Of a DNA stretch of 64,000 nt, positions 1 to 64,000 are shown piece after piece. Source of the DNA: Streptomyces sp. MspMP-M5 (GTDB lineage Bacteria > Actinomycetota > Actinomycetes > Streptomycetales > Streptomycetaceae); the NCBI RefSeq assembly GCF_000373585.1, contig NZ_KB891882.1, positions 1 through 64,000 of the forward strand. Direction: 5' to 3'. Under the pieces are notes generated by a model. The model was not told where the DNA came from, made no database searches, and saw only the letters and a list, made by a program, of their open reading frames with translations. The translations under genes were made by a program, and so were the position numbers. Position 1 is the stretch's first letter, and the number at the start of each line of letters is the position of its first letter.

Positions 1-110
1 CACTTGATGGGGTAAGGCTCCCAGTAGATGACTGGGTTGATAGGCCAGATATGGAAGCATCGTAAGGTGTGGAGTTGACTGGTACTAATAGGCCGAGGGC
101 TTGTCCTCAG
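1..110 (+). rRNA. rrl: 23S ribosomal RNA, 3' end (partial)
   Basis: The window opens inside the last helices of 23S rRNA. The stretch ending GGTACTAATAGGCCGAGGGC is the conserved actinobacterial 23S 3' terminus. The 5S gene follows 68 bp downstream on the same strand, so this is the tail of a 16S-23S-5S operon transcribed into the window. The exact processed 3' end (about 105-110) is inferred. Confidence 0.95.
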
Positions 111-178
111 TTGCTCGCGTCCACTGTGTTGGTTCTGAAGCCATGAACAGACCAACGGTTGTTCTAAAGTTTCATAGT

Positions 179-297
179 GTTTCGGTGGTTATAGCGTTAG
201 GGAAACGCCCGGTTACATTCCGAACCCGGAAGCTAAGCCTTTCAGCGCCGATGGTACTGCAGGGGGGACCCTGTGGGAGAGTAGGACGCCGCCGAAC
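179..297 (+). rRNA. rrf: 5S ribosomal RNA
   Basis: This 119-nt segment begins GTTTCGGTGG and ends CGCCGCCGAAC, so the two ends pair as the 5S terminal helix. It contains the conserved core CCGAACCCGGAAGCTAAGCC. Length and sequence fit Streptomyces 5S rRNA. It sits 68 bp after the 23S end and 8 bp before a strong terminator, closing the rRNA operon. Confidence 0.97.
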
Positions 298-305
298 TAT
301 CATTC

Positions 306-350
306 AGCTCCGGTCCCTGAACCTTCTGGTTCAGGGACCGGAGCTTTTTT
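306..350 (+). terminator. Intrinsic terminator of the rRNA operon
   Basis: A perfect 18-bp inverted repeat (306-323 with 328-345) has a TTCT tetraloop and runs directly into a T tract (345-350). A hairpin plus U-tail is uncommon in Streptomyces outside rRNA operons, so this is a confident factor-independent terminator for the 5S transcript. Confidence 0.96.
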
Positions 351-400
351 GTTCGGGGGATGAGGTGTTGGGCGTAACGTGACGTTCAACTGTCCTGGAC

Positions 401-1090
401 ATGCTCCGCGGCATGGGGACAGTGGGAACGCTCAGGTCGGCCGGTGTTCGTGCGGGTGACGAGGTGGTGGTGCCGGCTTACGGCAACGCCGAAGTCGCCT
501 CTGCCGTGGTGGAGTTGGGGGCGGTGCCGGTGTTCGCCGATGTGGATGCCGACAGTTACTGCCTGGATCCGGCGGCGGTGGCGGACGCGGTGAACGGCCG
601 GACCGCCGCCGTGGTGGCGGTGCATCGGTTCGGGCGGCCGGCAGAGGTGGCGTGGATCCGCGAAGTCGGCCGGCGGTACGGGTTGTTGGTGCTGGTCGAG
701 GAGGAGCCGGGGGCGCGGCCGGAGGGGGCGGAGCTGCGGGGGGAGCATGCCCGGTATCTGGACGGGCGGTTGCGGGGCGTACGGACGCCGGTGCCTGCAG
801 CCGGGCACACCTATGAGCGGTATGTGGTGCGGGTGCCGGGAAACGGGCGGCCGGACCGGGATGCCTTCGCACGGGCCTTGCGGGGCAAGGGAGTTGGGTG
901 CCGGGTGCCGGTGCAGACGCCGGTCTACCGGATGCCGGGGTTGCGGCGGGACGTCTTTCTGCCGGAGACCGAGCGGGCGGTCGACGAGACGTTGGCGTTG
1001 CCGGTCGAGGCCGGGATGACGCGGCGCGAGGTGCAGCGGATGGCGGGGGCCTGCAATGCGCTGGGCGGATTGCTTCAGCCGGCTTTCTGA
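401..1090 (+). CDS. DegT/DnrJ/EryC1-like protein lacking the PLP-lysine segment
   Basis: The 229-aa product resembles sugar aminotransferases of the DegT/DnrJ/EryC1/StrS family. Residues about 10-105 match the large-domain start (GDEVVVPAYGNAEVASAV, then a PVFADVDADSYCLDP-type segment and a VVAVHRFGRPA-type segment). The C-terminal third looks like the small domain. A normal member has about 370-400 residues. The middle, with the SxxxxK Schiff-base lysine, is missing: after residue about 112 the sequence jumps through an R/E-rich linker to the C-terminal domain. It therefore probably cannot transaminate and may be a vestige or a repurposed fold. The frame is open with Streptomyces codon use, so it is not an obvious pseudogene. 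The start is uncertain because there is no clear Shine-Dalgarno sequence; AACTGT lies 7 nt before the ATG. Confidence 0.7.
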   Translation: MLRGMGTVGTLRSAGVRAGDEVVVPAYGNAEVASAVVELGAVPVFADVDADSYCLDPAAVADAVNGRTAAVVAVHRFGRPAEVAWIREVGRRYGLLVLVEEEPGARPEGAELRGEHARYLDGRLRGVRTPVPAAGHTYERYVVRVPGNGRPDRDAFARALRGKGVGCRVPVQTPVYRMPGLRRDVFLPETERAVDETLALPVEAGMTRREVQRMAGACNALGGLLQPAF

Positions 1091-1148
1091 GCGGGTGCGT
1101 CCGGTTCGGAAATGGCGCGGGAGTGGGGTAGTATTTATCTCGTTGCCG

Positions 1149-1221
1149 GCCCCAATAGCTCAGTCGGCAGAGCGTCTCCATGGTAAGGAGAAGGTCTACG
1201 GTTCGATTCCGTATTGGGGCT
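1149..1221 (+). tRNA. tRNA-Thr (anticodon GGT)
   Basis: A complete 73-nt cloverleaf is visible. The acceptor stem GCCCCAA pairs with TTGGGGC, the D arm is GCTC..GAGC, and the anticodon stem is TCTCC/GGAGA with loop ATGGTAA, giving anticodon GGT. The T arm is TACGG-TTCGATT-CCGTA. The 3' CCA is not encoded (T discriminator followed by CAG). It reads ACC and ACT codons. Confidence 0.97.
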
Positions 1222-1232
1222 CAGATAAGGGA

Positions 1233-1263
1233 AAGTCCCTCACCGACCGGTGGGGGACTTTTT
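1233..1263 (+). terminator. Terminator after tRNA-Thr
   Basis: A 12-bp stem (1233-1244 with 1249-1260, one T-G pair) and a GACC loop are followed by TTT, 12 nt after the tRNA. It is a hairpin with a short U tail, placed to end the tRNA transcript and lying in the converging end of osaC. Confidence 0.85.
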
Positions 1264-1319
1264 CGTTTGCGGGAGTGCGGGAAAGGGCGGGTGGGCCCCG
1301 CCGCCCGGCCCTGAAGGCC

Positions 1320-3980
1320 CTAGGCGGCGGGGATTTCGGGGACGCGGAGGGCGAGGATGGCCATGTCGTCGGAGGCTGGTTCGGCGGCGAAGCGTTCCAC
1401 GGCGCGCAGGACGCGGGCGGCGACGGCGCCGGCGGTCAGGCCCGTACACGTCGTCAGGACGTCGGTGAGGCCGTCGTCGCCGAGCATGCGGGTGCCCTCG
1501 CGGCGTTCGGTGACGCCGTCGGTGACGCACAGCAGGACGTCGCCGGGGTCGAGGGTGACGGTCTGTTCGTAGAGTTCCAGGTCGTCCATGACGCCGAGGA
1601 GGGGCTGGGGTTCGGCGGCCGGCTCGACCGAGCCGTCCTGGCGGAGGCGGAGCGGGAGCGGGTGCCCGGCGCAGACCACCTTCAGCAGGGCGCTGCCGTC
1701 GTCCTGGGGCCACAACTCGCCGTAAAGGAGCGTCAGGAAGCGGCTGCGGGCGCCCTCGTCGAGGATGGCGGCGTTGAGCCGCTCCAGGACGGCGGGGCCG
1801 CCGAAGCCCTCGCGGGCGAGGAGGCGGAGGGCGTGGCGGGCCAGGCCCGTGACGGCGGCGGCCTCGGGGCCGGTGCCGCAGACGTCGCCGATGGCGAAGC
1901 CGTAGGCGCCGTCCCGGATGGGGAAGAGGTCGTAGAAGTCGCCGCCGACCTCGTTGCCCTCGCCGGCCGCGCGGTAGATGACCTCGGCCTCGACGCCGGG
2001 GATGTCGGGGAGTTCCGGGGGCAGCAGGCTGCGCTGGAGGGACTGGCTGATGGCGGTGCGCTCGCTGTAGAGGCGGGAGTTGTCCAGGGCGAGGGCGGCG
2101 CGTCGGGAGAGGTCCTCGGCGAGTTCGAGGATCTCCTGGCGGAAGTGCTCCTCGGTGGGCTTGCCGAGGGTGAGCATGCCGATGACGCGGTTGCGGGCGA
2201 CCAGGGGGAGGACGACGGTCTCGCCGCCGACCGCGGCGGCGGTGGCGAGAGTGGCGCCGGGCCCCTTGGACGGGCGGGCGGACTCCTCCAGGCCGAGGCT
2301 GCGCAGGGAGGTGCGCAGCGCCGCGTCGTGGGCGGCGTCGGCGGGGGCGGTCCAGACGCGGGCGCCGGGGGTGGGGACCGGTTCGGGCGGATCGACCCTC
2401 TGCAGGAGGGTCTTGAGGCCGTCGATGCGGTCCTCGTCCTCGTGGAGGACGTAGGAGAGTTCGGGTTCGGACGCCTGGTCGGCGACGGTGTAGACGGCGC
2501 ACCAGGTGGCGAGCGTGGGGACCGTCATCTGGGCCATCAGGGCCAGGGTCTGGTCGCGGTCGAGGGTGCCGGCCAGGAGGTCGGACGCCTCGACGAGGAA
2601 GGAGAGGGAGCCGCGGCGGAGCTTCTCCAGCTCGGTGAGGCGGGCCCGTTCGACGGCGAGGGCGATGCGGTCGGCGGCGAACTGGAGGCGCAGGGCCTCT
2701 TCGTTGGTGTAGCGGGCGGGGCTCTCGGCGGCGACGCCCAGCGAGCCGGTGAGCCGGCCCTCGACCTTGAGCGGGACGGTGACGACCGAGCGCATGCCCG
2801 TGCCGGACAGCAGCGGGACGGCGCCGGGGACGGCGGTGAGGTCCTCGTGGACGGCGGGCATCCGGGCGGAGCCGTAGCGTCCGGAGCCGGCCTCGACGGG
2901 GACGCGGGCGAACCGCTGGCGGGCGGAGGGCAGGCCCGTCGAGGCGCGGACCTCCAGCTCGGTCTCGTCGTCGGTGGCGAGGAGGAGGTAGGCGGCGTCG
3001 CCGTCGAGCATGTCGCGGGCGCGTTCGACGGTGCGCTGGAGGAGGCCGTCGAGGTCGTCGGGGGCGGGGGAGCCGATGAAGACCTCGAAGGGGTCGGCGG
3101 GGCGGCCCTCGTGCGTGGGGGTGGCGTCGGTGGCGGGCGGGCGCTGGGGGCTCTGGAGGACGGCGCGCTCGTGGTCGCGGACGAGCAGGCAGACGGTGGA
3201 CGCCTCGCCGTCGGTGTCGCGGACGCGCAGGTGGGAGGCGTAGACGGGGACGACGCGGCCGTCGGCGTCCCTTATGCCGTAGGAGCCCTCCCAGCGGGAG
3301 AGCTGGAGCGCCTCGGCGATGCCGGTGCCGGTGCCGGGGGTGTGCGGCCAGGCGGCGAAGTCGGTGAGGGGTTTGCCGATGACCTGCTCGGGGTCGTAGC
3401 CGAAGAGGCCCTGGGCGTCCTCGTTCCAGAACGTGACGCCGCCGCCGCGGTCGACCTGGATCACCGCGACCCGGACCCGGGTGTCGGTGACCGGGAGGGC
3501 GTCCACGGGGAGGGCGGGGCCGGCGGAGCGGGTGCCGGCCGGGCGCTCGGGGAGTTCGAGGTGGAACCAGACGTGCTTCTGGGCGGCGGTGTACTCCACG
3601 CCCCAGCGGGCGGCCAGCGCGCCGCACAGGAGCAGGCCGCGGCCGCCCTCGCGGTCGGGGTGGACCATGGCCTGGCCGGTGCTCTGGAGGGGGATCTCGC
3701 GCTCGGGGTAGCGGTCGGCGACGGAGATCCGGACGCCGCCGTCGGTGCGCAGGCACAGGACGTCGGCGGCGGTGCCGGCGTGCACCACGGCATTGGTGAC
3801 CAGTTCGCTGGTGAGGACCACGGCGTCGTCGACGATGTCGGCGCAGCCCCAGCCCTGGAGGGTGTCGCGGACGAAGGCGCGGGCTGTGGCGACGGAGCGC
3901 CCGACCGGCTCGAAGGTGGCGGCGGCCCGCGCGGTGATCACTGGTCTCCTCATGCGTGTGTCGGTGATCTGCTCCCCCAT
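1320..3980 (-). CDS. osaC: OsaC-type multidomain regulator: RsbW-like kinase, PAS, GAF and SpoIIE phosphatase
   Basis: The 886-aa protein has, in order: an RsbW-like HATPase (residues about 20-145, N-box ELVTNAVVHA and GRGLLL), a PAS domain (about 165-275), two GAF-like domains (about 300-450 and 465-640), and a C-terminal PP2C/SpoIIE phosphatase (about 665-885) with the metal motifs GGDFYD, GDVCGTG and SDDMAIL. This architecture, divergent from a HAMP-repeat hybrid kinase, matches OsaC of S. coelicolor, which is reported to modulate the general-stress sigma factor SigB after osmotic shock. Expected role: cytoplasmic anti-sigma/anti-anti-sigma switch. The upstream start 3980 is chosen because GGAGGGG lies about 9 nt before it. 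Gene symbol is by architecture and context; SigB interaction here is inferred. Confidence 0.9.
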   Translation of the reverse strand: MGEQITDTRMRRPVITARAAATFEPVGRSVATARAFVRDTLQGWGCADIVDDAVVLTSELVTNAVVHAGTAADVLCLRTDGGVRISVADRYPEREIPLQSTGQAMVHPDREGGRGLLLCGALAARWGVEYTAAQKHVWFHLELPERPAGTRSAGPALPVDALPVTDTRVRVAVIQVDRGGGVTFWNEDAQGLFGYDPEQVIGKPLTDFAAWPHTPGTGTGIAEALQLSRWEGSYGIRDADGRVVPVYASHLRVRDTDGEASTVCLLVRDHERAVLQSPQRPPATDATPTHEGRPADPFEVFIGSPAPDDLDGLLQRTVERARDMLDGDAAYLLLATDDETELEVRASTGLPSARQRFARVPVEAGSGRYGSARMPAVHEDLTAVPGAVPLLSGTGMRSVVTVPLKVEGRLTGSLGVAAESPARYTNEEALRLQFAADRIALAVERARLTELEKLRRGSLSFLVEASDLLAGTLDRDQTLALMAQMTVPTLATWCAVYTVADQASEPELSYVLHEDEDRIDGLKTLLQRVDPPEPVPTPGARVWTAPADAAHDAALRTSLRSLGLEESARPSKGPGATLATAAAVGGETVVLPLVARNRVIGMLTLGKPTEEHFRQEILELAEDLSRRAALALDNSRLYSERTAISQSLQRSLLPPELPDIPGVEAEVIYRAAGEGNEVGGDFYDLFPIRDGAYGFAIGDVCGTGPEAAAVTGLARHALRLLAREGFGGPAVLERLNAAILDEGARSRFLTLLYGELWPQDDGSALLKVVCAGHPLPLRLRQDGSVEPAAEPQPLLGVMDDLELYEQTVTLDPGDVLLCVTDGVTERREGTRMLGDDGLTDVLTTCTGLTAGAVAARVLRAVERFAAEPASDDMAILALRVPEIPAA

Positions 3981-4241
3981 GGTCGCGGTGCCCCTCCGAA
4001 TACCTGTCGTGCTCGCACCACCGCCCGTAGGGAAACACCGGGTCGGGTGGACAGCCGTATGCCAGGTTACTTACCTTCGCCGGGCCCGGGGATGCCGGTC
4101 ACGTGTCTTTCGCCCCAATCGTGCATCGGGACGGTGTGCGATGCTGCCGAACTGTTATGGCCTGGTTGAGCCGTGGTGAAACACTGGGCAAGCATGAAGA
4201 GAGAGCCCGGAGAGAACAGTCGACCCTGCGGGAGGGACACG

Positions 4242-7200
4242 GTGGAGTCTGGCGCAGTCGCGCGGGGCGCAAGCACGCGCGCAAAAGGCGGACGATCCCG
4301 GAGTAATGGGACGACTGAGGTCGATACAGCTGCGCTGAATCGGCTGCTCGCCGCGCTCGTCGCCATGCGGGACGGGAACTTCCGCAAGCGGTTGACGGTT
4401 TCCGGCGAAGGCGTCATGTCGGAGATCGCGGCGGTCTTCAACGAGGTCGCCGACCGCAATCTGCATCTGACGGGCGAGCTGGCGCGGGTGCGCCGGGTCG
4501 TCGGACGTGAGGGAAAGCTCACCGAGCGGCTGGAGGTCGGCGCGGCCGAGGGCTCCTGGGCCGCGGCCATCGAGGCGTCCAACGCCCTGGTCGACGATCT
4601 GGTGCGGCCGGTCTCCGAGGTGGGGCGGGTGCTGTCCGCGGTCTCCGAGGGCGACCTTGAGCAGCGGATGGACCTGCGGTCGCGGAGTTCGGACAGCTCT
4701 TCGGAGCATCCTCTGAGGGGTGAATTCCTGAAGGTCGGCCGGACCGTCAACGGTCTGGTGGACCAGCTCTCCGCCTTCACCGACGAGGTCACCAGGGTGG
4801 CCAGCGAGGTCGGTACGGAGGGCAAGCTCGGCGGCCAGGCGCGGGTGCGCGGAATGTCCGGTTCGTGGAAGGACCTCACGGATTCCGTCAATACGATGGC
4901 GTCCCGGCTGACCGCGCAGGTACGTGACATCGCTCTCGTCACCACGGCCGTGGCCAAGGGCGATCTGTCGCGCAAGGTGACCGTCCATGTCGCCGGCGAG
5001 ATGCTGGAGCTGAAGAACACCGTCAACACGATGGTGGACCAGCTGTCCTCGTTCGCCTCCGAGGTGACCCGGGTCGCACGCGAGGTCGGCACCGAAGGGG
5101 AGCTGGGCGGCCAGGCCCAGGTCCCCGGCGTGGCCGGGGTGTGGAAGGACCTGACCGACTCCGTCAACCTCATGGCGGGCAATCTGACCGCGCAGGTGCG
5201 CGGGATCGCCCAGGTGACCACCGCGGTCGCCAACGGCGACCTGTCGCAGAAGGTCACGGTCAGCGCCCGCGGCGAGGTGGCGCAGCTGGCCGAGACCATC
5301 AACACCATGACCGAGACCCTGCGCACCTTCGCCGACGAGGTGACGCGGGTGGCCAACGAGGTCGGGGCCGAGGGCCAGCTCGGCGGCCAGGCGCAGGTGC
5401 CGGGCGCCGCGGGTACGTGGAAGGACCTCACCGACTCGGTGAACAACGCCTTCCGCAACCTCACCGGGCAGGTCCGGGACATCGCCCAGGTGACGACGGC
5501 GGTGGCCAACGGCGACCTTTCGCAGAAGGTCACCGTCGATGTGGCCGGCGAGATGCTGGAGTTGAAGAACACCGTCAACACGATGGTGGACCAGCTCTCG
5601 TCGTTCGGTGCCGAAGTGACGCGGGTGGCGCGGGAGATCGGCGTCGAGGGCGAACTGGGCGGCCAGGCCGCCGTACCGGGCGCGGCCGGCACCTGGAAGG
5701 ACCTCACCGACTCCGTCAACACCGCCTTCCGCAACCTCACCGGGCAGGTGCGCAACATCGCCCAGGTGACGACGGCGGTGGCCAACGGCGACCTCTCGCA
5801 GAAGGTCACCGTGGACGTCTCCGGCGAGATGCTCCAGCTGAAGAACACCGTGAACACCATGGTGGACCAGCTGTCGTCGTTCGCCGACCAGGTCACCCGC
5901 ATGGCCAGGGACGTGGGCACCGAGGGCCGGCTGGGCGGCCAGGCGCGGGTGGACGGCGTCAGCGGCACCTGGAAGGAACTGACCGACTCCGTCAACTTCA
6001 TGGCGGGCAACCTCACCTCGCAGGTGCGGCAGATCGCCCAGGTGACGACGGCGGTGGCGCGGGGCGACCTGTCGCAGAAGATCGACGTCGATGCGCGCGG
6101 CGAGATCCTGGAGCTCAAGAACACCATCAACACGATGGTCGACCAGCTCTCCGCCTTCGCCGAGCAGGTGACCCGGGTCGCCCGGGAGGTCGGCACGGAG
6201 GGCCGGCTGGGCGGTCAGGCGCAGGTGCCGGGCGTCGCCGGTGTCTGGCGTGATCTGACAGACTCGGTGAACGGCATGGCCGGCAACCTCACCGCCCAGG
6301 TCCGCAACATCGCGCAGGTCGCGACGGCGGTGGCGCGGGGCGACCTGTCGCAGAAGATCGACGTGGACGCGCGCGGCGAGATCCTGGAGCTCAAGAACAC
6401 CCTCAACACCATGGTGGACCAGCTCTCCTCGTTCGCCGAGGAGGTCACCCGGGTCGCCAGGGAGGTCGGCACCGAGGGCATCCTGGGCGGCCAGGCCGAG
6501 GTCCAGGGCGTCAGCGGTACGTGGAAGGACCTCACCCAGTCCGTCAACTTCATGGCCAACAACCTGACGTCGCAGGTGCGCAACATCGGCGAGGTGACGA
6601 CCGCGGTGGCCCGCGGCGACCTCTCCAAGAAGATCACCGTCGACGCCAAGGGCGAGATCCTCGAACTCGTCACGACCGTGAACACCATGGTCGACCAGCT
6701 GTCGCTGTTCGCGGAGCAGGTGACGCGGGTGGCCCGCGAGGTCGGTACGGAGGGCCAACTCGGCGGCCAGGCACGGGTTCCGGGCGTCACCGGGATCTGG
6801 AAGGACCTCAGCGACAACGTCAACCTGATGGCCAACAACCTGACCATCCAGGTGCGGAACATCTCGCAGGTCTCGGCGGCGGTCGCCAACGGCGACCTGA
6901 CGAAGAAGGTGACGGTCGAGGCGCGCGGCGAGGTCGCGCAGCTGGCCGACACCGTCAACACCATGGTGACCACGCTCTCGTCGTTCGCCGACGAGGTGAC
7001 CCGGGTGGCCCGTGAGGTGGGCACCGACGGCATCCTGGGCGGCCAGGCCCGGGTGCCCGGTGTCGCCGGCACGTGGAAGGACCTCACCGAGTCGGTGAAC
7101 TCCATGGCCAACAACCTCACCGGCCAGGTCCGCAACATCGCCATGGTCACCACCGCCATCGCCAAGGGCGACCTGACCAAGAAGATCGACATCGACGCGC

Positions 7201-9734
7201 GGGGCGAGATCCTGGCGCTGAAGACCACCATCAACACGATGGTCGACCAGCTGTCGTCGTTCGCCGAGCAGGTCACCAGGGTGGCCCGCGAGGTGGGCAC
7301 GGAGGGCCAGCTGGGCGGTCAGGCGCAGGTGCGCGGCGTGGCCGGCACCTGGAAGGACCTGACGGAGTCGGTGAACGAGATGGCCGGGAACCTCACCCGG
7401 CAGGTCCGGGCCATCGCCGCGGTCGCCGCCGCGGTGACCCTCGGCGACCACAACGTCCGCATCGACGTGGACGCGGCCGGCGAGATCCTGGAGCTCCAGG
7501 ACAACATCAACACCATGATCTCCACGCTCCGGGAGACCACCCTCGCCAACGAGGAACAGGACTGGCTGAAGGGCAACCTCGCCCGGATCTCCGGTCTGAT
7601 GCAGGGTCGGCGCGACCTCAAGGACGTCGCCACGCTCATCATGAGCGAGCTCTCGCCCGCGGTCTCCGCGCAGCACGGGGCGTTCTTCCTCGCCGCGCGG
7701 CCCGACGTGCAGGAGATCGGCACCGACGGCGACGGCGGGTACGAGCTGCGGCTGATGGGCTCGTACGGCTACTCCATGGGGGAGATGCCGACGACGTTCC
7801 GGCCCGGGGAGACGCTGATCGGGACGGCGGCCGAGGAGGGCCGCACGATCCTGGTGGAGAACGTGCCCTCCGGCTACCTCAAGATCGCCTCGGGGCTGGG
7901 GGAGGCGCCGCCGGCCAACATCATCGTGCTGCCGGTGCTCTTCGAGGACAAGGTCCTCGGCGTCATCGAGCTGGCGTCCTTCCAGCCGTTCACCCAGATC
8001 CAGAAGGACTTCCTCAGCCAGATCGCCGAGATGATCGCGACGAGCGTCAACACCATCTCGGTCAACACCAAGACCGAGGTGCTGCTGGGGCAGTCGCAGG
8101 AGCTGACCGAGCAACTGCGGGAGCGCTCCGCGGAGTTGGAGAGCCGGCAGAAGGCGCTGGAGCTGTCCAACTCCGAACTGGAGGAGAAGGCCGAGCAGCT
8201 GCGGGCGCAGAACCGCGACATCGAGGTGAAGAACACCGAGATCGAGGAGGCCCGGCAGGTCCTGGAGGAGCGTGCCGAGCAGCTCGCGGTCTCCATGCGC
8301 TACAAGTCGGAGTTCCTGGCGAACATGTCGCACGAGCTGCGCACGCCGCTGAACTCGCTGCTGATCCTCGCCAAGCTGCTGGCCGACAACGCCGAGGGGA
8401 ACCTCTCCCCGAAGCAGGTGGAGTTCTCCGAGACCATCCACGGCGCCGGTTCCGACCTGCTCCAGCTGATCAACGACATCCTCGACCTGTCCAAGGTGGA
8501 GGCCGGCAAGATGGACGTCAGCCCGACCCGGATCGCGCTGGTCCAGCTCGTCGACTACGTCGAGGCGACGTTCCGGCCGCTGACGGCCGAGAAGGGGCTC
8601 GACTTCTCCGTACGGGTCTCCCCGGAGCTGCCCGCGACGCTCCACACCGACGAGCAGCGGCTCCTCCAGGTACTGCGCAACCTCCTGTCCAACGCGGTGA
8701 AGTTCACCGACAGCGGTGCGGTCGAGCTGGTGATCCGGCCGGCCGGGGAGGACGTCCCGGTGGCCATCCGTGAGCAGCTGCTGGAGCACGGCTCGCTGCG
8801 CGACCCGGACGCCGACATGATCGCCTTCTCGGTGACCGACACCGGTATCGGCATCGCGCCGAGCAAGATGCGGGTCATCTTCGAGGCGTTCAAGCAGGCC
8901 GACGGGACCACCAGCCGCAAGTACGGCGGTACGGGCCTGGGCCTGTCCATCAGCCGGGAGATCGCACGGCTGCTGGGCGGCGAGATCCACGTCCAGAGCG
9001 AGCCCAACCGCGGCTCGACGTTCACGCTGTACCTGCCGCACAACCCCGGCGGGCTGCCGCCGCAGGGCTATCCGCAGCTGGTCGCCGGCGGGCTGGCGAT
9101 GGACGCGGAGGCGCGCGAGGTCGAGACCGGGCACGTCGAGGGCGAGGAGCCGGCGCGTGAGACGGGGGCCGGCGGCAGCCTCAACCGGCGCCGGCGGCGG
9201 GCGGTTTCGGGCGCGGCGCGGCGGCTCGCGCTGCCCGGCCAGGCGCCGTCCGCGGCGGCCGGTGCGCCGCAGCCGCCGGCCGCGGCGGGCCACCAGCCGG
9301 ACGAGTCCTGGCTCGGCAACGGGCAGGACCTCGTCGACCCGGGCTTCGAGGGCGGCTTCCACGGCGAGAAGGTGCTGATCGTCGACGACGACATCCGCAA
9401 CGTCTTCGCGCTCACCAGCGTCCTGGAGCAGCACGGCCTGTCGGTGCTGTACGCGGAGAACGGCCGGGAGGGCATCGAGGTGCTGGAGCAGCACGACGAT
9501 ATCGTGCTGGTCCTGATGGACATCATGATGCCGGAGATGGACGGTTACGCGACCACGGCCGCGATCCGGCGGATGCCGCAGTTCGCCGGGCTGCCCATCA
9601 TCGCGCTGACCGCGAAGGCGATGAAGGGCGACCGGGAGAAGAGCATCGACGCCGGGGCGTCGGACTACGTGACCAAGCCGGTGGACACCGACCATCTGCT
9701 GTCGGTCATGGAGCACTGGATGCGGCAGAGGTGA
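4242..9734 (+). CDS. osaA: OsaA: giant hybrid histidine kinase with ten HAMP repeats
   Basis: The protein is 1830 aa. Residues about 137-1067 are ten tandem units of about 92 aa, each a pair of HAMP-like helices (signature GDLSQKVTV ... [10 protein letters not shown] ... WKDLTDSVN). A GAF domain (about 1120-1275), a coiled coil (about 1290-1355), HisKA (phosphoacceptor His1364 in MSHELRTPL), HATPase_c ([17 protein letters not shown]) and a C-terminal receiver (Asp1760 in [11 protein letters not shown]) follow. There is no membrane segment, so it is probably cytosolic. The GTG at 4242 is chosen because GGGAGGG lies 5 nt upstream; ATG 4194 is an alternative. Context (osaC divergent, osaB downstream) identifies the osmoadaptation kinase OsaA. 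The repeats likely act as a long signal-transmission rod. Confidence 0.93.
4650..7442 (+). repeat. Tandem 276-bp coding repeat of HAMP pairs inside osaA
   Basis: The codons for Gly-Asp-Leu recur at 4650, 4959, 5235, 5511, 5787, 6063, 6339, 6615, 6891 and 7167, with a diverged copy (Gly-Asp-His) at 7443. From 4959 to 7443 the spacing is exactly 276 bp, nine times. The first unit is 309 bp because of a short insertion. Neighbouring units share long identical DNA stretches, for example around 5457-5545 and 5733-5821. Confidence 0.95.
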
Positions 9735-10002
9735 CGGGGCGTCCGGTGGGCGTCCAGTATGGGGATCCGGAAGAGGATCACCGCGTGCTGACTGAGTGTG
9801 GCCGTGGACGTGTGGAACCGCGGGATTCGGGGAACCTTCTCGTCTCTCGCTGCGTTTCTGCTACGTGCACAGTGACATCGCGGTGACAGGGTGTGGCGAC
9901 AGGCGGGGTGCAGCTACCATGACCGGCACAAGGACGGGCGGCGTGACGGAGCCGTCCCCTGGGGCGGCGTCCGGTTCGATGCCGGGGCGAGGAGGACGGG
10001 CC

Positions 10003-10662
10003 ATGGTGCAGAAGGCCAAGATCCTCCTGGTCGATGACCGGCCGGAGAATCTGCTGGCGCTGGAGGCGATCCTCTCCGCGCTCGATCAGACACTGGTGCG
10101 GGCATCGTCCGGGGAGGAAGCGCTCAAGGCACTGCTCACCGACGACTTCGCGGTGATTCTGCTCGATGTGCAGATGCCGGGGATGGACGGTTTCGAGACC
10201 GCCGCGCACATCAAACGGCGGGAGCGCACCCGCGACATCCCGATCATCTTCCTCACCGCGATCAACCACGGCCCGCACCACACCTTCCGCGGCTACGCGG
10301 CGGGCGCGGTCGACTACATCTCCAAGCCGTTCGACCCGTGGGTGCTGCGCGCCAAGGTCTCGGTCTTCGTCGACCTGTACATGAAGAACTGCCAACTGCG
10401 CGAGCAGGCGGCGCTGCTGCGGCTGCAACTGGACGGCGGCCGGCAGGCCGTCGGCGAGACCAAGGAGTCCGCCGGGCTGCTCGCCGAGCTCTCCGCGCGG
10501 CTGGCCGCCGTCGAGGAGCAGGCCGAGGCGCTCTCCAAACAGCTCGACGAGTCCGCGGACGCCGCGGCGGTGGCCACCGCCGCGCATCTGGAGCGCAAAC
10601 TCACCGGCCTGCGGCGGGCGCTGGACGCCCTGGAGCCGGGGGCCGGGGCGCCCACCGGCTGA
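10003..10662 (+). CDS. osaB: OsaB response regulator, receiver plus coiled coil
   Basis: The 219-aa protein has an N-terminal receiver domain (residues about 5-125) with acidic pair D11-D12, phosphoacceptor Asp55 in [13 protein letters not shown], and the conserved Lys in YISKPFDP. A helical, coiled-coil C-terminal half (about 130-205) follows instead of a DNA-binding domain. It lies 268 bp after osaA on the same strand and corresponds to OsaB, required for osmoadaptation in S. coelicolor; the presumed partner is OsaA. The ATG at 10003 is chosen because AGGAGG lies 6 nt upstream and the receiver starts at once; the frame is open further upstream but without receiver homology. Output is probably protein-protein interaction, which is inferred. 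Confidence 0.92.
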
Positions 10663-10759
10663 CGGGGCGTCCGGGGCCGTCTGACGGCCTCTCATGAGTC
10701 CGGCGCGCGACACGAATGGGTGAAGCGCCGCGCGCTCGTGCCGTGCGCGCCGGCGCCTG

Positions 10760-10765
10760 TAATCT
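10760..10765 (+). promoter_or_regulatory. -10 hexamer TAATCT for a leaderless ftsK transcript
   Basis: TAATCT ends 7 nt before the ftsK ATG (10773), and no Shine-Dalgarno sequence is present. This spacing would place transcription initiation at or next to the start codon. Confidence 0.55.
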
Positions 10766-10772
10766 CGTCGGC

Positions 10773-13565
10773 ATGGCCTCACGTACGTCCGGCAAGGGAA
10801 CCCAGCGCACGGCGGGCCCCTCGAAGCCGCGCGCCGGACAGTCCGGGGGCGCCGCGAAGAAGACCGCCGCCAAGAAGACGCCCGCGAAGCGGCCGCCGGC
10901 CAAGAAGACCGCGGCCGCCAAGAAGGCCCCGGCGCGCAAGGCGCCCGCCAAGAAGGCCGCGGCCAGGTCGGCGCCGTCGCCGACCGGCGGCGTGTACCGC
11001 GTGGCGCGGGCCTGCTGGCTCGGTGCCGCGCACGGCATCGGCGCGGTGTTCCGCAGTTTCGGCCGCGGCGCCAAGAACCTCGATCCGGCGCACCGCAAGG
11101 ACGGGCTGGCGCTGCTGCTGCTCGGCCTGGCCCTGGTCGTCGCGGCCGGCACCTGGTCCAATCTGTCCGGTCCGGTCGGCAATCTCGTCGAGTTGCTGGT
11201 CACCGGCGCATTCGGCCGGCTCGACCTGGTCGTCCCGATACTGCTCGGCGGCATCGCGATCCGGCTCATCCGGCATCCGGAGCGGCCGGAGGCCAACGGC
11301 CGGATCGTCATCGGGCTCTCGGCGCTGGTGGTCGGCGTGCTCGGGCAGGTGGCGATGGCCTGCGGGTCCCCGGGGCGGGACGACGGGCTCGCCGCCATAC
11401 AGGACGCCGGTGGCTATGTCGGCTGGGCGGCGTCCAAACCGCTGATCTTCACCGTCGGCCAGACCCTGGCGGTGGCGCTGCTGGTGCTGCTGACCGTCTT
11501 CGGGCTGCTGGTGGTGACCGCGACGCCGGTGAACGCCATCCCGCAGCGGCTGCGGGCCCTCGGCGTGCGGCTCGGCCTGCTGGAGGGCGCGGAGGAGACC
11601 GCCGACGAGTACGACGAGGCGGAGTACGCCGCGGAGTGGCGCGAGCAGCCGGCCCGCCGGCCGCGTCGCGCCGCCGCGGCGGCCGACGGCGAACCGGACG
11701 CGCTGGAGGAGGCCGCGCTCGCCAGGCGGCGGCCGCCGCGGCGGGGCCCGGAGCGGCCCGCCGACCGGCCGATGGACGCCGTGGACGTGGCCGCCGCGGC
11801 CGCCGCGGCGCTGGACGGCGCGGTGCTGCACGGCGTCCAGCCCTCGCCGCTGGTCGCCGAACTCAGCGGCGGCATCGGGGAGCGCCGGGAGCGCGGTGAG
11901 GATACGGGCGAGCAGAGCGGCGCGGTGCCGCCGGCCCGCGGCGCGGAGCCGTCCGCGGCGGGCAGCGGCGCCGAGCGCCTCTCGAAGGTGCCCGACCTCA
12001 CCAAGTCGTCGGTGCCGGACCTCACCAAGGCCGCGCCGGAACCGTCCGGCGAGCTGCCGCCGCGCGCCGAGCAGCTCCAGCTCGCCGGCGACATCACCTA
12101 CGGGCTGCCCTCGCTGGACCTGCTCACCCGGGGCGGGCCGGGCAAGGCGCGGAGCGCCGCCAACGACGCCATAGTGGAGTCGCTGACGAACGTCTTCACC
12201 GAGTTCAAGGTCGACGCCGCGGTCACCGGCTTCACCCGCGGCCCGACGGTCACCCGCTACGAGGTCGAGCTGGGCCCCGCGGTGAAGGTCGAGAAGATCA
12301 CGGCGCTGGCCAAGAACATCGCGTACGCGGTGGCCTCCCCGGACGTGCGGATCATCTCGCCGATCCCCGGCAAGTCCGCGGTCGGCATCGAGATTCCGAA
12401 CACCGACCGCGAGATGGTCAACGTCGGGGACGTGCTGCGCCTCGCGGACGCCGCCGAGGACGACCACCCGATGCTGGTCGCGCTCGGCAAGGACGTCGAG
12501 GGCGGCTATGTGATGGCGAACATCGCGAAGATGCCGCACGTCCTGGTCGCGGGCGCGACCGGCTCGGGCAAGTCGTCGTGCATCAACTGCCTGATCACCT
12601 CGGTCATGATGCGCGCCACCCCCGAGGACGTCCGGATGGTGCTGGTCGACCCCAAGCGCGTCGAGCTGACGGCCTACGAGGGCATTCCGCACCTGATCAC
12701 GCCGATCATCACCAACCCCAAGCGGGCGGCCGAGGCGTTGCAGTGGGTGGTGCGCGAGATGGACCTGCGCTACGACGACCTCGCGGCGTTCGGCTACCGC
12801 CACATCGACGACTTCAACGAGGCGGTCCGTACCGGCAAGCTCAAGACGCCCGAGGGCAGCGAGCGGGAGCTGGCCCCGTACCCGTATCTGCTGGTGATCG
12901 TCGACGAGCTGGCGGACCTGATGATGGTGGCGCCGCGGGACGTCGAGGACGCCATCGTCCGCATCACGCAGCTGGCCCGGGCGGCCGGTATCCACCTGGT
13001 GCTGGCGACCCAGCGGCCCTCGGTCGACGTCGTCACCGGCCTGATCAAGGCCAATGTGCCGTCCCGGCTGGCGTTCGCGACCTCCTCGCTGGCCGACAGC
13101 CGGGTCATCCTCGACCAGCCGGGCGCCGAGAAGCTGATCGGCAAGGGCGACGGGCTGTTCCTGCCGATGGGGGCGAACAAGCCGGTCCGCATGCAGGGCG
13201 CGTTCGTCACCGAGGAGGAGGTGGCCGCCGTCGTCCAGCACTGCAAGGACCAGATGGCGCCCGTCTTCCGGGACGACGTCACCGTCGGCTCCGCCAGGAA
13301 GAAGGAGATCGACGAGGACATCGGCGACGACCTCGACCTGCTGTGCCAGGCGGCGGAGCTGGTGGTCTCCACCCAGTTCGGGTCGACGTCGATGCTGCAG
13401 CGCAAGCTGCGGGTGGGGTTCGCCAAGGCGGGCCGGCTGATGGACCTGATGGAGTCGCGGAACGTCGTCGGGCCGAGCGAGGGCTCCAAGGCGCGGGACG
13501 TGTTGGTCAAGCCCGATGAATTGGACGGAGTGCTGGCGCTGATCCGGGGGGAGGCTAACCAGTAG
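10773..13565 (+). CDS. ftsK: DNA translocase FtsK/SpoIIIE
   Basis: The 930-aa protein pumps chromosomal DNA through closing septa. The first about 75 residues are a Lys/Ala/Pro-rich histone-H1-like tail (repeats of AKKAPAKK type). Four membrane segments follow (about 110-260), then an acidic/Pro-rich linker (about 270-420), then the RecA-like motor with Walker A GATGSGKSSC near residue 595 and Walker B LLVIVDELADLMM near 710. A winged-helix gamma domain near the C-terminus (about 845-910) would read polar DNA motifs. The ATG at 10773 gives a length almost equal to that I recall for S. coelicolor FtsK. The gene is separate from osaB by 110 bp. Confidence 0.96.
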   Translation: MASRTSGKGTQRTAGPSKPRAGQSGGAAKKTAAKKTPAKRPPAKKTAAAKKAPARKAPAKKAAARSAPSPTGGVYRVARACWLGAAHGIGAVFRSFGRGAKNLDPAHRKDGLALLLLGLALVVAAGTWSNLSGPVGNLVELLVTGAFGRLDLVVPILLGGIAIRLIRHPERPEANGRIVIGLSALVVGVLGQVAMACGSPGRDDGLAAIQDAGGYVGWAASKPLIFTVGQTLAVALLVLLTVFGLLVVTATPVNAIPQRLRALGVRLGLLEGAEETADEYDEAEYAAEWREQPARRPRRAAAAADGEPDALEEAALARRRPPRRGPERPADRPMDAVDVAAAAAAALDGAVLHGVQPSPLVAELSGGIGERRERGEDTGEQSGAVPPARGAEPSAAGSGAERLSKVPDLTKSSVPDLTKAAPEPSGELPPRAEQLQLAGDITYGLPSLDLLTRGGPGKARSAANDAIVESLTNVFTEFKVDAAVTGFTRGPTVTRYEVELGPAVKVEKITALAKNIAYAVASPDVRIISPIPGKSAVGIEIPNTDREMVNVGDVLRLADAAEDDHPMLVALGKDVEGGYVMANIAKMPHVLVAGATGSGKSSCINCLITSVMMRATPEDVRMVLVDPKRVELTAYEGIPHLITPIITNPKRAAEALQWVVREMDLRYDDLAAFGYRHIDDFNEAVRTGKLKTPEGSERELAPYPYLLVIVDELADLMMVAPRDVEDAIVRITQLARAAGIHLVLATQRPSVDVVTGLIKANVPSRLAFATSSLADSRVILDQPGAEKLIGKGDGLFLPMGANKPVRMQGAFVTEEEVAAVVQHCKDQMAPVFRDDVTVGSARKKEIDEDIGDDLDLLCQAAELVVSTQFGSTSMLQRKLRVGFAKAGRLMDLMESRNVVGPSEGSKARDVLVKPDELDGVLALIRGEANQ

Positions 13566-13595
13566 CACGCACGTACGGGCCGTCCCGTGCGTGCG
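13565..13595 (+). terminator. Probable ftsK terminator hairpin
   Basis: The sequence straight after the stop codon folds as GCACGCACG(TA)CGGG - CCGT - CCCGTGCGTGC, a stem with a two-base bulge and no U tail, the usual Streptomyces type. Confidence 0.55.
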
Positions 13596-13742
13596 AGGAG
13601 GCAACCGTTTCCCTCGGCGGTCCGTCAAGTTGAGGGAGGCGGGGAGGCAGCTCCGGCCTCCGGCCCCGAGGCAGCGCCGAGGGGCGTTCTGATGGCGTAC
13701 AAACCCGGCTCTCCCGCTTGCCCGACCCTTTCGCAACACCCC

Positions 13743-13748
13743 TAGACT
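13743..13748 (+). promoter_or_regulatory. -10 hexamer TAGACT before the RodZ-like gene
   Basis: TAGACT lies 41 nt before the preferred start 13789. A TTGCCC at 13718-13723 could be the -35 element but at a long 19-bp spacing. It resembles a vegetative (HrdB) promoter. Confidence 0.4.
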
Positions 13749-13788
13749 GAACTTCCAGCAGGTGGCTACACGCTCGAAAGGCGCCCCC

Positions 13789-14646
13789 GTGTCCATCGGC
13801 AACTCCCCCAACTCCCCCGAAGAGGACCGGCCTTCCGTCGAAGAGGACCGGCCTTCTCCCGGTCCGGACCGGCCGTCGGTCGGTCGAGCCCTCCAGCAGG
13901 CCCGCATCGGCACGGGACTGACCGTCGAAGAGGTCAGTACGGCGACGCGGGTGCGGATCCCGATCGTGCAGTCCATCGAGCAGGACGACTTCTCGCGGTG
14001 CGGCGGCGACGTCTATGCCCGCGGCCACATCAGAACGCTCGCCCGCGCCGTCTCCCTCGACCCCGGGCCCCTGATCGAACGTTACGACGCCGACCACGGC
14101 GGCCGGCCCTCGCCGACCGTCGCCGCCCCGCTCTTCGAGGCGGAGCGGATCCGGTCGGAGCCCCGCCGCCCCAACTGGACCGCCGCGATGGTCGCCGCCA
14201 TCGTCGCGGTGATCGGCTTCGCCGGCTTCACGTTCTTCAGCAGCGGCAGCAAGCACGAGGGCGGCCCGATCGCCTCCGACACCGCCAAGGCCGACAAGCC
14301 GGGGCCGGCCCGCACCATCCACCCCCGGGCCCCGCAGCCTCCCCAGCCGGCACCCTCCGACAGCGCCATCGCCGGGCTGCCCAAGGACAAGGTCACGATC
14401 AAGGTGACCGCCAAGGACGGGCAGAGCTGGATCTCCGCCAAGGACGCCGACGGCACGCTCCTGCAGGACGGGCTGCTCAAGCAGGGGGAGTCGAAGACGT
14501 TCACCGACAAGAAGCGGATCGACCTCGTCGTCGGCAACGCCGGTGCCGTACAGCTGTACGTCAACGGCAAGGAGGTCAAGAAGGTCGGCGACGAGGGCTC
14601 GGTGGAGCGGTTGAGCTACACGCCGGGAGACCCGCAGGCCGGCTGA
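13789..14646 (+). CDS. RodZ-like membrane protein with N-terminal HTH
   Basis: The 285-aa product has a cytoplasmic HTH_25/Xre-type domain (residues about 30-100: [20 protein letters not shown], then [21 protein letters not shown]), one transmembrane helix (about 132-150), a Pro-rich linker, and an outer beta domain of the DUF4115 type (about 190-280). This is the RodZ layout. RodZ couples MreB to wall synthesis in rods, but its role in tip-growing Streptomyces is unclear. The GTG at 13789 is chosen for the GAAAGG about 9 nt upstream; GTG 13762 is possible. It lies between ftsK and rimO, as in other streptomycetes. Confidence 0.85.
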
Positions 14647-14664
14647 GGACCGGTGCCCGGCAGC

Positions 14665-14708
14665 TCTCCGCCGCCCGCCCCCGGGACCCCTGGGGCGGGC
14701 GGCGGAGA
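14665..14708. terminator. Strong hairpin terminator after the RodZ-like gene
   Basis: A perfect 17-bp inverted repeat (14665-14681 with 14692-14708) has a 10-nt loop. It begins 19 nt after the stop codon. There is no T tract, as is common in Streptomyces. Confidence 0.85.
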
Positions 14709-14739
14709 CCTGCACGCCATGGGGGTGTCCGGGACGAAG

Positions 14740-14745
14740 TAGGCT
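14740..14745 (+). promoter_or_regulatory. -10 hexamer TAGGCT for a leaderless rimO transcript
   Basis: TAGGCT ends 7 nt before the rimO ATG at 14753, with no ribosome-binding site between. It follows the terminator at 14665-14708, so rimO very likely has its own promoter. Confidence 0.6.
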
Positions 14746-14752
14746 GAGCCCC

Positions 14753-16273
14753 ATGCCCGAACGCCGTACCGTCGCCCTTGTCACCCTTGGCTGCGCCCGT
14801 AACGAGGTGGACTCGGAGGAGCTCGCAGGCCGCTTGGCAGCGGACGGCTGGGAGCTCGTCGAGGACGCCACCGACGCGGATGTCGCCGTCGTCAACACCT
14901 GCGGCTTCGTCGAGGCCGCCAAGAAGGACTCCGTCGACGCCCTGCTGGAGGCCAACGATCTGAAGGCCGCGGCCCGGGAGGGGGACGGCCGCACCCAGGC
15001 CGTCGTCGCGGTCGGCTGCATGGCCGAGCGCTACGGCAAGGAGCTGGCCGAGGCGCTGCCCGAAGCGGACGGGGTGCTCGGCTTCGACGACTACGCCGAC
15101 ATCTCCGACCGGCTCCAGACGATCCTCAGCGGCGGCATCCACGCCTCGCACACCCCGCGCGACCGCCGCAAGCTGCTGCCGATCAGCCCGGCCGAGCGCC
15201 AGGGCGCCGCCGGCGTCGCGCTGCCCGGCCACGCCCAGGAGGCCGCCGAGGAGCCGGCGGCCCCGCCCCAGGACCTGCCCGCGGGCGTCGCGCCGGCCTC
15301 CGGGCCGCGGTCGCCGCTCCGCCGCCGGCTGGGCAACGAGCCGGTGGCCTCGGTGAAGCTGGCCTCAGGCTGCGACCGGCGCTGCTCGTTCTGCGCGATC
15401 CCGTCCTTCCGCGGCTCGTTCATCTCCCGCCGGCCCTCCGACGTGCTCGGCGAGACCCGCTGGCTGGCCGAGCAGGGCGTCAAGGAGATCATGCTGGTCT
15501 CCGAGAACAACACCTCCTACGGCAAGGACCTCGGCGACATCCGGCTGCTGGAGACGCTGCTGCCGGAGCTGGCCGCGGTCGACGGCATCGAGCGGATCCG
15601 GGTCAGCTACCTCCAGCCCGCCGAGATGCGGCCCGGCCTGATCGACGTGCTGACCGGCACCGACAAGGTGGCGCCCTACTTCGACCTGTCCTTCCAGCAC
15701 TCTGCGCCGGGCGTGCTGCGCGCGATGCGGCGGTTCGGCGACACCGACCGCTTCCTGGAGCTGCTGGAGACCATCCGCACCAAGGCGCCCCAGGCCGGGG
15801 CGCGCTCCAACTTCATCGTCGGCTTCCCCGGCGAGTCCGAGAGCGACCTGGCGGAGCTGGAGCGCTTCCTCGGCGCGGCCCGGCTGGACGCCATCGGCGT
15901 CTTCGGCTACTCCGACGAGGACGGCACCGAGGCCGCCGGCTACGACGGCAAGGTCGATCCCGAGGTGGTCGCCGAGCGGCTGGACCGGGTGTCCCGGCTG
16001 GCCGAGGAGCTGACCGCGCAGCGGGCGGCCGAGCGGGTCGGGGAGACGGTCCGGGTGCTGGTGGACCGGATCGACGACGAGGACGACGGGATCGTCGGCC
16101 GGGCCGCGCACCAGGCGCCGGAGACCGACGGGGTCACGCTGCTCACGACCGGCCAGGAGCTGCGGCCCGGTCGTATGGTCGAAGCAAAGGTGGTCGCGAG
16201 CGAGGGCGTGGACCTCGTGGCGGAGGTGCTGTCGGTGGACGGTACGGGGTGTACCGAGGAGGCGGGCAGATGA
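14753..16273 (+). CDS. rimO: RimO, ribosomal protein S12 methylthiotransferase
   Basis: RimO adds a methylthio group to the conserved aspartate of ribosomal protein S12. The 506-aa protein shows the UPF0004 domain with cluster cysteines ([13 protein letters not shown] at Cys14, [18 protein letters not shown]), the radical-SAM motif CDRRCSFC (Cys207, 211, 214), and a C-terminal TRAM domain (about 425-495). The CxxxCxxC spacing, [11 protein letters not shown] and [15 protein letters not shown] distinguish it from MiaB, which is also in this window at 51923. A Pro/Ala-rich insertion of about 50 residues (around 140-195) lies between the first two domains. Its stop overlaps the start of pgsA (ATGA). 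Confidence 0.95.
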
Positions 16274-16920
16274 GCGGGGCCTCGGCTTCCGCCGCCGGGA
16301 GGCCGTGCACCGCGCCGGCCGTCCGGCAGGCCGGGCTGTGGAACATCGCCAACGTCCTGACGATGCTGCGGCTGCTGCTGGTCCCGGCGTTCGTGCTGCT
16401 GCTGATGCACGGCGGCGGGACGAGTCCGGCCTGGCGGTCGTTCGCCTGGGCGGCCTTCGCCATCGCCATGATCACCGACGTCTTCGACGGCCATCTGGCG
16501 CGCACGTACAACCTGGTCACCGACTTCGGCAAGATCGCCGATCCGATCGCCGACAAGGCGATCATGGGGGCCGCGCTGATCTGTCTGTCGGTACTGGGGG
16601 ATCTGCCCTGGTGGGTCACGGGCCTGATCCTCTTCCGGGAGCTGGGCATCACCCTGATGCGGTTCTGGGTGATCAAGCACGGAGTGATTCCGGCCAGTCG
16701 GGGCGGCAAGATCAAGACATTGGCGCAGGGCGTCGCGGTGGGCATGTACGTCCTGGTGCTGAACGGGCCGCTGGCCACCTTCCGCTGGTGGGTGATGGCG
16801 GTGGCGGTGGTGCTGACCGTGGCTACCGGGCTCGACTACGTCCGGCAGGCCGTGGTGCTGCGCCGGGCCGGAGCGGCCCGGGAGCGCGCCGAACGGTCCG
16901 ACGGGGACGACGCCCGGTGA
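16270..16920 (+). CDS. pgsA: CDP-diacylglycerol-glycerol-3-phosphate 3-phosphatidyltransferase
   Basis: The 216-aa membrane enzyme makes phosphatidylglycerol phosphate from CDP-diacylglycerol. The CDP-alcohol phosphotransferase signature is complete: D70-x2-D73-G74-x2-A77-R78-x8-G87-x3-D91-x3-D95. Several hydrophobic helices surround it, and the C-terminus is charged. The ATG at 16270 overlaps the rimO stop codon (ATGA) and has GAGGAGG upstream, so translation is probably coupled to rimO. The same family includes other alcohol transferases, but context with cinA and clgR supports PgsA. Confidence 0.93.
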
Positions 16921-17438
16921 ACGCGCCGGGGTCTGCGGCGGCCGGGGCACTGGAGGTGCTCGCCGGGCGGCGGCAGAGCCTGGCGGTGGCGGAGTCGCTC
17001 ACCGGCGGGCTGGTCGCGGGCGAGCTGACCGCGGTCCCCGGGGCCTCGCGGGTGGTGCGCGGGGCGGTCACCGCGTACGCCACCGACGTCAAGCGGGAGC
17101 TGCTCGGGGTGGACGGCGCGCTGCTGGCCGACCGCGGGGCCGTGGACGGCGAGGTCGCGCGGCAGATGGCCGGCGGCGTGCGGCGGGTGCTCGGCGCGGA
17201 CTGGGGCATCGCCACCACGGGCGTGGCCGGGCCCGAGCCGCAGGACGGGCAGCCGGTGGGCACCGTCTACGTCGCCGTCCAGGGCCCGGACGGCGCGGGG
17301 CAGGTGCGGCGGCTGATGCTGGCGGGGGACCGCGACCGGATCCGCCGGGACAGCGTGCACGCCGTGCTCGCACTGCTGTTGAGCGAACTCACAGAAAATG
17401 TGCGGGCACAGGATACGGAACAACACGGGGGGAATTGA
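16917..17438 (+). CDS. pncC: CinA C-terminal domain protein (nicotinamide-nucleotide amidase)
   Basis: The 173-aa product is a stand-alone CinA C-terminal (PncC) domain, the type that deamidates nicotinamide mononucleotide to nicotinate mononucleotide in NAD recycling. Visible motifs are AESLTGGLVAGELTAVPGAS near the start, AYATDVKRELLGV, and the ATTGVAGPEPQDGQPVGTVY loop. The GTG at 16917 overlaps the pgsA stop codon (GTGA), so rimO-pgsA-pncC form one translationally coupled unit. Catalysis was not tested and is a family inference. Confidence 0.92.
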   Translation: MNAPGSAAAGALEVLAGRRQSLAVAESLTGGLVAGELTAVPGASRVVRGAVTAYATDVKRELLGVDGALLADRGAVDGEVARQMAGGVRRVLGADWGIATTGVAGPEPQDGQPVGTVYVAVQGPDGAGQVRRLMLAGDRDRIRRDSVHAVLALLLSELTENVRAQDTEQHGGN

Positions 17439-17547
17439 TGTTTGCAGCCCTGAGTGAACACGTACTCGCTCCCGGCACGGCTGCGGCCCGAGGCGGTACG
17501 GTGGGGCGAGAAGGATCCGCATCCGAGGTCCGAGGAGGGAGCCAGCG

Positions 17548-17931
17548 ATGATTCTGCTTCGTCGCCTGCTGGGTGACGTGCTGCGCCGACAGCGTCAGCG
17601 CCAAGGCCGCACCCTGCGCGAGGTCTCGTCCTCCGCCCGGGTGTCGCTCGGCTACTTGTCCGAGGTCGAGAGGGGCCAGAAGGAGGCGTCCTCCGAGCTG
17701 CTCTCGGCGATCTGCGACGCGCTGGATGTGCGCATGTCCGAGCTGATGCGGGAGGTCAGCGACGAGCTGGCGCTCGCCGAGCTGGCCGCGTCCGCGGCCG
17801 CGACCGACACGGTGCCGGCACCGGTCCGGCCGAAGCTCAATTCGGTGTCCGTCACGTCCCTGGCCGGTGTGCCGGAGGAGCGCGTGACCATCAAGTCCCC
17901 GGCCGACGTCGTGGATGTCGTCGCGGCCTGA
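17548..17931 (+). CDS. clgR: ClgR, Xre-family activator of clp protease genes
   Basis: The 127-aa protein has an N-terminal Xre helix-turn-helix (residues about 10-68: [40 protein letters not shown]) and a flexible C-terminal half. Sequence and position after pgsA/cinA match ClgR, the activator of clpP and lon genes in Streptomyces and mycobacteria. The protein ends Val-Ala-Ala; in Streptomyces ClgR, two terminal alanines are reported to target it for ClpP-dependent turnover, so feedback degradation is likely. The ATG has GAGGAGGGAG 6 nt upstream. The 109-bp gap after pncC probably holds its own promoter. Confidence 0.93.
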
Positions 17932-17953
17932 CACCGCAGACCACGCATACGTG

Positions 17954-17986
17954 AAGCCCCGGCGGGCAGCAGCCCCGCCGGGGCTT
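17954..17986. terminator. clgR terminator hairpin
   Basis: A perfect 13-bp inverted repeat AAGCCCCGGCGGG / CCCGCCGGGGCTT (17954-17966, 17974-17986) with a 7-nt loop starts 23 nt after the clgR stop codon. Confidence 0.88.
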
Positions 17987-18126
17987 GCCGTATGCCCTTC
18001 GGCCGCCGGGCAGGTGCCCGGCCGGCGGCTTTCCGGCTGCTCGGCGAGAAGCCCCGGCCCGTACCATGGGGCTAAATCGGAATATTCGCCCGAATATCCT
18101 CAATGCGCCTGAAAGGGAGTATCTGG

Positions 18127-18597
18127 ATGTCTGTGGTCACAAGCACGCTCTCCGATGAAGCCCGTACCGTCGTCGGCAACGCCCTCCAGGGCGCCCTGGT
18201 CGACCTGGTGGATCTCTCCCTGGTCGCCAAGCAGGTGCACTGGAACGTCGTCGGTCCGCGCTTCCGCTCCGTCCACCTCCAGCTCGACGACGTCGTCGCC
18301 TCCGCACGGCAGCACGCCGACACGGTGGCCGAGCGGGCCTCGGCGATCGGGGTCACGCCGGACGGCCGGTGCGCGACGGTCGCCAAGACCAGCGGCATCA
18401 GCGAGGCGCCCGACGGCTGGGTCAAGGACGGCGACGTCGTCCGCGCGATGGTGGACGCGCTCGGCGCGATCATCGGGCGGATGCGGGAGCGGATCGCCGC
18501 CACCGACGAGCCCGACCCGGTCTCCCAGGACCTCCTCATCGGCCTCACCGCCGATCTGGAGAAGCACCACTGGATGTTCCAGGCCGAGGCCCACTGA
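18127..18597 (+). CDS. Dps-family ferritin-like DNA-protection protein
   Basis: The 156-aa protein is a four-helix Dps subunit; family members form dodecamers that oxidise and store iron. Ferroxidase residues are visible as KQVHWNVVG (His39), LQLDDVV (Asp54/55), Asp65 and Glu69 (HADTVAERA). The usual FE of the second helix reads LDD here. By position this corresponds to a Dps paralogue of S. coelicolor next to clgR (DpsB, from memory). The ATG at 18127 is chosen because AAAGGGAG lies 7 nt upstream; ATG 18103 has none. The sequence just upstream is unusually AT-rich (around 18075-18105) and probably contains the promoter. Confidence 0.92.
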   Translation: MSVVTSTLSDEARTVVGNALQGALVDLVDLSLVAKQVHWNVVGPRFRSVHLQLDDVVASARQHADTVAERASAIGVTPDGRCATVAKTSGISEAPDGWVKDGDVVRAMVDALGAIIGRMRERIAATDEPDPVSQDLLIGLTADLEKHHWMFQAEAH

Positions 18598-18739
18598 CCG
18601 TGACCGCGACGCGGTGACCGGTCGCCGACCGGGCCCGCCGCCCGGGATACCGGAGCGCACCGCACGCGCCGGGCGTGCGCCGGTGCGCCCCTGCCGCCGG
18701 GCGGCGGGCCCGGTCTAGCGTCGGCCCGAGGAGGCAGGC

Positions 18740-19090
18740 ATGGCGAGGCGTCCGAGGCCCGTGCCGGGACGGTGGATATCCGCGGCGTTCGTCGCGGGTC
18801 TGTGGTGGTGGGCGGTGTGCCGGCTGGTCCTGTGGCCGGGGTCAGCGGGTCCGGTGGAGGGCGCGGTGGCCGCGGCCGGCTGGGGGCTCAGTCTGCTGCC
18901 GGTGCACTGCGTTCCGTGGAACGGGCGGCGCGAGGGCGCGCGGGGCCGCGGTGCGGGGCGCGGTGGTGTGCCGGCGGCCGTGGAGGCGCGGCTGGTCGAG
19001 GCGTGGTGGGGGAGTGCGCCGGGGCGGCTCGTCGAGGTGTGGCGGCGTCGCCGGTCGGGGGAGGGGGCGGAGCGGGGCGGGCGTGAGTGA
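18740..19090 (+). CDS. Small putative membrane protein, unknown function
   Basis: I do not recognise this 116-aa protein. It has a basic N-terminus (MARRPRPVPGR), two hydrophobic segments (residues about 12-32 and 40-58, Trp-rich: AGLWWWAVCRLVLW), and a long Arg/Gly/Glu-rich cytoplasmic tail. GAGGAGG sits 5-6 nt before the ATG, supporting a real gene. It converges on nei, with 37 bp between the stops. Two overlapping ORFs in other frames lack such a start signal. Confidence 0.65.
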   Translation: MARRPRPVPGRWISAAFVAGLWWWAVCRLVLWPGSAGPVEGAVAAAGWGLSLLPVHCVPWNGRREGARGRGAGRGGVPAAVEARLVEAWWGSAPGRLVEVWRRRRSGEGAERGGRE

Positions 19091-19127
19091 CGGGGGTTTC
19101 TGGTGGGTGGGGGAGTGCCTGGTGGGG

Positions 19128-19979
19128 TCACGGTGAGGGGGAGGGCGGTGCCGCCGGTGGGGGCGGCTGGCAGGTCGGGCACCAGTAGGTGATGCGTTCC
19201 TCGGCGGTGGGGTCCTGGTCGGCGGTACGGACGGGGGTGCCGCAGCGCAGACAGGGGCGGCCGGCGCGGCCGTAGACCCACAGCCGGCGGTCGGGGCGGG
19301 CTCCCCCACTGCCCTCGAACGGGCGTGGGCGGTACCCCCACGGAGTGGTGATCCGGGCGGGGCGGTTCTTGTTGGCCTCCAGGAGCTTTCTGGCGAGCGC
19401 CGGGGCGCGCTCGGGGGCGGTGAGGCGGCCGACCGGGAGCCAGGGGGAGGCGCCGAGCAGGAAGCACAGCTCGGATTTGTAGACATTGCCGATGCCGGCG
19501 AGGTTGCGCTGGTCGAGCAGGGCCTCGCCGAGGGGCCGTTCGGGCACGGCGAGCAGCCGGCGCAGAGCCTCCGCGGGATCCCAGTCCGGGCCCAGCAGAT
19601 CGGGGCCGAGATGGCCGGTGGCCCGGGACTCGTCGGCGGTGCGCAGGAGTTCCAGGACCGGGAGGCGGTAGCCGACGGCGGTGTGCGCGGCGGTGCCGAG
19701 GACCGCCCGGATCTGGTGCGCGGGGCCGCCGCGCCAGCGCTCGGCCGGGGCGTAGATCTTCCACGCGCCGTCCATCCGCAGATGGGAGTGGAGCGTGAGG
19801 CCACCCTCGAAGCGGGTGAGCAGATGCTTGCCGCGGGGCACCACCGCGAGCACCGTGCGGCCGGTGAGGTCCACCGTGGCCAGACGGGGGACGCGCAGGT
19901 CGCAGCGGGTCAGCGGGCTGCCGGCCAGCGCCTGGTCGAGACGCTGCGCCAGCCGCCAGACGGTGTCGCCTTCGGGCAT
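19128..19979 (-). CDS. nei: Nei/Fpg-family DNA glycosylase (endonuclease VIII-like)
   Basis: The 283-aa bifunctional base-excision enzyme removes oxidised bases. The protein begins MPEGDTVWRLA, so Pro2 (Schiff-base nucleophile) and Glu3 are in place; this fixes the start at 19979 rather than the upstream ATG. The H2TH region contains QRNLAGIGNVYKSE, and the C-terminus has a zinc finger CLRCG-x18-CPTCQ type. The MPEGDTV start and this finger favour the Nei2-like actinobacterial group over MutM. It lies 109 bp downstream of lhr on the same strand. A CATGAT hexamer 6 nt before the ATG could drive a leaderless mRNA. Confidence 0.93.
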   Translation of the reverse strand: MPEGDTVWRLAQRLDQALAGSPLTRCDLRVPRLATVDLTGRTVLAVVPRGKHLLTRFEGGLTLHSHLRMDGAWKIYAPAERWRGGPAHQIRAVLGTAAHTAVGYRLPVLELLRTADESRATGHLGPDLLGPDWDPAEALRRLLAVPERPLGEALLDQRNLAGIGNVYKSELCFLLGASPWLPVGRLTAPERAPALARKLLEANKNRPARITTPWGYRPRPFEGSGGARPDRRLWVYGRAGRPCLRCGTPVRTADQDPTAEERITYWCPTCQPPPPAAPPSPSP

Positions 19980-20088
19980 GGGGCCATCATGCACCGGCGG
20001 GTGGTGGCGGGCGCCGAGCGCCGGACGCCGGGCGGGCGTGCCCGACCCGGCCCTGCTCGTCCCGGACCGGTGCCCGCCGCTGCCTGGG

Positions 20089-23000
20089 TCAGCCGCGCAG
20101 CCGCAGGCCCCTAGGTGTCGGGTGGAAGCCCGCGGCCTCCAGGACCGGCGCGAAGGGGGAGGTGAGGGCGGCGGTGCCGTTGATGCGCTCGGTGGTGAGG
20201 GTGCCGACGGCGCCGGCCCGGGCGGCGTCGGTGAGGGCTTCCACGGCGGAGCGGAGACGGGCGTCGGCGGCGGCCTCGGCAGGGTCGGGGCTCAGGGGCC
20301 ATATCAGCAGGGTCTTGCCGCCGCGCTCCAGATAGAGCGCCAGCTCGCCGTCGACCAGGACGACCAGGGAGCCCGCCTTGCGGCCCGGTTTGTGGGTGGC
20401 CCCCTCGGGCGGCTCGGGCCAGGACAGGGCGGCGCCGTAGGCGTTGGCAGGGTCGGCGGCGGCAAGGACCAGGGCGCGCGGTGGCCCGCCGCGGCGGGGC
20501 TGCCCCGGGCCGCCCTCCGGGAACGGGGCGTCGGCGCCGCGCTCGCGCTGGGTACTGATCGCGCGCAGCCGGTCCACCGCGCCGTCCATCGCGAACTGGG
20601 CGGCGCCCAGCCCCTCGACGACATAGCCACGGCGGGCCTGCCCGGACTCCTCGAAGACGGACAGCACGCGATACGCGGCGGAGAAGCCGCCGGCGACCCC
20701 CTCGGCGGCGACCGCGCCGCGGGTGACGATGCCGTGCCGGTCCAGGAGCGTACGGGCCAGGGCGTGGGCGCGGTGGGTCGGATCGGGCTCGGGGGCGGGC
20801 AGCAGCGACCAGCGGCCGCCGACCGTCGGCGGGCCGGAGCGGGAGGCCGTGGGGCGGGCGGCCGCGGTCAGCGTGCCGTACCGGCCCCGGGGGACGGCGC
20901 GGCGGGCGCGGTGGGCCGTGGAGCCCGCGGTACGGCCCGAGCCCAGCAGGGCGCGCAGCGGGGCCAGGGTGTCGTTGGTGAGCCGGCCCGACCAGGCCAG
21001 CTCCCACAGGGCGTCGGCGAGCTGCGGATCGGTGGCGTCCGGGTGGGTGGTGGCGCGGACCTGGTCGGCGATCTGCCGGAAGAACAGGCCGTACCCGGGG
21101 GCGAGGGCGGCGAGCAGCGACTCGTGCAGCGCGGAGAGCTCCAGGGGCAGCGGGGGCGGGAGCAGCAGCGGCGCGGCGTCGGCGAGATGGAGGGAGAGCC
21201 AGCCGTCCTTGCCGGGCAGCGCGCCGGCGCCGGCCCAGAGCACCTCGCCGGTGGCGGTCAGCTCGTCCAGCAGGGCCGGGGTGTAGCCGCCGACCCGGGA
21301 CGGCAGGATCAGCTTCTCCAGGGCGGAGGCCGGCACCGGGGCGCCCTGGAGCTGCTCGACGGCGCGGACCAGGCCGTCGATGCCGCGCAGTCCGGAGGCG
21401 GAGGCGGCGACCGGTGGCGCGGGCGCACCGGCGGCCGGTGCCGGGCGCGGCGCGCCGACGTGCTGCCACTGGGGGAGGAAGGCGGCCAGCGCGGCGGGCG
21501 GCACCGGCTCCAGCTCCTCGCGCAGCGCGGCCAGCGAGCGGCGGCGCAGCCGGCGCAGCACCTGGGCGTCGCACCATTCCTGGCCGATGCCCTCCGGGTG
21601 GAACTCGCCCTGGACGAGACGGCCGGCGGCGGCCAGGCGGTGCAGGGCGCCGTCGGTGACGGCGGTGCCGAGGCCGAAGCGGGCGGCGGCCTGCTCGGAG
21701 GTGAACGGGCCGTGGGTGCGGGCATAACGGGACAGCAGATCGCCCAGCGGGTCCTTGACCGGTTCGGTGAACGACTCGGGGACGCCGACCGGGAGTGCGG
21801 TGCCCAGGGCGTCCCGGAGCCGGCCGGCGTCTTCGACGGCGGCCCAGTGCTCGGCGCCGGCGATCCGCACCCGGATGGCGCGCCGGGCGGCGGCCAGCTC
21901 CGCGGCCCAGGCCGGCTCCGCGCCGCGCTCGGCCAGCTCGGCGTCGGTCAGCGGCCCGAGCAGCCGCAGGACGTCGGCGACGCCCTCGACGTCCTTGACG
22001 CGGCGGTCCTCGGTGCGCCACTGCAGCTCGGCCTCCAGCTCCGCCAGCACCCGGGCGTCCAGCAGCTCGCGCAGCTCGGCCCGGCCCAGCAGCTCGGCCA
22101 GCAGCCGGGAGTCCAGGGACAGCGCGGCGGCGCGGCGCTCGGCGAGCGGGGAGTCGCCCTCGTAGAGGAACTGGGCGACATAGCCGAAGAGCAGGGAGCG
22201 GGCGAACGGGGACGGCTCCGGGGTCGTGACCTCCACCAGGCGGACCCGGCGGGCCTCGATGTCGGCCATCAGCTCCGTCAGACCGGGGACGTCGAAGACG
22301 TCCTGGAGGCACTCGCGGACCGCCTCCAGGACGATCGGGAACGAGCCGAACTCACTGGCCACCTGGAGGAGTTGGGCGGCGCGCTGGCGCTGCTGCCACA
22401 GCGGGGTGCGCTTGCCGGGGCTGCGGCGGGGCAGCAGCAGGGCACGGGCCGCGCACTCCCGGAAACGGGAGGCGAACAGCGCGGAGCCGCCGACCTGGTC
22501 CGTGACGAGCTGGTCGACCTCGCCGTGCTCGAAGACCACGTCGGCGGCGCCCACCGGGGACTGCTCGGGGTCGTACTCCGCGCGGTCCGCGGCGCCGAAG
22601 CCGCCGTCGCCGTCGAGGAGGTCCAGGCCCATCAGGTCGGCGTCCGGGAGCCGCAGCACGATGCCGTCGTCGGCGTGCATCACCTGGGCGTCCAGGCCGT
22701 AGCGCTCGGCGAGGCGGGCGCCCAGGGCCAGTGCCCAGGGGGCGTGCACCTGCGCGCCGAAGGGGGAGTGGATGACGACGCGCCAGTCGCCCAGCTCGTC
22801 CCGGAAGCGCTCGACGACGATGGTGCGGTCGTCCGGGACATGGCCGCAGGACTGGCGCTGCTCGGCGAGATAGGCCAGGACGTTGGAGACCGCCCGGCCG
22901 TCGAGCCCGGCGGCTGTGAGCCGGGCGCCGGCGTCCCCGGGGGAGAGCGCACCGATCTCCCGGAGGAACGCGCCCAGCGCGCGGCCCAGTTCGAGCGGGC

Positions 23001-24834
23001 GGCCGAGCTGGTCGCCCTTCCAGAACGGCAGCCGGCCGGGCACCCCGGGGGCGGGGGTGACCAGGACGCGGTCGCGGGTGATGTCCTCGATGCGCCAGGA
23101 CGTCGTGCCGAGGGTGAAGACGTCGCCCACGCGGGATTCGTAGACCATCTCCTCGTCGAGCTCTCCGACCCGTCTCCCGCCGCCCTTGGCGGAGCTCTCG
23201 CCGGCGAGGAAGACGCCGAACAGCCCGCGGTCCGGGATCGTGCCGCCGGACGTGACGGCCAGCCGCTGGGCACCGGGGCGGCCGGTGACGGTCTGCGCGA
23301 CGCGGTCCCAGACCAGGCGCGGGCGCAGCTCGGCGAAGGCGTCGGACGGATAGCGCCCGGCGAGCATGTCCAGCACGGCGGTGAAGGCGGACTCCGGGAG
23401 CGCGGTGAACGGGGCCGCCCGGCGGACCACCGCGAGCATCTCCTCGACGTCCCAGGTGTCCAACGCGGCCATCGCGACCAGCTGTTGGGCCAGCACGTCC
23501 AGCGGATTGGCGGGCACCCGCAGCGCCTCGATGGCGCCCGAGCGCATCCGTTCGGTGACCACCGCGGCCTGCACCAGATCGCCGCGGTACTTGGGGAAGA
23601 CGATGCCCTTGGACACCGCGCCGACCTGGTGGCCGGCCCGGCCCACCCGCTGGAGACCGGAGGCCACCGACGGCGGCGACTCCACCTGGACGACCAGGTC
23701 GACGGCGCCCATGTCGATGCCCAGCTCCAGACTGGACGTGGCGACCACCGCCGGCAGCCGGCCGGCCTTGAGATCCTCCTCCACAAGGGCCCGCTGCTCC
23801 TTGGACACCGAGCCGTGGTGGGCGCGGGCCAGCAGCGGCGGGGCGCCCCTGGCAGCGCCGGCCTCGGCCATCAGCTCGGCGGGAGAGTGGTGCTCCGGAA
23901 GCGGCTCGCCCATGGCGCGCTCGTAGGCGATCTCGTTGAGGCGGTTGCACAAACGCTCGGCGAGGCGGCGGGAGTTGGCGAAGACGATCGTGGAGCGGTG
24001 GGCCTGGACGAGATCGGCGATCCGCTCCTCGACCTGCGGCCAGATGGACGGCTTCTCGCCCGTCTCGCCCTCCTGGACGGGGGCGCTGCCGAGCTTTCCC
24101 ATGTCCTCCACCGGGACGACCACCGAGAGGTCGAACCGCTTGCCGGAAGGCGGCTGGACGATCTCCACCCGGCGCCGCGGCGACAGATAGCGCGCCACCT
24201 CCGCCACCGGGCGGACCGTCGCGGAGAGCCCGATCCGGCGTGCCGGGCGGTCGAGCAGCTCGTCTAGCCGCTCCAGGGACAGCGCCAGATGGGCGCCGCG
24301 CTTGGTGCCGGCGACCGCGTGCACCTCGTCCAGGATGACTGTCTCGACGCCGGCCAGCGCCTCCCGGGCGGCGGAGGTCAGCATCAGGAACAGCGACTCG
24401 GGCGTGGTGATGAGGATGTCCGGCGGGCGGGTGGCCAGCGCGCGGCGCTCGGCGGCCGGGGTGTCGCCGGAGCGGATGGCGACGCGGAGGTCCGGCTCCG
24501 GCAGCCCGAGGCGGACCGACTCCTGGCGGATCCCCGTCAGCGGGCTGCGCAGATTCCGCTCCACGTCGACCGCGAGGGCCTTCAGGGGCGAGACGTACAG
24601 CACCCGGCAGCGCTTCTTGGGCTCGGCCGGCGGCGGGGTGCTCGCCAGCGCGTCCAGCGACGCCAGGAACGCGGCCAGCGTCTTGCCGGAGCCCGTCGGC
24701 GCCACCACCAGGACGTCGGAGCCCGCGGCGATGGCCCGCCAGGCGCCCTCCTGCGCGGCGGTGGGCGCGCTGAACGCCCCGGCGAACCAGCCGCGGGTCG
24801 CGGGCGAGAACGAATCGAGCGCTGCCTCGGTCAT
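20089..24834 (-). CDS. lhr: Lhr large helicase-related protein (Lhr-core plus C-terminal domain)
   Basis: The 1581-aa superfamily-2 ATP-dependent DNA helicase is the full-length type. Motif I is PTGSGKTLAAFL (residues about 43-54), motif II is LDEVHAV (DEVH), motif III is GLSATV, and the C-terminal RecA lobe has SSLELGIDMG and QRVGRAGHQ. The Lhr winged-helix and beta-barrel core follow (to about 860), then an about 700-residue C-terminal domain. Mycobacterial Lhr unwinds RNA:DNA hybrids and is DNA-damage-induced; repair here is inferred. Start 24834 (MTEAALDSF) is chosen over 24843 because CACGAT lies 7 nt upstream and no Shine-Dalgarno exists. Divergent from the AraC gene; nei follows in the same direction. 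Confidence 0.94.
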   Translation of the reverse strand: MTEAALDSFSPATRGWFAGAFSAPTAAQEGAWRAIAAGSDVLVVAPTGSGKTLAAFLASLDALASTPPPAEPKKRCRVLYVSPLKALAVDVERNLRSPLTGIRQESVRLGLPEPDLRVAIRSGDTPAAERRALATRPPDILITTPESLFLMLTSAAREALAGVETVILDEVHAVAGTKRGAHLALSLERLDELLDRPARRIGLSATVRPVAEVARYLSPRRRVEIVQPPSGKRFDLSVVVPVEDMGKLGSAPVQEGETGEKPSIWPQVEERIADLVQAHRSTIVFANSRRLAERLCNRLNEIAYERAMGEPLPEHHSPAELMAEAGAARGAPPLLARAHHGSVSKEQRALVEEDLKAGRLPAVVATSSLELGIDMGAVDLVVQVESPPSVASGLQRVGRAGHQVGAVSKGIVFPKYRGDLVQAAVVTERMRSGAIEALRVPANPLDVLAQQLVAMAALDTWDVEEMLAVVRRAAPFTALPESAFTAVLDMLAGRYPSDAFAELRPRLVWDRVAQTVTGRPGAQRLAVTSGGTIPDRGLFGVFLAGESSAKGGGRRVGELDEEMVYESRVGDVFTLGTTSWRIEDITRDRVLVTPAPGVPGRLPFWKGDQLGRPLELGRALGAFLREIGALSPGDAGARLTAAGLDGRAVSNVLAYLAEQRQSCGHVPDDRTIVVERFRDELGDWRVVIHSPFGAQVHAPWALALGARLAERYGLDAQVMHADDGIVLRLPDADLMGLDLLDGDGGFGAADRAEYDPEQSPVGAADVVFEHGEVDQLVTDQVGGSALFASRFRECAARALLLPRRSPGKRTPLWQQRQRAAQLLQVASEFGSFPIVLEAVRECLQDVFDVPGLTELMADIEARRVRLVEVTTPEPSPFARSLLFGYVAQFLYEGDSPLAERRAAALSLDSRLLAELLGRAELRELLDARVLAELEAELQWRTEDRRVKDVEGVADVLRLLGPLTDAELAERGAEPAWAAELAAARRAIRVRIAGAEHWAAVEDAGRLRDALGTALPVGVPESFTEPVKDPLGDLLSRYARTHGPFTSEQAAARFGLGTAVTDGALHRLAAAGRLVQGEFHPEGIGQEWCDAQVLRRLRRRSLAALREELEPVPPAALAAFLPQWQHVGAPRPAPAAGAPAPPVAASASGLRGIDGLVRAVEQLQGAPVPASALEKLILPSRVGGYTPALLDELTATGEVLWAGAGALPGKDGWLSLHLADAAPLLLPPPLPLELSALHESLLAALAPGYGLFFRQIADQVRATTHPDATDPQLADALWELAWSGRLTNDTLAPLRALLGSGRTAGSTAHRARRAVPRGRYGTLTAAARPTASRSGPPTVGGRWSLLPAPEPDPTHRAHALARTLLDRHGIVTRGAVAAEGVAGGFSAAYRVLSVFEESGQARRGYVVEGLGAAQFAMDGAVDRLRAISTQRERGADAPFPEGGPGQPRRGGPPRALVLAAADPANAYGAALSWPEPPEGATHKPGRKAGSLVVLVDGELALYLERGGKTLLIWPLSPDPAEAAADARLRSAVEALTDAARAGAVGTLTTERINGTAALTSPFAPVLEAAGFHPTPRGLRLRG

Positions 24835-24966
24835 GTTCCCCATCGTGCACCGGACCACTGACAATCGGTCCGGAGCCGGCCGGAGCCGCGCCGCGGACCG
24901 GCCCCGCGGCCGTCCAGGGTGCGGACGCCCCGCCGCCCGGCCGCCCGGCACCCGCACAATGAGGGC

Positions 24967-25866
24967 ATGGCCATGATCGACGCGGAGGGTGCGCGGACCG
25001 CGCCGCGGGCCCGCGACGAGTGGGCGCGCCACTGGCACCACCCCGGGCTGCCCGGCCTCGACCTGCTGCGCGCCCGCTACGTCCGGCACTCCTTCCCGCG
25101 CCACGCCCACGACGGCTATGTGCTGTGCGCGGTCACCTCCGGGATCGAGGCGATCGGCCTGCGGGACGGTGTCGTCCGGGCGGGCCCCGGCGCCATCGTG
25201 ATGATCAATCCGGAGGTGCCGCACACTGCACAGGCCGGCGCCCCCGAGGGCTGGGCCTACGCCACGCTCTACCCCTCTGCGGAACTCGTCGCCGGGATCG
25301 CCCGGGAGACCACCGGGCTGCGCGGCACCGCGGGCTTCGTCCGGACCGTCGCCGACGAGCCCGGCGTCGCCCGGCTGATCGCCGGTGTCCACCGGGCCGC
25401 CGAGGCCGGCAACACGCTGGCCGCCGACAGCCTGCTGCGCGGCGTCGTGGCCCGTCTGCTGCGCGGCCATGGGGGCGCGCTGCCGTCCCGCGTCGCCCCG
25501 TCGGCGGGCGCCCGTACCGCCGCCCGGGCCCGCACCGTCCTGGAGGAGCGGATGGCCGATCCGCCCACCCTGGAGGAACTCGCCTCGGAGCTGGGTACCG
25601 GGCCGTTCGCGCTGCTGCGGGCCTTCCGGGCCGTGTACGGGATGCCGCCGCACACCTGGCTCACCGACGCCCGGGTGCGGCGGGCGCGGCTGCTCCTGGA
25701 GGCCGGCACCCCGCCCTCCGAGGCGGCCGTGTCGGTCGGGTTCACCGACCAGCCGCACCTGAACCGGCACTTCACCCGGATCGTCGGGGTGCCGCCGGGC
25801 GCGTACCGGCGGGAGCGCGCGGCGGGCGCAAGAACGTACAAGACCGTGGGGGAGGCCGCCTCCTAG
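24967..25866 (+). CDS. AraC-family transcriptional regulator
   Basis: The 299-aa regulator has an N-terminal cupin-like AraC_binding domain (about residues 15-165: HSFPRHAHDGYVLCAVTSG, MINPEVPHTAQ) and a C-terminal double HTH (about 195-285: LEELASELGTGPFALLRAFR, SEAAVSVGFTDQPHLNRHF). Regulators of this type next to azlCD usually control the exporter. ATG 24967 follows CACAAT by 6 nt (leaderless); ATG 24973 instead has GAGGG 7 nt upstream. The start is therefore uncertain by two codons. The gene is divergent from lhr with a 132-bp gap. Confidence 0.88.
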   Translation: MAMIDAEGARTAPRARDEWARHWHHPGLPGLDLLRARYVRHSFPRHAHDGYVLCAVTSGIEAIGLRDGVVRAGPGAIVMINPEVPHTAQAGAPEGWAYATLYPSAELVAGIARETTGLRGTAGFVRTVADEPGVARLIAGVHRAAEAGNTLAADSLLRGVVARLLRGHGGALPSRVAPSAGARTAARARTVLEERMADPPTLEELASELGTGPFALLRAFRAVYGMPPHTWLTDARVRRARLLLEAGTPPSEAAVSVGFTDQPHLNRHFTRIVGVPPGAYRRERAAGARTYKTVGEAAS

Positions 25867-25869
25867 CCT
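25864..25869 (+). promoter_or_regulatory. -10 hexamer TAGCCT overlapping the araC-type stop codon
   Basis: TAGCCT includes the TAG stop codon of the AraC gene and ends 7 nt before the azlC GTG. It would give a leaderless azlCD transcript independent of the upstream gene. Confidence 0.5.
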
Positions 25870-25876
25870 CCGGGGC

Positions 25877-26797
25877 GTGGCAGAACACGCAGACAGCGCA
25901 GCGACCGCAGAGACAGCGCACCCCGTGCCCGTGGCGGCGGGGACCGATCCCGTACAGCGCGCGGAGATACGCACCGCCCGGGTCCGCGCCGTGGAACGAC
26001 CAGGCACCGGGGCCCATGGCGAACCACCGCCCGTGGCGGAGCGGCCCGACGCCGCCGTCATCCGGGACGCGCTCGGCGTCGGCGTCGCCGTGGGGCTGTC
26101 CGGCTTCGCCTTCGGTGTGACGGCCGCCGGCGCCGGGCTCTCCCTGTGGCAGAGCGGTGCCCTGAGCCTCCTGGTCTTCACCGGGGCCTCACAGTTCGCC
26201 CTGGTGGGCGCGCTCGCCGCGGGCGGCAACCCGTTCACCGCCGCGGCCGGCGCCCTCTTCCTGGGCGTCCGCAACGCCTTCTACGGGCTGCGGCTCTCCG
26301 CCGTCCTCGGCTACCGGGGCGCGGCCCGGCCGCTGGCCGCCCACTGGGTCATCGACGAGACCGCCGCCGTCACCCTGGCCCAGCCCGGCCGACGCAGCGC
26401 GCGGCTGGGCTTCACCGTCACCGGTCTGTCGCTGTACGTCCTGTGGAACCTCACGACGCTCGTCGGCGCCCTGGGGGCCCGGGCGCTCGGCGACACCGCC
26501 GCCTGGGGCCTGGACGCGGCCGTCCCCGCGGTCTTCGTGGCGCTGCTCGCGCCGATGCTGCGGACCGCCGTGGAACGGTGCACGGCCGGCCTCGCCGTAC
26601 TGCTGCTCATGGTGACGCTGCCGGTCCTGCCGGCGGGCGTGCCGGTGCTGCTCGCGGCGCTCGCCGCGCCCGCGGTCCTCGCCGTCCAGGGGCGGAGGCG
26701 GCGGACGTCCGCCCCACGGGAGACGGCCCCCGCCGGGCCGTCGCCACAGGAGCGGGCCGACGCGGACCGCGCCACTGCGGGGGAGGACCGGGCATGA
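25877..26797 (+). CDS. azlC: AzlC-family branched-chain amino acid exporter, large subunit
   Basis: The 306-aa membrane protein belongs to the LIV-E/AzlC family, which with AzlD exports branched-chain amino acids or analogues. After a poorly conserved hydrophilic N-terminus of about 60 residues come about seven hydrophobic segments, with the family motif TGASQFALVGALAAGGN and FLGVRNAFYGL. The C-terminal tail (about 275-306) is hydrophilic. The GTG at 25877 starts 11 nt after the AraC gene; starts nearer to the first membrane segment are possible. Its stop overlaps the azlD start (ATGA). Confidence 0.88.
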   Translation: MAEHADSAATAETAHPVPVAAGTDPVQRAEIRTARVRAVERPGTGAHGEPPPVAERPDAAVIRDALGVGVAVGLSGFAFGVTAAGAGLSLWQSGALSLLVFTGASQFALVGALAAGGNPFTAAAGALFLGVRNAFYGLRLSAVLGYRGAARPLAAHWVIDETAAVTLAQPGRRSARLGFTVTGLSLYVLWNLTTLVGALGARALGDTAAWGLDAAVPAVFVALLAPMLRTAVERCTAGLAVLLLMVTLPVLPAGVPVLLAALAAPAVLAVQGRRRRTSAPRETAPAGPSPQERADADRATAGEDRA

Positions 26798-27102
26798 ACA
26801 TCTGGATCTCGATCGGCGTCACCGCCGTCGGCTGCTACCTGGTCAAATTCCTCGGCCTGTCGGCGCCCGCTGGCGTCCTGGAACGCCCCCTCGTCAAGCG
26901 GCTGGCCGCGCTGCTCCCGGTGGCCCTGCTGGCCGCGCTGACCGCCCAGCAGACCTTCAGCGACGGCCGGCACCTGATGCTGGACGCCAAGGCCGCCGGG
27001 GTCGCCGCCGTCGTCGTGGCGCTGCTGCTGCGCGCCCCGTTCCTGCTGATAGTCGCCGTCGCGGTGGCCGTCACCGCGGGGGTGCGTGCCCTGGGCGGGT
27101 GA
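26794..27102 (+). CDS. azlD: AzlD-family transporter, small subunit
   Basis: The 102-aa protein has three to four membrane helices and is the usual partner of AzlC. The ATG overlaps the azlC stop codon (ATGA), and GGGGGAGG lies just upstream, so the two subunits are translationally coupled. Motifs LVKFLGLSAP and KRLAALLPVALLAALTAQQ fit the family. Confidence 0.9.
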   Translation: MNIWISIGVTAVGCYLVKFLGLSAPAGVLERPLVKRLAALLPVALLAALTAQQTFSDGRHLMLDAKAAGVAAVVVALLLRAPFLLIVAVAVAVTAGVRALGG

Positions 27103-27149
27103 CCGCTTCGACGGGCCGCCGCGGGGCCGGCGGCGCGGTCACCCGCCCG

Positions 27150-28073
27150 TCAGCCCAGTGGCCGCCCGTATGCCCGGAGTGTCAGCAGCGCCTCCAAGGT
27201 GACCATCGGGCGGCCCTCCAGCTCCGTACCGGGCGCCCAGAGGCGCCAGTTGACGGGCCATCCGCCGTCCTCCCCCTGGAGCGCGACGAGGTGGTCCAGG
27301 GCCCGGTCCATCTCCTGGTCGGTGAACCAGCCGCGGGCCAGTGAATCGGGCGCGGCCGCGAAGTCGTAGGCGAAGTGGTGCTCCCCGGGGGCGTACCCCT
27401 GCGGTACCGCGGCCTCGTCCGCCCGCTCCGGGTCCAGTACGACCAGCCCCTGCTCCCGTACCAGCCGGCCCAGCCGCCGCGCCGCCGCGGCCGCGCGCGG
27501 CCGGTCCGGGGCACCATCCAGGAACGCCACCGCCGCCGCGGCCTCGTAGGGATGGGTCCGCTCCAGGGACTCCACGGTCGCCCAGCAGTAGTCCGTGGCC
27601 CGGAACAGCCAGGCGTGCCATACCTGGTTGCGGTGCAGCAGCCCCACCACCGGGCCGGTCGCCAGCAGCGCGCTGGGCGGGGCGTCCACCACGGGGATCC
27701 AGGGCGCGGCCGGGTAGCCGCGCAAGGAGGGGTGCACCGCCGGCAGCGCCCCGTCCGGGGTCGAGATCCGCGTCAGGTAGCGGCAGATCCGCTCCACCCG
27801 GCGGCCGTCGCACCGCCCGATGCGGTCCAGGACCTTCAGCGCGTGCGCGGTGTGCAGCGGCTGGCTGACCGGGCCGCGCAGGTCGGGTTCCAGGGCGTGG
27901 CCGTAGCCGTCGTCGTCGTTGCGGTACGCGGTGAGCGCGGTCTCGACCGGGTCCGCGCCGCCGCCGAGGAAGTGGTACGCGAAGAGGCGCTGCTCCAGCA
28001 ACCGGGCGGTCAGCCAGACGAAGTGCTCGGCGCGCGCCAGAGGGGTCGCTGGGGGGCTTGCATTTTCGGCCAT
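27150..28073 (-). CDS. Terpene cyclase/prenyltransferase-repeat-like protein
   Basis: The 307-aa protein looks all-helical and contains a QGEDGGWPVNW segment near the C-terminus, which resembles the QW motif of squalene-cyclase and prenyltransferase alpha/alpha barrels. Other aromatic-rich segments (NDDDGYGHALEPDLRG, YLTRISTPDGALPAVHPSL) recur along the sequence. I see no DXDD catalytic motif, so enzymatic activity is unknown. The ATG at 28073 is chosen because TACGGT lies 6 nt upstream (leaderless type); the open frame further upstream overlaps leader-peptide sequence on the other strand. It converges on azlD. Confidence 0.65.
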   Translation of the reverse strand: MAENASPPATPLARAEHFVWLTARLLEQRLFAYHFLGGGADPVETALTAYRNDDDGYGHALEPDLRGPVSQPLHTAHALKVLDRIGRCDGRRVERICRYLTRISTPDGALPAVHPSLRGYPAAPWIPVVDAPPSALLATGPVVGLLHRNQVWHAWLFRATDYCWATVESLERTHPYEAAAAVAFLDGAPDRPRAAAAARRLGRLVREQGLVVLDPERADEAAVPQGYAPGEHHFAYDFAAAPDSLARGWFTDQEMDRALDHLVALQGEDGGWPVNWRLWAPGTELEGRPMVTLEALLTLRAYGRPLG

Positions 28074-28079
28074 GGCCCG

Positions 28080-28085
28080 ACCGTA
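28080..28085 (-). promoter_or_regulatory. -10 hexamer TACGGT for the cyclase-repeat-like gene
   Basis: On the minus strand TACGGT ends 6 nt before the ATG at 28073, and there is no Shine-Dalgarno sequence. This is the same arrangement as at the SMI1-like gene. Confidence 0.5.
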
Positions 28086-28235
28086 GGGGGCAGATCCCGC
28101 TGCGGTACGGGCACCGGGCCCGGTGCCCTCCCAGGGCGGGACCCTGGAGTCATGCGGTTGACGATCTCCGCGGCCGGTCGCGCGGGCGTCTCCAGGGGTG
28201 GACGGGGATTGCGGGTTCGCGGCGCGCATGCTGCA

Positions 28236-28337
28236 ATGCCGCGCGTGAGGAGTCAACTCCCGCTGCACCGGCGCCTGTTCCTGGACCTCGCACGGCTCGC
28301 CTCCGCGGTGTGTCGTCCGGCGGGCCGCCGACTCTGA
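28236..28337 (+). CDS. Putative Cys leader peptide (33 aa)
   Basis: This short ORF starts ATG and encodes 33 residues, including RRLFLDLARLASAVCRP near the C-terminus. The pattern RRxxLDLxRxAxxxCRP is the same as in the ORF at 40863-40949. It matches, from memory, short leader peptides seen upstream of sulfur-metabolism genes in streptomycetes. The Cys is the rare codon TGT followed by CGT. The next gene on this strand, a secreted beta-propeller, starts 298 bp downstream. No clear ribosome-binding site is seen; GTG 28245 is an alternative start. Confidence 0.6.
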   Translation: MPRVRSQLPLHRRLFLDLARLASAVCRPAGRRL

Positions 28338-28635
28338 CCCGTTCGTCCCTTTCGGTCGTGTTCGTCCCGGCCTCAGCCGGACCACTGCGCCCGGCCACCG
28401 CCCGCGATACGGGAGCCGGTCCGGTCACCCCAGTCGCCCCGGACGCCGGTGGTCCCGGCGTCGGCCATCGGGGCGGGCGCCAACCCGCCGTCCCGATCAG
28501 GTGGTTGGCGAGCCGCCGTCCCGTACTGCCGACGCCGTCCCGTGCGGCCCGCATGGGCGCCGGTCCCGCCCGCGCCGCCGACGCCACCGGCCGACGGTGT
28601 GCACCCTCCCCCTTCCCGACCCCTGGAGCCCATCC
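28338..28635 (+). other. 298-bp region between the leader ORF and the secreted propeller gene
   Basis: I see no convincing gene here. A small hairpin, GTCC(C)GGC-CTCA-GCCGGAC, lies at 28364-28382, 27 nt after the leader ORF stop. The rest is GC-rich without clear repeats. The region could be an attenuator plus untranslated leader, or could have lost an intervening gene. Confidence 0.4.
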
Positions 28636-30051
28636 ATGCCCCTGCGCAGCACCCGCGTCCTCGCGCTCGCCGCCGCCCTGGCCGTCGTCCTCGGCACGGC
28701 GGGGCCCGCGCGGGCCGCCGCCCCGCCCGCCAACCCGTACCTCGCCGCAGGCGGGGCCGGGGCCATGCACGGCGACACCGCCTCCTCGGACACCACGCCC
28801 CGCCGCGGCCCGGGGACCGGTGCGGTCGCCGTCCACCGCACTCCGCTGCGGTCCGCCTGCCCGACCGTGCTGGCCGGCCGGGACGGCTATCCGGTGGCCG
28901 TCTGCACCGGCATCTTCGACCGGGCGCCGCACGTCCGTCTCCTCGATCCGGCGACCGGCGCCCCGCTGGCCGAGCTGAAACTCGTCAAGTCCGGTGTACT
29001 GGGCGGCATATACAGCTATCTGGACGAGCGGGACCGGCTCGTGGTCGCCGACGGCTCCGGTACGCTGCTGCGGATCGCCCACGTCCGGACGCCGGGCGGC
29101 GGCTGGGAACTGAAGACCGTCGAGCGGACGCCGCTGACCGGTGCCGTGCCCTCCGGGGACGGCGTGGTCGGGCTCTCGCCAGACTGGCGGGGGCGGGTGT
29201 GGTTCGCGACCGCGCACGGCCGTGTCGGCACCGTGGACACCACGACGGGGACGGTGCGGACCGCGGCCCTCGGCGAGGCGGTGGCCAACTCCCTCTCCAC
29301 CGCGCCCGAGGGCGCCGCGGTGGCCACCGACCACGCGCTGTACCTGCTGCGCACGGGCGCGGACGGGACGCCGCGGGTGGTGTGGCGGCGGGCCTACGAC
29401 CGCGGGCCGGCCCGCAAACCGGGGCAGCTCAGCCATGGGACGGGGGCCACCCCGACGTTCTTCGGGCCGCGCACCGGCTCGGAATACCTGGCCATCACCG
29501 ACAACGCCGCCCCTCAGGAGCACCTCATCGTGGTGGCCACCGAGGACGACCGCATCGTGTGCCGCATCCCGGTCCTCGACCCCAACGGGAGCGGCACCGA
29601 GAACTCGCCCATCGGGGCCGGCAACAGCGTGTACGTCGCGAGCACCTACGGCTATCCGTACCCGGCGGTGCCGGACGGCGCGGGCCCCGCCGAGCCCGCG
29701 GACGCGCCGTTCGGCGGCGGACTCACTCGGGTCGACATCGCCCCTGACGGCAGCGGCTGCGCGATCCGTTGGAACGCCGGGATCCGCTCGGCGGCGGTGC
29801 CCAAGCTGTCGGTCGCGGACGGCATGCTCTACACCGTCGAGCGCACCGGGATCCTCGACCCGGCGCGCATCGGCATCCTGGACCGCTACGACTTCCTGGC
29901 CGTGGACGCGGGGACCGGCCGGGTGGCGGGCCGGCGCCGCCTGGGGACCGGCTTCCTCTTCGACACCTTGCAGATGGCGGGCAACGCCACGGCCGGCGGG
30001 GTGTGGTGGCAGGGCACCGTCACCGGGGTGGTGCGGATCGCGCCGCGGTAG
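28636..30051 (+). CDS. Secreted PQQ/beta-propeller-like protein
   Basis: The 471-aa protein has a clear signal peptide (MPLRSTRVLALAAALAVVLG, cleavage near ARA-AAP at about residue 30). The mature part consists of repeated blade-like segments (GRVWFATAHGRVGTVDTTTG, GRVAGRRRL), typical of PQQ-like propellers. No catalytic signature is seen, so the function is unknown. GGAG lies 7 nt before the ATG at 28636. It converges on the TerD-like gene through a shared hairpin. Its upstream region carries an apparent Cys leader peptide. Confidence 0.8.
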   Translation: MPLRSTRVLALAAALAVVLGTAGPARAAAPPANPYLAAGGAGAMHGDTASSDTTPRRGPGTGAVAVHRTPLRSACPTVLAGRDGYPVAVCTGIFDRAPHVRLLDPATGAPLAELKLVKSGVLGGIYSYLDERDRLVVADGSGTLLRIAHVRTPGGGWELKTVERTPLTGAVPSGDGVVGLSPDWRGRVWFATAHGRVGTVDTTTGTVRTAALGEAVANSLSTAPEGAAVATDHALYLLRTGADGTPRVVWRRAYDRGPARKPGQLSHGTGATPTFFGPRTGSEYLAITDNAAPQEHLIVVATEDDRIVCRIPVLDPNGSGTENSPIGAGNSVYVASTYGYPYPAVPDGAGPAEPADAPFGGGLTRVDIAPDGSGCAIRWNAGIRSAAVPKLSVADGMLYTVERTGILDPARIGILDRYDFLAVDAGTGRVAGRRRLGTGFLFDTLQMAGNATAGGVWWQGTVTGVVRIAPR

Positions 30052-30064
30052 CCCGCGCGCGTCG

Positions 30065-30100
30065 GCGCCCGGCCGGACGCCACGGGGCGCGGCCGGGCGC
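30065..30100. terminator. Bidirectional terminator between convergent genes
   Basis: An 11-bp perfect inverted repeat GCGCCCGGCCG / CGGCCGGGCGC (30065-30075 with 30090-30100) with a 14-nt loop lies between the stops of the propeller gene and the TerD-like gene. Confidence 0.65.
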
Positions 30101-30128
30101 GAGGGCGGTCACGCCGTGCGGCGGGCCG

Positions 30129-31241
30129 TCAGTAGTCGTCGCCCTCGTAGTAGTTGTTGACGACCACCTCGGGCTCGTCGTCGTCGAACGCCTCGTTCAG
30201 CAGCGCGCCGCCCACCAGGCCGGCGGCACCGGCGCCGATCAGCGCACCGGTGCCGAAGCGCCGGCCGCCGCCCTGCTGGGGCTGCTGCGGGTAGCCCTGC
30301 TGGGGATAGCCCGCCTGCGCCTGCTGCGGGTACCCCTGCTGGGTCGGCTGCGGATAGCCGGCCTGAGCCGGGGTGTAGAAGGGCGGTGTGGTGGTCTGCA
30401 CCCGCTGCGCGCAGCCGCCGCAGGTCTGGATCTGCCGCGGCACGCCCCACTGCGGGGACCACATCACGGGCGTCATCCCGGGGCCGTGGTTGGGGTCGAA
30501 GAAGCAGGTCATGTCGGAACTTCCTGTCGGTTGCGGTGAGGTGGCCGAGGTGGGGCCCGATCCGGACGGGGCCGCTCCGGCGGCGGACGCCACGGCCACG
30601 GATGTCGCCGTGGGCGTGGGCGGTGCCGGCGGGGCGGTGCGGCCGGTGGGTGCTGTGGGGGCCGGGTCGGCGCGCAGTACGTCGACGCCGTAGTCCTGCG
30701 CGATGCCGGCGAGCCCGGAGGCGTAGCCCTGGCCGATGGCGCGGAACTTCCAGTCCGTGCCGTGGCGGTACAGCTCGCCGAAGACCATGGCGGTCTCGGT
30801 GGCGGCCTGGCCGGAGAGGTCGAAACGGGCCAGCTCGGCGCCGCCGGCCTGGTCGACCACGCGGATGTAGGCGCTGCCGAGCTGGCCGAAATTCTGCCGG
30901 CGCTGCTCGGCCTCGTAGATCGAGACCGGGAAGACGATCTTGGCGACCTCCGCGGGGACCGCCGCCAGATCCACCTCGATCTGCTCCCGGTCCTCGCCGG
31001 TGGGGCGGCTCCCGGAGTGCCGCACCGAGCCGTCGGGGCTGGTGAGGTTGTTGAAGAAGACGAAGTGCTGGTCGGAGAGGACCGCGCCGGACGCGCCGCA
31101 CAGCAGCGCGCTGGCGTCCAGGTCGTGGCCGGTCCCCGCGGTGGCTGCGACCTGCCAGCCCAGCCCCACCCGGACGGCGGTCAGACCCGGGGCCTGTTTG
31201 CTGAGCGACACATTGCCGCCCTTGGTCAGGGCCACGCCCAT
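30129..31241 (-). CDS. TerD-family protein with GYPQQ-repeat and glycine-zipper tail
   Basis: The 370-aa protein has an N-terminal TerD domain (residues about 1-180) with the family start MGVALTKGGNVSLSK and calcium-site-like segments (GTGHDLDASALL, EDREQIEVDL, ARFDLSGQAATETAMVFGELYR). TerD proteins are linked to tellurite/stress tolerance and calcium binding. A Pro/Thr linker leads to a CGGC motif, Tyr/Pro/Gln repeats of GYPQQ type (about 295-330), a short glycine-zipper helix (GTGALIGAGAAGLVGGALL) and an acidic end. The start at 31241 follows GGAGGAG. The tail suggests assembly or membrane association, which is inference. Confidence 0.88.
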   Translation of the reverse strand: MGVALTKGGNVSLSKQAPGLTAVRVGLGWQVAATAGTGHDLDASALLCGASGAVLSDQHFVFFNNLTSPDGSVRHSGSRPTGEDREQIEVDLAAVPAEVAKIVFPVSIYEAEQRRQNFGQLGSAYIRVVDQAGGAELARFDLSGQAATETAMVFGELYRHGTDWKFRAIGQGYASGLAGIAQDYGVDVLRADPAPTAPTGRTAPPAPPTPTATSVAVASAAGAAPSGSGPTSATSPQPTGSSDMTCFFDPNHGPGMTPVMWSPQWGVPRQIQTCGGCAQRVQTTTPPFYTPAQAGYPQPTQQGYPQQAQAGYPQQGYPQQPQQGGGRRFGTGALIGAGAAGLVGGALLNEAFDDDEPEVVVNNYYEGDDY

Positions 31242-31419
31242 GAGCTCCTCCATAACGTTCCCGGCATCAGGCGTCCGTGGGCTACAACGCCGAGGAAACC
31301 GGCAAGGTTCCCTGCCTTGCGCAATGCTTGAAGTATGCGGCTGAGAGGGCGTCAAGAGGGCACCGGCACCGTGTCCTGACGCCATCCTGTCGCCGTTCTG
31401 TCACCGTTCTGCGGTTCTG

Positions 31420-32112
31420 TCACATGGCGACGGCCCGCCCGGCCCGGTCCCAGTTGTCGTGCAGCCGGTCCAGGTAGGAGCCGGCCTGCGCGCCCGGCGC
31501 GGTGCCGCGGGCGAAGGCGAGCATGTTGCCGGCGCCGGCGTTGTAACCCAGGGCCAGCAGGTCGTCGCGCGAGAGCCGGGCGGGCCGGTCCGACGGCAGC
31601 CGGCGGTCCAGGTCGTGGAGGTACCACGCGGCCGCCTCCACGGCGAGGTTCCGGTCGTCGGGCAACTCCTCCCACGACCGCCCGGCGAAGTCCCGGCCGC
31701 GCTTGACCTCGTCGAAGGCGGCCCGGTGCATGTTGGCGATCCCGAACGCGGCGTCGGGCTTGTAGCGCTGCCAGGCCCGCTCCAGTGCCGGGTCGTGCGG
31801 CTTGTACGCCTCGTTGTAGAGGATCGCCATCAGCAACCTGGGGTGGATGCCGGCGGCCGCCGCGTACTTGCGCACCGCGGCGGCGCAGTCGGCCGGGTCG
31901 TAGGTCCCGTCCGCCCGCGGCGCCGGGTCACCACCACCGGGCGACGCGGACGGGGCAGCGCCCCGTGTGGCGGAGGCAGTGGCGGACGACGTGGGGGACG
32001 GGCCCGGCGCGGCGCCCGGGTCGGTGTGCCGGCCCGTATGCGTCATGGCCCAGAGCGCCAGGGCGGCGCCGGGCAGCACCAACCACCGCCACCGCACCCG
32101 GGATTCCGCCAT
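31420..32112 (-). CDS. Lytic-transglycosylase-like (SLT) cell-wall protein
   Basis: The 230-aa protein has an N-terminal membrane anchor or signal (WRWLVLPGAALALWAM, residues 8-23), a Ser/Ala/Pro-rich spacer, and a lysozyme-like SLT domain (about 75-225). The likely catalytic acid is Glu101 in LLMAILYNEAYK, followed by AAFGIANMHRAAFDEV and LLALGYNAGAGNMLAF, both typical SLT motifs. It would cleave peptidoglycan outside the cell. GGAAGGAG lies 6 nt before the ATG. It follows the ArsR gene by 45 bp in the same direction. Confidence 0.85.
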   Translation of the reverse strand: MAESRVRWRWLVLPGAALALWAMTHTGRHTDPGAAPGPSPTSSATASATRGAAPSASPGGGDPAPRADGTYDPADCAAAVRKYAAAAGIHPRLLMAILYNEAYKPHDPALERAWQRYKPDAAFGIANMHRAAFDEVKRGRDFAGRSWEELPDDRNLAVEAAAWYLHDLDRRLPSDRPARLSRDDLLALGYNAGAGNMLAFARGTAPGAQAGSYLDRLHDNWDRAGRAVAM

Positions 32113-32157
32113 CTCTCGCTCCTTCCGGCGTCCGCCGCTCCGGCGCGCGGCCGCCGC

Positions 32158-32535
32158 TCAGCCGCCCAGGCGGCGGAGCCCGGCCGGCGCGGTGTACGCC
32201 TCGCGGGCGGTGAGCTGGTCGACGAGGGTGCGCATCATCGCCACGGTGCCCGGGTCGTCGACGACGTAGACGACCCGGCGGCCCTCGCGGCGGGAGCGGA
32301 CCAGGCCGGCCAGTTTGAGTTTGGACAGGTGCTGGCTGATGGCGGGCAGGGCGCCGCCGACGCGTTCGGCCAGTCCGCTGACGTCGCTCTCGCCCTGGGC
32401 CAGCGCCCAGACGATGTGCAGCCGCGGGGGCGAGGCCAGCAGCCCGAACAGGGCGGCCGCCTCGGCCAGCACCTCGGGGGACGGGTCGGCCACCGCGCCC
32501 GTTCCCTGCCCCGCGCCCTCGATGCTCTCCACCAC
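32158..32535 (-). CDS. ArsR-family winged-helix regulator
   Basis: The 125-aa protein carries an ArsR HTH (residues about 22-100): AAALFGLLASPPRLHIVWAL, GESDVSGLAERVGGALPAISQHLSKLKLAGLV, then the wing RREGRRVVYVV. No CxC metal site is visible in the recognition region, so it may not sense arsenic-type metals; a CzrA/NmtR-like or redox sensor remains possible. The GTG at 32535 is chosen because GGGGAG lies 7 nt upstream; the open frame extending further upstream is low-complexity Arg/Pro and not homologous. Confidence 0.85.
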   Translation of the reverse strand: MVESIEGAGQGTGAVADPSPEVLAEAAALFGLLASPPRLHIVWALAQGESDVSGLAERVGGALPAISQHLSKLKLAGLVRSRREGRRVVYVVDDPGTVAMMRTLVDQLTAREAYTAPAGLRRLGG

Positions 32536-32677
32536 TGCGGCTCTCCCCGTTCGTCGCCCCCGGTCGGGCCAGTCTAGGCGGCGCGCCCCCGGCCCGTACG
32601 GCCGCCGGTGCCGGCGGTGTCCCGGTGACGGCCGGGGGGTCCGGCGGTCACCGGTGCCACCGGCGGCTCTCCGGGCG

Positions 32678-34321
32678 TCAGTTGACGCAGGGGATGCCGC
32701 CCTCCTTGACGGAGTCGCCGGCGAAGGCGTTGTCGGACGGGGCGGACGACGGAGAACTGCCCGATGCGGGCTCGTCCGCGGGCTTCGCCGGCGGGGTGTT
32801 CGCCCCGGCGGCGGGCGGGGCCGTGAAGTCGGTGCCGAGGATGACCTGGACGCGTCCGGCGGGCACCGAGGCCGAGGAGACCGGCGTCGCGGTGTGCAGA
32901 CGGTCGGCGATCTGCTGGGCGGCCTCCCGGGCACCGGACCCGTAGAGGACCGTGGTCCGCTGCCGGAGCGCGGCGTTGCCCGTGCTGCCCGCGGTGTAGC
33001 CGAGGCCGGTCAGCGCCTTGAGCTCCTCGGCCGCCGCCCCCTTCTTCGTCCCGCCCGACCCGTTGAGCACGTCCACGGTCGCCGGGGCGGCCTTCGTGGC
33101 CGGCGACGGCGTGCCGTCGCCCGAGCCGCCCCCGGAACCGGACTTCTCGCCGATCAGCGACTGCACGAGGGACCGGATCTTCGCCTCGTCCACAAGATTG
33201 ACGGACTCGCGGTTGCGGGTGGCGAACCCGGCGATCGGCAGGGTGTGGAACACCACGTTCCCGCCGGTCAGGTTGGTGGCCTGCTGGGCGAAGTCCAGGA
33301 CGTCGAACTTGCTGTCGATGACCAGGTCCTTCTTCACCACGTCGAGCAGCCCCTGGAGCTTGCCCAGGTCCGTGAAGACCCCCTGGCTCTTCAGCTTGTG
33401 GGTCACCGAGGAGATGAACGCCTGCTGGCGGTGGGTCCGGTCCAGGTCACCGCCGTCCAGGCCGTGCCGCTGCCGGACGAACGCCAGCGCCTGCTTGGGG
33501 TCGAGCTGTTGGTGCCCGGCCGGGAAGTCGGCGCCCGAATAGCGGTCCTTGACCGGGTGCTTCAGGCACACCTCGATCGGCTGGAGCACCTTGGCGATGT
33601 CGTAGAAGCCCAGCAGATTGACCTCGGCGAAGTGGTCGATCGGCACCTGGAGGAAGTTCTGGACGGTCGCCAGGGTCGCCTCCCGGCCGGCCTCCCGGCT
33701 CCGGCTCTCCAGGTCAGCACCCTTGACCCCTTGGGCGGAGAGCTTGTCGTGGGCGACCGTGTAGGCGTTGGCGTACGCCTCCTTGATCTTGAAGTGCCCC
33801 TGGGAGCTGCCGTCCCCGTTGAAGGTCTGCACGTAGTCGTCGCGCGGAACGGAGAACGCGGTGACCTTCCCGCCGTCCGCCGGAATGTGCATCAGGATCA
33901 GGGTGTTGGTGTTGTAGTAGCCGATGTCGCTGGATCCGGCGTGCAGTTGATCCTTGACGAACTCCCGCGGCAGGTCGTTGCCGTTCATGTCCTTGCGCGA
34001 GTCCAGGCCGATCAGCAGCAGGTTGACCGAGTTGTCCAGGTGCTTGGGCGCGTCCTTGCCGCCGATGGCGTTGAGCGCGTCGGAGGTGGTCAGCCCGCTG
34101 CTGACCCAGTTGTACGCCGCCCAGGACACCCCGCTGGCCAGGAGGACCAGCGCCGAGGAGAGGGCGAGCGCGGTCCGCCCGGCGACGACCAGGGGGGAGC
34201 GCCGCCGTCCGGCGCGCCCGTCGCCCGCCCGGCGGCGCGCGGCCCGTCCACCGGTTCCGCCGGCCGCCCGTCCACCCGCTCCGCGGGCGCTCCGCCCGTC
34301 GGGGCCGTGCTCGTCATGCAC
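32678..34321 (-). CDS. LytR-CpsA-Psr (LCP) family wall-polymer ligase
   Basis: The 547-aa protein attaches anionic glycopolymers to peptidoglycan in LCP-family members. It has a basic, Gly/Arg-rich cytoplasmic N-terminus, one transmembrane helix (about 45-68), an LCP domain (about 95-280) with NLLLIGLDSRKD, SDIGYYNTNTLILMHIPADG, AFSVPRDDYV and ALAFVRQRHGLDGGDLDRTHRQQ, and a LytR_C domain (about 410-500: VDVLNGSGGTKKGAAAEELKALTGLGY). A Ser/Ala/Pro tail ends it. The GTG start overlaps the end of the upstream membrane gene by 8 nt, with GGAGG 7 nt before it, suggesting coupling. Confidence 0.93.
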   Translation of the reverse strand: MHDEHGPDGRSARGAGGRAAGGTGGRAARRRAGDGRAGRRRSPLVVAGRTALALSSALVLLASGVSWAAYNWVSSGLTTSDALNAIGGKDAPKHLDNSVNLLLIGLDSRKDMNGNDLPREFVKDQLHAGSSDIGYYNTNTLILMHIPADGGKVTAFSVPRDDYVQTFNGDGSSQGHFKIKEAYANAYTVAHDKLSAQGVKGADLESRSREAGREATLATVQNFLQVPIDHFAEVNLLGFYDIAKVLQPIEVCLKHPVKDRYSGADFPAGHQQLDPKQALAFVRQRHGLDGGDLDRTHRQQAFISSVTHKLKSQGVFTDLGKLQGLLDVVKKDLVIDSKFDVLDFAQQATNLTGGNVVFHTLPIAGFATRNRESVNLVDEAKIRSLVQSLIGEKSGSGGGSGDGTPSPATKAAPATVDVLNGSGGTKKGAAAEELKALTGLGYTAGSTGNAALRQRTTVLYGSGAREAAQQIADRLHTATPVSSASVPAGRVQVILGTDFTAPPAAGANTPPAKPADEPASGSSPSSAPSDNAFAGDSVKEGGIPCVN

Positions 34322-34853
34322 CGCTGTTCCTCCCGCTCCGCTTACGGCCGCCGCGCCGGCCGGCCCCTATGCCCCGGATCGCCAGCACCACGATCAGTGC
34401 CGCCTCGGCCGCCGCCATGGCCGGGAACCCGTCCACGGCCCAGCGCACCGCCGTCGTCGTCAGGCCCTTGCCCTGGACGGTGGTGGTGCCTGCCACCTGC
34501 TCGCACACCACGGTGAGCGCCGCCACCACCAGGGGCGGCGCGGATATCAGCCACCAGGCGCCCGCCCGCGTGCACGCCTTTCCGGCCAGCATCGCGCCGA
34601 GCGCCGCCGCCACCGCGCACACCCAGCCCGGCCGCCCGCCGAGCGCCGTATCGACCGCGGCACCCGCGGCCGTCAGAGCCAGTGCCACCAGGGCGGCCCG
34701 GACCCCCCGCCGCCCGCGGCCGGGTGCCGGCCCGATGCCGTCCGCTCCCGGGTGCCGGTCCTCGTGGTGACGGGGGCCCGGTACCCGGCGGCGGGCCGGT
34801 ACCCGCGCCAGGTCGTCGTGCCCGTTGAGGGCTTCGGTGCGCTGACCTGTCAT
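34314..34853 (-). CDS. Putative four-helix membrane protein (DUF6542-like)
   Basis: The 179-aa protein has a hydrophilic Arg/His-rich N-terminus (about 1-50) and four hydrophobic helices (about 52-68, 75-92, 98-115, 140-160), ending in a basic tail. The pattern resembles the actinobacterial DUF6542 domain, but I am not certain. The ATG at 34853 is chosen because AAAGG lies 6 nt upstream. It is the first gene of a minus-strand set and overlaps the LCP gene, so a role in envelope biogenesis is plausible but inferred. Confidence 0.65.
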   Translation of the reverse strand: MTGQRTEALNGHDDLARVPARRRVPGPRHHEDRHPGADGIGPAPGRGRRGVRAALVALALTAAGAAVDTALGGRPGWVCAVAAALGAMLAGKACTRAGAWWLISAPPLVVAALTVVCEQVAGTTTVQGKGLTTTAVRWAVDGFPAMAAAEAALIVVLAIRGIGAGRRGGRKRSGRNSGA

Positions 34854-35269
34854 TCGCATCCTTTGGACGGGCCGGACCGGTGGGGCGGTCACGGGGCATG
34901 CTGCGCGGCGGCAGAAGAGGGCAGTTCCGGCCGGGAAGACGACGAATGTGCCGAGCCGGTTGCACATTCGAATGCATCATTGCGCAATTTAGCAAGTGTT
35001 TCGGCGTCGATCGGATCCGGTCACCGGGGGCGCGCTGTGTGGCGGGCCGGCTCGGGACGACAGATGGACGGCAGATGACCGGGCGGGCCGACGCCCGGCA
35101 TCACGGCCCGGGGCCGTCCGCCCGGATCTTTGCCCGCCCCGGTCCTCGCTGGCCTTTCGTCCGGCCGTGGCGGTATGAAGGGAGCTGGGCCGGGACGCCC
35201 TCCCGGGCGCTCGCGCGGGAGGCGCGGGCCGGGAGACGTGCAGGCCGGAGCGGGTGCGAGGCGGGAATC
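34854..35269. other. 416-bp divergent intergenic region with AT-rich palindromes
   Basis: No gene is supported here. An AT-rich island at 34960-35000 contains two adjacent perfect palindromes, CATTCGAATG (34965-34974) and ATTGCGCAAT (34979-34988). The remainder (35005-35265) is GC-rich leader for the DUF3046 gene. Confidence 0.6.
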
Positions 35270-35464
35270 ATGCGGTTGACGGTGTTCTGGGAGCGGATGG
35301 CGGACCACTTCGGCGCGGGCTACGCCGACTCGTTCGCCCGCGATCACGTGATGTCGGAGCTCGGCGGCCGTACGGTCCACGAGGCGCTGGCGGCGGGCTG
35401 GAGCGCCAAAGAGGTGTGGCGGGTGGTCTGCGCGGTGATGGACGTGCCGCAGCACCAGCGCTGA
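35270..35464 (+). CDS. DUF3046 family small protein
   Basis: The 64-aa protein MRLTVFWERMADHFGAGYA... matches the actinobacterial DUF3046 family, which is typically found just upstream of recA. It ends with the conserved VWRVVCAVMDVPQHQR segment. Function is unknown. No membrane or catalytic motif is visible. The ATG at 35270 is preceded by GCGGGA. It lies 45 bp before the AI-2E transporter gene on the same strand. Confidence 0.85.
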   Translation: MRLTVFWERMADHFGAGYADSFARDHVMSELGGRTVHEALAAGWSAKEVWRVVCAVMDVPQHQR

Positions 35465-35509
35465 GCGGGCCGGGGCCGGGTGTCGGTGCGGTGCGCGACA
35501 CTTGGCAGC

Positions 35510-36877
35510 GTGTCCGTGACAGATGAGATCAGCAGCCACGACGGCCCCCGCCCCGACGACCCGCTGCGGGGCCGGCCCGCCGACCTGCGCGCGGAGCGGA
35601 TGCCGCGCTGGCTGCCGCGTGCCATGGTGCTCGCGCTGGCGCTGGTGGCCTGCTTCCAGCTCGCCATCTGGGGGTTCCACCAGCTGATCGGCCTGCTGCT
35701 GAACGTCCTCATCGCGTTCTTCCTGGCGCTGGCCGTCGAGCCGGCCGTGGACTGGATGGCCGCCCGCGGCATGCGGCGCGGGCTCGCCACCGGCCTGGTG
35801 TTCCTCGCGATACTCGTCGGCACGGTCGGCTTCTTCGCGCTGCTGGGCTCCATGGTGGCCGGCCAGATCGCCACCATGGTCGAGGAGTTCCCGCAGTACC
35901 TGGACTCCGTCATCAGCTGGACCAACAGCACCTTCCACACCCACCTCTCCCGGGTCCAGGTGCAGAACAACCTGCTGAACTCCGACTGGCTCCAGAAGTA
36001 CGTCCAGGACAGCGCCAACAACGTCCTGGCGGTCTCCGCGCAGGTGCTGGGCGGGCTGTTCAACCTCCTCACGGTCGCGCTGTTCTCGTTCTACTTCGCC
36101 GCCGACGGTCCCCGGCTGCGACGGGCGCTGTGCTCGGTGCTGCCGCCCCGCCGCCAGGCCGAGGTGCTGCGCGCCTGGGAGATCGCCGTCGCCAAGACCG
36201 GCGGGTACCTCTACTCCCGCGGCCTGATGGCGCTGATCTCCGGGGTGGCGCACTACGTCCTGCTGGAGATCCTGGGCGTCCCCTACGCCCCGGCGCTCGG
36301 CATATGGGTCGGCCTGATCTCGCAGTTCATCCCGACGATCGGCACGTATCTGGCGGGCGCGCTGCCCATCCTGATCGCGTTCACCGTCAACCCCTGGTAC
36401 GCGCTGTGGGTCTTCGGCTTCGTCGTGGTCTACCAGCAGTTCGAGAACTACCTCCTTCAGCCGCGGATCACCGCCAGGACCGTGGACATCCACCCCGCCG
36501 TCGCGTTCGGCTCGGTGATCGCCGGTACGGCCCTGATGGGCGCGGTCGGCGCACTGATCGCGATCCCGGCCACCGCGACGCTGCAGGCGTTCCTGGGCGC
36601 GTACGTCAAGCGGTACGAGGTCACCGCGGAGCCGCGGGGCCGCTTCCGGGTCCGCCGCCGACGCGGAGGCCCGGAGGAGGCCGAGGCACCCGAGCCGGAC
36701 CCGGCGTCGGGCGAGAGCCGGGACGCGGCCCGCGACGGCGAACGGGAGCCGACCCGCGGGCCGGGTGCCGGTGCGGCGCACGGCGCGGTGGACGGGGCAC
36801 CCGACGGTGTGCTCGACGGAGTACCGGCCGAGGGGCGCGGCGGCGGAACGGGCGGGATGCGGCAGGACGGCAGATAA
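35510..36877 (+). CDS. AI-2E/PerM-family transporter
   Basis: The 455-aa integral membrane protein has about eight helices. The family pattern is visible: LLNVLIAFFLALAVEPAVDW near the start, a soluble segment (about 130-185), then GYLYSRGLMALISG, LGIWVGLISQFIPTIGTYLAG and YQQFENYLLQPRI near the C-terminal pore region. AI-2E-type proteins export varied solutes; autoinducer-2 transport should not be assumed. A hydrophilic, repeat-rich tail of about 95 residues (DGAPDGVLDGVPAEG) ends the protein. GTG 35510 has GACACT 7 nt upstream and no Shine-Dalgarno, which fits a leaderless start. Confidence 0.88.
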   Translation: MSVTDEISSHDGPRPDDPLRGRPADLRAERMPRWLPRAMVLALALVACFQLAIWGFHQLIGLLLNVLIAFFLALAVEPAVDWMAARGMRRGLATGLVFLAILVGTVGFFALLGSMVAGQIATMVEEFPQYLDSVISWTNSTFHTHLSRVQVQNNLLNSDWLQKYVQDSANNVLAVSAQVLGGLFNLLTVALFSFYFAADGPRLRRALCSVLPPRRQAEVLRAWEIAVAKTGGYLYSRGLMALISGVAHYVLLEILGVPYAPALGIWVGLISQFIPTIGTYLAGALPILIAFTVNPWYALWVFGFVVVYQQFENYLLQPRITARTVDIHPAVAFGSVIAGTALMGAVGALIAIPATATLQAFLGAYVKRYEVTAEPRGRFRVRRRRGGPEEAEAPEPDPASGESRDAARDGEREPTRGPGAGAAHGAVDGAPDGVLDGVPAEGRGGGTGGMRQDGR

Positions 36878-36927
36878 CGTCCGGGCCTGTCCTGTGTCAC
36901 CGAATCTTGAGTGGCGCCAACCAAGTT

Positions 36928-36947
36928 CGAGTGACCTGGATCACTCG
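36928..36947. terminator. Small hairpin between convergent genes
   Basis: CGAGTGA-CCTGGA-TCACTCG is a 7-bp perfect stem 51 nt after the AI-2E transporter stop and 59 nt from the stop of the SMI1-like gene. It may end both transcripts, though it is short. Confidence 0.4.
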
Positions 36948-37005
36948 CTCGTGATGCGGCCTACGCCGAAGGGCGGCGGGTCGGCCTGGCCGGCGTGACG
37001 CGTGT

Positions 37006-37557
37006 TCAGGGGCTCTCCAGCCAGTCGGTGTACCAGGTGCGAAAGCCGGGGCTCACCGGTACAAAGCCGCCCCAGTCCGGATCGAGCCCCCAGACCTGGC
37101 CGGCTCGCGGACCGTTCAGGATCAGCCGGATGAACATGCCGCAGCCCTGTTCGGCCAGCATGAGCGTGCCCCGGGTCAGCGCATCGGCCGGTGCGCCGAT
37201 CCGGCCGGGCAGAGGTCCGGTGAGAGGGAACGGCTCGGCCGGCCGGCCCGGCAGCCGGTCTTCCCGCCACTCGGTATCCACGGCGCACTCCTCGTCGGCC
37301 TCCGGGCGGGGCACGGTCAACGGCATCAACCCATGGCAGGGTCCGGCGGGGCCGTCGCCCACCTCGGCGACGAAAGACCGGTACTCCACCGGTAGACCGA
37401 TGCCATGGGATTCCTCGAACGCCCGGATCTCCGCCTCCGGCAGCCGAGGCGCCAACTCGTACCGGTGCGTGTCCGCCCCGAAGCGCACCCGCCCCGGATC
37501 CCGTGCCGCCATCTCCCGTATCCGTGCGCGTACGCCGTCCCCGTCCCAGCTCTCCAT
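37006..37557 (-). CDS. SMI1/KNR4 (SUKH) family protein
   Basis: The 183-aa protein carries a SUKH/SMI1-KNR4 fold: RLPEAEIRAFEESHGIGLPVEYRSFVAEVGDGPAG in the N-terminal half (residues about 35-72) and AEQGCGMFIRLILNGPRAGQVW near the C-terminus. Many bacterial SUKH proteins are immunity proteins for contact-dependent or polymorphic toxins, but no toxin gene is nearby, so the role is unknown. The ATG at 37557 follows TACGGT by 6 nt. It reads away from recA, sharing a 316-bp divergent region. Confidence 0.8.
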   Translation of the reverse strand: MESWDGDGVRARIREMAARDPGRVRFGADTHRYELAPRLPEAEIRAFEESHGIGLPVEYRSFVAEVGDGPAGPCHGLMPLTVPRPEADEECAVDTEWREDRLPGRPAEPFPLTGPLPGRIGAPADALTRGTLMLAEQGCGMFIRLILNGPRAGQVWGLDPDWGGFVPVSPGFRTWYTDWLESP

Positions 37558-37563
37558 CCAGTG

Positions 37564-37569
37564 ACCGTA
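37564..37569 (-). promoter_or_regulatory. -10 hexamer TACGGT for the SMI1/KNR4 gene
   Basis: On the minus strand TACGGT ends 6 nt before the ATG at 37557 and no ribosome-binding site is present. It points to a leaderless transcript. Confidence 0.5.
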
Positions 37570-37686
37570 ACGGGGGCGTCTGCGCCCCTGGACCGCCGCA
37601 CCCTCACGTCACGCGGCTGCCGGTGGCGGGCTTCGGCGGTGTGTCGGCACGGGCAAGGAGCGGCGCGATGTGGGTGGGTGGTGCGC

Positions 37687-37716
37687 TTGACACCAAAATC
37701 GAACATCCATTCTTAT
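37687..37716 (+). promoter_or_regulatory. recA promoter with SOS (LexA) box
   Basis: TTGACA (37687-37692) and TCTTAT (37711-37716) form a vegetative-type promoter with 18-bp spacing. Between them lies GAACATCCATTC (37701-37712), close to the Gram-positive LexA consensus GAACNNNNGTTC, and the form I recall for Streptomyces recA. LexA bound here would block the -10 region until DNA damage. Confidence 0.85.
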
Positions 37717-37775
37717 GGGGGAGCCGGCTGCCTGACGCGGTTGCGGCTCGCGGAGACGGCGGGCCGTCCGCGGAG

Positions 37776-37784
37776 TTATCCACA
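37776..37784 (+). promoter_or_regulatory. Perfect DnaA box TTATCCACA in the recA leader
   Basis: TTATCCACA lies between the recA promoter and its start codon, 90 bp upstream of the ATG. It is an exact match to the E. coli consensus; Streptomyces origin boxes tend to be TTGTCCACA. It is a single site, not an origin cluster. Confidence 0.5.
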
Positions 37785-37873
37785 GGCCGGAGCCGGGTCC
37801 GGGCGCATTGTCAGTGGCAGGGGTTAGCGTCATGGACGTGAAGCGATCGACTCAAGCAAACCGGGTGGAACCC

Positions 37874-38995
<1,122 letters not shown>

Positions 38996-39001
38996 TCCGC
39001 C

Positions 39002-39670
39002 ATGACACGGCGAACGGAATGGCCGGACGGCGCGGGCTTCCACGGCGCCGCCGGCGACACCGAGAACCGTAGCGGCCGCATGGGCGGCGCCGCCCCCGAG
39101 GACGGTGCCGCACGCAGGGACAGCGGTGGTTCCCGCCCGTCGAGGGCCGGGTCGGGACCGCCGCGCACGCCCGAGGAGCAGGCGCGGGCGATCTGCCTGC
39201 GCCTGCTCACCGGGAGCCCGCGCACCCGCCGGCAGCTCGCGGACGCCCTGCGGGAGCGGGGCATCCCCGACGAGGCGGCGGACGAGGTGCTCGCCCGCTT
39301 CGAGGACGTCGGGCTGATCGACGACGCGGCGTTCGCCGACGCCTGGGTGGAGTCCCGGCACCACGGCCGGGGCCTGGCCCGCCGCGCCCTGGCCCGGGAG
39401 CTCCGCACCAAGGGGGTGGACTCCGCCGTCATCGACCAGGCCGTCGGCCGCCTCGATCCGGAGCAGGAGGAGACCACCGCCCGCGAGCTGGTCGACCGCA
39501 AGCTGCGCACCACCCGTGGCCTGGACCGCGACAAGCGGCTGCGCCGGCTGGCCGGCATGCTGGCCCGCAAGGGCTACCCGGAGGGCCTCGCCCTCCGCGT
39601 CGTCCGCCAGGCCCTGGAAGAGGAGGGCGAGGACCCGGAGATCCTGGACTCCCACCTACCGGACGCCTGA
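39002..39670 (+). CDS. recX: RecX, regulator of RecA
   Basis: The 222-aa protein has a nonconserved, Gly/Arg-rich N-terminal extension of about 55 residues and then three helical RecX repeats: EEQARAICLRLLTGSPRTRRQL, DDAAFADAWVESRHHGRGLARRAL and RELVDRKLRTTRGLDRDKRLRRLAGMLARKGYP. RecX binds RecA filaments and limits recombinase activity. It begins 6 nt after recA and is certainly cotranscribed with it. The start at 39002 is the first in-frame ATG after recA; a start nearer residue 55 cannot be excluded. Confidence 0.93.
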   Translation: MTRRTEWPDGAGFHGAAGDTENRSGRMGGAAPEDGAARRDSGGSRPSRAGSGPPRTPEEQARAICLRLLTGSPRTRRQLADALRERGIPDEAADEVLARFEDVGLIDDAAFADAWVESRHHGRGLARRALARELRTKGVDSAVIDQAVGRLDPEQEETTARELVDRKLRTTRGLDRDKRLRRLAGMLARKGYPEGLALRVVRQALEEEGEDPEILDSHLPDA

Positions 39671-39768
39671 CGGCCCGGCGGGCGGCAAGCCCGGGGCCTC
39701 CGGCTCGTACCCTGCCCCGCGACCTCAGCACCCCACCGGCCAGCTCCAGTCACCCCACCGCACAGGTG

Positions 39769-40146
39769 CTAGCGCTCCACCGGAAGCCCCGCCGCGCGCC
39801 ATGCCTGGAAGCCGCCGATCAGGTCGGTCGCGCGGTGCAGGCCCAGCTGGTGCAGGGAGACCGCCGCCAGGCTGGAGGCGTAGCCCTCGTTGCAGATCAC
39901 CACGACCGGCAGAGCGTGGTGGGTCGCCTCGGGGGCGCGGTGCTCACCCGTCGGATCGAGCCGCCACTCCAGCTCGTTGCGCTCGACGATCAGCGCCCCG
40001 GGGATGGTGCCGTCGCGTTCGCGCAGCAGCGCATAGCGGATGTCCACCAGTAGTCCGCCGGCTTCCTGGAGCGCCGCGGCCTCCGCCGGACCCACCCGGC
40101 TCAGCCCGCGCCGGGCCCGCGCCAGCAGCTCGTCGATCGCGCTCAT
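39769..40146 (-). CDS. Rhodanese-like sulfurtransferase
   Basis: The 125-aa single-domain rhodanese has LLVDIRYALLRERDGTIPGALIVERNELEWRL-type core segments and the active-site loop VVVICNEGYASSLAA with Cys85. Such proteins transfer sulfane sulfur from thiosulfate or persulfides. It follows the cysteine dioxygenase gene by 76 bp on the same strand, so both probably belong to one sulfur-metabolism operon. It converges on recX. Confidence 0.9.
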   Translation of the reverse strand: MSAIDELLARARRGLSRVGPAEAAALQEAGGLLVDIRYALLRERDGTIPGALIVERNELEWRLDPTGEHRAPEATHHALPVVVICNEGYASSLAAVSLHQLGLHRATDLIGGFQAWRAAGLPVER

Positions 40147-40222
40147 ACCGCGAACTCGCTTCGCCCGCCCGCGCGTTCGCGCGGCGCGCCGCTTCCCGGC
40201 CCGCGCTCGTTCCGCCCGCGCA

Positions 40223-40762
40223 TCACCACTCCTCCGGTCGCTCGACCTCTTCCAGCCGAAGCACCGCCCCGCTGCGGCTGTAGCGCCGCATCAGCGGCAG
40301 CGGCGGATAGTAGGCGTGCACCGACACCGCATGGGTGTCGGGGGAGAGGTTGAGCACCTGATGGACGTGGTGCGGGCCGAACGCCCGGCCCCGTCCACCG
40401 CTCAGCCGGCGCTCCCGGTCGACACCGTCGGCGAGCTCCAGCGTCCGCCACCCCTCGGTGGGAATCGCGGCGGCCAGCGACTGCTCGGTCAGCTCCCCGG
40501 CGGCCGCAGCGAAGGCACCGCGCGAACCGCCGTGGTCGTGCCAGCCGGTGCCGGTGCCGGGCGGCCAGCCGATCAGCCACGCCTCGCTGCCGCCCGGCCC
40601 GTCGAGCCGGATCCAGGTGCGGCCCTCCGGATCGAGCGGCAGCGCGGCGACCAGCGCGCGGTCGGCGGCGGTACGGCGGACGAAGTCGAGGAGTTCGGCG
40701 GCGCCGGGGCCGCCGTCCTGAGCGCGGGCACGCGGCCGCGCAGGGGTGTGTACATCGGGCAC
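40223..40762 (-). CDS. Cysteine dioxygenase-like cupin
   Basis: The 179-aa protein is a type I cysteine dioxygenase-like cupin, expected to oxidise cysteine to cysteine sulfinate with non-haem iron. Metal ligands are visible as GWHDHGGSRGAF (His75, His77) and GPHHVHQVLN (His132/His134). The GTG at 40762 is chosen because AGGA lies 8 nt upstream; the frame extending to 40894 runs through the leader and hairpin. A Cys leader peptide (40863-40949) and a hairpin precede it. The rhodanese gene follows. Substrate could also be another thiol such as 3-mercaptopropionate. Confidence 0.85.
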   Translation of the reverse strand: MPDVHTPARPRARAQDGGPGAAELLDFVRRTAADRALVAALPLDPEGRTWIRLDGPGGSEAWLIGWPPGTGTGWHDHGGSRGAFAAAAGELTEQSLAAAIPTEGWRTLELADGVDRERRLSGGRGRAFGPHHVHQVLNLSPDTHAVSVHAYYPPLPLMRRYSRSGAVLRLEEVERPEEW

Positions 40763-40813
40763 GGGAACCGTCCTGAGTGATCGTGCGGAGCGCGGCCGCC
40801 GGATACCGGGCAA

Positions 40814-40842
40814 CTGCCGCGCGGGGAGGGCCACCGCGGCAG
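40814..40842 (-). promoter_or_regulatory. Hairpin between Cys leader peptide and cysteine dioxygenase gene
   Basis: CTGCCGCG (40814-40821) and CGCGGCAG (40835-40842) form a perfect 8-bp stem with a 13-nt loop, 21 nt after the leader ORF stop and 52 nt before the dioxygenase start (minus strand). Its place fits an attenuator or a ribosome-controlled switch, but no U tail is seen. Confidence 0.45.
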
Positions 40843-40862
40843 CACGGCCGGGGCGGTGGGGA

Positions 40863-40949
40863 TCAACAGGACGGACGACACATGCAGCCCGCATAGCGGA
40901 GCAGGTCCAGATGGACCCTCCGCCAGAACCGCGAGCTGTGTTCAGTCAC
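40863..40949 (-). CDS. Putative Cys-responsive leader peptide (28 aa)
   Basis: This ORF encodes 28 residues starting GTG and ending with RRVHLDLLRYAGCMCRP followed by Ser-Cys-stop. Three of the last eight residues are Cys, two as the rare codon TGT. Its GTG overlaps the stop of the flavin monooxygenase gene (8-nt overlap GTGACTGA), so it may be translated by coupling. It lies 100 bp upstream of cysteine dioxygenase. The ORF at 28236 has the same signature. I recall similar leader peptides upstream of sulfur genes in actinomycetes; a translation-controlled switch is inferred. Confidence 0.72.
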   Translation of the reverse strand: MTEHSSRFWRRVHLDLLRYAGCMCRPSC

Positions 40950-42690
40950 CCTCGGAGTCAAGCACGGGGTCTCCGGGAGGGTCAACCGGCCACGGTGCCG
41001 GTGCCGGGCCGGCCGCCGGGTCCGCCGCGGCCCCGCCGCGCACCGCGTCCGCGCAGGCGGCGAGTTCGTCCGGCCGCACCCCGGACAGCGCGGCGACCAG
41101 ATGGCCGTCGGGCCGTACCACCAGCACGGTGTGTGCCGCGGCGCCCGGATACGCCTCGGTGACCAGGACCTCCGCCCGCATCGGCAGCGCGGCCACCGCC
41201 TCCGTCAGACGGGGCATCAGCCCCGCCGACTGCCAGTGCCGCTGGTCCCACACCCCCGTGCCGGGCGCCACCAGCACCACCAGCAGCCCCCGGCCGAGCC
41301 GGTCGCGCAGCCCCTCCGACGCGCCGTCGGAGGCGGTCACCGGTACGTCCACCACCGGTGCCCCCGGGAAGGTGCCGACCGCCGTCCCGCCGGGCAGGTC
41401 CGGGGGCGCCGCCAACGGTGTCCGCGGATAGGACGGGGGCGCGCCGAGCGGGCCGCGGCCCAGGTGGCCGTCGGTCAGCAGGGTGCTGCGCCCGCGCGCC
41501 GCCCCCGGCAGCACCGTCCGCCAGCGCACCGCACCACCGTCCCGGAGCAGCGGAAGCGCCGAGTCGGCGGCCCGCAGCCGGGCGGCGACCGCGGCCCGGC
41601 GCTCGGCCTGATAGCTGTCCAGCAGGGTGTCGGTGGCGCCGTGGTGCCAGGCCAGCCCCAGCTTCCAGGCGAGGTTCTCGGCGTCCCGCAGGCCCTCGTC
41701 CAGGCCCTGGGTGCCCAGCGCGCCCAGCAGATGGGCGGCGTCGCCGGCGAGGAAGGCGCGGCCCCGCCGCCAGGTCCGCGCCAGCCGGTGGTGGACGGTG
41801 TGGACGCCGGTGTCGAGGAGTTCGTAGGGCGGGACCAGGCCGGTGTGGCCATGTCCGGCCGGCGCGCCGCCCTCGCCGGCGGACCCGGCCGCCGCCTCCG
41901 CCGCCCAGCCGGCCAGCGAGTCGCGGATCCGGGCCACCAGCGCGTCCGGGGTCACCAGATCGCGCCCCGGGGGCAGCAGCCAGTCCAGCCGCCAGACCCC
42001 GCCGGGCAGCGGGCGGGCGGCGACCTCGCTGAACCGGCCGCCGCCGTGCCGGGCCGGCGAGCGGTGCAGCAGCGCCTCGCCGGGCCAGGGGAGTTCGGTG
42101 CGCAGCGTGGCCACCGCGTGCCGTTCGACGGCGGTGCGGCCGGGGAAGCGGATGTCCAGCAGCTTGCGCACGGTGGACCGCGGGCCGTCGCAGCCGACGA
42201 GGTAACTCCCGCGCCACCAGGTGCCGTTGGCGCCGCGAGTCTGGGCGCTGACACCCTTCTCGTCCTGCTCGACGGCGGCCAGCCGGCTGCCGGAGACGAC
42301 CTGGGCGAGCGGTTCGCCGGCCAGCGCGGCGCGCAGCGCGCGGGCCAGCGCGTGCTGGGGGAGGTGCACCGGGGGCGCATCCGCGGCCGCGCCGTCCGCA
42401 CCCTCCGCGCCGTCCTGGGCGCCGGCGAAGGCGACCCGTTCCAGCAGCCGGCGGCGGCGCATGGTGCGCCACGCCGACCAGCGGGCACCGGCGCCCGCCA
42501 GGGTGTCCGCGCAGCCGAGCCGGGCGGTGAACGCCGCGGTGTCCGGGCGGAGTACGACGGTGCGGGCGGGCCGGTCCTCCTCCTCGCCGCCGGTCTCGTC
42601 GAGGACGACGACGGGCACGCCGTGCCGGGTCAGGGCGAGGGCGAGCGCGAGACCGACCGGGCCGGCCCCGGCGACGATCACCGGCTCCAC
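40942..42690 (-). CDS. FAD-dependent aromatic-type monooxygenase
   Basis: The 582-aa flavoprotein resembles phenol/polyketide hydroxylases (PheA/TetX type). It has the N-terminal dinucleotide fold VEPVIVAGAGPVGLALALAL, the middle motif YLVGCDGPRSTVRKLL and the second FAD motif GRAFLAGDAAHLLGALGTQGLDEGLRDAENLAWKL, split here across residues about 285-325, and a thioredoxin-like C-terminal domain (about 430-560). The substrate is unknown. The GTG at 42690 is chosen since GGGGAG lies 7 nt upstream and FAD motif starts at once; the ATG at 42828 lies within the terminator of the glu operon. Its stop overlaps the Cys leader ORF. Confidence 0.88.
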   Translation of the reverse strand: MEPVIVAGAGPVGLALALALTRHGVPVVVLDETGGEEEDRPARTVVLRPDTAAFTARLGCADTLAGAGARWSAWRTMRRRRLLERVAFAGAQDGAEGADGAAADAPPVHLPQHALARALRAALAGEPLAQVVSGSRLAAVEQDEKGVSAQTRGANGTWWRGSYLVGCDGPRSTVRKLLDIRFPGRTAVERHAVATLRTELPWPGEALLHRSPARHGGGRFSEVAARPLPGGVWRLDWLLPPGRDLVTPDALVARIRDSLAGWAAEAAAGSAGEGGAPAGHGHTGLVPPYELLDTGVHTVHHRLARTWRRGRAFLAGDAAHLLGALGTQGLDEGLRDAENLAWKLGLAWHHGATDTLLDSYQAERRAAVAARLRAADSALPLLRDGGAVRWRTVLPGAARGRSTLLTDGHLGRGPLGAPPSYPRTPLAAPPDLPGGTAVGTFPGAPVVDVPVTASDGASEGLRDRLGRGLLVVLVAPGTGVWDQRHWQSAGLMPRLTEAVAALPMRAEVLVTEAYPGAAAHTVLVVRPDGHLVAALSGVRPDELAACADAVRGGAAADPAAGPAPAPWPVDPPGDPVLDSEGD

Positions 42691-42805
42691 GGGGCGGCTC
42701 CCCGGATCCGGCGGTACGTACGGGACGTGCGGGAACGGGCAGAGGGGGGCCGGTGCGTGATCACACAGCGTATGCAACCCATTGCGGCCGCCGCCGTCAA
42801 GTGAC

Positions 42806-42835
42806 GGAGGCGGTGGCGCCGTTGCCACCGCCTCC
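42806..42835. terminator. Terminator of the glu operon
   Basis: A perfect 12-bp inverted repeat GGAGGCGGTGGC / GCCACCGCCTCC (42806-42817, 42824-42835) with a 6-nt loop lies 39 nt after the gluD stop on the minus strand. Confidence 0.88.
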
Positions 42836-42874
42836 GGACGGTCCGGTACCGGCCGCGCGCGGCCGGACCTGCCG

Positions 42875-43798
42875 TCAGTCCTTGGTGCCGGCCGGTGCCG
42901 CGGCGCTCTCCGCGGCGTCCGCGGCGGCCACCGGCTCGGCGGCCGGGGCCACCCCGATGCCGGTCCGGGCCCGGCGCCCGCGCCGCTCGATCCAGTTGGC
43001 CAGCGCGGACAACGCCAGGCACATCGCCACGTAGATGCTGCCGACGACGATGATGACGGGGATGTAGGTGTCGTTCCCGTTGACGATGATGTTGGTGCTC
43101 ATCAGGCGGGCGGTGTAGAGGAGTTCCTCGAAGGTGATGATGTAGCCGAGCGAGGTGTCCTTCAGGGTCACCACCAGCTGGCTGATGATCGTGGGCAGCA
43201 TCGCCCGGATCGCCTGCGGCAGCAGCACGGTCGTCATCACCTGCGTCTTGCTCATGCCGAGCGCGTACGCGGCCTCCCGCTGGCCCCGGGGCACGGCGTT
43301 GATGCCGGCCCGCAACACCTCCGCCTGCACCGCGCCGTTGTAGACCGTCAGCCCCGCGACCAGCGCCCAGAACTGCGGCTGGCTGCCGGTCAGGCCCAGG
43401 GCGTCGCGGTTGCTGAGCAGGACGACCCACAGCGCGTAGATCGTGATCAGCAGCGGCACCGCGCGGAACAGCTCGATGAAACCGGTGGCCAGCCAGCGGA
43501 TCGGCTTGTGGTCGGAGAGCCGGGCGACCGTCAGCAGCAGGCCCAGCGCCAGCGACAGCACCGCCGCCACCGCGAAGACCTGAAGGGTCGTCAGGATGCC
43601 GTCGCGGATGCTGGTGCGCACCCCGGCGTAGTTGAAGATCTCCCAGACCTTCGGGTCCAGTTGGCCCTTGGCGTCCAGCCGCAGGACCGCGAAGGCGATC
43701 AGCCCCAGCACCGCCAGCGCGCCGAGGACGCTGTAGACGCGGTTGCGGGCCCTCGCCCTCGGCCCCGGCACGTCGTAGAGAACGCTCGCGCCACTCAT
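42875..43798 (-). CDS. gluD: Glutamate ABC transporter permease GluD
   Basis: The 307-aa permease has about six membrane helices and the HisM-type coupling motif EVLRAGINAVPRGQREAAYALG (EAA loop) in the second half. It ends in an Ala-rich cytoplasmic tail. Paired with GluC it forms the pore of a polar amino acid importer. ATG 43798 (MSGASVLYDV) matches the family start; it lies 91 bp after gluC. The order gluA-gluB-gluC-gluD is the same as in Corynebacterium glutamicum and S. coelicolor. Confidence 0.92.
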   Translation of the reverse strand: MSGASVLYDVPGPRARARNRVYSVLGALAVLGLIAFAVLRLDAKGQLDPKVWEIFNYAGVRTSIRDGILTTLQVFAVAAVLSLALGLLLTVARLSDHKPIRWLATGFIELFRAVPLLITIYALWVVLLSNRDALGLTGSQPQFWALVAGLTVYNGAVQAEVLRAGINAVPRGQREAAYALGMSKTQVMTTVLLPQAIRAMLPTIISQLVVTLKDTSLGYIITFEELLYTARLMSTNIIVNGNDTYIPVIIVVGSIYVAMCLALSALANWIERRGRRARTGIGVAPAAEPVAAADAAESAAAPAGTKD

Positions 43799-43889
43799 GC
43801 CCCTACCTCGCTTCGTCCCGTCCCGCCGGTGCGCGGCCACGGCGCCCGTCCGTATGTGTCGTTCCTGGTGTCCCGGTTGCCGCATCCGT

Positions 43890-44537
43890 TCATCGGGCGA
43901 CCCCCAACCGGCGCTCCAGCAGCCGGAACAGGCCGCTGACCGCGAAGGTGATGACGAGGTAGGCCAGCGCCGTCCACAGGAAGATCCAGGCGATCGGGTA
44001 GCCCCGGTCGTTGAGGAGCTTGGAGACGTTGAACAGCTCGCCGTAGCCGAACGCGCCGGCGATCGCGGAGTTCTTGGTGAGCGCGATGATGATGCTGCTC
44101 AGCGGCGGGATCACGGTACGGGCCGCCTGCGGCAGCACGATCAGCCGCAGTGTCTGGGAGAAGGTCATGCCCAGGCTGCGGGCCGCCTCCGCCTGGCCCA
44201 GCGGCACGGTGGTGATGCCGGACCGCACCGCCTCGCACACGAACGAGGAGGTGTAGAAGCCGAGCGCCAGCGTGCCCAGGACGTACGGGCTGGCGCCCTG
44301 GAAGAGGATCTGCGGCACGACGAAGAAGGCGACCAGGAACAGCAGCGTCAGCGGCGTGTTGCGCAGCACCGTCACCCAGGCCGTGCCGAAGGCGCGCAGC
44401 GGCGGGACCGGAGAGACCCGGAAACCGGCTATGAGCACGCCGAGCACCAGCGCGAGCAGCGCGGCGGACGCGGTGATCGCCAGGGTTCCGAGGAACCCGT
44501 CCCGGAACTCGGGCAGATAATCGAGGAGTACGTTCAT
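43890..44537 (-). CDS. gluC: Glutamate ABC transporter permease GluC
   Basis: The 215-aa inner-membrane permease has five membrane helices, LRNTPLTLLFLVAFFVVPQI and the EAA loop EAVRSGITTVPLGQAEAARSLG that docks with the ATPase. It belongs to the polar-amino-acid HisMQ family and forms a heterodimer with GluD. GGAGA lies 5 nt before the ATG at 44537. It is 209 bp after gluB on the same strand, the longest gap in the operon. Confidence 0.93.
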   Translation of the reverse strand: MNVLLDYLPEFRDGFLGTLAITASAALLALVLGVLIAGFRVSPVPPLRAFGTAWVTVLRNTPLTLLFLVAFFVVPQILFQGASPYVLGTLALGFYTSSFVCEAVRSGITTVPLGQAEAARSLGMTFSQTLRLIVLPQAARTVIPPLSSIIIALTKNSAIAGAFGYGELFNVSKLLNDRGYPIAWIFLWTALAYLVITFAVSGLFRLLERRLGVAR

Positions 44538-44746
44538 GGGGTCTCCGCGGTAGCGGTCGGGTCGGCGGCGGGAAACGGCAGGGGGCGGCACGGAACGGCA
44601 GGCAACGGCGCGGCAAAACAGGCAACTGCGCTGCGCCGCCCGCGAGTCGGCGGGCGCGGGCCGGCGGGCGTGCGGAAGACAGCGCGCCCCGTACACCCGT
44701 CGCGGCGGGCGTACGGGGCGGCGCGGTCCGGTGCGTGCGCGGGCCG

Positions 44747-45658
44747 TCAGTAGCGCGGCAGCGGCGTCTCCGGGGCGACGTAGGCGGAGCCGGACTTGCC
44801 GAGCGTGCCCTCGTACGCCTTCTTGTAGTCGCCGTTCTTGATGTGGTTCTCCAGCGCGGTGGTGATCGCGTCGCGCAGGGCCTTGTCGTCCTTGGCGAGG
44901 CCGACGCCGTAGGGCTCCTTGGTGAACGGCTTGCCGGCGACCCGGAGCTTGCCCGGCCGCTGGGCGGCGTAGCCCTTGAGGATCGCGTCGTCGGTGGTGA
45001 CCGCGTCGACCGACCCGTCCAGCAGGGACTTCACGCAGTCCGAGTACTTCGACAGCTCGGTGGTGTGCGCCCCGTACTTGGGCTTCTTGATCTCCTGGAG
45101 CGGGGTGGAGCCGACGATCGAGCAGACCTTCCGGCCCTGGAGGGCGTCCGGCCCGGTGATGGCCTTGTCGTCCTGGCGCACCAACAGGTCGGCGCCGGCG
45201 GTGTAGTACGGGCCCGCGAAGCTGACCTGCTTCTTGCGCTCGTCGTTGATGGTGTACGTACCGACGTAGTAGTCGACCTGGCCTCTGGAGATGGCGGTCT
45301 CACGGACGTTGGAGTCGATGGTCTGGAACTTGATCTGCTTCTCGGAGAAGCCCAGGTCGGCGGCGACCATCTTGGCGATCTCGATGTCGAAGCCGGAGTA
45401 CTTGTTGGTCGCCGGGTCCTTGAAGCCCAGGAACGGCTGGTCGGCCTTGACGCCGATGGTGATCTGGCCGGCCTTCTGGGCCTTCTTCAGGGTCGGCGAG
45501 TCGACCTTCACATCCTTGGCGACCGTGTAATCGCCGCTGTAGACATCGCTGCCGGGCTGCTTGTCGCCCGCCGAACCGGCCTGGCCCCCGCACGCGGTCG
45601 CCGTCGCCGCCAGCGCGAGCACCATCGCGCCCGCCGCAGCCGTCTTACGCATCCTCAT
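44747..45658 (-). CDS. gluB: Glutamate-binding lipoprotein GluB
   Basis: The 303-aa extracellular substrate-binding protein of SBP family 3 starts with a lipoprotein signal peptide (RKTAAAGAMVLALAATATAC), so Cys23 or nearby is the lipid anchor. The mature protein shows GQITIGVKADQPFLGFKDP, SGFDIEIAKMVAADLGF and the binding segment QVDYYVGTYTINDERKK. AAAGGAAG lies 6 nt before the ATG at 45658. It follows gluA by 56 bp. Glutamate specificity is inferred from gene order and family. Confidence 0.93.
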   Translation of the reverse strand: MRMRKTAAAGAMVLALAATATACGGQAGSAGDKQPGSDVYSGDYTVAKDVKVDSPTLKKAQKAGQITIGVKADQPFLGFKDPATNKYSGFDIEIAKMVAADLGFSEKQIKFQTIDSNVRETAISRGQVDYYVGTYTINDERKKQVSFAGPYYTAGADLLVRQDDKAITGPDALQGRKVCSIVGSTPLQEIKKPKYGAHTTELSKYSDCVKSLLDGSVDAVTTDDAILKGYAAQRPGKLRVAGKPFTKEPYGVGLAKDDKALRDAITTALENHIKNGDYKKAYEGTLGKSGSAYVAPETPLPRY

Positions 45659-45714
45659 GGTCAACTTCCTTTGGTTCAACAGGTGTTGGCAAACATGGTG
45701 GCCCAACTGCGGCC

Positions 45715-46500
45715 TCAGTGATGGAGGATCTTCGACAGGAAGTCCTTCGCCCGGTCGCTGCGCGGATTGCTGAAGAACTGGTTCGGCTCGGCCTCTTCGA
45801 TGATCCTGCCGTCCGCCATGAAGACCACCCGGTTCGCCGCGGAGCGCGCGAACCCCATCTCGTGGGTGACCACGACCATCGTCATCCCGTCCCGGGCGAG
45901 CTGCTGCATGACCTCCAGCACCTCGTTGATCATCTCCGGGTCCAGTGCCGAGGTCGGCTCGTCGAAGAGCATCACCTTCGGGTCCATCGCCAGGGCGCGG
46001 GCGATCGCCACCCGCTGCTGCTGGCCGCCGGAAAGCTGTGCGGGGTACTTCTCCGCCTGGGCGCCGACGCCGACCCGGTCGAGCAGCGTACGGGCCTTCT
46101 TCTCCGCGGTCGTCCGGTCCGTCCTGCGGACCTTGGTCTGGCCCAGCACGACGTTCTCCAGGACCGTCTTGTGCGCGAAGAGGTTGAAGGACTGGAACAC
46201 CATGCCCACGTCGGCGCGCAGCCGGGCCAGTTCACGGCCCTCCTGCGGCAGCGGCCTGCCGTCGATGCCGATGCTGCCGCTGTCGATGGTCTCCAGGCGG
46301 TTGATGGTGCGGCAGAGGGTGGACTTGCCGGACCCGGAGGGCCCGATCACCACGACCACCTCGCCGCGCCGGATCGTCAGGTCGATGTCCTGGAGCACGT
46401 GCAGCGCGCCGAAGTGCTTGTTCACGTTGTCCAGTACGACCAACGGGTCTCCCGTGGGCGCAGCGCCCCCGGCGTTCTTGGTCACCGGTACTTCGCTCAT
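45715..46500 (-). CDS. gluA: Glutamate ABC transporter ATP-binding protein GluA
   Basis: The 261-aa ATPase has Walker [13 protein letters not shown], the Q-loop [17 protein letters not shown], signature [15 protein letters not shown], Walker [15 protein letters not shown] and the H-loop [11 protein letters not shown]. It drives the GluBCD importer and is the first gene of the operon. An inverted repeat GTCCTCC / GGAGGAC (46514-46534) lies just upstream of the start and includes the Shine-Dalgarno-like GGAGG, so it may influence translation. Confidence 0.95.
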
Positions 46501-46717
46501 CGGCGTACAGCTCCGTCCTCCTCGGTTGGGAGGACCCTAATGACGGCCTGCGACCAGCGTCATCACATCTGAGCGAGAATTGAGCATAACGATCCGGCCG
46601 CGGACGGACACTCAGGGTGAAGGCGGCGGACGGTCCGGTGCGGAGCGTGGTTACCGACGGTATGCCTTCGGGGCGTACCGGGTGGGTAACGGATGGCGGC
46701 CCGGAGGCGGCCGCCTC

Positions 46718-46748
46718 TTGACGGGCGGGCCGCCCATCGCCGTATATG
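46718..46748 (+). promoter_or_regulatory. Candidate promoter of the two-component operon
   Basis: TTGACG (46718-46723) and TATATG (46743-46748), with 18-19 bp spacing, lie 40 nt before the response-regulator ATG. The spacer contains the small palindrome GGGCGGGCCGCCC, a possible operator. Confidence 0.5.
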
Positions 46749-46787
46749 CCCTGTGGCCCACACGCGCGCACCGGAAGGAGGGGCCGG

Positions 46788-47531
46788 ATGAGACTGCTGC
46801 TCGTCGAGGACGACGACCATGTCGCCGCGGCCCTGTCCGCGGTGCTGTCCCGGCACGGCCTGACCGTCGTGCACGCCCGCAGCGGCGCGGAGGCGCTGCG
46901 GGCCCTGCTGCCCGACGACGCCGAGCCGTTCGCCGTGGTGCTGCTCGACCTCGGACTGCCCGACCAGGACGGCTTCGAGGTGTGCGGCCGGATCCGCAAG
47001 GTCTCCTCGACCCCGGTCATCATGGTCACCGCGCGCGCCGACGTCCGCTCCCGGATACACGGCCTCAACCTCGGCGCCGACGACTACGTCGTCAAGCCCT
47101 ACGACACCGGTGAACTGCTGGCCCGTATCCATGCGGTGAGCCGGCGCACCGGCACCGCCGGGGGCGGCGGCGACCAGCCGGCCGAGGAGAGCGAGCCTCG
47201 GGAGCCGCTGCGGCTCGGGCCGCTCGCCGTCGAACTCCCCACCCGCCAGGTGTCCGTGGACGGCACGGTGGTCCCGCTCACCCGCAAGGAGTTCGACCTG
47301 CTGGCCCTGCTCGCACAGCGCCCCGGGGTGGTCTTCCGCCGGGAGCAGATCATCAGCGAGGTCTGGCGGACGAGTTGGGAGGGCACCGGCCGCACCCTGG
47401 AGGTCCACATCGCCTCGCTCCGCGCCAAACTGCGGATGCCGGCGCTGATCGAGACGATCCGCGGCGTCGGCTACCGCCTGGTCGTCCCGGCCGGCGGCCC
47501 CGCCCCGGGCGCCCGCCCGCCGGCCCCCTGA
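46788..47531 (+). CDS. OmpR-family response regulator
   Basis: The 247-aa regulator has a receiver domain (residues 1-118) with Asp54 in VVLLDLGLPDQDG, acidic residues EDDD and Lys in VVKPYDTGELL. An OmpR/PhoB winged helix follows (about 145-238: LTRKEFDLLALLAQRPGVVF, then RTLEVHIASLRAKL and GVGYRL). GGAAGGAGG lies 7 nt before the ATG. The kinase gene begins 15 bp downstream. It is divergent from the glu operon, and the facing TAXI gene suggests control of uptake, which is inference. Confidence 0.93.
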   Translation: MRLLLVEDDDHVAAALSAVLSRHGLTVVHARSGAEALRALLPDDAEPFAVVLLDLGLPDQDGFEVCGRIRKVSSTPVIMVTARADVRSRIHGLNLGADDYVVKPYDTGELLARIHAVSRRTGTAGGGGDQPAEESEPREPLRLGPLAVELPTRQVSVDGTVVPLTRKEFDLLALLAQRPGVVFRREQIISEVWRTSWEGTGRTLEVHIASLRAKLRMPALIETIRGVGYRLVVPAGGPAPGARPPAP

Positions 47532-47546
47532 CGGGCTGCCCGGCCC

Positions 47547-48962
47547 GTGCGCACCCGACTCCTCCCGCTCCTCATCGTCCTGATGGCCGGCGTGCTGCTC
47601 GCGCTCGGCCTCCCGCTCGGCGTCATCACCGCCGGGGTGGAGCAGCAGCGGGTGGTGGTCGACCGGATCGACGACGCCGCCCGGTTCGCCTCCCTCGCCC
47701 AGTTCGTCACCGCCCGCCCCGGCGCCGCCGACGGCGGCAAGACCCCCGAGGAGGACGAGCGGCTGGCCGCCCTCCGGGCCGAACTCGCCCGCTACCAGGA
47801 GCTCTACGGCATCCGGGCCGGCGTCTTCTACCGCGACCGCACCCCGATGGCCGCCGCCCCGCGGGACCTGGCGGTGCCCACCGGCGGCGAGGGCGCCCAG
47901 GCGTTCAGCGAGGCGCTCGCCGGCCGCCGCAGCCACGACCCGCACCAGATCTGGCCCTGGGACGACACCGGCCGCATCCCGGTCGCCTCGCCCGTCATCC
48001 GGGACGGCGACGTGGTCGCCGTGGTCGTCACCGACTCGCCCACCGGGCAGATGCGTTCGCGCATCCTGCACGGCTGGGTGCTGATCGCGGCCGGCGAGTG
48101 CGCGGCCATGCTGGTCGCCGTCGCGGCGGCGTTCCGGCTCACCGGCTGGGTGCTGCGGCCGGTCCGGGTGCTCGATACGGCCAGCCACGACATCGCCACC
48201 GGCCGGATGAACGCGCGGGTCGCCGCCACCGCCGGGCCGCCCGAACTCCGGCGGCTGGCCCGCTCGTTCAACGAGATGGCCGACCACGTCGAGGACGTCC
48301 TGGAGCAGCAGCGCGCCTTCGTCGCCGACGCCTCCCACCAGCTGCGCAACCCGCTCTCCGCGCTGCTGCTGCGGATCGAGCTGCTGGCCCTCGAACTCCC
48401 CGACGGCAACGAGGAGATCGCCTCGGTCCGCACCGAGGGCAAACGGCTCGCCCGGGTCCTGGACGACCTCCTCGACCTCGCGCTCGCCGAGCACGCCGAG
48501 GCCGACCTCCAGCTCACCGACGTGGCCGCGCTGGCCGCCGAACGCGTCGACGCCTGGCGCCCGCTGGCCGAGGACAAGGGCGTCCGCCTCGGCTACGAGG
48601 GCCTCCCCGCGGTCACCGGCTGGGCCGACCCGGTCGCCCTCTCCAGCGCCCTGGACGCGGTGGTCGACAACGCCCTGAAGTTCACCCCGGACGGGCAGCC
48701 GGTCACGGTCGCGGTGGCCCCCGACGGCGAACGCGTCACGATCACCGTCGCCGACCGTGGCCCCGGGCTCGCCGAGGACGAACTGGCCCGGATCGGCGAC
48801 CGGTTCTGGCGCAGCGGCCGCCACCAGAACGTCTCCGGCTCCGGCCTCGGCCTGTCGATCACCCGCACCCTGCTCGCGGCCGGCGGCGCGACCATCGCCT
48901 ACGCACCGCACCCGCCGCACGGCCTGACGGTCACCGTCTCCGTGCCGCGCAGCGCACCGTGA
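47547..48962 (+). CDS. Sensor histidine kinase
   Basis: The 471-aa kinase has an N-terminal membrane helix (residues 5-28), an extracytoplasmic sensor (about 30-165), a second helix (about 172-193), HAMP (about 195-245), HisKA with His264 in FVADASHQLRNPLSALL, and HATPase_c with N box ALDAVVDNALKFT, VADRGPGLAEDEL and GSGLGLSITRTLL. It is the cognate partner of the preceding regulator. The GTG start is 15 bp after the regulator stop. Ligand is unknown; the neighbouring TAXI protein could present it. Confidence 0.92.
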   Translation: MRTRLLPLLIVLMAGVLLALGLPLGVITAGVEQQRVVVDRIDDAARFASLAQFVTARPGAADGGKTPEEDERLAALRAELARYQELYGIRAGVFYRDRTPMAAAPRDLAVPTGGEGAQAFSEALAGRRSHDPHQIWPWDDTGRIPVASPVIRDGDVVAVVVTDSPTGQMRSRILHGWVLIAAGECAAMLVAVAAAFRLTGWVLRPVRVLDTASHDIATGRMNARVAATAGPPELRRLARSFNEMADHVEDVLEQQRAFVADASHQLRNPLSALLLRIELLALELPDGNEEIASVRTEGKRLARVLDDLLDLALAEHAEADLQLTDVAALAAERVDAWRPLAEDKGVRLGYEGLPAVTGWADPVALSSALDAVVDNALKFTPDGQPVTVAVAPDGERVTITVADRGPGLAEDELARIGDRFWRSGRHQNVSGSGLGLSITRTLLAAGGATIAYAPHPPHGLTVTVSVPRSAP

Positions 48963-48974
48963 CCCGCGCGCGGC

Positions 48975-49114
48975 ATTGCGCACATTGCGCTCGGCACGGC
49001 ACGCGGTATTGCGCTCGGCACGGTGCCCGGTGCCGTCCGGCACACTCCGGCGCATTGCACCGAGGCAATCGCGCCATCGCCCCGCCCATTGCACCGAGTT
49101 GCCCGTCGCGCAAC
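48975..49114. repeat. Cluster of short ATTGC-containing repeats
   Basis: ATTGCGCTCGGCACGG occurs twice (48984-48999 and 49008-49023, 24-nt period) and CATTGCACCGAG twice (49053-49064 and 49087-49098). Further ATTGC and inverted GCAAT/GCGCAAC copies lie at 48975, 49066 and 49107. The cluster fills the gap between two convergent genes. Confidence 0.7.
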
Positions 49115-49140
49115 GTGCAACAGCCGACCGCACCCGCCCC

Positions 49141-50133
49141 TCACTGCTTCACCGAGAGGTAGTACTCCCGGGCCCCGGCGTGCAGCGGCAGCGGATCGGT
49201 GAACACCGCCGTCCGCAGGTCCACGTTCTGCGCGGCGTGCACCACGTGCCCGATCGCGTCCCGGCTGTTGATGACGGTCCGGGTGATCCCGAACGTCAGG
49301 CCCGCGTCCTCCCGGTCCGTGGTCACCAGCAGGTTCGCCACCGCGATCGTCTTCACCGCCTGCCCGTCCTGGACCTGCGGATAGGCGTCGGCGGGCATCA
49401 CCGCCGCCCGGTAGTAGCGCGTCCGCCGGCCCTGCCGGTGCAGTGCCGGGATCAGGTCCCCGAGCTGTACCAGCCGCACGGGGTACGCCCGCGCCAGCCG
49501 CTGCACCGCCAGCGTCGGCAGCCCGCCCGACCAGAAGAACGCGTCCAGCTCGCCGCGCTCCAGCATCCCCGGCATCCGGTCGATGCCCACCCGCACCGGC
49601 ACGATGCCGGTGTCGAAGTCCAGCCCCGCCGCCGCCATCAGCCGCCGGGTGATCAGCTGGACCCCCGACCCGTCCGCGCCGACCCCCACCCGCAGCCCCC
49701 GCAGGTCGCGGGCCGACCGCACCGCGGAGCCCCTGGGCACCACCAGCTGCATGTAGTCGTCGTAGAGCCGGGCGCAGGCCCGCAGCCGGTCCGCGCCGGC
49801 CTCGTGCCGCGCCTGGTAGGCGGCCACCGCGTCCGCCGTGGCGATGGTGAAATCCGCGCGCCCGGTGGCCAGTCGACGCAGATTGTCGATCGAGCCCTCG
49901 CTGCGCTGGAGCCGCAGGTCGACCCCCGGCAGATCCCGCGCGAGATCCTCCTTCAGCAGCTCCCCGTAGAGCGCGTACACCCCGGTCGGCACGCCGGTCG
50001 CCAGCGTCACCCGCCCCTGGGGTGCCGAGGCCCCGCCCGGCCGCACACACCACAGCGCCAGCCCGACGAGGGCCAGCGCCGCGGCCGCCGCGGTCAGCGC
50101 CCGGCCGCGGCCGGAACGGGGGAGTATCGCCAT
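49141..50133 (-). CDS. TAXI-family TRAP-type solute-binding protein
   Basis: The 330-aa protein is a TAXI substrate-binding component: an N-terminal signal or anchor (residues 10-30, no lipobox but Cys29 nearby), then VTLATGVPTGVYALYGELL, a GRADFTIATADAVAAY segment and LRGLRVGVGADGSGVQLITRRL. No TRAP membrane subunit is next to it. Its gene faces the two-component operon, so it may serve as a ligand-presenting partner of the sensor kinase, as proposed for other orphan TAXI proteins. CAGGAT 7 nt before the ATG suggests a leaderless mRNA. Confidence 0.85.
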   Translation of the reverse strand: MAILPRSGRGRALTAAAAALALVGLALWCVRPGGASAPQGRVTLATGVPTGVYALYGELLKEDLARDLPGVDLRLQRSEGSIDNLRRLATGRADFTIATADAVAAYQARHEAGADRLRACARLYDDYMQLVVPRGSAVRSARDLRGLRVGVGADGSGVQLITRRLMAAAGLDFDTGIVPVRVGIDRMPGMLERGELDAFFWSGGLPTLAVQRLARAYPVRLVQLGDLIPALHRQGRRTRYYRAAVMPADAYPQVQDGQAVKTIAVANLLVTTDREDAGLTFGITRTVINSRDAIGHVVHAAQNVDLRTAVFTDPLPLHAGAREYYLSVKQ

Positions 50134-50181
50134 GGGCCGGATCCTGCCAGCCCGGCCGGGCCCACGGGAGGGGCCGGGAGG

Positions 50182-51120
50182 TCACGTCTCGGCAGCCGCC
50201 CGGCCCTCGTCCCGGGCCGCCGTTCCCAGGGCCCGCCGCAGTCGCCCCAGCAGCGCCCGGGCCGCCGGGCCGGCCGGTCCGTCCGCCCGCCAGGCCAACG
50301 CGATCCGGCCACGCGGCCGCGCCCCGCGGAACTCCAGCGTCCGCAGCCCGCCGGTCGTCGCCGCGGCGGCCGCCGGGACCACCGCCACGCCCAGGCCGCG
50401 CGCCGCCAGCCCCGCGAGCAGCTTCGGCGCGGCCGCCTCGAAGGCGATCCGCGGCCGGAACCCGGCGTCGGCACAGACGCGTTCCAGCACCCCGCGGATC
50501 CCGGTGCCGCGCGGCAGGCTGATCAGCGGCAGGTCGCGCAGCGCCGTCAACGGGATCTGCCCGCCGGCCGCGGCCGCCAGCAGCGGACTGCCCGGCGCGA
50601 CCGCCGCGACCAGCGGTTCGTCGACCACGATCTGGAACGACAGCCCCGCCGGCGGCTCCTCCTCGGCGGTCCCGAGCAGCGCCATGTCCAGCTCACCGCA
50701 CTGCAACGCGGCCAGCATCCGCTCCGAACTGTCCTCGGTGAGCGCGATGTCCACCTGCGGATGGGCGTCGTGGAAGTCCGCCAGCAGCGACACCGCCTCC
50801 TCCTCCCGCACCGGGTCGGCGCCCGACACCAGCCCGAGGGTGACCTGTCCGCGCAACAGCCCGGTGAACTCCGCCACGGTCTCCCGCACGCCCTCGACGG
50901 CCGCCAGCGCCGCCCGCGCGTACGGCAGCACGGCCGCCCCCACCTCCGTCAGCGTCACCGACCGGCCGGAGCGGTCCAGCAACGGCTGCCCCAGCTCCCG
51001 TTCGAGATGCCGCACCTGGGCGCTGATGCCCGGCTGGGCCAGGTGGAGACGGGCCGCGGCCCGGGTGAAGTTGGCCTCCTCGGCCACCGCGACGAAGTAC
51101 TGGAGCTGCCGAAGTTCCAT
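50182..51120 (-). CDS. LysR-family transcriptional regulator
   Basis: The 312-aa regulator has the N-terminal winged helix MELRQLQYFVAVAEEANFTRAA...GISAQVRHLERELG and a C-terminal effector domain (about 90-300). The ATG at 51120 is the standard LysR start; TAGAAT (51129-51134, minus strand) lies 8 nt upstream, so the mRNA would be almost leaderless. It is divergent from a DinB-fold enzyme gene with a 108-bp shared region, the usual arrangement for control of the neighbour. The effector is unknown. Confidence 0.9.
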   Translation of the reverse strand: MELRQLQYFVAVAEEANFTRAAARLHLAQPGISAQVRHLERELGQPLLDRSGRSVTLTEVGAAVLPYARAALAAVEGVRETVAEFTGLLRGQVTLGLVSGADPVREEEAVSLLADFHDAHPQVDIALTEDSSERMLAALQCGELDMALLGTAEEEPPAGLSFQIVVDEPLVAAVAPGSPLLAAAAGGQIPLTALRDLPLISLPRGTGIRGVLERVCADAGFRPRIAFEAAAPKLLAGLAARGLGVAVVPAAAAATTGGLRTLEFRGARPRGRIALAWRADGPAGPAARALLGRLRRALGTAARDEGRAAAET

Positions 51121-51228
51121 AACCAGTAATTCTAGAGACGAGAAGCCCAAACTCTTGGACTTATGGCCGCGCCGTCAAGATCCTGGAACCGGACCGTCCA
51201 CCGGGACGGACCGGACAGGGGAGCAACG

Positions 51229-51846
51229 ATGGACCTCCGCGCCGCGATCGCCGCCGAACGCCGCGAGCTGGCCGACATGCTGGACGCCCTGACGCCCGAG
51301 CAGTGGGACGCGCCCTCGCTGTGCGCCGGCTGGCGGGTCCGCGAGGTGGCCGCCCACATGTCCCTGGGCTTCCGCTACTCCCTGCCCAGGGTCGCCGCCG
51401 AACTGCTCAAGGCCCGCGGCAGCCTGCACCGGATGACCGACCGGTGCGCCCGCAGGGACGCCACCGCCCTCCCGCCGGCCGCCCTCGCCGCGGCCCTGCG
51501 GGACAACGCCCACCACCCCTGGACCCCGCCGGTCGGCGGCCTCGCATCGGCCCTGGGCCACGACGTCGTCCACGGCCTCGACATCGCGGTACCGCTCGGC
51601 CTGGACCGCCGCGTCCCCGAGGACCGGCTGCGGGTCCTGCTCGCCGGCATCACCCCGCGCGGCGCGAAGTTCTTCGGGGCGGCCCTCGACGGCGTCGCCC
51701 TGCACGCCGACGACCTCGACTGGTCCTACGGCACCGGCGCCCCGCTGCGCGGCGCCGCCCAGGACCTCCTGCTGGTCGCCTTCGGCCGGAAGCTCCCGGC
51801 GGGCCGGCTGCACGGCGAGCCGCGGGCCCGCTTCGCCGCGGCCTGA
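51229..51846 (+). CDS. DinB-fold / maleylpyruvate isomerase-family protein
   Basis: The 205-aa protein fits the TIGR03083 mycothiol-dependent maleylpyruvate isomerase-like family: [27 protein letters not shown] near the start, the metal-ligand helix [16 protein letters not shown], and [15 protein letters not shown]. The three His positions of the DinB metal site are visible. Many members act on mycothiol conjugates, but the substrate here is not known. AGGGGAG lies 5 nt before the ATG at 51229. It is divergent from the LysR gene, its probable regulator. Confidence 0.85.
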
Positions 51847-51910
51847 GCCCGCGCCCGCCGCCGTGCCCCCGCCCGCGGGGACGGCCGCCGGACACCCCCG
51901 CCGGAGCCCT

Positions 51911-51916
51911 TACCCT
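51911..51916 (+). promoter_or_regulatory. -10 hexamer TACCCT for a leaderless miaB transcript
   Basis: TACCCT ends 6 nt before the GTG at 51923. There is no Shine-Dalgarno sequence. Confidence 0.5.
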
Positions 51917-51922
51917 GGACGG

Positions 51923-53449
51923 GTGAGCGGTAACGACGTGGCCGGCGGAGCAGGGGCCGAAGTGAAAACGTACGAGGTGCGCACCTACGGGTGCCAGATG
52001 AACGTCCATGACTCCGAACGGCTCTCGGGCCTGTTGGAGGACGCGGGCTACGTACGGGCCCCGGAGGGCACCGGCGAGGGCGAGGCCGACGTCGTCGTCT
52101 TCAACACCTGCGCGGTGCGCGAGAACGCCGACAACCGGCTGTACGGAAACCTCGGCCGGCTCGCGCCGGTCAAGGCCCGGCGCCCCGGCATGCAGATCGC
52201 GGTCGGCGGCTGCCTGGCCCAGAAGGACCGCGACACCATCGTCAAGAAGGCGCCCTGGGTGGACGTCGTCTTCGGCACGCACAACATCGGCAAGCTGCCG
52301 GTCCTCCTGGAGCGCGCCCGCGTCCAGGAGGAGGCACAGGTCGAGATCGCCGAATCCCTGGAGGCGTTCCCCTCGACGCTGCCGACCCGCCGGGAGAGCG
52401 CATACGCGGCCTGGGTCTCCATCTCCGTCGGCTGCAACAACACCTGCACCTTCTGCATCGTCCCGGCGCTGCGCGGCAAGGAGAAGGACCGCCGGCCCGG
52501 CGACATCCTCGCCGAGGTCGAGGCGCTGGTCGCCGAGGGCGTCTCCGAAATCACCCTGCTCGGCCAGAACGTCAACGCCTACGGCTCCGACATCGGCGAC
52601 CGCGAGGCGTTCAGCAAGCTGCTGCGCGCCTGCGGGAAGATCGACGGGCTGGAGCGGGTCCGCTTCACCTCCCCGCACCCGCGCGACTTCACCGACGACG
52701 TGATCGCGGCGATGGCCGAGACGCCCAACGTGATGCCGCAGCTCCACATGCCGCTGCAGTCCGGCTCCGACACCGTCCTGAAGGCGATGCGCCGCTCGTA
52801 CCGCCAGGAGCGCTACCTCGGCATCATCGAGAAGGTCCGCGCCGCCATCCCGCACGCGGCGATCACCACCGACATCATCGTCGGCTTCCCCGGCGAGACG
52901 GAGGAGGACTTCGAGCAGACCCTGCACGTCGTCCGCGAGTCCCGGTTCGCCCAGGCGTTCACGTTCCAGTACTCCAAGCGGCCCGGCACCCCGGCCGCCG
53001 AGATGGACGGCCAGATCCCCAAGGAGGTCGTGCAGGCCCGCTACGAGCGCCTGGTCGCCCTCCAGGAGGAGATCTCCTGGGCGGAGAACAAGAAGCAGGT
53101 CGGCCGCACCCTGGAGCTGATGGTCGCGGAGGGCGAGGGCCGCAAGGACGACGCCACCCACCGGCTCTCCGGCCGCGCCGCCGACAACCGCCTGGTCCAC
53201 TTCACCAGGCCCGACGAGCCGGTGCGCCCCGGCGACGTGGTCTCCGTCGAGGTCACCTACGCCGCCCCGCACCACCTCCTCGCCGAGGGCCCGGTGCTCG
53301 GAGTGCGCCGCACCCGTGCCGGCGACGCCTGGGAGAAGCGCACCGCCGCCGAGGCCGCCAAGCCGGCCGGCGTCATGCTGGGCCTGCCGAAGATCGGCGT
53401 CCCCGAGCCGCTGCCGGCCGCCGCCGCGCCCGGCTGCGGCTGCGACTGA
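51923..53449 (+). CDS. miaB: MiaB, tRNA-2-methylthio-N6-isopentenyladenosine-37 synthase
   Basis: The 508-aa radical-SAM methylthiotransferase adds the 2-methylthio group to i6A37, the base made by MiaA (55002). UPF0004 cysteines are in [14 protein letters not shown] (Cys24), [13 protein letters not shown] and VGGCLAQKD. The radical-SAM motif is CNNTCTFC (Cys171, 175, 178), and the TRAM domain lies at about 385-450. [18 protein letters not shown] separates it from RimO. The GTG at 51923 fits the family start. The C-terminus ends with a small CGCD motif of unknown meaning. Confidence 0.96.
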
Positions 53450-53488
53450 CCCCTTCCGGCCCGGGGACCGGCCCCGCGGACCTGGGGT

Positions 53489-53494
53489 TACGCT
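53489..53494 (+). promoter_or_regulatory. -10 hexamer TACGCT for the dioxygenase-like gene
   Basis: TACGCT ends 6 nt before the ATG at 53501, and there is no Shine-Dalgarno sequence. Confidence 0.55.
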
Positions 53495-53500
53495 GCGTGC

Positions 53501-54217
53501 ATGCTCGTTGCCGCCGCCCTCTGCCCCTGCCCGCCGCTGCTGGTCCCCGAGGTCGCCGCGGGCGCCGCACCGGAGCTGGACCCGGTGCGCGCCGCCTGCC
53601 TGGACGCGATCGGGGTGCTCGCCGCGGCCCGCCCGGACCGGCTGTTGGTCCTCGGTCCGGCCGACGAGGCCGGCGCGGGACGGTACCCGCAGGGCGCCCC
53701 CGGCTCGTTCCGCGGCTTCGGGGTGGACCTCGACGTGACGCTGGGAGCCGCCGGGCCGGAGCCCGCGGCCGGGCCGCAGCTGCCGCCGTCACTGGCCGTC
53801 GGCGCCTGGCTGCTGTCCCGTACGACCTGGTCCGACGCGCCCGTGGAAGGACTGGGGGTGGCCGAGCGGCGGTCCGGCGACCACTGCCGGGCGCACGGCC
53901 GGGAACTGGCCGGTTCCGCGCCCCGGGTGGCGCTGCTGGTGCTCGGCGACGGCAGCGCCCGCCGCTCGGTCAAGGCGCCCGGCTACTTCGACGAGCGGGC
54001 CGAGCCGTTCGACGCCGCCGCGGCCCGCGCCCTGGGAGCCGCCGACACCGCCGCCCTGGCCGCCCTGGACGAGCGGCTCGCCGCCGATCTGCTGGTGTCC
54101 GGCCGGGCCTGCTGGCAGACCCTGGCGGGCGCCGCCGAGGGCGCCGGGCTGCGCGGCCAACTGCTGTGCGCGGAGGCCCCGTACGGCGTCGGCTACGCCG
54201 TGGCGGCCTGGACGTAG
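53501..54217 (+). CDS. Class III extradiol dioxygenase subunit-B-like protein
   Basis: The 238-aa protein resembles the LigB/MEMO1-like fold found beside miaB-miaA in streptomycetes: AAALCPCPPLLVPEVAAG, LLVLGPADEAG and RVALLVLGDGSARRSVKAPGY. The metal-binding His residues of true extradiol dioxygenases are not obvious (CPCPPLL in place of xHxP). Catalysis is therefore doubtful. Position between miaB and miaA is conserved but gives no direct functional clue. Confidence 0.8.
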   Translation: MLVAAALCPCPPLLVPEVAAGAAPELDPVRAACLDAIGVLAAARPDRLLVLGPADEAGAGRYPQGAPGSFRGFGVDLDVTLGAAGPEPAAGPQLPPSLAVGAWLLSRTTWSDAPVEGLGVAERRSGDHCRAHGRELAGSAPRVALLVLGDGSARRSVKAPGYFDERAEPFDAAAARALGAADTAALAALDERLAADLLVSGRACWQTLAGAAEGAGLRGQLLCAEAPYGVGYAVAAWT

Positions 54218-54337
54218 TCCGCCGCACGACGCGGCCCCCCGCCGGGCCGCGTACGACCGGACATGCCGCGGCGCGGCGGGTACGGGGAGCCGTGGCACCC
54301 CGCGTCCGCCGCGCCGCCGCCGTCGCCGGGGGACCGG

Positions 54338-54820
54338 CTACTTCCGCGCGCCGTCCCCGGCGTCGCTGTCCACCGCCCGCTCCGCGCCCTGCTGCCGTGG
54401 GATCCCGGCGGCGGCGTCCGCGGCCGGTGCCGCGGCGGGCGCCGACTCGGGATCGCCGTCCGCGGCCGCCTCCGCCGCCGCGCCGTCCGGCTGCGCGGGG
54501 CCCGGCTCCGTCTCCTCGGCGGCCGCCCCGGAGCTCTCCGCCGGGTCGTCCGCCGCCCCTTCCCCGGACGGGGCCGCCGCCCCGTCCGCCGGCGCCTGCT
54601 CCGTTTCCGTGGCCTCTTCCGCCGCCGTGGACTCCGCGTCGGCATCCGTCGCGGGCGACGCCGCCTCCGCCGGCGTCTCGGCCGCGGACCCCGCCGCCTC
54701 CGGGGCCGCGCCCTCGTCCGCCCCCGATTCCTCCTCTGCCGCAGCCTCCGCCACCGCCGCGGCGGCACTCTCCTCCGCCACGTCGGACTTGCGCCGACGG
54801 AACCGCGAAAACACGCCCAT
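54338..54820 (-). CDS. Acidic low-complexity protein with conserved ends
   Basis: The 160-aa protein is about 70 percent Ala, Glu, Asp, Pro and Gly. Its N-terminus MGVFSRFRRRKSDVAEES is basic then acidic, and the C-terminus IPRQQGAERAVDSDAGDGAR matches the conserved end I recall from other Streptomyces homologues at this locus. The middle is disordered and probably varies in length. AGGAG lies 5 nt before the ATG. Function is unknown; the conserved ends suggest binding partners. It is divergent from miaA. Confidence 0.75.
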   Translation of the reverse strand: MGVFSRFRRRKSDVAEESAAAAVAEAAAEEESGADEGAAPEAAGSAAETPAEAASPATDADAESTAAEEATETEQAPADGAAAPSGEGAADDPAESSGAAAEETEPGPAQPDGAAAEAAADGDPESAPAAAPAADAAAGIPRQQGAERAVDSDAGDGARK

Positions 54821-54989
54821 AACTGCTCCTACGCTCCTCTTGTGGGCGAAATCCCTCGTCGCCCGGAGCGTCCGCTTGCGCCGCCCGACGGGCCCCGGCA
54901 GCGCACCGGCGTTCGGGATCTCGCAACAGGCAACGAGGCCGTGGGTGCCTCGTCACGTCGCTCGTTCGAGATGGCACCGTGAGGTTTGC

Positions 54990-54995
54990 GAGACT
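54990..54995 (+). promoter_or_regulatory. -10-like hexamer GAGACT for miaA
   Basis: GAGACT ends 6 nt before the GTG start of miaA. It keeps A2 and T6 but not T1 of TANNNT. No ribosome-binding site is visible. Confidence 0.35.
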
Positions 54996-55001
54996 GACGG
55001 G

Positions 55002-55940
55002 GTGAACACCGTCGCCCCCGCACCGCGGGTCATCGCCGTCGTCGGCCCCACCGCGGCCGGAAAGTCCGATCTGGGCGTCGCGCTCGCCCGGCACCTGGAC
55101 GGCGAGGTGATCAACGCCGACTCCATGCAGCTCTACCGCGGCATGGACATCGGCACCGCCAAGCTCACCCCCGAGGAGCGGCAGGGCGTCCCGCACCACC
55201 TGCTCGACATCTGGGACGTCACCCGCGCGGCCAACGTCGCCGAGTACCAGCGGCTCGCCCGCGCCGAGATCGACCGGCTGCTCGCCGAGGGCCGCACCCC
55301 CGTCCTGGTCGGCGGCTCCGGCCTCTACGTCCGCGGTGCCCTCGACGTCCTGGAGTTCCCCGGCACCGACCCCGCCGTCCGCGCCCGCCTGGAGGCCGAA
55401 CTCACCGAGCTGGGCAGCGGCGCGCTGCACGCCCGGCTCGCCGCCGCCGACCCGGGCGCGGCCCGCGCCATCCTGGCGAGCAACGGCCGCCGGATCGTGC
55501 GCGCCCTGGAGGTCATCGAGCTCACCGGCCGCCCGTTCACCGCCAGCCTCCCCGGCCACGAATCGGTCTACGACACCCTCCAGATCGGCGTGGACGTCGA
55601 GCGCCCCGAACTCGACGAGCGGATCGCCGTACGGGTCGACCGGATGTGGGAGGCCGGCCTGGTCGAGGAGGTGCGCCGGCTGGAGGCCGAGGGGCTGCGC
55701 GAGGGCCGTACCGCCTCCCGGGCGCTCGGCTACCAGCAGGTGCTGGCGTACCTGGCGGGGGAGTGCACGGAGCAGGCGGCGCGCGACGAGACGGTGCGCG
55801 CCACCAAGCGCTTCGCGCGCCGTCAGGACTCGTGGTTCCGCCGGGACCCACGGGTCCACTGGCTCAGCGGTGCCGCCGACCGTCGGGCCGATCTCCCGGC
55901 CCTGGCACTGGCGTTGCTCGAACGACCGGTCACAGCCTGA
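55002..55940 (+). CDS. miaA: MiaA, tRNA dimethylallyltransferase
   Basis: The 312-aa enzyme transfers dimethylallyl to A37 of tRNAs reading UNN codons, providing the MiaB substrate. It shows the P-loop GPTAAGKSDLGVAL, INADSMQLYRGMDIGTAKLT, GGSGLYVRGALD, and the insertion-domain RTASRALGYQQVLAYL. The GTG at 55002 gives the standard length; the open frame further upstream overlaps the divergent gene. It is 181 bp from the acidic-protein gene and 103 bp before a membrane protein gene. Confidence 0.97.
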   Translation: MNTVAPAPRVIAVVGPTAAGKSDLGVALARHLDGEVINADSMQLYRGMDIGTAKLTPEERQGVPHHLLDIWDVTRAANVAEYQRLARAEIDRLLAEGRTPVLVGGSGLYVRGALDVLEFPGTDPAVRARLEAELTELGSGALHARLAAADPGAARAILASNGRRIVRALEVIELTGRPFTASLPGHESVYDTLQIGVDVERPELDERIAVRVDRMWEAGLVEEVRRLEAEGLREGRTASRALGYQQVLAYLAGECTEQAARDETVRATKRFARRQDSWFRRDPRVHWLSGAADRRADLPALALALLERPVTA

Positions 55941-56043
55941 TCACGTCATGGCATCGGGACGCTCCGGCCGTCATCCGGGCCGCTGAGGGCGTGTCATCAT
56001 CGACCTTCGATCGAGGCGTGCAATCTGGCAGTGGGGAGGGCGC

Positions 56044-56604
56044 GTGGCAATGGAGGCCGGCCCTCGCAACCGAGCCCAGCAACCGGACGCGGACGGCGCC
56101 GCGGCGCCGCCGCCGGCCACGGACGGCCCGGCCGTGGACGGCGCCCACGACGAACCGCACGACCGCGTGCACGCGTCCGACGACGGCATCCCCGACGGCC
56201 ACCCCGCCACCCTCGACGCCTCGGACGGCCCCGACGCCGAGCCGGGCCCGGCACCCGAGGGCGGCGAGTCCTTCCGCGACCTGCGCCCGCCCCGTCGGCT
56301 GCGGCTGTGGCAGCTCGCCCCCATCGTGGCGCTGGCCGCCCTCGGCTCCCTGATGTTCGCCTTCCCGCTGGCCTTCGAGTTCGGCGCCGACGGCGGCGCG
56401 GTGATCGCCATGCTCGGCCTGCTGCTGTGCTGCTGCGCGGCCGGCGCCGGCATGATGGCGGCCCGCCGGGTCGGCCACACCTGGCCCGGCCTCCCGGCCC
56501 GCGGCTCCGGGCGCCGCCCCAGCTGGCGGGTGGTGCTCCTGTACGCCGGCGCGGTCGCCGTCCCCGCCGCACTCGCCATCTGGCGGGTGGCCCGCCTCCG
56601 CTGA
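56044..56604 (+). CDS. Putative membrane protein, unknown function
   Basis: The 186-aa protein has a long hydrophilic, Asp/Gly/Pro-rich N-terminus (about 1-88) and three hydrophobic helices (about 92-112, 118-140 with LGLLLCCCAAGAGMMAA, and 158-178). I do not recognise a family. The GTG at 56044 is preceded by GGGGAGGG. It sits between miaA and dapF, an arrangement conserved in streptomycetes as I recall. Confidence 0.7.
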   Translation: MAMEAGPRNRAQQPDADGAAAPPPATDGPAVDGAHDEPHDRVHASDDGIPDGHPATLDASDGPDAEPGPAPEGGESFRDLRPPRRLRLWQLAPIVALAALGSLMFAFPLAFEFGADGGAVIAMLGLLLCCCAAGAGMMAARRVGHTWPGLPARGSGRRPSWRVVLLYAGAVAVPAALAIWRVARLR

Positions 56605-56678
56605 GGCACCTCGCCCGGCCCGGCTCCCCGCCCGTTGCCGGGCACGGCCCCGACCGGGCCGACGCTCCGCTTCCCCCG

Positions 56679-56684
56679 TAGGAT
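56679..56684 (+). promoter_or_regulatory. -10 hexamer TAGGAT for a leaderless dapF transcript
   Basis: TAGGAT ends 6 nt before the dapF GTG at 56691. AGGA inside the same stretch could also serve as a weak ribosome-binding site. Confidence 0.5.
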
Positions 56685-56690
56685 TCAGGA

Positions 56691-57566
56691 GTGACCACGC
56701 AGCGCATCGCCTTCCTCAAGGGCCACGGCACCGAGAACGACTTCGTGATCGTCCCGGACCCGGACGGCCGGCTCGATCTGCCCGCGACCGCCGTCGCCCG
56801 GATCTGCGACCGCCGCGCCGGAGTGGGCGGCGACGGACTGCTGCACGTCGTCCGGTCCGCCGCGCACCCGGAGGCGCGGGCGATGGCCGACGAGGCCGAG
56901 TGGTTCATGGACTACCGCAACGGCGACGGCTCGATCGCCGAGATGTGCGGCAACGGCCTGCGGGTCTTCGCCCGGTACCTCCTGCACGCCCGGCTCGTCG
57001 AGGCCGGCGACCTGGCCGTCGCCACCCGCGCCGGGGTGCTCCGGGTGCACCTCGCCAAGTCCGGCGACGTCACCGTCGCCATGGGGCGCGCCGCGCTCCC
57101 CGAGGACGGCGTGGTGGTCGAGGTCGGCGGACGCAGCTGGCCGGCCCGCAACGTCAACATGGGCAACCCGCACGCCGTCGCCTTCGTCGAGGACCTGGCG
57201 CACGCCGGTGAGCTGCACGAACAGCCGCGGTTCGGCCCCGCCGCGGTGTATCCGGACGGCGTCAACATCGAGTTCGTCGTGGACCGCGGCCCGCGCCATG
57301 TGGCGATGCGGGTGCACGAGCGGGGCGCCGGCGAGACCCGCTCCTGCGGCACCGGTGCCTGCGCGGTGGCCGTCGCCGCCGCTCGCCGGGACGGCCTGGA
57401 CCCGGCCGCGACCGGCACCCCGGTGACGTACACCGTCGACGTGCTGGGCGGCAGCCTGACCATCACCGAGCTGCCGGACGGCACGGTCGAGATGACCGGC
57501 CCGGCCGAGATCGTCGCCGAGGGCAGCTTCGAGCCGGAGTGGTTGGCCGGCGCACTCGCCGGCTGA
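56691..57566 (+). CDS. dapF: Diaminopimelate epimerase
   Basis: The 291-aa enzyme epimerises LL- to meso-diaminopimelate. Both catalytic cysteines are present: EMCGNGLRVFARYL (base 1) and ETRSCGTGACAVAVA (base 2). The opening FLKGHGTENDFVIV and GNPHAVAFV motifs are typical. Streptomyces peptidoglycan uses LL-DAP, so here the enzyme mainly feeds lysine biosynthesis. Two symmetrical halves of about 140 residues are apparent. Confidence 0.96.
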   Translation: MTTQRIAFLKGHGTENDFVIVPDPDGRLDLPATAVARICDRRAGVGGDGLLHVVRSAAHPEARAMADEAEWFMDYRNGDGSIAEMCGNGLRVFARYLLHARLVEAGDLAVATRAGVLRVHLAKSGDVTVAMGRAALPEDGVVVEVGGRSWPARNVNMGNPHAVAFVEDLAHAGELHEQPRFGPAAVYPDGVNIEFVVDRGPRHVAMRVHERGAGETRSCGTGACAVAVAAARRDGLDPAATGTPVTYTVDVLGGSLTITELPDGTVEMTGPAEIVAEGSFEPEWLAGALAG

Positions 57567-57597
57567 CGGGGCGCCGGGGCACGCCCGCCGCCCAGGG

Positions 57598-57662
57598 GAA
57601 ACGGTTTCGGCGGACAGAAACGGTTCAGGCCAGAAAGTTCCCTCGAATGGGTGATCCGTTTC
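57598..57662. repeat. Three GAAACGG motifs before the rsh gene
   Basis: GAAACGGTTTC (57598-57608) and GAAACGGTTC (57617-57626) are direct copies, and CCGTTTC (57656-57662) is an inverted copy. The first is nearly palindromic and resembles LacI-type operators. All lie 115-180 bp before the rsh start. Confidence 0.5.
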
Positions 57663-57775
57663 ACGCTGAGCGAGAGGTGGGCAGCGCTGCGTGATGGGCT
57701 CGGTAGCATCAAGCACCGGCCCGGGCGACCGAACTGACGGCGTCCCACCGCCGGTCGACGCCGCCGGAGGTGCCC

Positions 57776-59932
57776 ATGAGCGCAGAGGCCACGAACCCTG
57801 GTAACCCCGAAGCAGGCCGCCGGCGCGGCCGCCCCCGGCCGGCACTCCGGGGACTCCGCCGCATCGGCCACGCCGCACTCCTCGGCCCCGCCCCCCGTGA
57901 CGGCCTCCCGGACGCCCTGGAACACGTCGCCAAGGTGCACCGCCACCACCACCCCGACGCCGACCTCGACATCCTCAGCAAGGCGTACCACCGCGCCGAG
58001 TCCTCGCACCGCGGCCAGCTGCGCAAGAGCGGCGAGCCCTACATCACCCACCCGCTCGCGGTCACCCTGATCCTCGCCGAACTCGGTGCCGAGACAACGA
58101 CGTTGACCGCCTCCCTGCTCCACGACACCGTCGAGGACACGGAAGTGACGCTTGATCAGGTCCGTGCGGAGTTCGGCGCCGAGGTCTGCTATCTCGTCGA
58201 CGGCGTCACCAAACTGGAGAAGGTCGACTACGGCACCGCGGCCGAGCCGGAGACCTTCCGCAAGATGCTGGTCGCCACCGGCAACGACGTCCGGGTGATG
58301 TCCATCAAGCTCGCCGACCGGCTGCACAACATGCGCACCCTCGGCGTGATGCGCCCCGAGAAGCAGGCCCGGATCGCCGGCGTCACCCGCGACGTACTGA
58401 TCCCGCTCGCCGAACGCCTCGGCGTCCAGGCGCTCAAGACCGAGCTGGAGGACCTGGTCTTCGCGGTCCTGCACCCCGAGGAGTACGCCGAGACCCGCCA
58501 TCTCGTGGAGCGGTACGCCGGCCGCCGCGACCCGCTCGCCGCGATCGCCGCCCGGGCCCGGACGGTCCTCGCCGAGGCCGGCATCGACGCCCAAGTCCTC
58601 GTCCGTCCACGGCACTTCGTCTCCGTGCACCGGGTCCTGCTGGCGCGCGGCCGGATCAGCGGCGCCGACCTGGGGCGGCTGCTGGTCCTGGTGGCCGAGG
58701 ACGCCGACTGCTACGCCGTCCTGGGGGAGCTGCACACCTGCTTCACCCCGGTGGTCTCGGAGTTCAAGGACTTCATCGCCGCGCCCAAGTTCAACCTCTA
58801 CCAGTCGCTGCACACCGCCATCACCGGGGAGCACGGCGAGATCGCCGAGACCCTGATCCGCACCCACCGGATGCACCGGGTCGCCGAGGCCGGGGTGATC
58901 GCCCTGGGCAACCCGTACACCCCCACCGACGGCGCCGACGCACCCGACGGCGAACGCGCCGACCCGACCCGCCCCGGCTGGCTCGACCGGCTCCTGGAAT
59001 GGCAGCGCACCACCCCCGACCCCGACACCTTCTGGACCTCGCTCCGCGACGACCTCGCCCAGGACCGGGAGATCACCGTCTTCTGCGCCGACGCCGCCCC
59101 GGACGGCCCCGGCGGCACCATCGGCCTGCCCGCCGGGGCCAGCTGCGTGGACGCCGCGTACGCCCGGCACGGCGAGGTCGCGCACGGCTGCATCGGCGCC
59201 CGCGTCAACGGCCGCCTCGCCACCCTCGGCACCGTCCTGCACGACGGCGACAGCCTCCACCTGCTGATGGCCCAGGACTCCGCCGGCCCGTCCCCGGAGT
59301 GGCTCGACCACGCCCGCACCCCCGCGGCCCGGCTCGCCATCTCCCGCTGGCTGGCCCGGCCCCAGGGCCCCGGCGAACCCCCTGCCGCGCCCGCCGGCCG
59401 CCGCAGCGAGCGCCGCCGGGCACCGGCCCGCCGGCCCCCCGGCCTGGACCGCCCGGCGGCCGCCTCCGTCCTGGTGGTGGCCGACCTGCCGGGCGCCACC
59501 GTCCGACTGGCCGGCTGCTGCACCCCGGTGCCGCCGGACACCGTCACCGGCTTCGCGGTCCGCGGCGGCACGGTCACCGTGCACCGCGCCCAGTGCCCGG
59601 CGGTGGCCCGGATGGCGGCGACGGGCCGGCAGCCGGTCGGGGTGCGCTGGCGCGGCGCGGCCAAGGGCGGCCACGGCTGCCGGGTGACGCTGCTGGCCGA
59701 GGCGTTCAGCCGCCCGCACCTGCTGCCCGACCTCACCGAGGCGATCGCCGCCCAGGGCGCCGCCGTGGTCTCCGCCGCCGTCGAGCCCCCGCACGAGCAA
59801 CTGGTCCGGCACACCTACACCCTCCACCTGCCCGACGCCGCCGCGCTGCCCTCCCTGATGCGCGCGATGCGCCAGGTCCCCGGCGTCTTCGACGTGGTCC
59901 GCGCCGCCACCGCGGTGCGCTCCGCGCCCTAG
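57776..59932 (+). CDS. rshA: RelA/SpoT homologue (RshA-type (p)ppGpp enzyme)
   Basis: The 718-aa protein has a long RSH layout: HD hydrolase (about 55-215, RGQLRKSGEPYITHPLAV, His116-Asp117 in LLHDTVEDT, LADRLHNMRTL), synthetase (about 255-395), TGS (about 445-505) and a C-terminal ACT (about 640-715). The hydrolase motifs are intact. The synthetase is degenerate: RPKHxYS is RPRHFVS, RFKD is E329-F-K-D332, while NLYQSLHT and the ETLIRT glutamate remain. This matches the second RSH of S. coelicolor (RshA), so it may mainly hydrolyse. The ATG at 57776 follows GGAGG by 5 nt. Its TAG stop lies in a palindromic element. Confidence 0.9.
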   Translation: MSAEATNPGNPEAGRRRGRPRPALRGLRRIGHAALLGPAPRDGLPDALEHVAKVHRHHHPDADLDILSKAYHRAESSHRGQLRKSGEPYITHPLAVTLILAELGAETTTLTASLLHDTVEDTEVTLDQVRAEFGAEVCYLVDGVTKLEKVDYGTAAEPETFRKMLVATGNDVRVMSIKLADRLHNMRTLGVMRPEKQARIAGVTRDVLIPLAERLGVQALKTELEDLVFAVLHPEEYAETRHLVERYAGRRDPLAAIAARARTVLAEAGIDAQVLVRPRHFVSVHRVLLARGRISGADLGRLLVLVAEDADCYAVLGELHTCFTPVVSEFKDFIAAPKFNLYQSLHTAITGEHGEIAETLIRTHRMHRVAEAGVIALGNPYTPTDGADAPDGERADPTRPGWLDRLLEWQRTTPDPDTFWTSLRDDLAQDREITVFCADAAPDGPGGTIGLPAGASCVDAAYARHGEVAHGCIGARVNGRLATLGTVLHDGDSLHLLMAQDSAGPSPEWLDHARTPAARLAISRWLARPQGPGEPPAAPAGRRSERRRAPARRPPGLDRPAAASVLVVADLPGATVRLAGCCTPVPPDTVTGFAVRGGTVTVHRAQCPAVARMAATGRQPVGVRWRGAAKGGHGCRVTLLAEAFSRPHLLPDLTEAIAAQGAAVVSAAVEPPHEQLVRHTYTLHLPDAAALPSLMRAMRQVPGVFDVVRAATAVRSAP

Positions 59933-60099
59933 GGCGCTTCTGACGGATCTCCGCGGCGTCGCGGCGTCTGGCACGCACTCTCGTGGCGTTGCCGAAATGC
60001 CTCCATAGCTCCGCTATGAAGACATCCCGGCGCCTTGCGAGAGCACGCACCAGACGCCGCTCCTTCCTCCACGGAGATCCGTCAGAAGCGCCCTAGGGC
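59926..60099. mobile_element. MITE-like 174-bp palindromic element
   Basis: The first 28 nt (59926-59953) and the last 28 nt (60072-60099) are perfect inverted repeats. Inside them the two arms continue to pair, with GCGGCGTCTGG / CCAGACGCCGC and CATAG-CTCCG-CTATG at the apex (60004-60018). CTAG occurs at both ends (59929-59932 and 60093-60096) and could be a target duplication. The element encodes no protein and includes the TAG stop codon of rshA. I recall similar sequences dispersed in Streptomyces genomes, but that needs a search. Confidence 0.75.
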
Positions 60100-60248
60100 A
60101 CCCCCAAGAGGCCGGGCGCCCGCAATCCGACCGATCAAGGGCAGATCAGGCATGCGGGCGCAAGCGGGACGGCCGAGGTGCCGCCCGTTCGGGTGCCGTC
60201 GTGCCGTGCCGTCCACGGGCGGGCAGGCCGCGCTGATAGCGGTAGCGC

Positions 60249-61889
60249 ATGTCCCTTCCCTTGCGCCGTTCGTCCTGCGAGCCCCAGGGGCCCGCCGCCG
60301 ACCGCACCACCGCCGCCGACCGCTCCGCCGCCCCCGGCCGGGACCGCCCCCGGGCCCGCCGCGGCCGGATTCCCCGCCGGGCCACCGCCCTCGGGCTCGC
60401 GGTCGCCGCCACGATCGCCGCGGCCGCGCCGCAGCCACCCGAGCCGGAGGGCATCGGCGACCGCCTCTTTCCGTCGCTCGGCAACCCCGGTTACCGCGTC
60501 ACCGCGTACGACATCTCCCTGGACTACGCGGGCCGCAACGACCGCCCGCTGGACATGGTCACCGCGATCAAGGCCCGGGCCACCGCCAACCTCGACCGGC
60601 TCAACCTCGACTTCGCCGACGGCACCGTGCGCTCCGTCACGGTCGACGGAAAGCCCGCCCGGCACGAACAGGCCGGCGAGGACCTGGTGCTCACCCCGGC
60701 CGCGCACATCTCGCCCGGCCAGGACCTGCGGATCGTCGTGCACCACACCAGCGACCCGCGCGGCCGCGGCAACGGCGGCTGGATCCGCACCAACGACGGC
60801 CTGGCGATGGCCAATCAGGCCGACGCCGCGCACCGGGTCTTCCCGTGCAACGACCACCCCTCCGACAAGGCCCAGTTCACCTTCCGCATCACCGTGCCCG
60901 AGGGGCTGGTGGCCGTCGCCAACGGCCTGCCCGTCGACGCCGGCGGCCGCGCCGCGCGCCGCACCTGGACGTACCGCACCGCCCACCCCATGGCCACCGA
61001 GCTGGCCCAGATCTCCATCGGGCGCTCCAGCGTCCTGTCGCAGCGCGGCCCGCACGGTCTGCCGCTCCGCGACGTCGTCCCGGCGTCGGCCAAGCCCGCG
61101 CTCGCCCGCTGGCTCGCCAAGACGCCGGAGCAGGTGGCCTGGATGGAGCGGAAGGTCGGAAAGTTCCCGTTCGAGGCGTACGGGGTGCTGGTCGCCGACG
61201 CCAGCACCGGCTTCGAGCTGGAGACCCAGACCCTCTCGCTCTTCGAGAAGCGCCTGTTCACCACCGCCCAGCTGCCCGACTGGTACGTGGAGTCGGTGAT
61301 GGTGCACGAGCTGTCCCACCAGTGGTTCGGCGACAGCGTCAGCCCCCGCCGGTGGTCCGACGTCTGGCTCAACGAGGCCCACGCCACCTGGTACGAGGCC
61401 CTCTACGCCCAGGAGAAGGGCGGCCAGCGGGTCTCCTTCGAGGCGCGGATGAAGAAGGCGTACGAGATGTCCGACAGCTGGCGCGCCGACGGTGGCCCGC
61501 CGGCCCTGCCCAAGATCCCTGAGCACGGCCGGAAGATCAGCATCTTCCGCCCGGTGATCTACGACGGCAGCGCCCTGGTCCTGTACGCGCTGCGGCAGAA
61601 GATGGGCCAGGCCGGCTTCGACCGCCTGGAGCGGGAGTGGGTGTCCAGGCACCACGACGGCGTGGCCGGCACCTCGGACTTCATCGAGCTCGCCTCCGAG
61701 ATCTACGGCCACAACCTCTCCGGCTTCCTCTGGGAGTGGCTCTACGGTGCCAAGACCCCGGCGATGCCCGGCCATCCCGAGTGGAAGCCGCAGGTGGCCG
61801 CGCAGAGCAAGGCCAAGGGCGCCGCACCGCAGTCGGCGGCGCCGCGCGCGGCCACCACGAAGAGTGCCGCGCACCTCCACAAGCGGTGA
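60249..61889 (+). CDS. M1-family metallopeptidase, secreted or membrane-anchored
   Basis: The 546-aa zinc aminopeptidase has an Arg-rich N-terminus and hydrophobic segment (RRATALGLAVAATIAAAA, about 47-64), possibly a Tat-type signal. The active site is HELSHQWFGD (His353, Glu354, His357) with the third ligand Glu376 in NEAHATWYEAL, 18 residues later. The GAMEN exopeptidase motif reads GFELETQT. It would trim peptides outside the cell. The start has no clear ribosome-binding site. Alanine/Lys-rich tail at the C-terminus. It precedes hflX as in S. coelicolor. Confidence 0.9.
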   Translation: MSLPLRRSSCEPQGPAADRTTAADRSAAPGRDRPRARRGRIPRRATALGLAVAATIAAAAPQPPEPEGIGDRLFPSLGNPGYRVTAYDISLDYAGRNDRPLDMVTAIKARATANLDRLNLDFADGTVRSVTVDGKPARHEQAGEDLVLTPAAHISPGQDLRIVVHHTSDPRGRGNGGWIRTNDGLAMANQADAAHRVFPCNDHPSDKAQFTFRITVPEGLVAVANGLPVDAGGRAARRTWTYRTAHPMATELAQISIGRSSVLSQRGPHGLPLRDVVPASAKPALARWLAKTPEQVAWMERKVGKFPFEAYGVLVADASTGFELETQTLSLFEKRLFTTAQLPDWYVESVMVHELSHQWFGDSVSPRRWSDVWLNEAHATWYEALYAQEKGGQRVSFEARMKKAYEMSDSWRADGGPPALPKIPEHGRKISIFRPVIYDGSALVLYALRQKMGQAGFDRLEREWVSRHHDGVAGTSDFIELASEIYGHNLSGFLWEWLYGAKTPAMPGHPEWKPQVAAQSKAKGAAPQSAAPRAATTKSAAHLHKR

Positions 61890-61917
61890 CCGGCGCCGGG
61901 GGCGGGCGGCCCGCGCC

Positions 61918-61950
61918 CCCGTACGGGCGGCAGCGCTCCGCCCGTACGGG
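61918..61950. terminator. Terminator after the M1 peptidase gene
   Basis: A perfect 13-bp inverted repeat CCCGTACGGGCGG / CCGCCCGTACGGG (61918-61930, 61938-61950) with a 7-nt loop is followed by AAAA, 29 nt after the stop codon. A second GC-rich hairpin lies at 62009-62037. Confidence 0.9.
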
Positions 61951-62126
61951 AAAACCCGCGTGACGCCCGTCTCCGGGCCGTGCGACCATCAACGGGCCGA
62001 CAACCGCCGGCCGGCCCGGGAATCTCCCGGCCGGCCCGGACGTTGAGCAGACCGAACGGCACAGCCATTCCAGTCCCGACGGGACCCACCGGTCCCCGGG
62101 GGGCTCCCTACGACGCAAAGGATCAA

Positions 62127-63614
62127 ATGACCTCCTCTTCTTCCCTTCCGCAGGACCGGCAGCGCCTCCCCGAGAGCCTTCGGGCCGACGCCCTGATGGA
62201 AGAGGACGTCGCCTGGAGCCACGAGATCGACGGGGAGCGCGACGGCGACCAGTACGACCGCTCCGAGCGTGCGGCGCTGCGCCGCGTCGCCGGGCTCTCC
62301 ACCGAGCTCGAGGACGTCACCGAGGTCGAGTACCGCCAGCTGCGCCTGGAGCGCGTGGTGCTCGTCGGTGTCTGGACCTCCGGCACGGTGCAGGACGCGG
62401 AGAACTCCCTCGCCGAGCTGGCCGCGCTGGCCGAGACCGCCGGCGCCCAGGTGCTCGACGGCGTCATCCAGCGCCGCGACAAGCCCGACCCGGCCACCTA
62501 CATCGGCTCCGGCAAGGCCCTGGAGCTGCGCGACATCGTGCTGGAGTCCGGGGCGGACACCGTCGTGTGCGACGGTGAGCTCTCCCCGGGCCAGCTGATC
62601 CACCTGGAGGACGTCGTCAAGGTCAAGGTGGTCGACCGGACCGCCCTGATCCTCGACATCTTCGCCCAGCACGCCAAGTCCCGGGAGGGCAAGGCGCAGG
62701 TCTCGCTGGCACAGATGCAGTACATGCTGCCCAGGCTCCGCGGCTGGGGTCAGTCGCTGTCCCGGCAGATGGGTGGCGGTGGCTCCGGTTCGGCGGGCGG
62801 CGGCATGGCCACCCGTGGCCCCGGTGAGACCAAGATCGAGACGGACCGGCGGCGGATCCGCGAGAAGATGGCGAAGATGCGCCGGGAGATCGCGGAGATG
62901 AAGACCGGCCGGGACGTCAAGCGCCAGGAGCGCCGGCGCAACAAGATCCCCTCGGTCGCCATCGCCGGCTACACCAACGCCGGCAAGTCCTCCCTGCTCA
63001 ACCGCCTCACCGGCGCCGGCGTCCTGGTGGAGAACGCCCTGTTCGCCACCCTGGACCCGACCGTCCGGCGGGCCGAGACCCCCACCGGGCGGCTCTACAC
63101 CCTCGCCGACACCGTCGGTTTCGTCCGCCACCTGCCGCACCACCTCGTCGAGGCGTTCCGCTCCACGATGGAGGAGGTCGCCGACGCCGACCTCATCCTG
63201 CACGTGGTCGACGGCTCGCACCCGGTGCCGGAGGAGCAGCTGGCCGCGGTCCGCGAGGTGATCCGCGACGTCGGCGCCACCCAGGTGCCCGAGATCGTGG
63301 TCGTCAACAAGGCCGACGCGGCCGACCCGCTGACGCTCCAGCGGCTGCTGCGCCAGGAGAAGCGCGCGTTGGTGGTCTCCGCCCGCACGGGCGAGGGCAT
63401 CGCGGAGCTGCGGGCTCTGCTGGACGCGGAACTCCCGCGTCCGCAGGTCGAGATCGAGGTGCTGGTGCCCTACACCCGGGGCGCACTGGTCGCGCGGGCG
63501 CACGCCGAGGGCGAGGTGCTCTCCGAGGAGCACACCGCCGAGGGCACGGTCCTCAAGGCCCGCGTCCATGAGGAACTGGCCGCCGAGTTCCGGCCGTTCG
63601 TCCCGGCCGCCTGA
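62127..63614 (+). CDS. hflX: HflX, ribosome-associated GTPase
   Basis: The 495-aa GTPase can split stalled or hibernating ribosomes, mainly under heat or antibiotic stress. The N-terminal domain (about 55-215) contains RRDKPDPATYIGSGKALELR and a Gly-rich loop MGGGGSGSAGGGMATRGPGE. The G domain shows G1 GYTNAGKSSLLN, G3 DTVGF, G4 NKAD and G5 VSARTGEGI. The ATG at 62127 follows AAGGA by 4-5 nt; the longer ORF from 61980 runs through a hairpin. Upstream untranslated region is about 160 nt with a hairpin. Confidence 0.96.
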   Translation: MTSSSSLPQDRQRLPESLRADALMEEDVAWSHEIDGERDGDQYDRSERAALRRVAGLSTELEDVTEVEYRQLRLERVVLVGVWTSGTVQDAENSLAELAALAETAGAQVLDGVIQRRDKPDPATYIGSGKALELRDIVLESGADTVVCDGELSPGQLIHLEDVVKVKVVDRTALILDIFAQHAKSREGKAQVSLAQMQYMLPRLRGWGQSLSRQMGGGGSGSAGGGMATRGPGETKIETDRRRIREKMAKMRREIAEMKTGRDVKRQERRRNKIPSVAIAGYTNAGKSSLLNRLTGAGVLVENALFATLDPTVRRAETPTGRLYTLADTVGFVRHLPHHLVEAFRSTMEEVADADLILHVVDGSHPVPEEQLAAVREVIRDVGATQVPEIVVVNKADAADPLTLQRLLRQEKRALVVSARTGEGIAELRALLDAELPRPQVEIEVLVPYTRGALVARAHAEGEVLSEEHTAEGTVLKARVHEELAAEFRPFVPAA

Positions 63615-63639
63615 CGGCCGGTCCGCGCCCGGCGCACAT

Positions 63640-63686
63640 ACGGCGAAGGCCCGTCCCCGGATTCCCCGGGGGCGGGCCTTCGCCGT
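63640..63686. terminator. Bidirectional terminator between hflX and the protease gene
   Basis: A 21-bp inverted repeat (63640-63660 with 63666-63686, one G-T wobble) with loop ATTCC lies 26 nt after the hflX stop and 76 nt from the stop of the convergent protease gene. Confidence 0.92.
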
Positions 63687-63761
63687 GTACCGCAGAGGTG
63701 GTGCGTGCGCGGTGTACGGGCGGGCGGCGCCGTCGCCCGGCACCGCCCGTCCGTCACGTCG

Positions 63762-64000
63762 CTACTGCTGGTTCGCCCACTTCTTGCTCATCGCGTCGAA
63801 GATCGACTTGGCCTCGGTGCCCAGGTGCGGGCCGGCCAGCCACTGGGCCGGACGCGGCCCCATCGACGTGTTGGAGATCAGCACCGGCTTGCCGTCCGCG
63901 CCCTTGATGAACCACGGGCCGCCGGACGAACCACCGGTCATGGTGCAGCCGATCCGGTACATGGTCGGCTTCTTGGCGTCCATCGTCAGCCGGGTCGGCT
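63762..64000 (-). CDS. Trypsin-like serine protease, C-terminal part (gene continues past the window)
   Basis: The last 79 codons of a minus-strand gene are present; the start lies beyond 64000. The motif GCTMTGGSSGGPWF is the active-site serine loop of chymotrypsin-like proteases (GDSGGP type, here GSSGGP). The first in-frame ATG at 63983 is internal because the open frame runs on to the window edge (PTRLTMDAKKP). The protein is probably secreted. It converges on hflX through a strong hairpin. Confidence 0.85.
   Translation of the reverse strand, partial: PTRLTMDAKKPTMYRIGCTMTGGSSGGPWFIKGADGKPVLISNTSMGPRPAQWLAGPHLGTEAKSIFDAMSKKWANQQ

What the first reader, a model, noticed from the sequence alone, without database searches (positions are those of the whole stretch)
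40863..40949. Unannotated Cys leader peptide before cysteine dioxygenase, fused by overlap to the preceding gene
A 28-codon ORF ends with RRVHLDLLRYAGCMCRP then Ser-Cys-stop. Its GTG overlaps the upstream monooxygenase stop codon. A hairpin and the cysteine dioxygenase gene follow. The design suggests cysteine-dependent control, but with a catabolic target, where classic attenuation logic (cysteine abundance switches off) would be backwards. The switch may work by ribosome stalling or release that opens, rather than closes, the downstream gene.
Basis: partly seen in the sequence, partly recalled or inferred. Interest (0 to 1): 0.75.

Follow-up and report, generated by a model that had tools for sequence, protein, structure and literature searches.

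The report
Cysteine-sensing leader before dioxygenase gene
A tiny peptide gene in front of a Streptomyces sulfur enzyme most likely acts as a cysteine gauge whose last codons hide the enzyme gene's ribosome-binding site until ribosomes stall for lack of cysteine; it belongs to a known family of such gauges, but one sitting on an enzyme thought to destroy cysteine is unexpected.

Summary
The ORF is real, on the minus strand: 28 codons, GTG 40949 to TGA 40863. It scores above the cut-off of NCBIfam NF042934 "putative leader peptide", so it is not of an unknown kind. It precedes 77 of 80 Streptomyces relatives of this dioxygenase and evolves as coding sequence (pN/pS 0.36; other frames above 1). 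Promoter-like boxes suggest a transcript starting at the GTG. Its last codons, CCGUCCUG, are complementary to the dioxygenase Shine-Dalgarno CAGGACGG; 63 of 78 sequences keep all 8 pairs. In modelling, a ribosome held at the second Cys codon frees the site. I infer translational attenuation: cysteine scarcity turns the gene ON, as at other sulfur genes with such leaders. In published S. coelicolor data SCO5772, an annotated cysteine dioxygenase, rises 8-fold with cysI, cysM and cysA under peroxide. The overlap with the monooxygenase looks incidental. Not settled: polarity in vivo, the enzyme's substrate, and why the peptide is conserved beyond its cysteines.

The parts
40956..40985 (-). promoter-like boxes: -35 TTGACC (40985-40980), 18-nt spacer, extended -10 TGC-TTGACT (40964-40956), 6 nt before the GTG
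   Evidence: TTGA box in 78 of 78 sequences; T..A.T -10 in 77 of 78, all 77 with TG before it; spacer 17-18 nt; start codon 6-7 nt after the -10, implying leaderless transcription. The generic sigma-70 scan found no promoter (it requires A at position 2 of the -10).
40863..40949 (-). leader ORF, 28 codons, GTG start, MTEHSSRFWRRVHLDLLRYAGCMCRPSC
   Evidence: (NF042934, 33.3 bits, cut-off 27); ATG or GTG 24 or 27 nt before the Trp codon in 78 of 78.
40896..40923 (-). hairpin P1 inside the leader ORF (GCGGAGGGTCC/GGACC..TCCGC)
   Evidence: helix 1, 98.4% of cells paired in 57 sequences, one compensatory pair (L072 AGA/TTG); only somewhat more stable than synonymous recodings (5-30% tail).
40878..40886 (-). 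sensing codons Cys1 TGC (40886-40884), Met, Cys2 TGT (40880-40878)
   Evidence: Cys at both positions in 78 of 78; second codon TGT in 78 of 78.
40867..40874 (-). anti-Shine-Dalgarno CCGTCCTG inside the Pro-Ser-Cys codons
   Evidence: perfect 8-bp complement of CAGGACGG in 63 of 78; all 8 pairs in the minimum-energy fold of 56 of 78, 4-7 pairs in 19 (window: 6), none in 3.
40768..40775 (-). Shine-Dalgarno of the dioxygenase gene, CAGGACGG, 5 nt before GTG 40762
   Evidence: located by searching for GGACGG; CAGGACGG in 77 of 78.
40778..40865 (-). extension of the sequestering stem: TGATC (40865-40861) with GATCA (40782-40778), enclosing inner hairpins
   Evidence: fold; helices 3-4 (92.4% and 90.1% paired); own-versus-swapped test. 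The window lacks the further GCG/CGC pairs seen in many relatives.
40223..40762 (-). cysteine dioxygenase family gene (CDO_I), 179 codons from GTG 40762
   Evidence: PF05995 E 2.5e-43; one search matches PDB cysteine dioxygenases with WHDH, H.H and S.HAY residues aligned.
39769..40146 (-). rhodanese-domain gene behind the dioxygenase
   Evidence: PF00581; a homologue behind the dioxygenase on the same strand in 80 of 80 loci.
40942..42828 (-). upstream FAD-dependent monooxygenase; its 3' end holds the leader promoter boxes and overlaps the leader by 8 nt
   Evidence: considered incidental.

Best explanation
It is a cysteine-responsive translational attenuator. A transcript that begins at the leader GTG (inferred) is translated at once. 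When Cys-tRNA is plentiful, ribosomes run to the UGA and leave; the codons CCG-UCC-UGU then pair with the dioxygenase Shine-Dalgarno (CCGUCCUG with CAGGACGG, extended by UGAUC/GAUCA here, or UUCGC/GCGAA in other species, and an inner hairpin) and translation of dioxygenase and rhodanese stays low. When Cys-tRNA is scarce, ribosomes stall at UGC or UGU, cover the anti-Shine-Dalgarno, and the gene is translated. Shown by sequence: the ORF, its conservation, the 8-bp complementarity, the promoter-like boxes, the shared leader family. Shown by modelling only: exposure of the site by a ribosome at Cys2. Inferred: stalling under cysteine shortage, the ON direction, the effect on dioxygenase level.
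For: Family: NF042934 above cut-off; 23 of 23 leaders scanned match it at E 0.01 or better; 41 of 41 Streptomyces genomes carry 3-13 matches at E 0.001, 0 of 14 controls do (at E 1 six controls ring, none over cut-off). Targets here: sulfite reductase, ThiS-type carrier plus PALP-family synthase, rhodanese-type sulfurtransferase, ABC permease, flavin reductase, a GST-like protein and (below cut-off) an SDF symporter. Coding: pN/pS 0.355 in frame. Sensor: Cys1 and Cys2 78 of 78, Cys3 only 70 of 78. Switch: 63 of 78 perfect 8-bp pairs; in 8 same-genus loci not used to find the pairing, 8 of 8 keep CAGGACGG and 6 of 8 the perfect pair. Mean opening energy of the Shine-Dalgarno: 12.3 kcal/mol free, 10.0 with a ribosome at Cys1, 6.2 at Cys2; window 9.8, 4.2, 4.2. 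No terminator-like site. Cys-rich leaders of other sequence precede this genome's second dioxygenase and dioxygenases L122 and L123 outside the genus. Expression: SCO5772 up 8.0-fold with cysI 9.3, cysM 8.5, cysA 8.3 (PMC4991794, section 20 part 1); in S. shaoguanensis both dioxygenases are basal at 0-48 h and up at 96 h, sulfate-reduction genes down at 24-48 h and variably up at 96 h (PMC12763843, passages).
Against: The Shine-Dalgarno helix shows no compensatory change and its pairing energy is the same when loci are swapped (-14.37 against -14.35); given Pro-Ser-Cys about 17% of synonymous versions would contain the 8-mer, CAGGACGG occurs 18 times on the two strands of the window, and 2 of 50 coding-like ORFs have AGGACGG before a possible start. 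In the model a ribosome at the stop codon opens the site as much as one at Cys2 (6.0 against 6.2), and in the window one at Ala (two codons before Cys1) already does (4.5), so the anatomy alone fixes neither polarity nor codon. In 22 of 78 loci the gain at Cys2 is under 5 kcal/mol, and in L040 and L080 there is none. The averaged unpaired probability of the AGGA core at Cys2 is only 0.26. The peroxide induction was reported as dependent on the HbpS-SenS-SenR system, which can act on transcription. Cysteine dioxygenase is known as a catabolic enzyme, and dioxygenase genes rise in feather medium, which is cysteine-rich; cysM did not change there. A codon sensor alone does not explain the conserved R-x-H-x-D-L-x-R peptide. 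Of 20 other-genus dioxygenase loci looked at, only 2 showed a leader directly upstream.
Confidence: 0.68

Rival explanations
1. Reverse polarity (TnaC-like in kind): when cysteine is plentiful the conserved nascent peptide slows release at the stop codon, the parked ribosome covers the anti-Shine-Dalgarno, and the catabolic gene is induced by its substrate.
For: A ribosome at the stop opens the site as well as one at Cys2. The peptide is conserved beyond its cysteines. Dioxygenase mRNA rises on cysteine-rich feather medium in two Streptomyces.
Against: The last codon is the variable one: Cys3 is lost in 8 of 78 while Cys1 and Cys2 never are. The motif is shared with leaders of sulfur-assimilation genes. 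In two published datasets dioxygenase and sulfate-assimilation genes rise together.
Confidence: 0.13
2. Leader that mainly delivers ribosomes to the dioxygenase gene by reinitiation or by keeping its mRNA open, with little response to cysteine.
For: Each of the modelled ribosome positions from Cys2 to the stop opens the site on average; reinitiation at leader peptides has been proposed as general (PMC4833913, start of abstract in a search listing).
Against: Invariant Cys1/Cys2 and an invariant TGT codon, and recurrence of Cys-rich leaders at sulfur genes, point to cysteine sensing. Distance from leader stop to the Shine-Dalgarno GGACGG varies from 47 to 254 nt.
Confidence: 0.1
3. The peptide itself acts in trans, for example as a metal- or thiol-binding small protein.
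For: Strong peptide conservation with two invariant cysteines and one histidine.
Against: The 3' codons are also constrained as nucleotides (TCC 73 of 78 against 32% of Ser codons in the background; TGT 78 of 78), and the ORF is fixed directly before its target gene.
Confidence: 0.04
4. A chance ORF without function; regulation is by promoter only.
For: The generic promoter and terminator scan is negative and I have no expression data for this strain.
Against: Conservation in 77 of 80 loci, in-frame constraint, curated family model.
Confidence: 0.02

Closest known systems
NCBIfam NF042934 cis_reg_atten, putative leader peptide
   Same: Matches the 19-position motif above the curated cut-off (33.3 against 27 bits); 23 of 23 orthologous leaders match at E 0.01 or better.
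   Different: The listing shows a name and a peptide motif only. It does not name the target, the anti-Shine-Dalgarno or the mechanism here.
Mycobacterial polycysteine leaderless short ORFs (Ms5788A, Ms4527A; Canestrari et al. 2020)
   Same: Short leaderless ORF with C-terminal Cys codons before sulfur genes. The paper's title (in reference lists) calls them cysteine-responsive attenuators; PMC13236596 (passages) describes occlusion of the Shine-Dalgarno and release by stalling, and cites it for cysteine genes. Weak NF042933 match (18 bits, cut-off 45).
   Different: Two or three separate Cys codons instead of a run; target is a cysteine dioxygenase; below the cut-off of the mycobacterial model. 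The Canestrari paper itself was not held; that Ms5788A and Ms4527A are its ORFs is recalled.
Leader peptides listed for S. lividans TK24 (PMC8079986, Table 4)
   Same: Leader peptides in Streptomyces, several on leaderless transcripts, including a Cys-rich one (RCMCRRMCAF) before metNIQ (passages).
   Different: The eight listed are assigned to Leu, Trp, Ala, Ile, Met and Thr; none is a dioxygenase leader and none is assigned to cysteine.
TnaC / tryptophanase leader of E. coli (recalled, no call)
   Same: Leader peptide that switches on a catabolic gene, with conserved residues beyond the sensed amino acid.
   Different: Acts through arrest at the stop codon and Rho; here the terminal residue is variable and the Shine-Dalgarno is paired.

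Membership tests
NF042934 cis_reg_atten leader peptide | score above the curated 27-bit cut-off | tested here: met
   33.3 bits; 31.8 bits in the genome search
NF042934 cis_reg_atten leader peptide | short ORF directly upstream of a sulfur-metabolism gene | tested here: met
   Leader stop 100 nt before the CDO_I start
Mycobacterial Ms5788A leader (NF042933) | score above the curated 45-bit cut-off | tested here: not met
   18 bits
Cys-responsive translational attenuator (works like) | leaderless start of the short ORF | tested here: inconclusive
   Promoter-like boxes ending 6-7 nt before the start codon in 77 of 78; no transcription start data
Cys-responsive translational attenuator (works like) | Cys codons placed so that a stalled ribosome covers the sequence pairing with the downstream Shine-Dalgarno | tested here: met
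   depends on an assumed footprint of -12 to +15 nt around the P site, and not every locus gains (22 of 78 under 5 kcal/mol)
Cys-responsive translational attenuator (works like) | downstream gene induced by cysteine limitation | not testable with these tools
   Only indirect published co-expression
trp-type transcription attenuator | intrinsic terminator between leader and gene | tested here: not met
   0 terminator-like sites in 40200-41100
Cysteine dioxygenase (target enzyme) | CDO_I family with three-His site and Ser-His-Tyr triad | tested here: met
   PF05995 148 bits; WHDH, HVH and SVHAY aligned to PDB chains; residue roles recalled
Cysteine dioxygenase (target enzyme) | oxidises L-cysteine rather than another thiol | not testable with these tools
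   No assay; no closely related solved structure (best E 9.8e-12)

The most novel reading that the evidence does not exclude
The leader is a compound sensor: a conserved nascent peptide (R-x-H-x-D-L-x-R, a few residues before the sensing Cys) helps arrest the ribosome at a near-invariant rare UGU codon, and the coding triplets that follow are themselves the anti-Shine-Dalgarno. Through such leaders Streptomyces switches on both of its cysteine dioxygenases, with a rhodanese beside one of them, when cysteine runs short, which would make them sulfur-salvage rather than cysteine-degrading enzymes.
Probability: 0.22. Interest if true: 0.7.

Novelty: new member of a known kind. Interest (0 to 1): 0.42.

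Why it matters
It gives a testable anatomy for a widespread but only "putative" Streptomyces leader family (matches in 41 of 41 genomes searched) and places a cysteine dioxygenase in what looks like the cysteine-starvation set. If so, the textbook role of bacterial cysteine dioxygenase as cysteine degradation needs a second look in actinomycetes, and feather-degradation work that reads dioxygenase induction as a response to excess cysteine may have the cause reversed.

Tried and rejected
Fused-by-overlap idea: rejected, the same-offset stop is found in 19 of 77 loci only. Longer ORF from TTG 40985: not favoured; some relatives have an in-frame stop just upstream of the GTG (for example L018, L024) and the promoter-like boxes lie there. 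Intrinsic terminator: none. Rfam: no match in this region at gathering thresholds. Internal start ATG/CTG/GTG behind GGAGG inside the leader: rejected as general, 9 of 78 have CTC there. P1 hairpin as the cause of the peptide motif: not supported; many other NF042934 leaders share the peptide but fold no better than synonymous recodings (for example L089, L131-L133, L139, L143), although a few do fold better (L091, L137, L144). UGU as part of the Shine-Dalgarno pairing: fits CysO-like and sulfite-reductase leaders by eye (TGTC with GACA) but folding gave mixed results and it does not explain the dioxygenase leader. Coevolution: no compensatory pairs in the Shine-Dalgarno helix and no difference between own and swapped loci there; for the second helix own pairing beats swapped pairing (-6.92 against -6.59, sd 0.11), with at least one of 2000 permutations as good. 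Averaged unpaired probability of the AGGA core rose only from 0.02 to 0.26 at Cys2, so I turned to opening energies. RNAalifold on the gappy alignment found P1 but not the full Shine-Dalgarno helix. The library lacks most subscription journals, and the papers that I opened were seen in parts only.

Full report
What is there. The window is from a Streptomyces-like genome (G000, 8.6 Mb; relatives). A rhodanese-domain gene follows (39769-40146). The leader GTG and the monooxygenase TGA share the 8-nt string GTGACTGA; the start codon itself does not touch the stop codon.

Is it real. In the best 80 relatives of the dioxygenase, all Streptomyces, 77 have the leader in front of it. Of the other three, L034 ends 24 nt upstream, L035 has no leader and a different upstream sequence, and L070 keeps only the first part, with the second Cys codon, the anti-Shine-Dalgarno and the hairpin region missing. 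In a separate draw of 148 genomes of the class, the eight other same-genus genomes with a high-scoring CDO_I match (L100-L107) have it in 8 of 8; two more same-genus genomes (G089, G133) gave only weaker matches, and the one of these read, L120, showed no such leader. In 57 aligned sequences the only indel within the ORF is one whole codon. Averaged over pairs of these, pN/pS is 0.355 in the leader frame against 1.109 and 2.042 in the other two; for the core from Trp on it is 0.207. NCBIfam NF042934 "putative leader peptide" matches at 33.3 bits, cut-off 27, and 23 of 23 leaders that I aligned (of 78) match it at E 0.01 or better.

Promoter. In 78 of 78 sequences (77 loci and the window) a TTGA box lies 25-45 nt before the start codon; in 77 of 78 a T..A.T box preceded by TG lies 17-18 nt further on and ends 6-7 nt before the ATG or GTG. 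This implies a transcript that begins at the start codon, as reported for several S. lividans leader peptides (PMC8079986, passages). The generic scan, which demands A at the second position of the -10, found no promoter. No transcription-start data were available for this locus.

Codons. Cys1 and Cys2 are Cys in 78 of 78; Cys3 in 70 of 78. Cys2 is TGT in 78 of 78, Cys1 TGC in 59 and TGT in 19. Among Cys codons in window coding-like ORFs TGT is 18 of 184. The second Arg of WRR is AGG in 74 of 78, against 2.3% of Arg codons in the dioxygenase genes. The rows were picked by the pattern WRRVHxDLxR, but the looser pattern had found the same 77 loci.

The switch. The last codons CCG-TCC-TGT contain CCGTCCTG, the exact complement of CAGGACGG, which stands 5 nt before the dioxygenase GTG. 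Both are present in 63 of 78 sequences; the Shine-Dalgarno is CAGGACGG in 77 of 78 (located by searching GGACGG). In the eight loci L100-L107, not used to find this, 8 of 8 have CAGGACGG and 6 of 8 the perfect pair; in five further dioxygenase leaders (L141, L152, L154, L155, L157) 2 of 5 have the perfect pair. Behind the stop codon the stem continues (TGATCCGC with GCGATCA, or TTCGC with GCGAA; in the window only TGATC with GATCA) around an inner hairpin. In minimum-energy folds all eight octamer pairs form in 56 of 78, four to seven in 19 (window: six), none in 3. Over 32 pairs in 57 sequences, 94.5% of cells pair against 31-41% when the partners are slid; five pairs show a both-sided change, none of them in the Shine-Dalgarno helix, and own and swapped loci pair equally well there. 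Given Pro-Ser-Cys, about 17% of synonymous versions would hold the 8-mer; of 67 leaders ending Pro-Ser-Cys 63 do. CAGGACGG is not rare: 18 copies on the two strands of the window, and 2 of 50 coding-like ORFs there have AGGACGG before a possible start. RNAalifold on the gappy alignment found P1 but not the full helix.

Modelling the ribosome. With an assumed footprint of -12 to +15 nt around the P site, the mean energy to open the Shine-Dalgarno octamer over 78 sequences is 12.3 kcal/mol free, 10.0 with a ribosome at Cys1, 6.2 at Cys2 and 6.0 at the stop; for the window 9.8, 4.2, 4.2 and 4.2. In 56 of 78 the gain at Cys2 is over 5 kcal/mol; at Cys1 in 7 of 78; L040 and L080 gain nothing at Cys2. 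Thus a ribosome waiting for Cys-tRNA at the invariant second Cys codon sits where it must to free the site. A ribosome parked at the stop would do the same, and in the window one at the Ala codon already does (4.5), so the anatomy alone does not prove the polarity.

Company it keeps. NF042934 in this genome hits 7 places above cut-off, of 13 at E 1. Besides the dioxygenase they precede a nitrite/sulfite reductase, a ThiS-type sulfur carrier followed by a PALP-family synthase, a rhodanese-type sulfurtransferase, an ABC permease, a flavin reductase and a GST-like protein; an eighth leader below cut-off precedes an SDF symporter. The genome's second CDO_I gene (L160) has its own leader with four Cys, MLATSAHRLTRSYGSLCAVQARCRCSSCRSH, and outside the genus Cys leaders stand directly before CDO_I genes in L122 (MTARQVVTSVRLYRRTHLDLMRSVSTACRRG) and L123 (MTGLLLVVRATSGAGGRCCRCC). 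These are 2 of the 20 other-genus loci among L109-L129; the rest showed no leader directly upstream by my pattern. All 41 Streptomyces genomes searched hold 3-13 NF042934 matches at E 0.001, the 14 controls none.

Direction. In S. coelicolor under peroxide SCO5772 rises 8.0-fold in the same table as ssuABC, cysN-cysI, cysA, cysM and metIN, along with some unrelated genes (PMC4991794, section 20 part 1); SCO5772 is annotated as putative cysteine dioxygenase in PMC3087709 (passage). That it is the orthologue of this gene, beside recA-recX, is recalled. The authors tie the response to HbpS-SenS-SenR, so this shows co-regulation, not the leader at work. In S. shaoguanensis on feathers the two dioxygenase genes are basal at 0-48 h and up 21.7- and 6.4-fold at 96 h, while sulfate-reduction genes are down at 24-48 h and variably up at 96 h; cysM does not change, and extracellular cysteine compounds are rising (PMC12763843, passages). 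In Streptomyces SCUT-3 both dioxygenase genes rise on feathers (PMC7181669, passages), which can be read either way. Together with the shared leader family I read the direction as ON under cysteine shortage, at moderate confidence.

What stays unexplained. A pure codon sensor needs only its Cys codons, yet R-x-H-x-D-L-x-R is shared across leaders of unrelated targets. The P1 hairpin does not explain it, since many other leaders with the motif fold no better than synonymous recodings, though a few do. In 29 of 29 leaders read from 30 loci (L138 gave none) the motif-final Cys is TGT; they are not independent, but by eye span several target types (CysO-like, sulfite-reductase-like, dioxygenase and others). 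In this genome L093 is an exception: above the cut-off, but without a Cys at that place and with its one Cys codon TGC. A nascent-peptide part in stalling is the most novel reading not excluded. Why an enzyme known for degrading cysteine should be induced by cysteine shortage is also open; salvage of sulfur from other thiols, with the conserved rhodanese neighbour (80 of 80), is my inference.

Noticed in passing
L130-L159 and window 40880-40878: The motif-final Cys codon of NF042934 leaders is the rare TGT in 29 of 29 leaders read from 30 loci (background 18 of 184 Cys codons in window coding-like ORFs); in this genome L093 is an exception.
   Followed up: partly
L160, 1621-1716 (before the second dioxygenase of the same genome): A four-Cys leader of unrelated sequence precedes the second CDO_I gene.
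   Followed up: partly
L070 (Streptomyces sp. adm13(2018)): The leader lacks its second Cys codon, anti-Shine-Dalgarno and hairpin region but keeps the Shine-Dalgarno and dioxygenase: possibly a natural derepressed variant, or an assembly error.
   Followed up: no
S. lividans metL, PMC8079986 Table 4: The leader called methionine-dependent ends RCMCRRMCAF, and metNIQ rises with cysteine genes under peroxide in S. coelicolor (PMC4991794 Table 1); it may sense cysteine.
   Followed up: no
window 28263-28313, + strand (L094): Weak NF042934-like stretch (21 bits, below cut-off) inside a 330-aa open frame, which ends SAVCRPAGRRL.
   Followed up: no
L072 leader: Paired rare codons AGA and TTG keep a P1 base pair (G-C changed to A-U), the one both-sided change seen in that hairpin.
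   Followed up: yes
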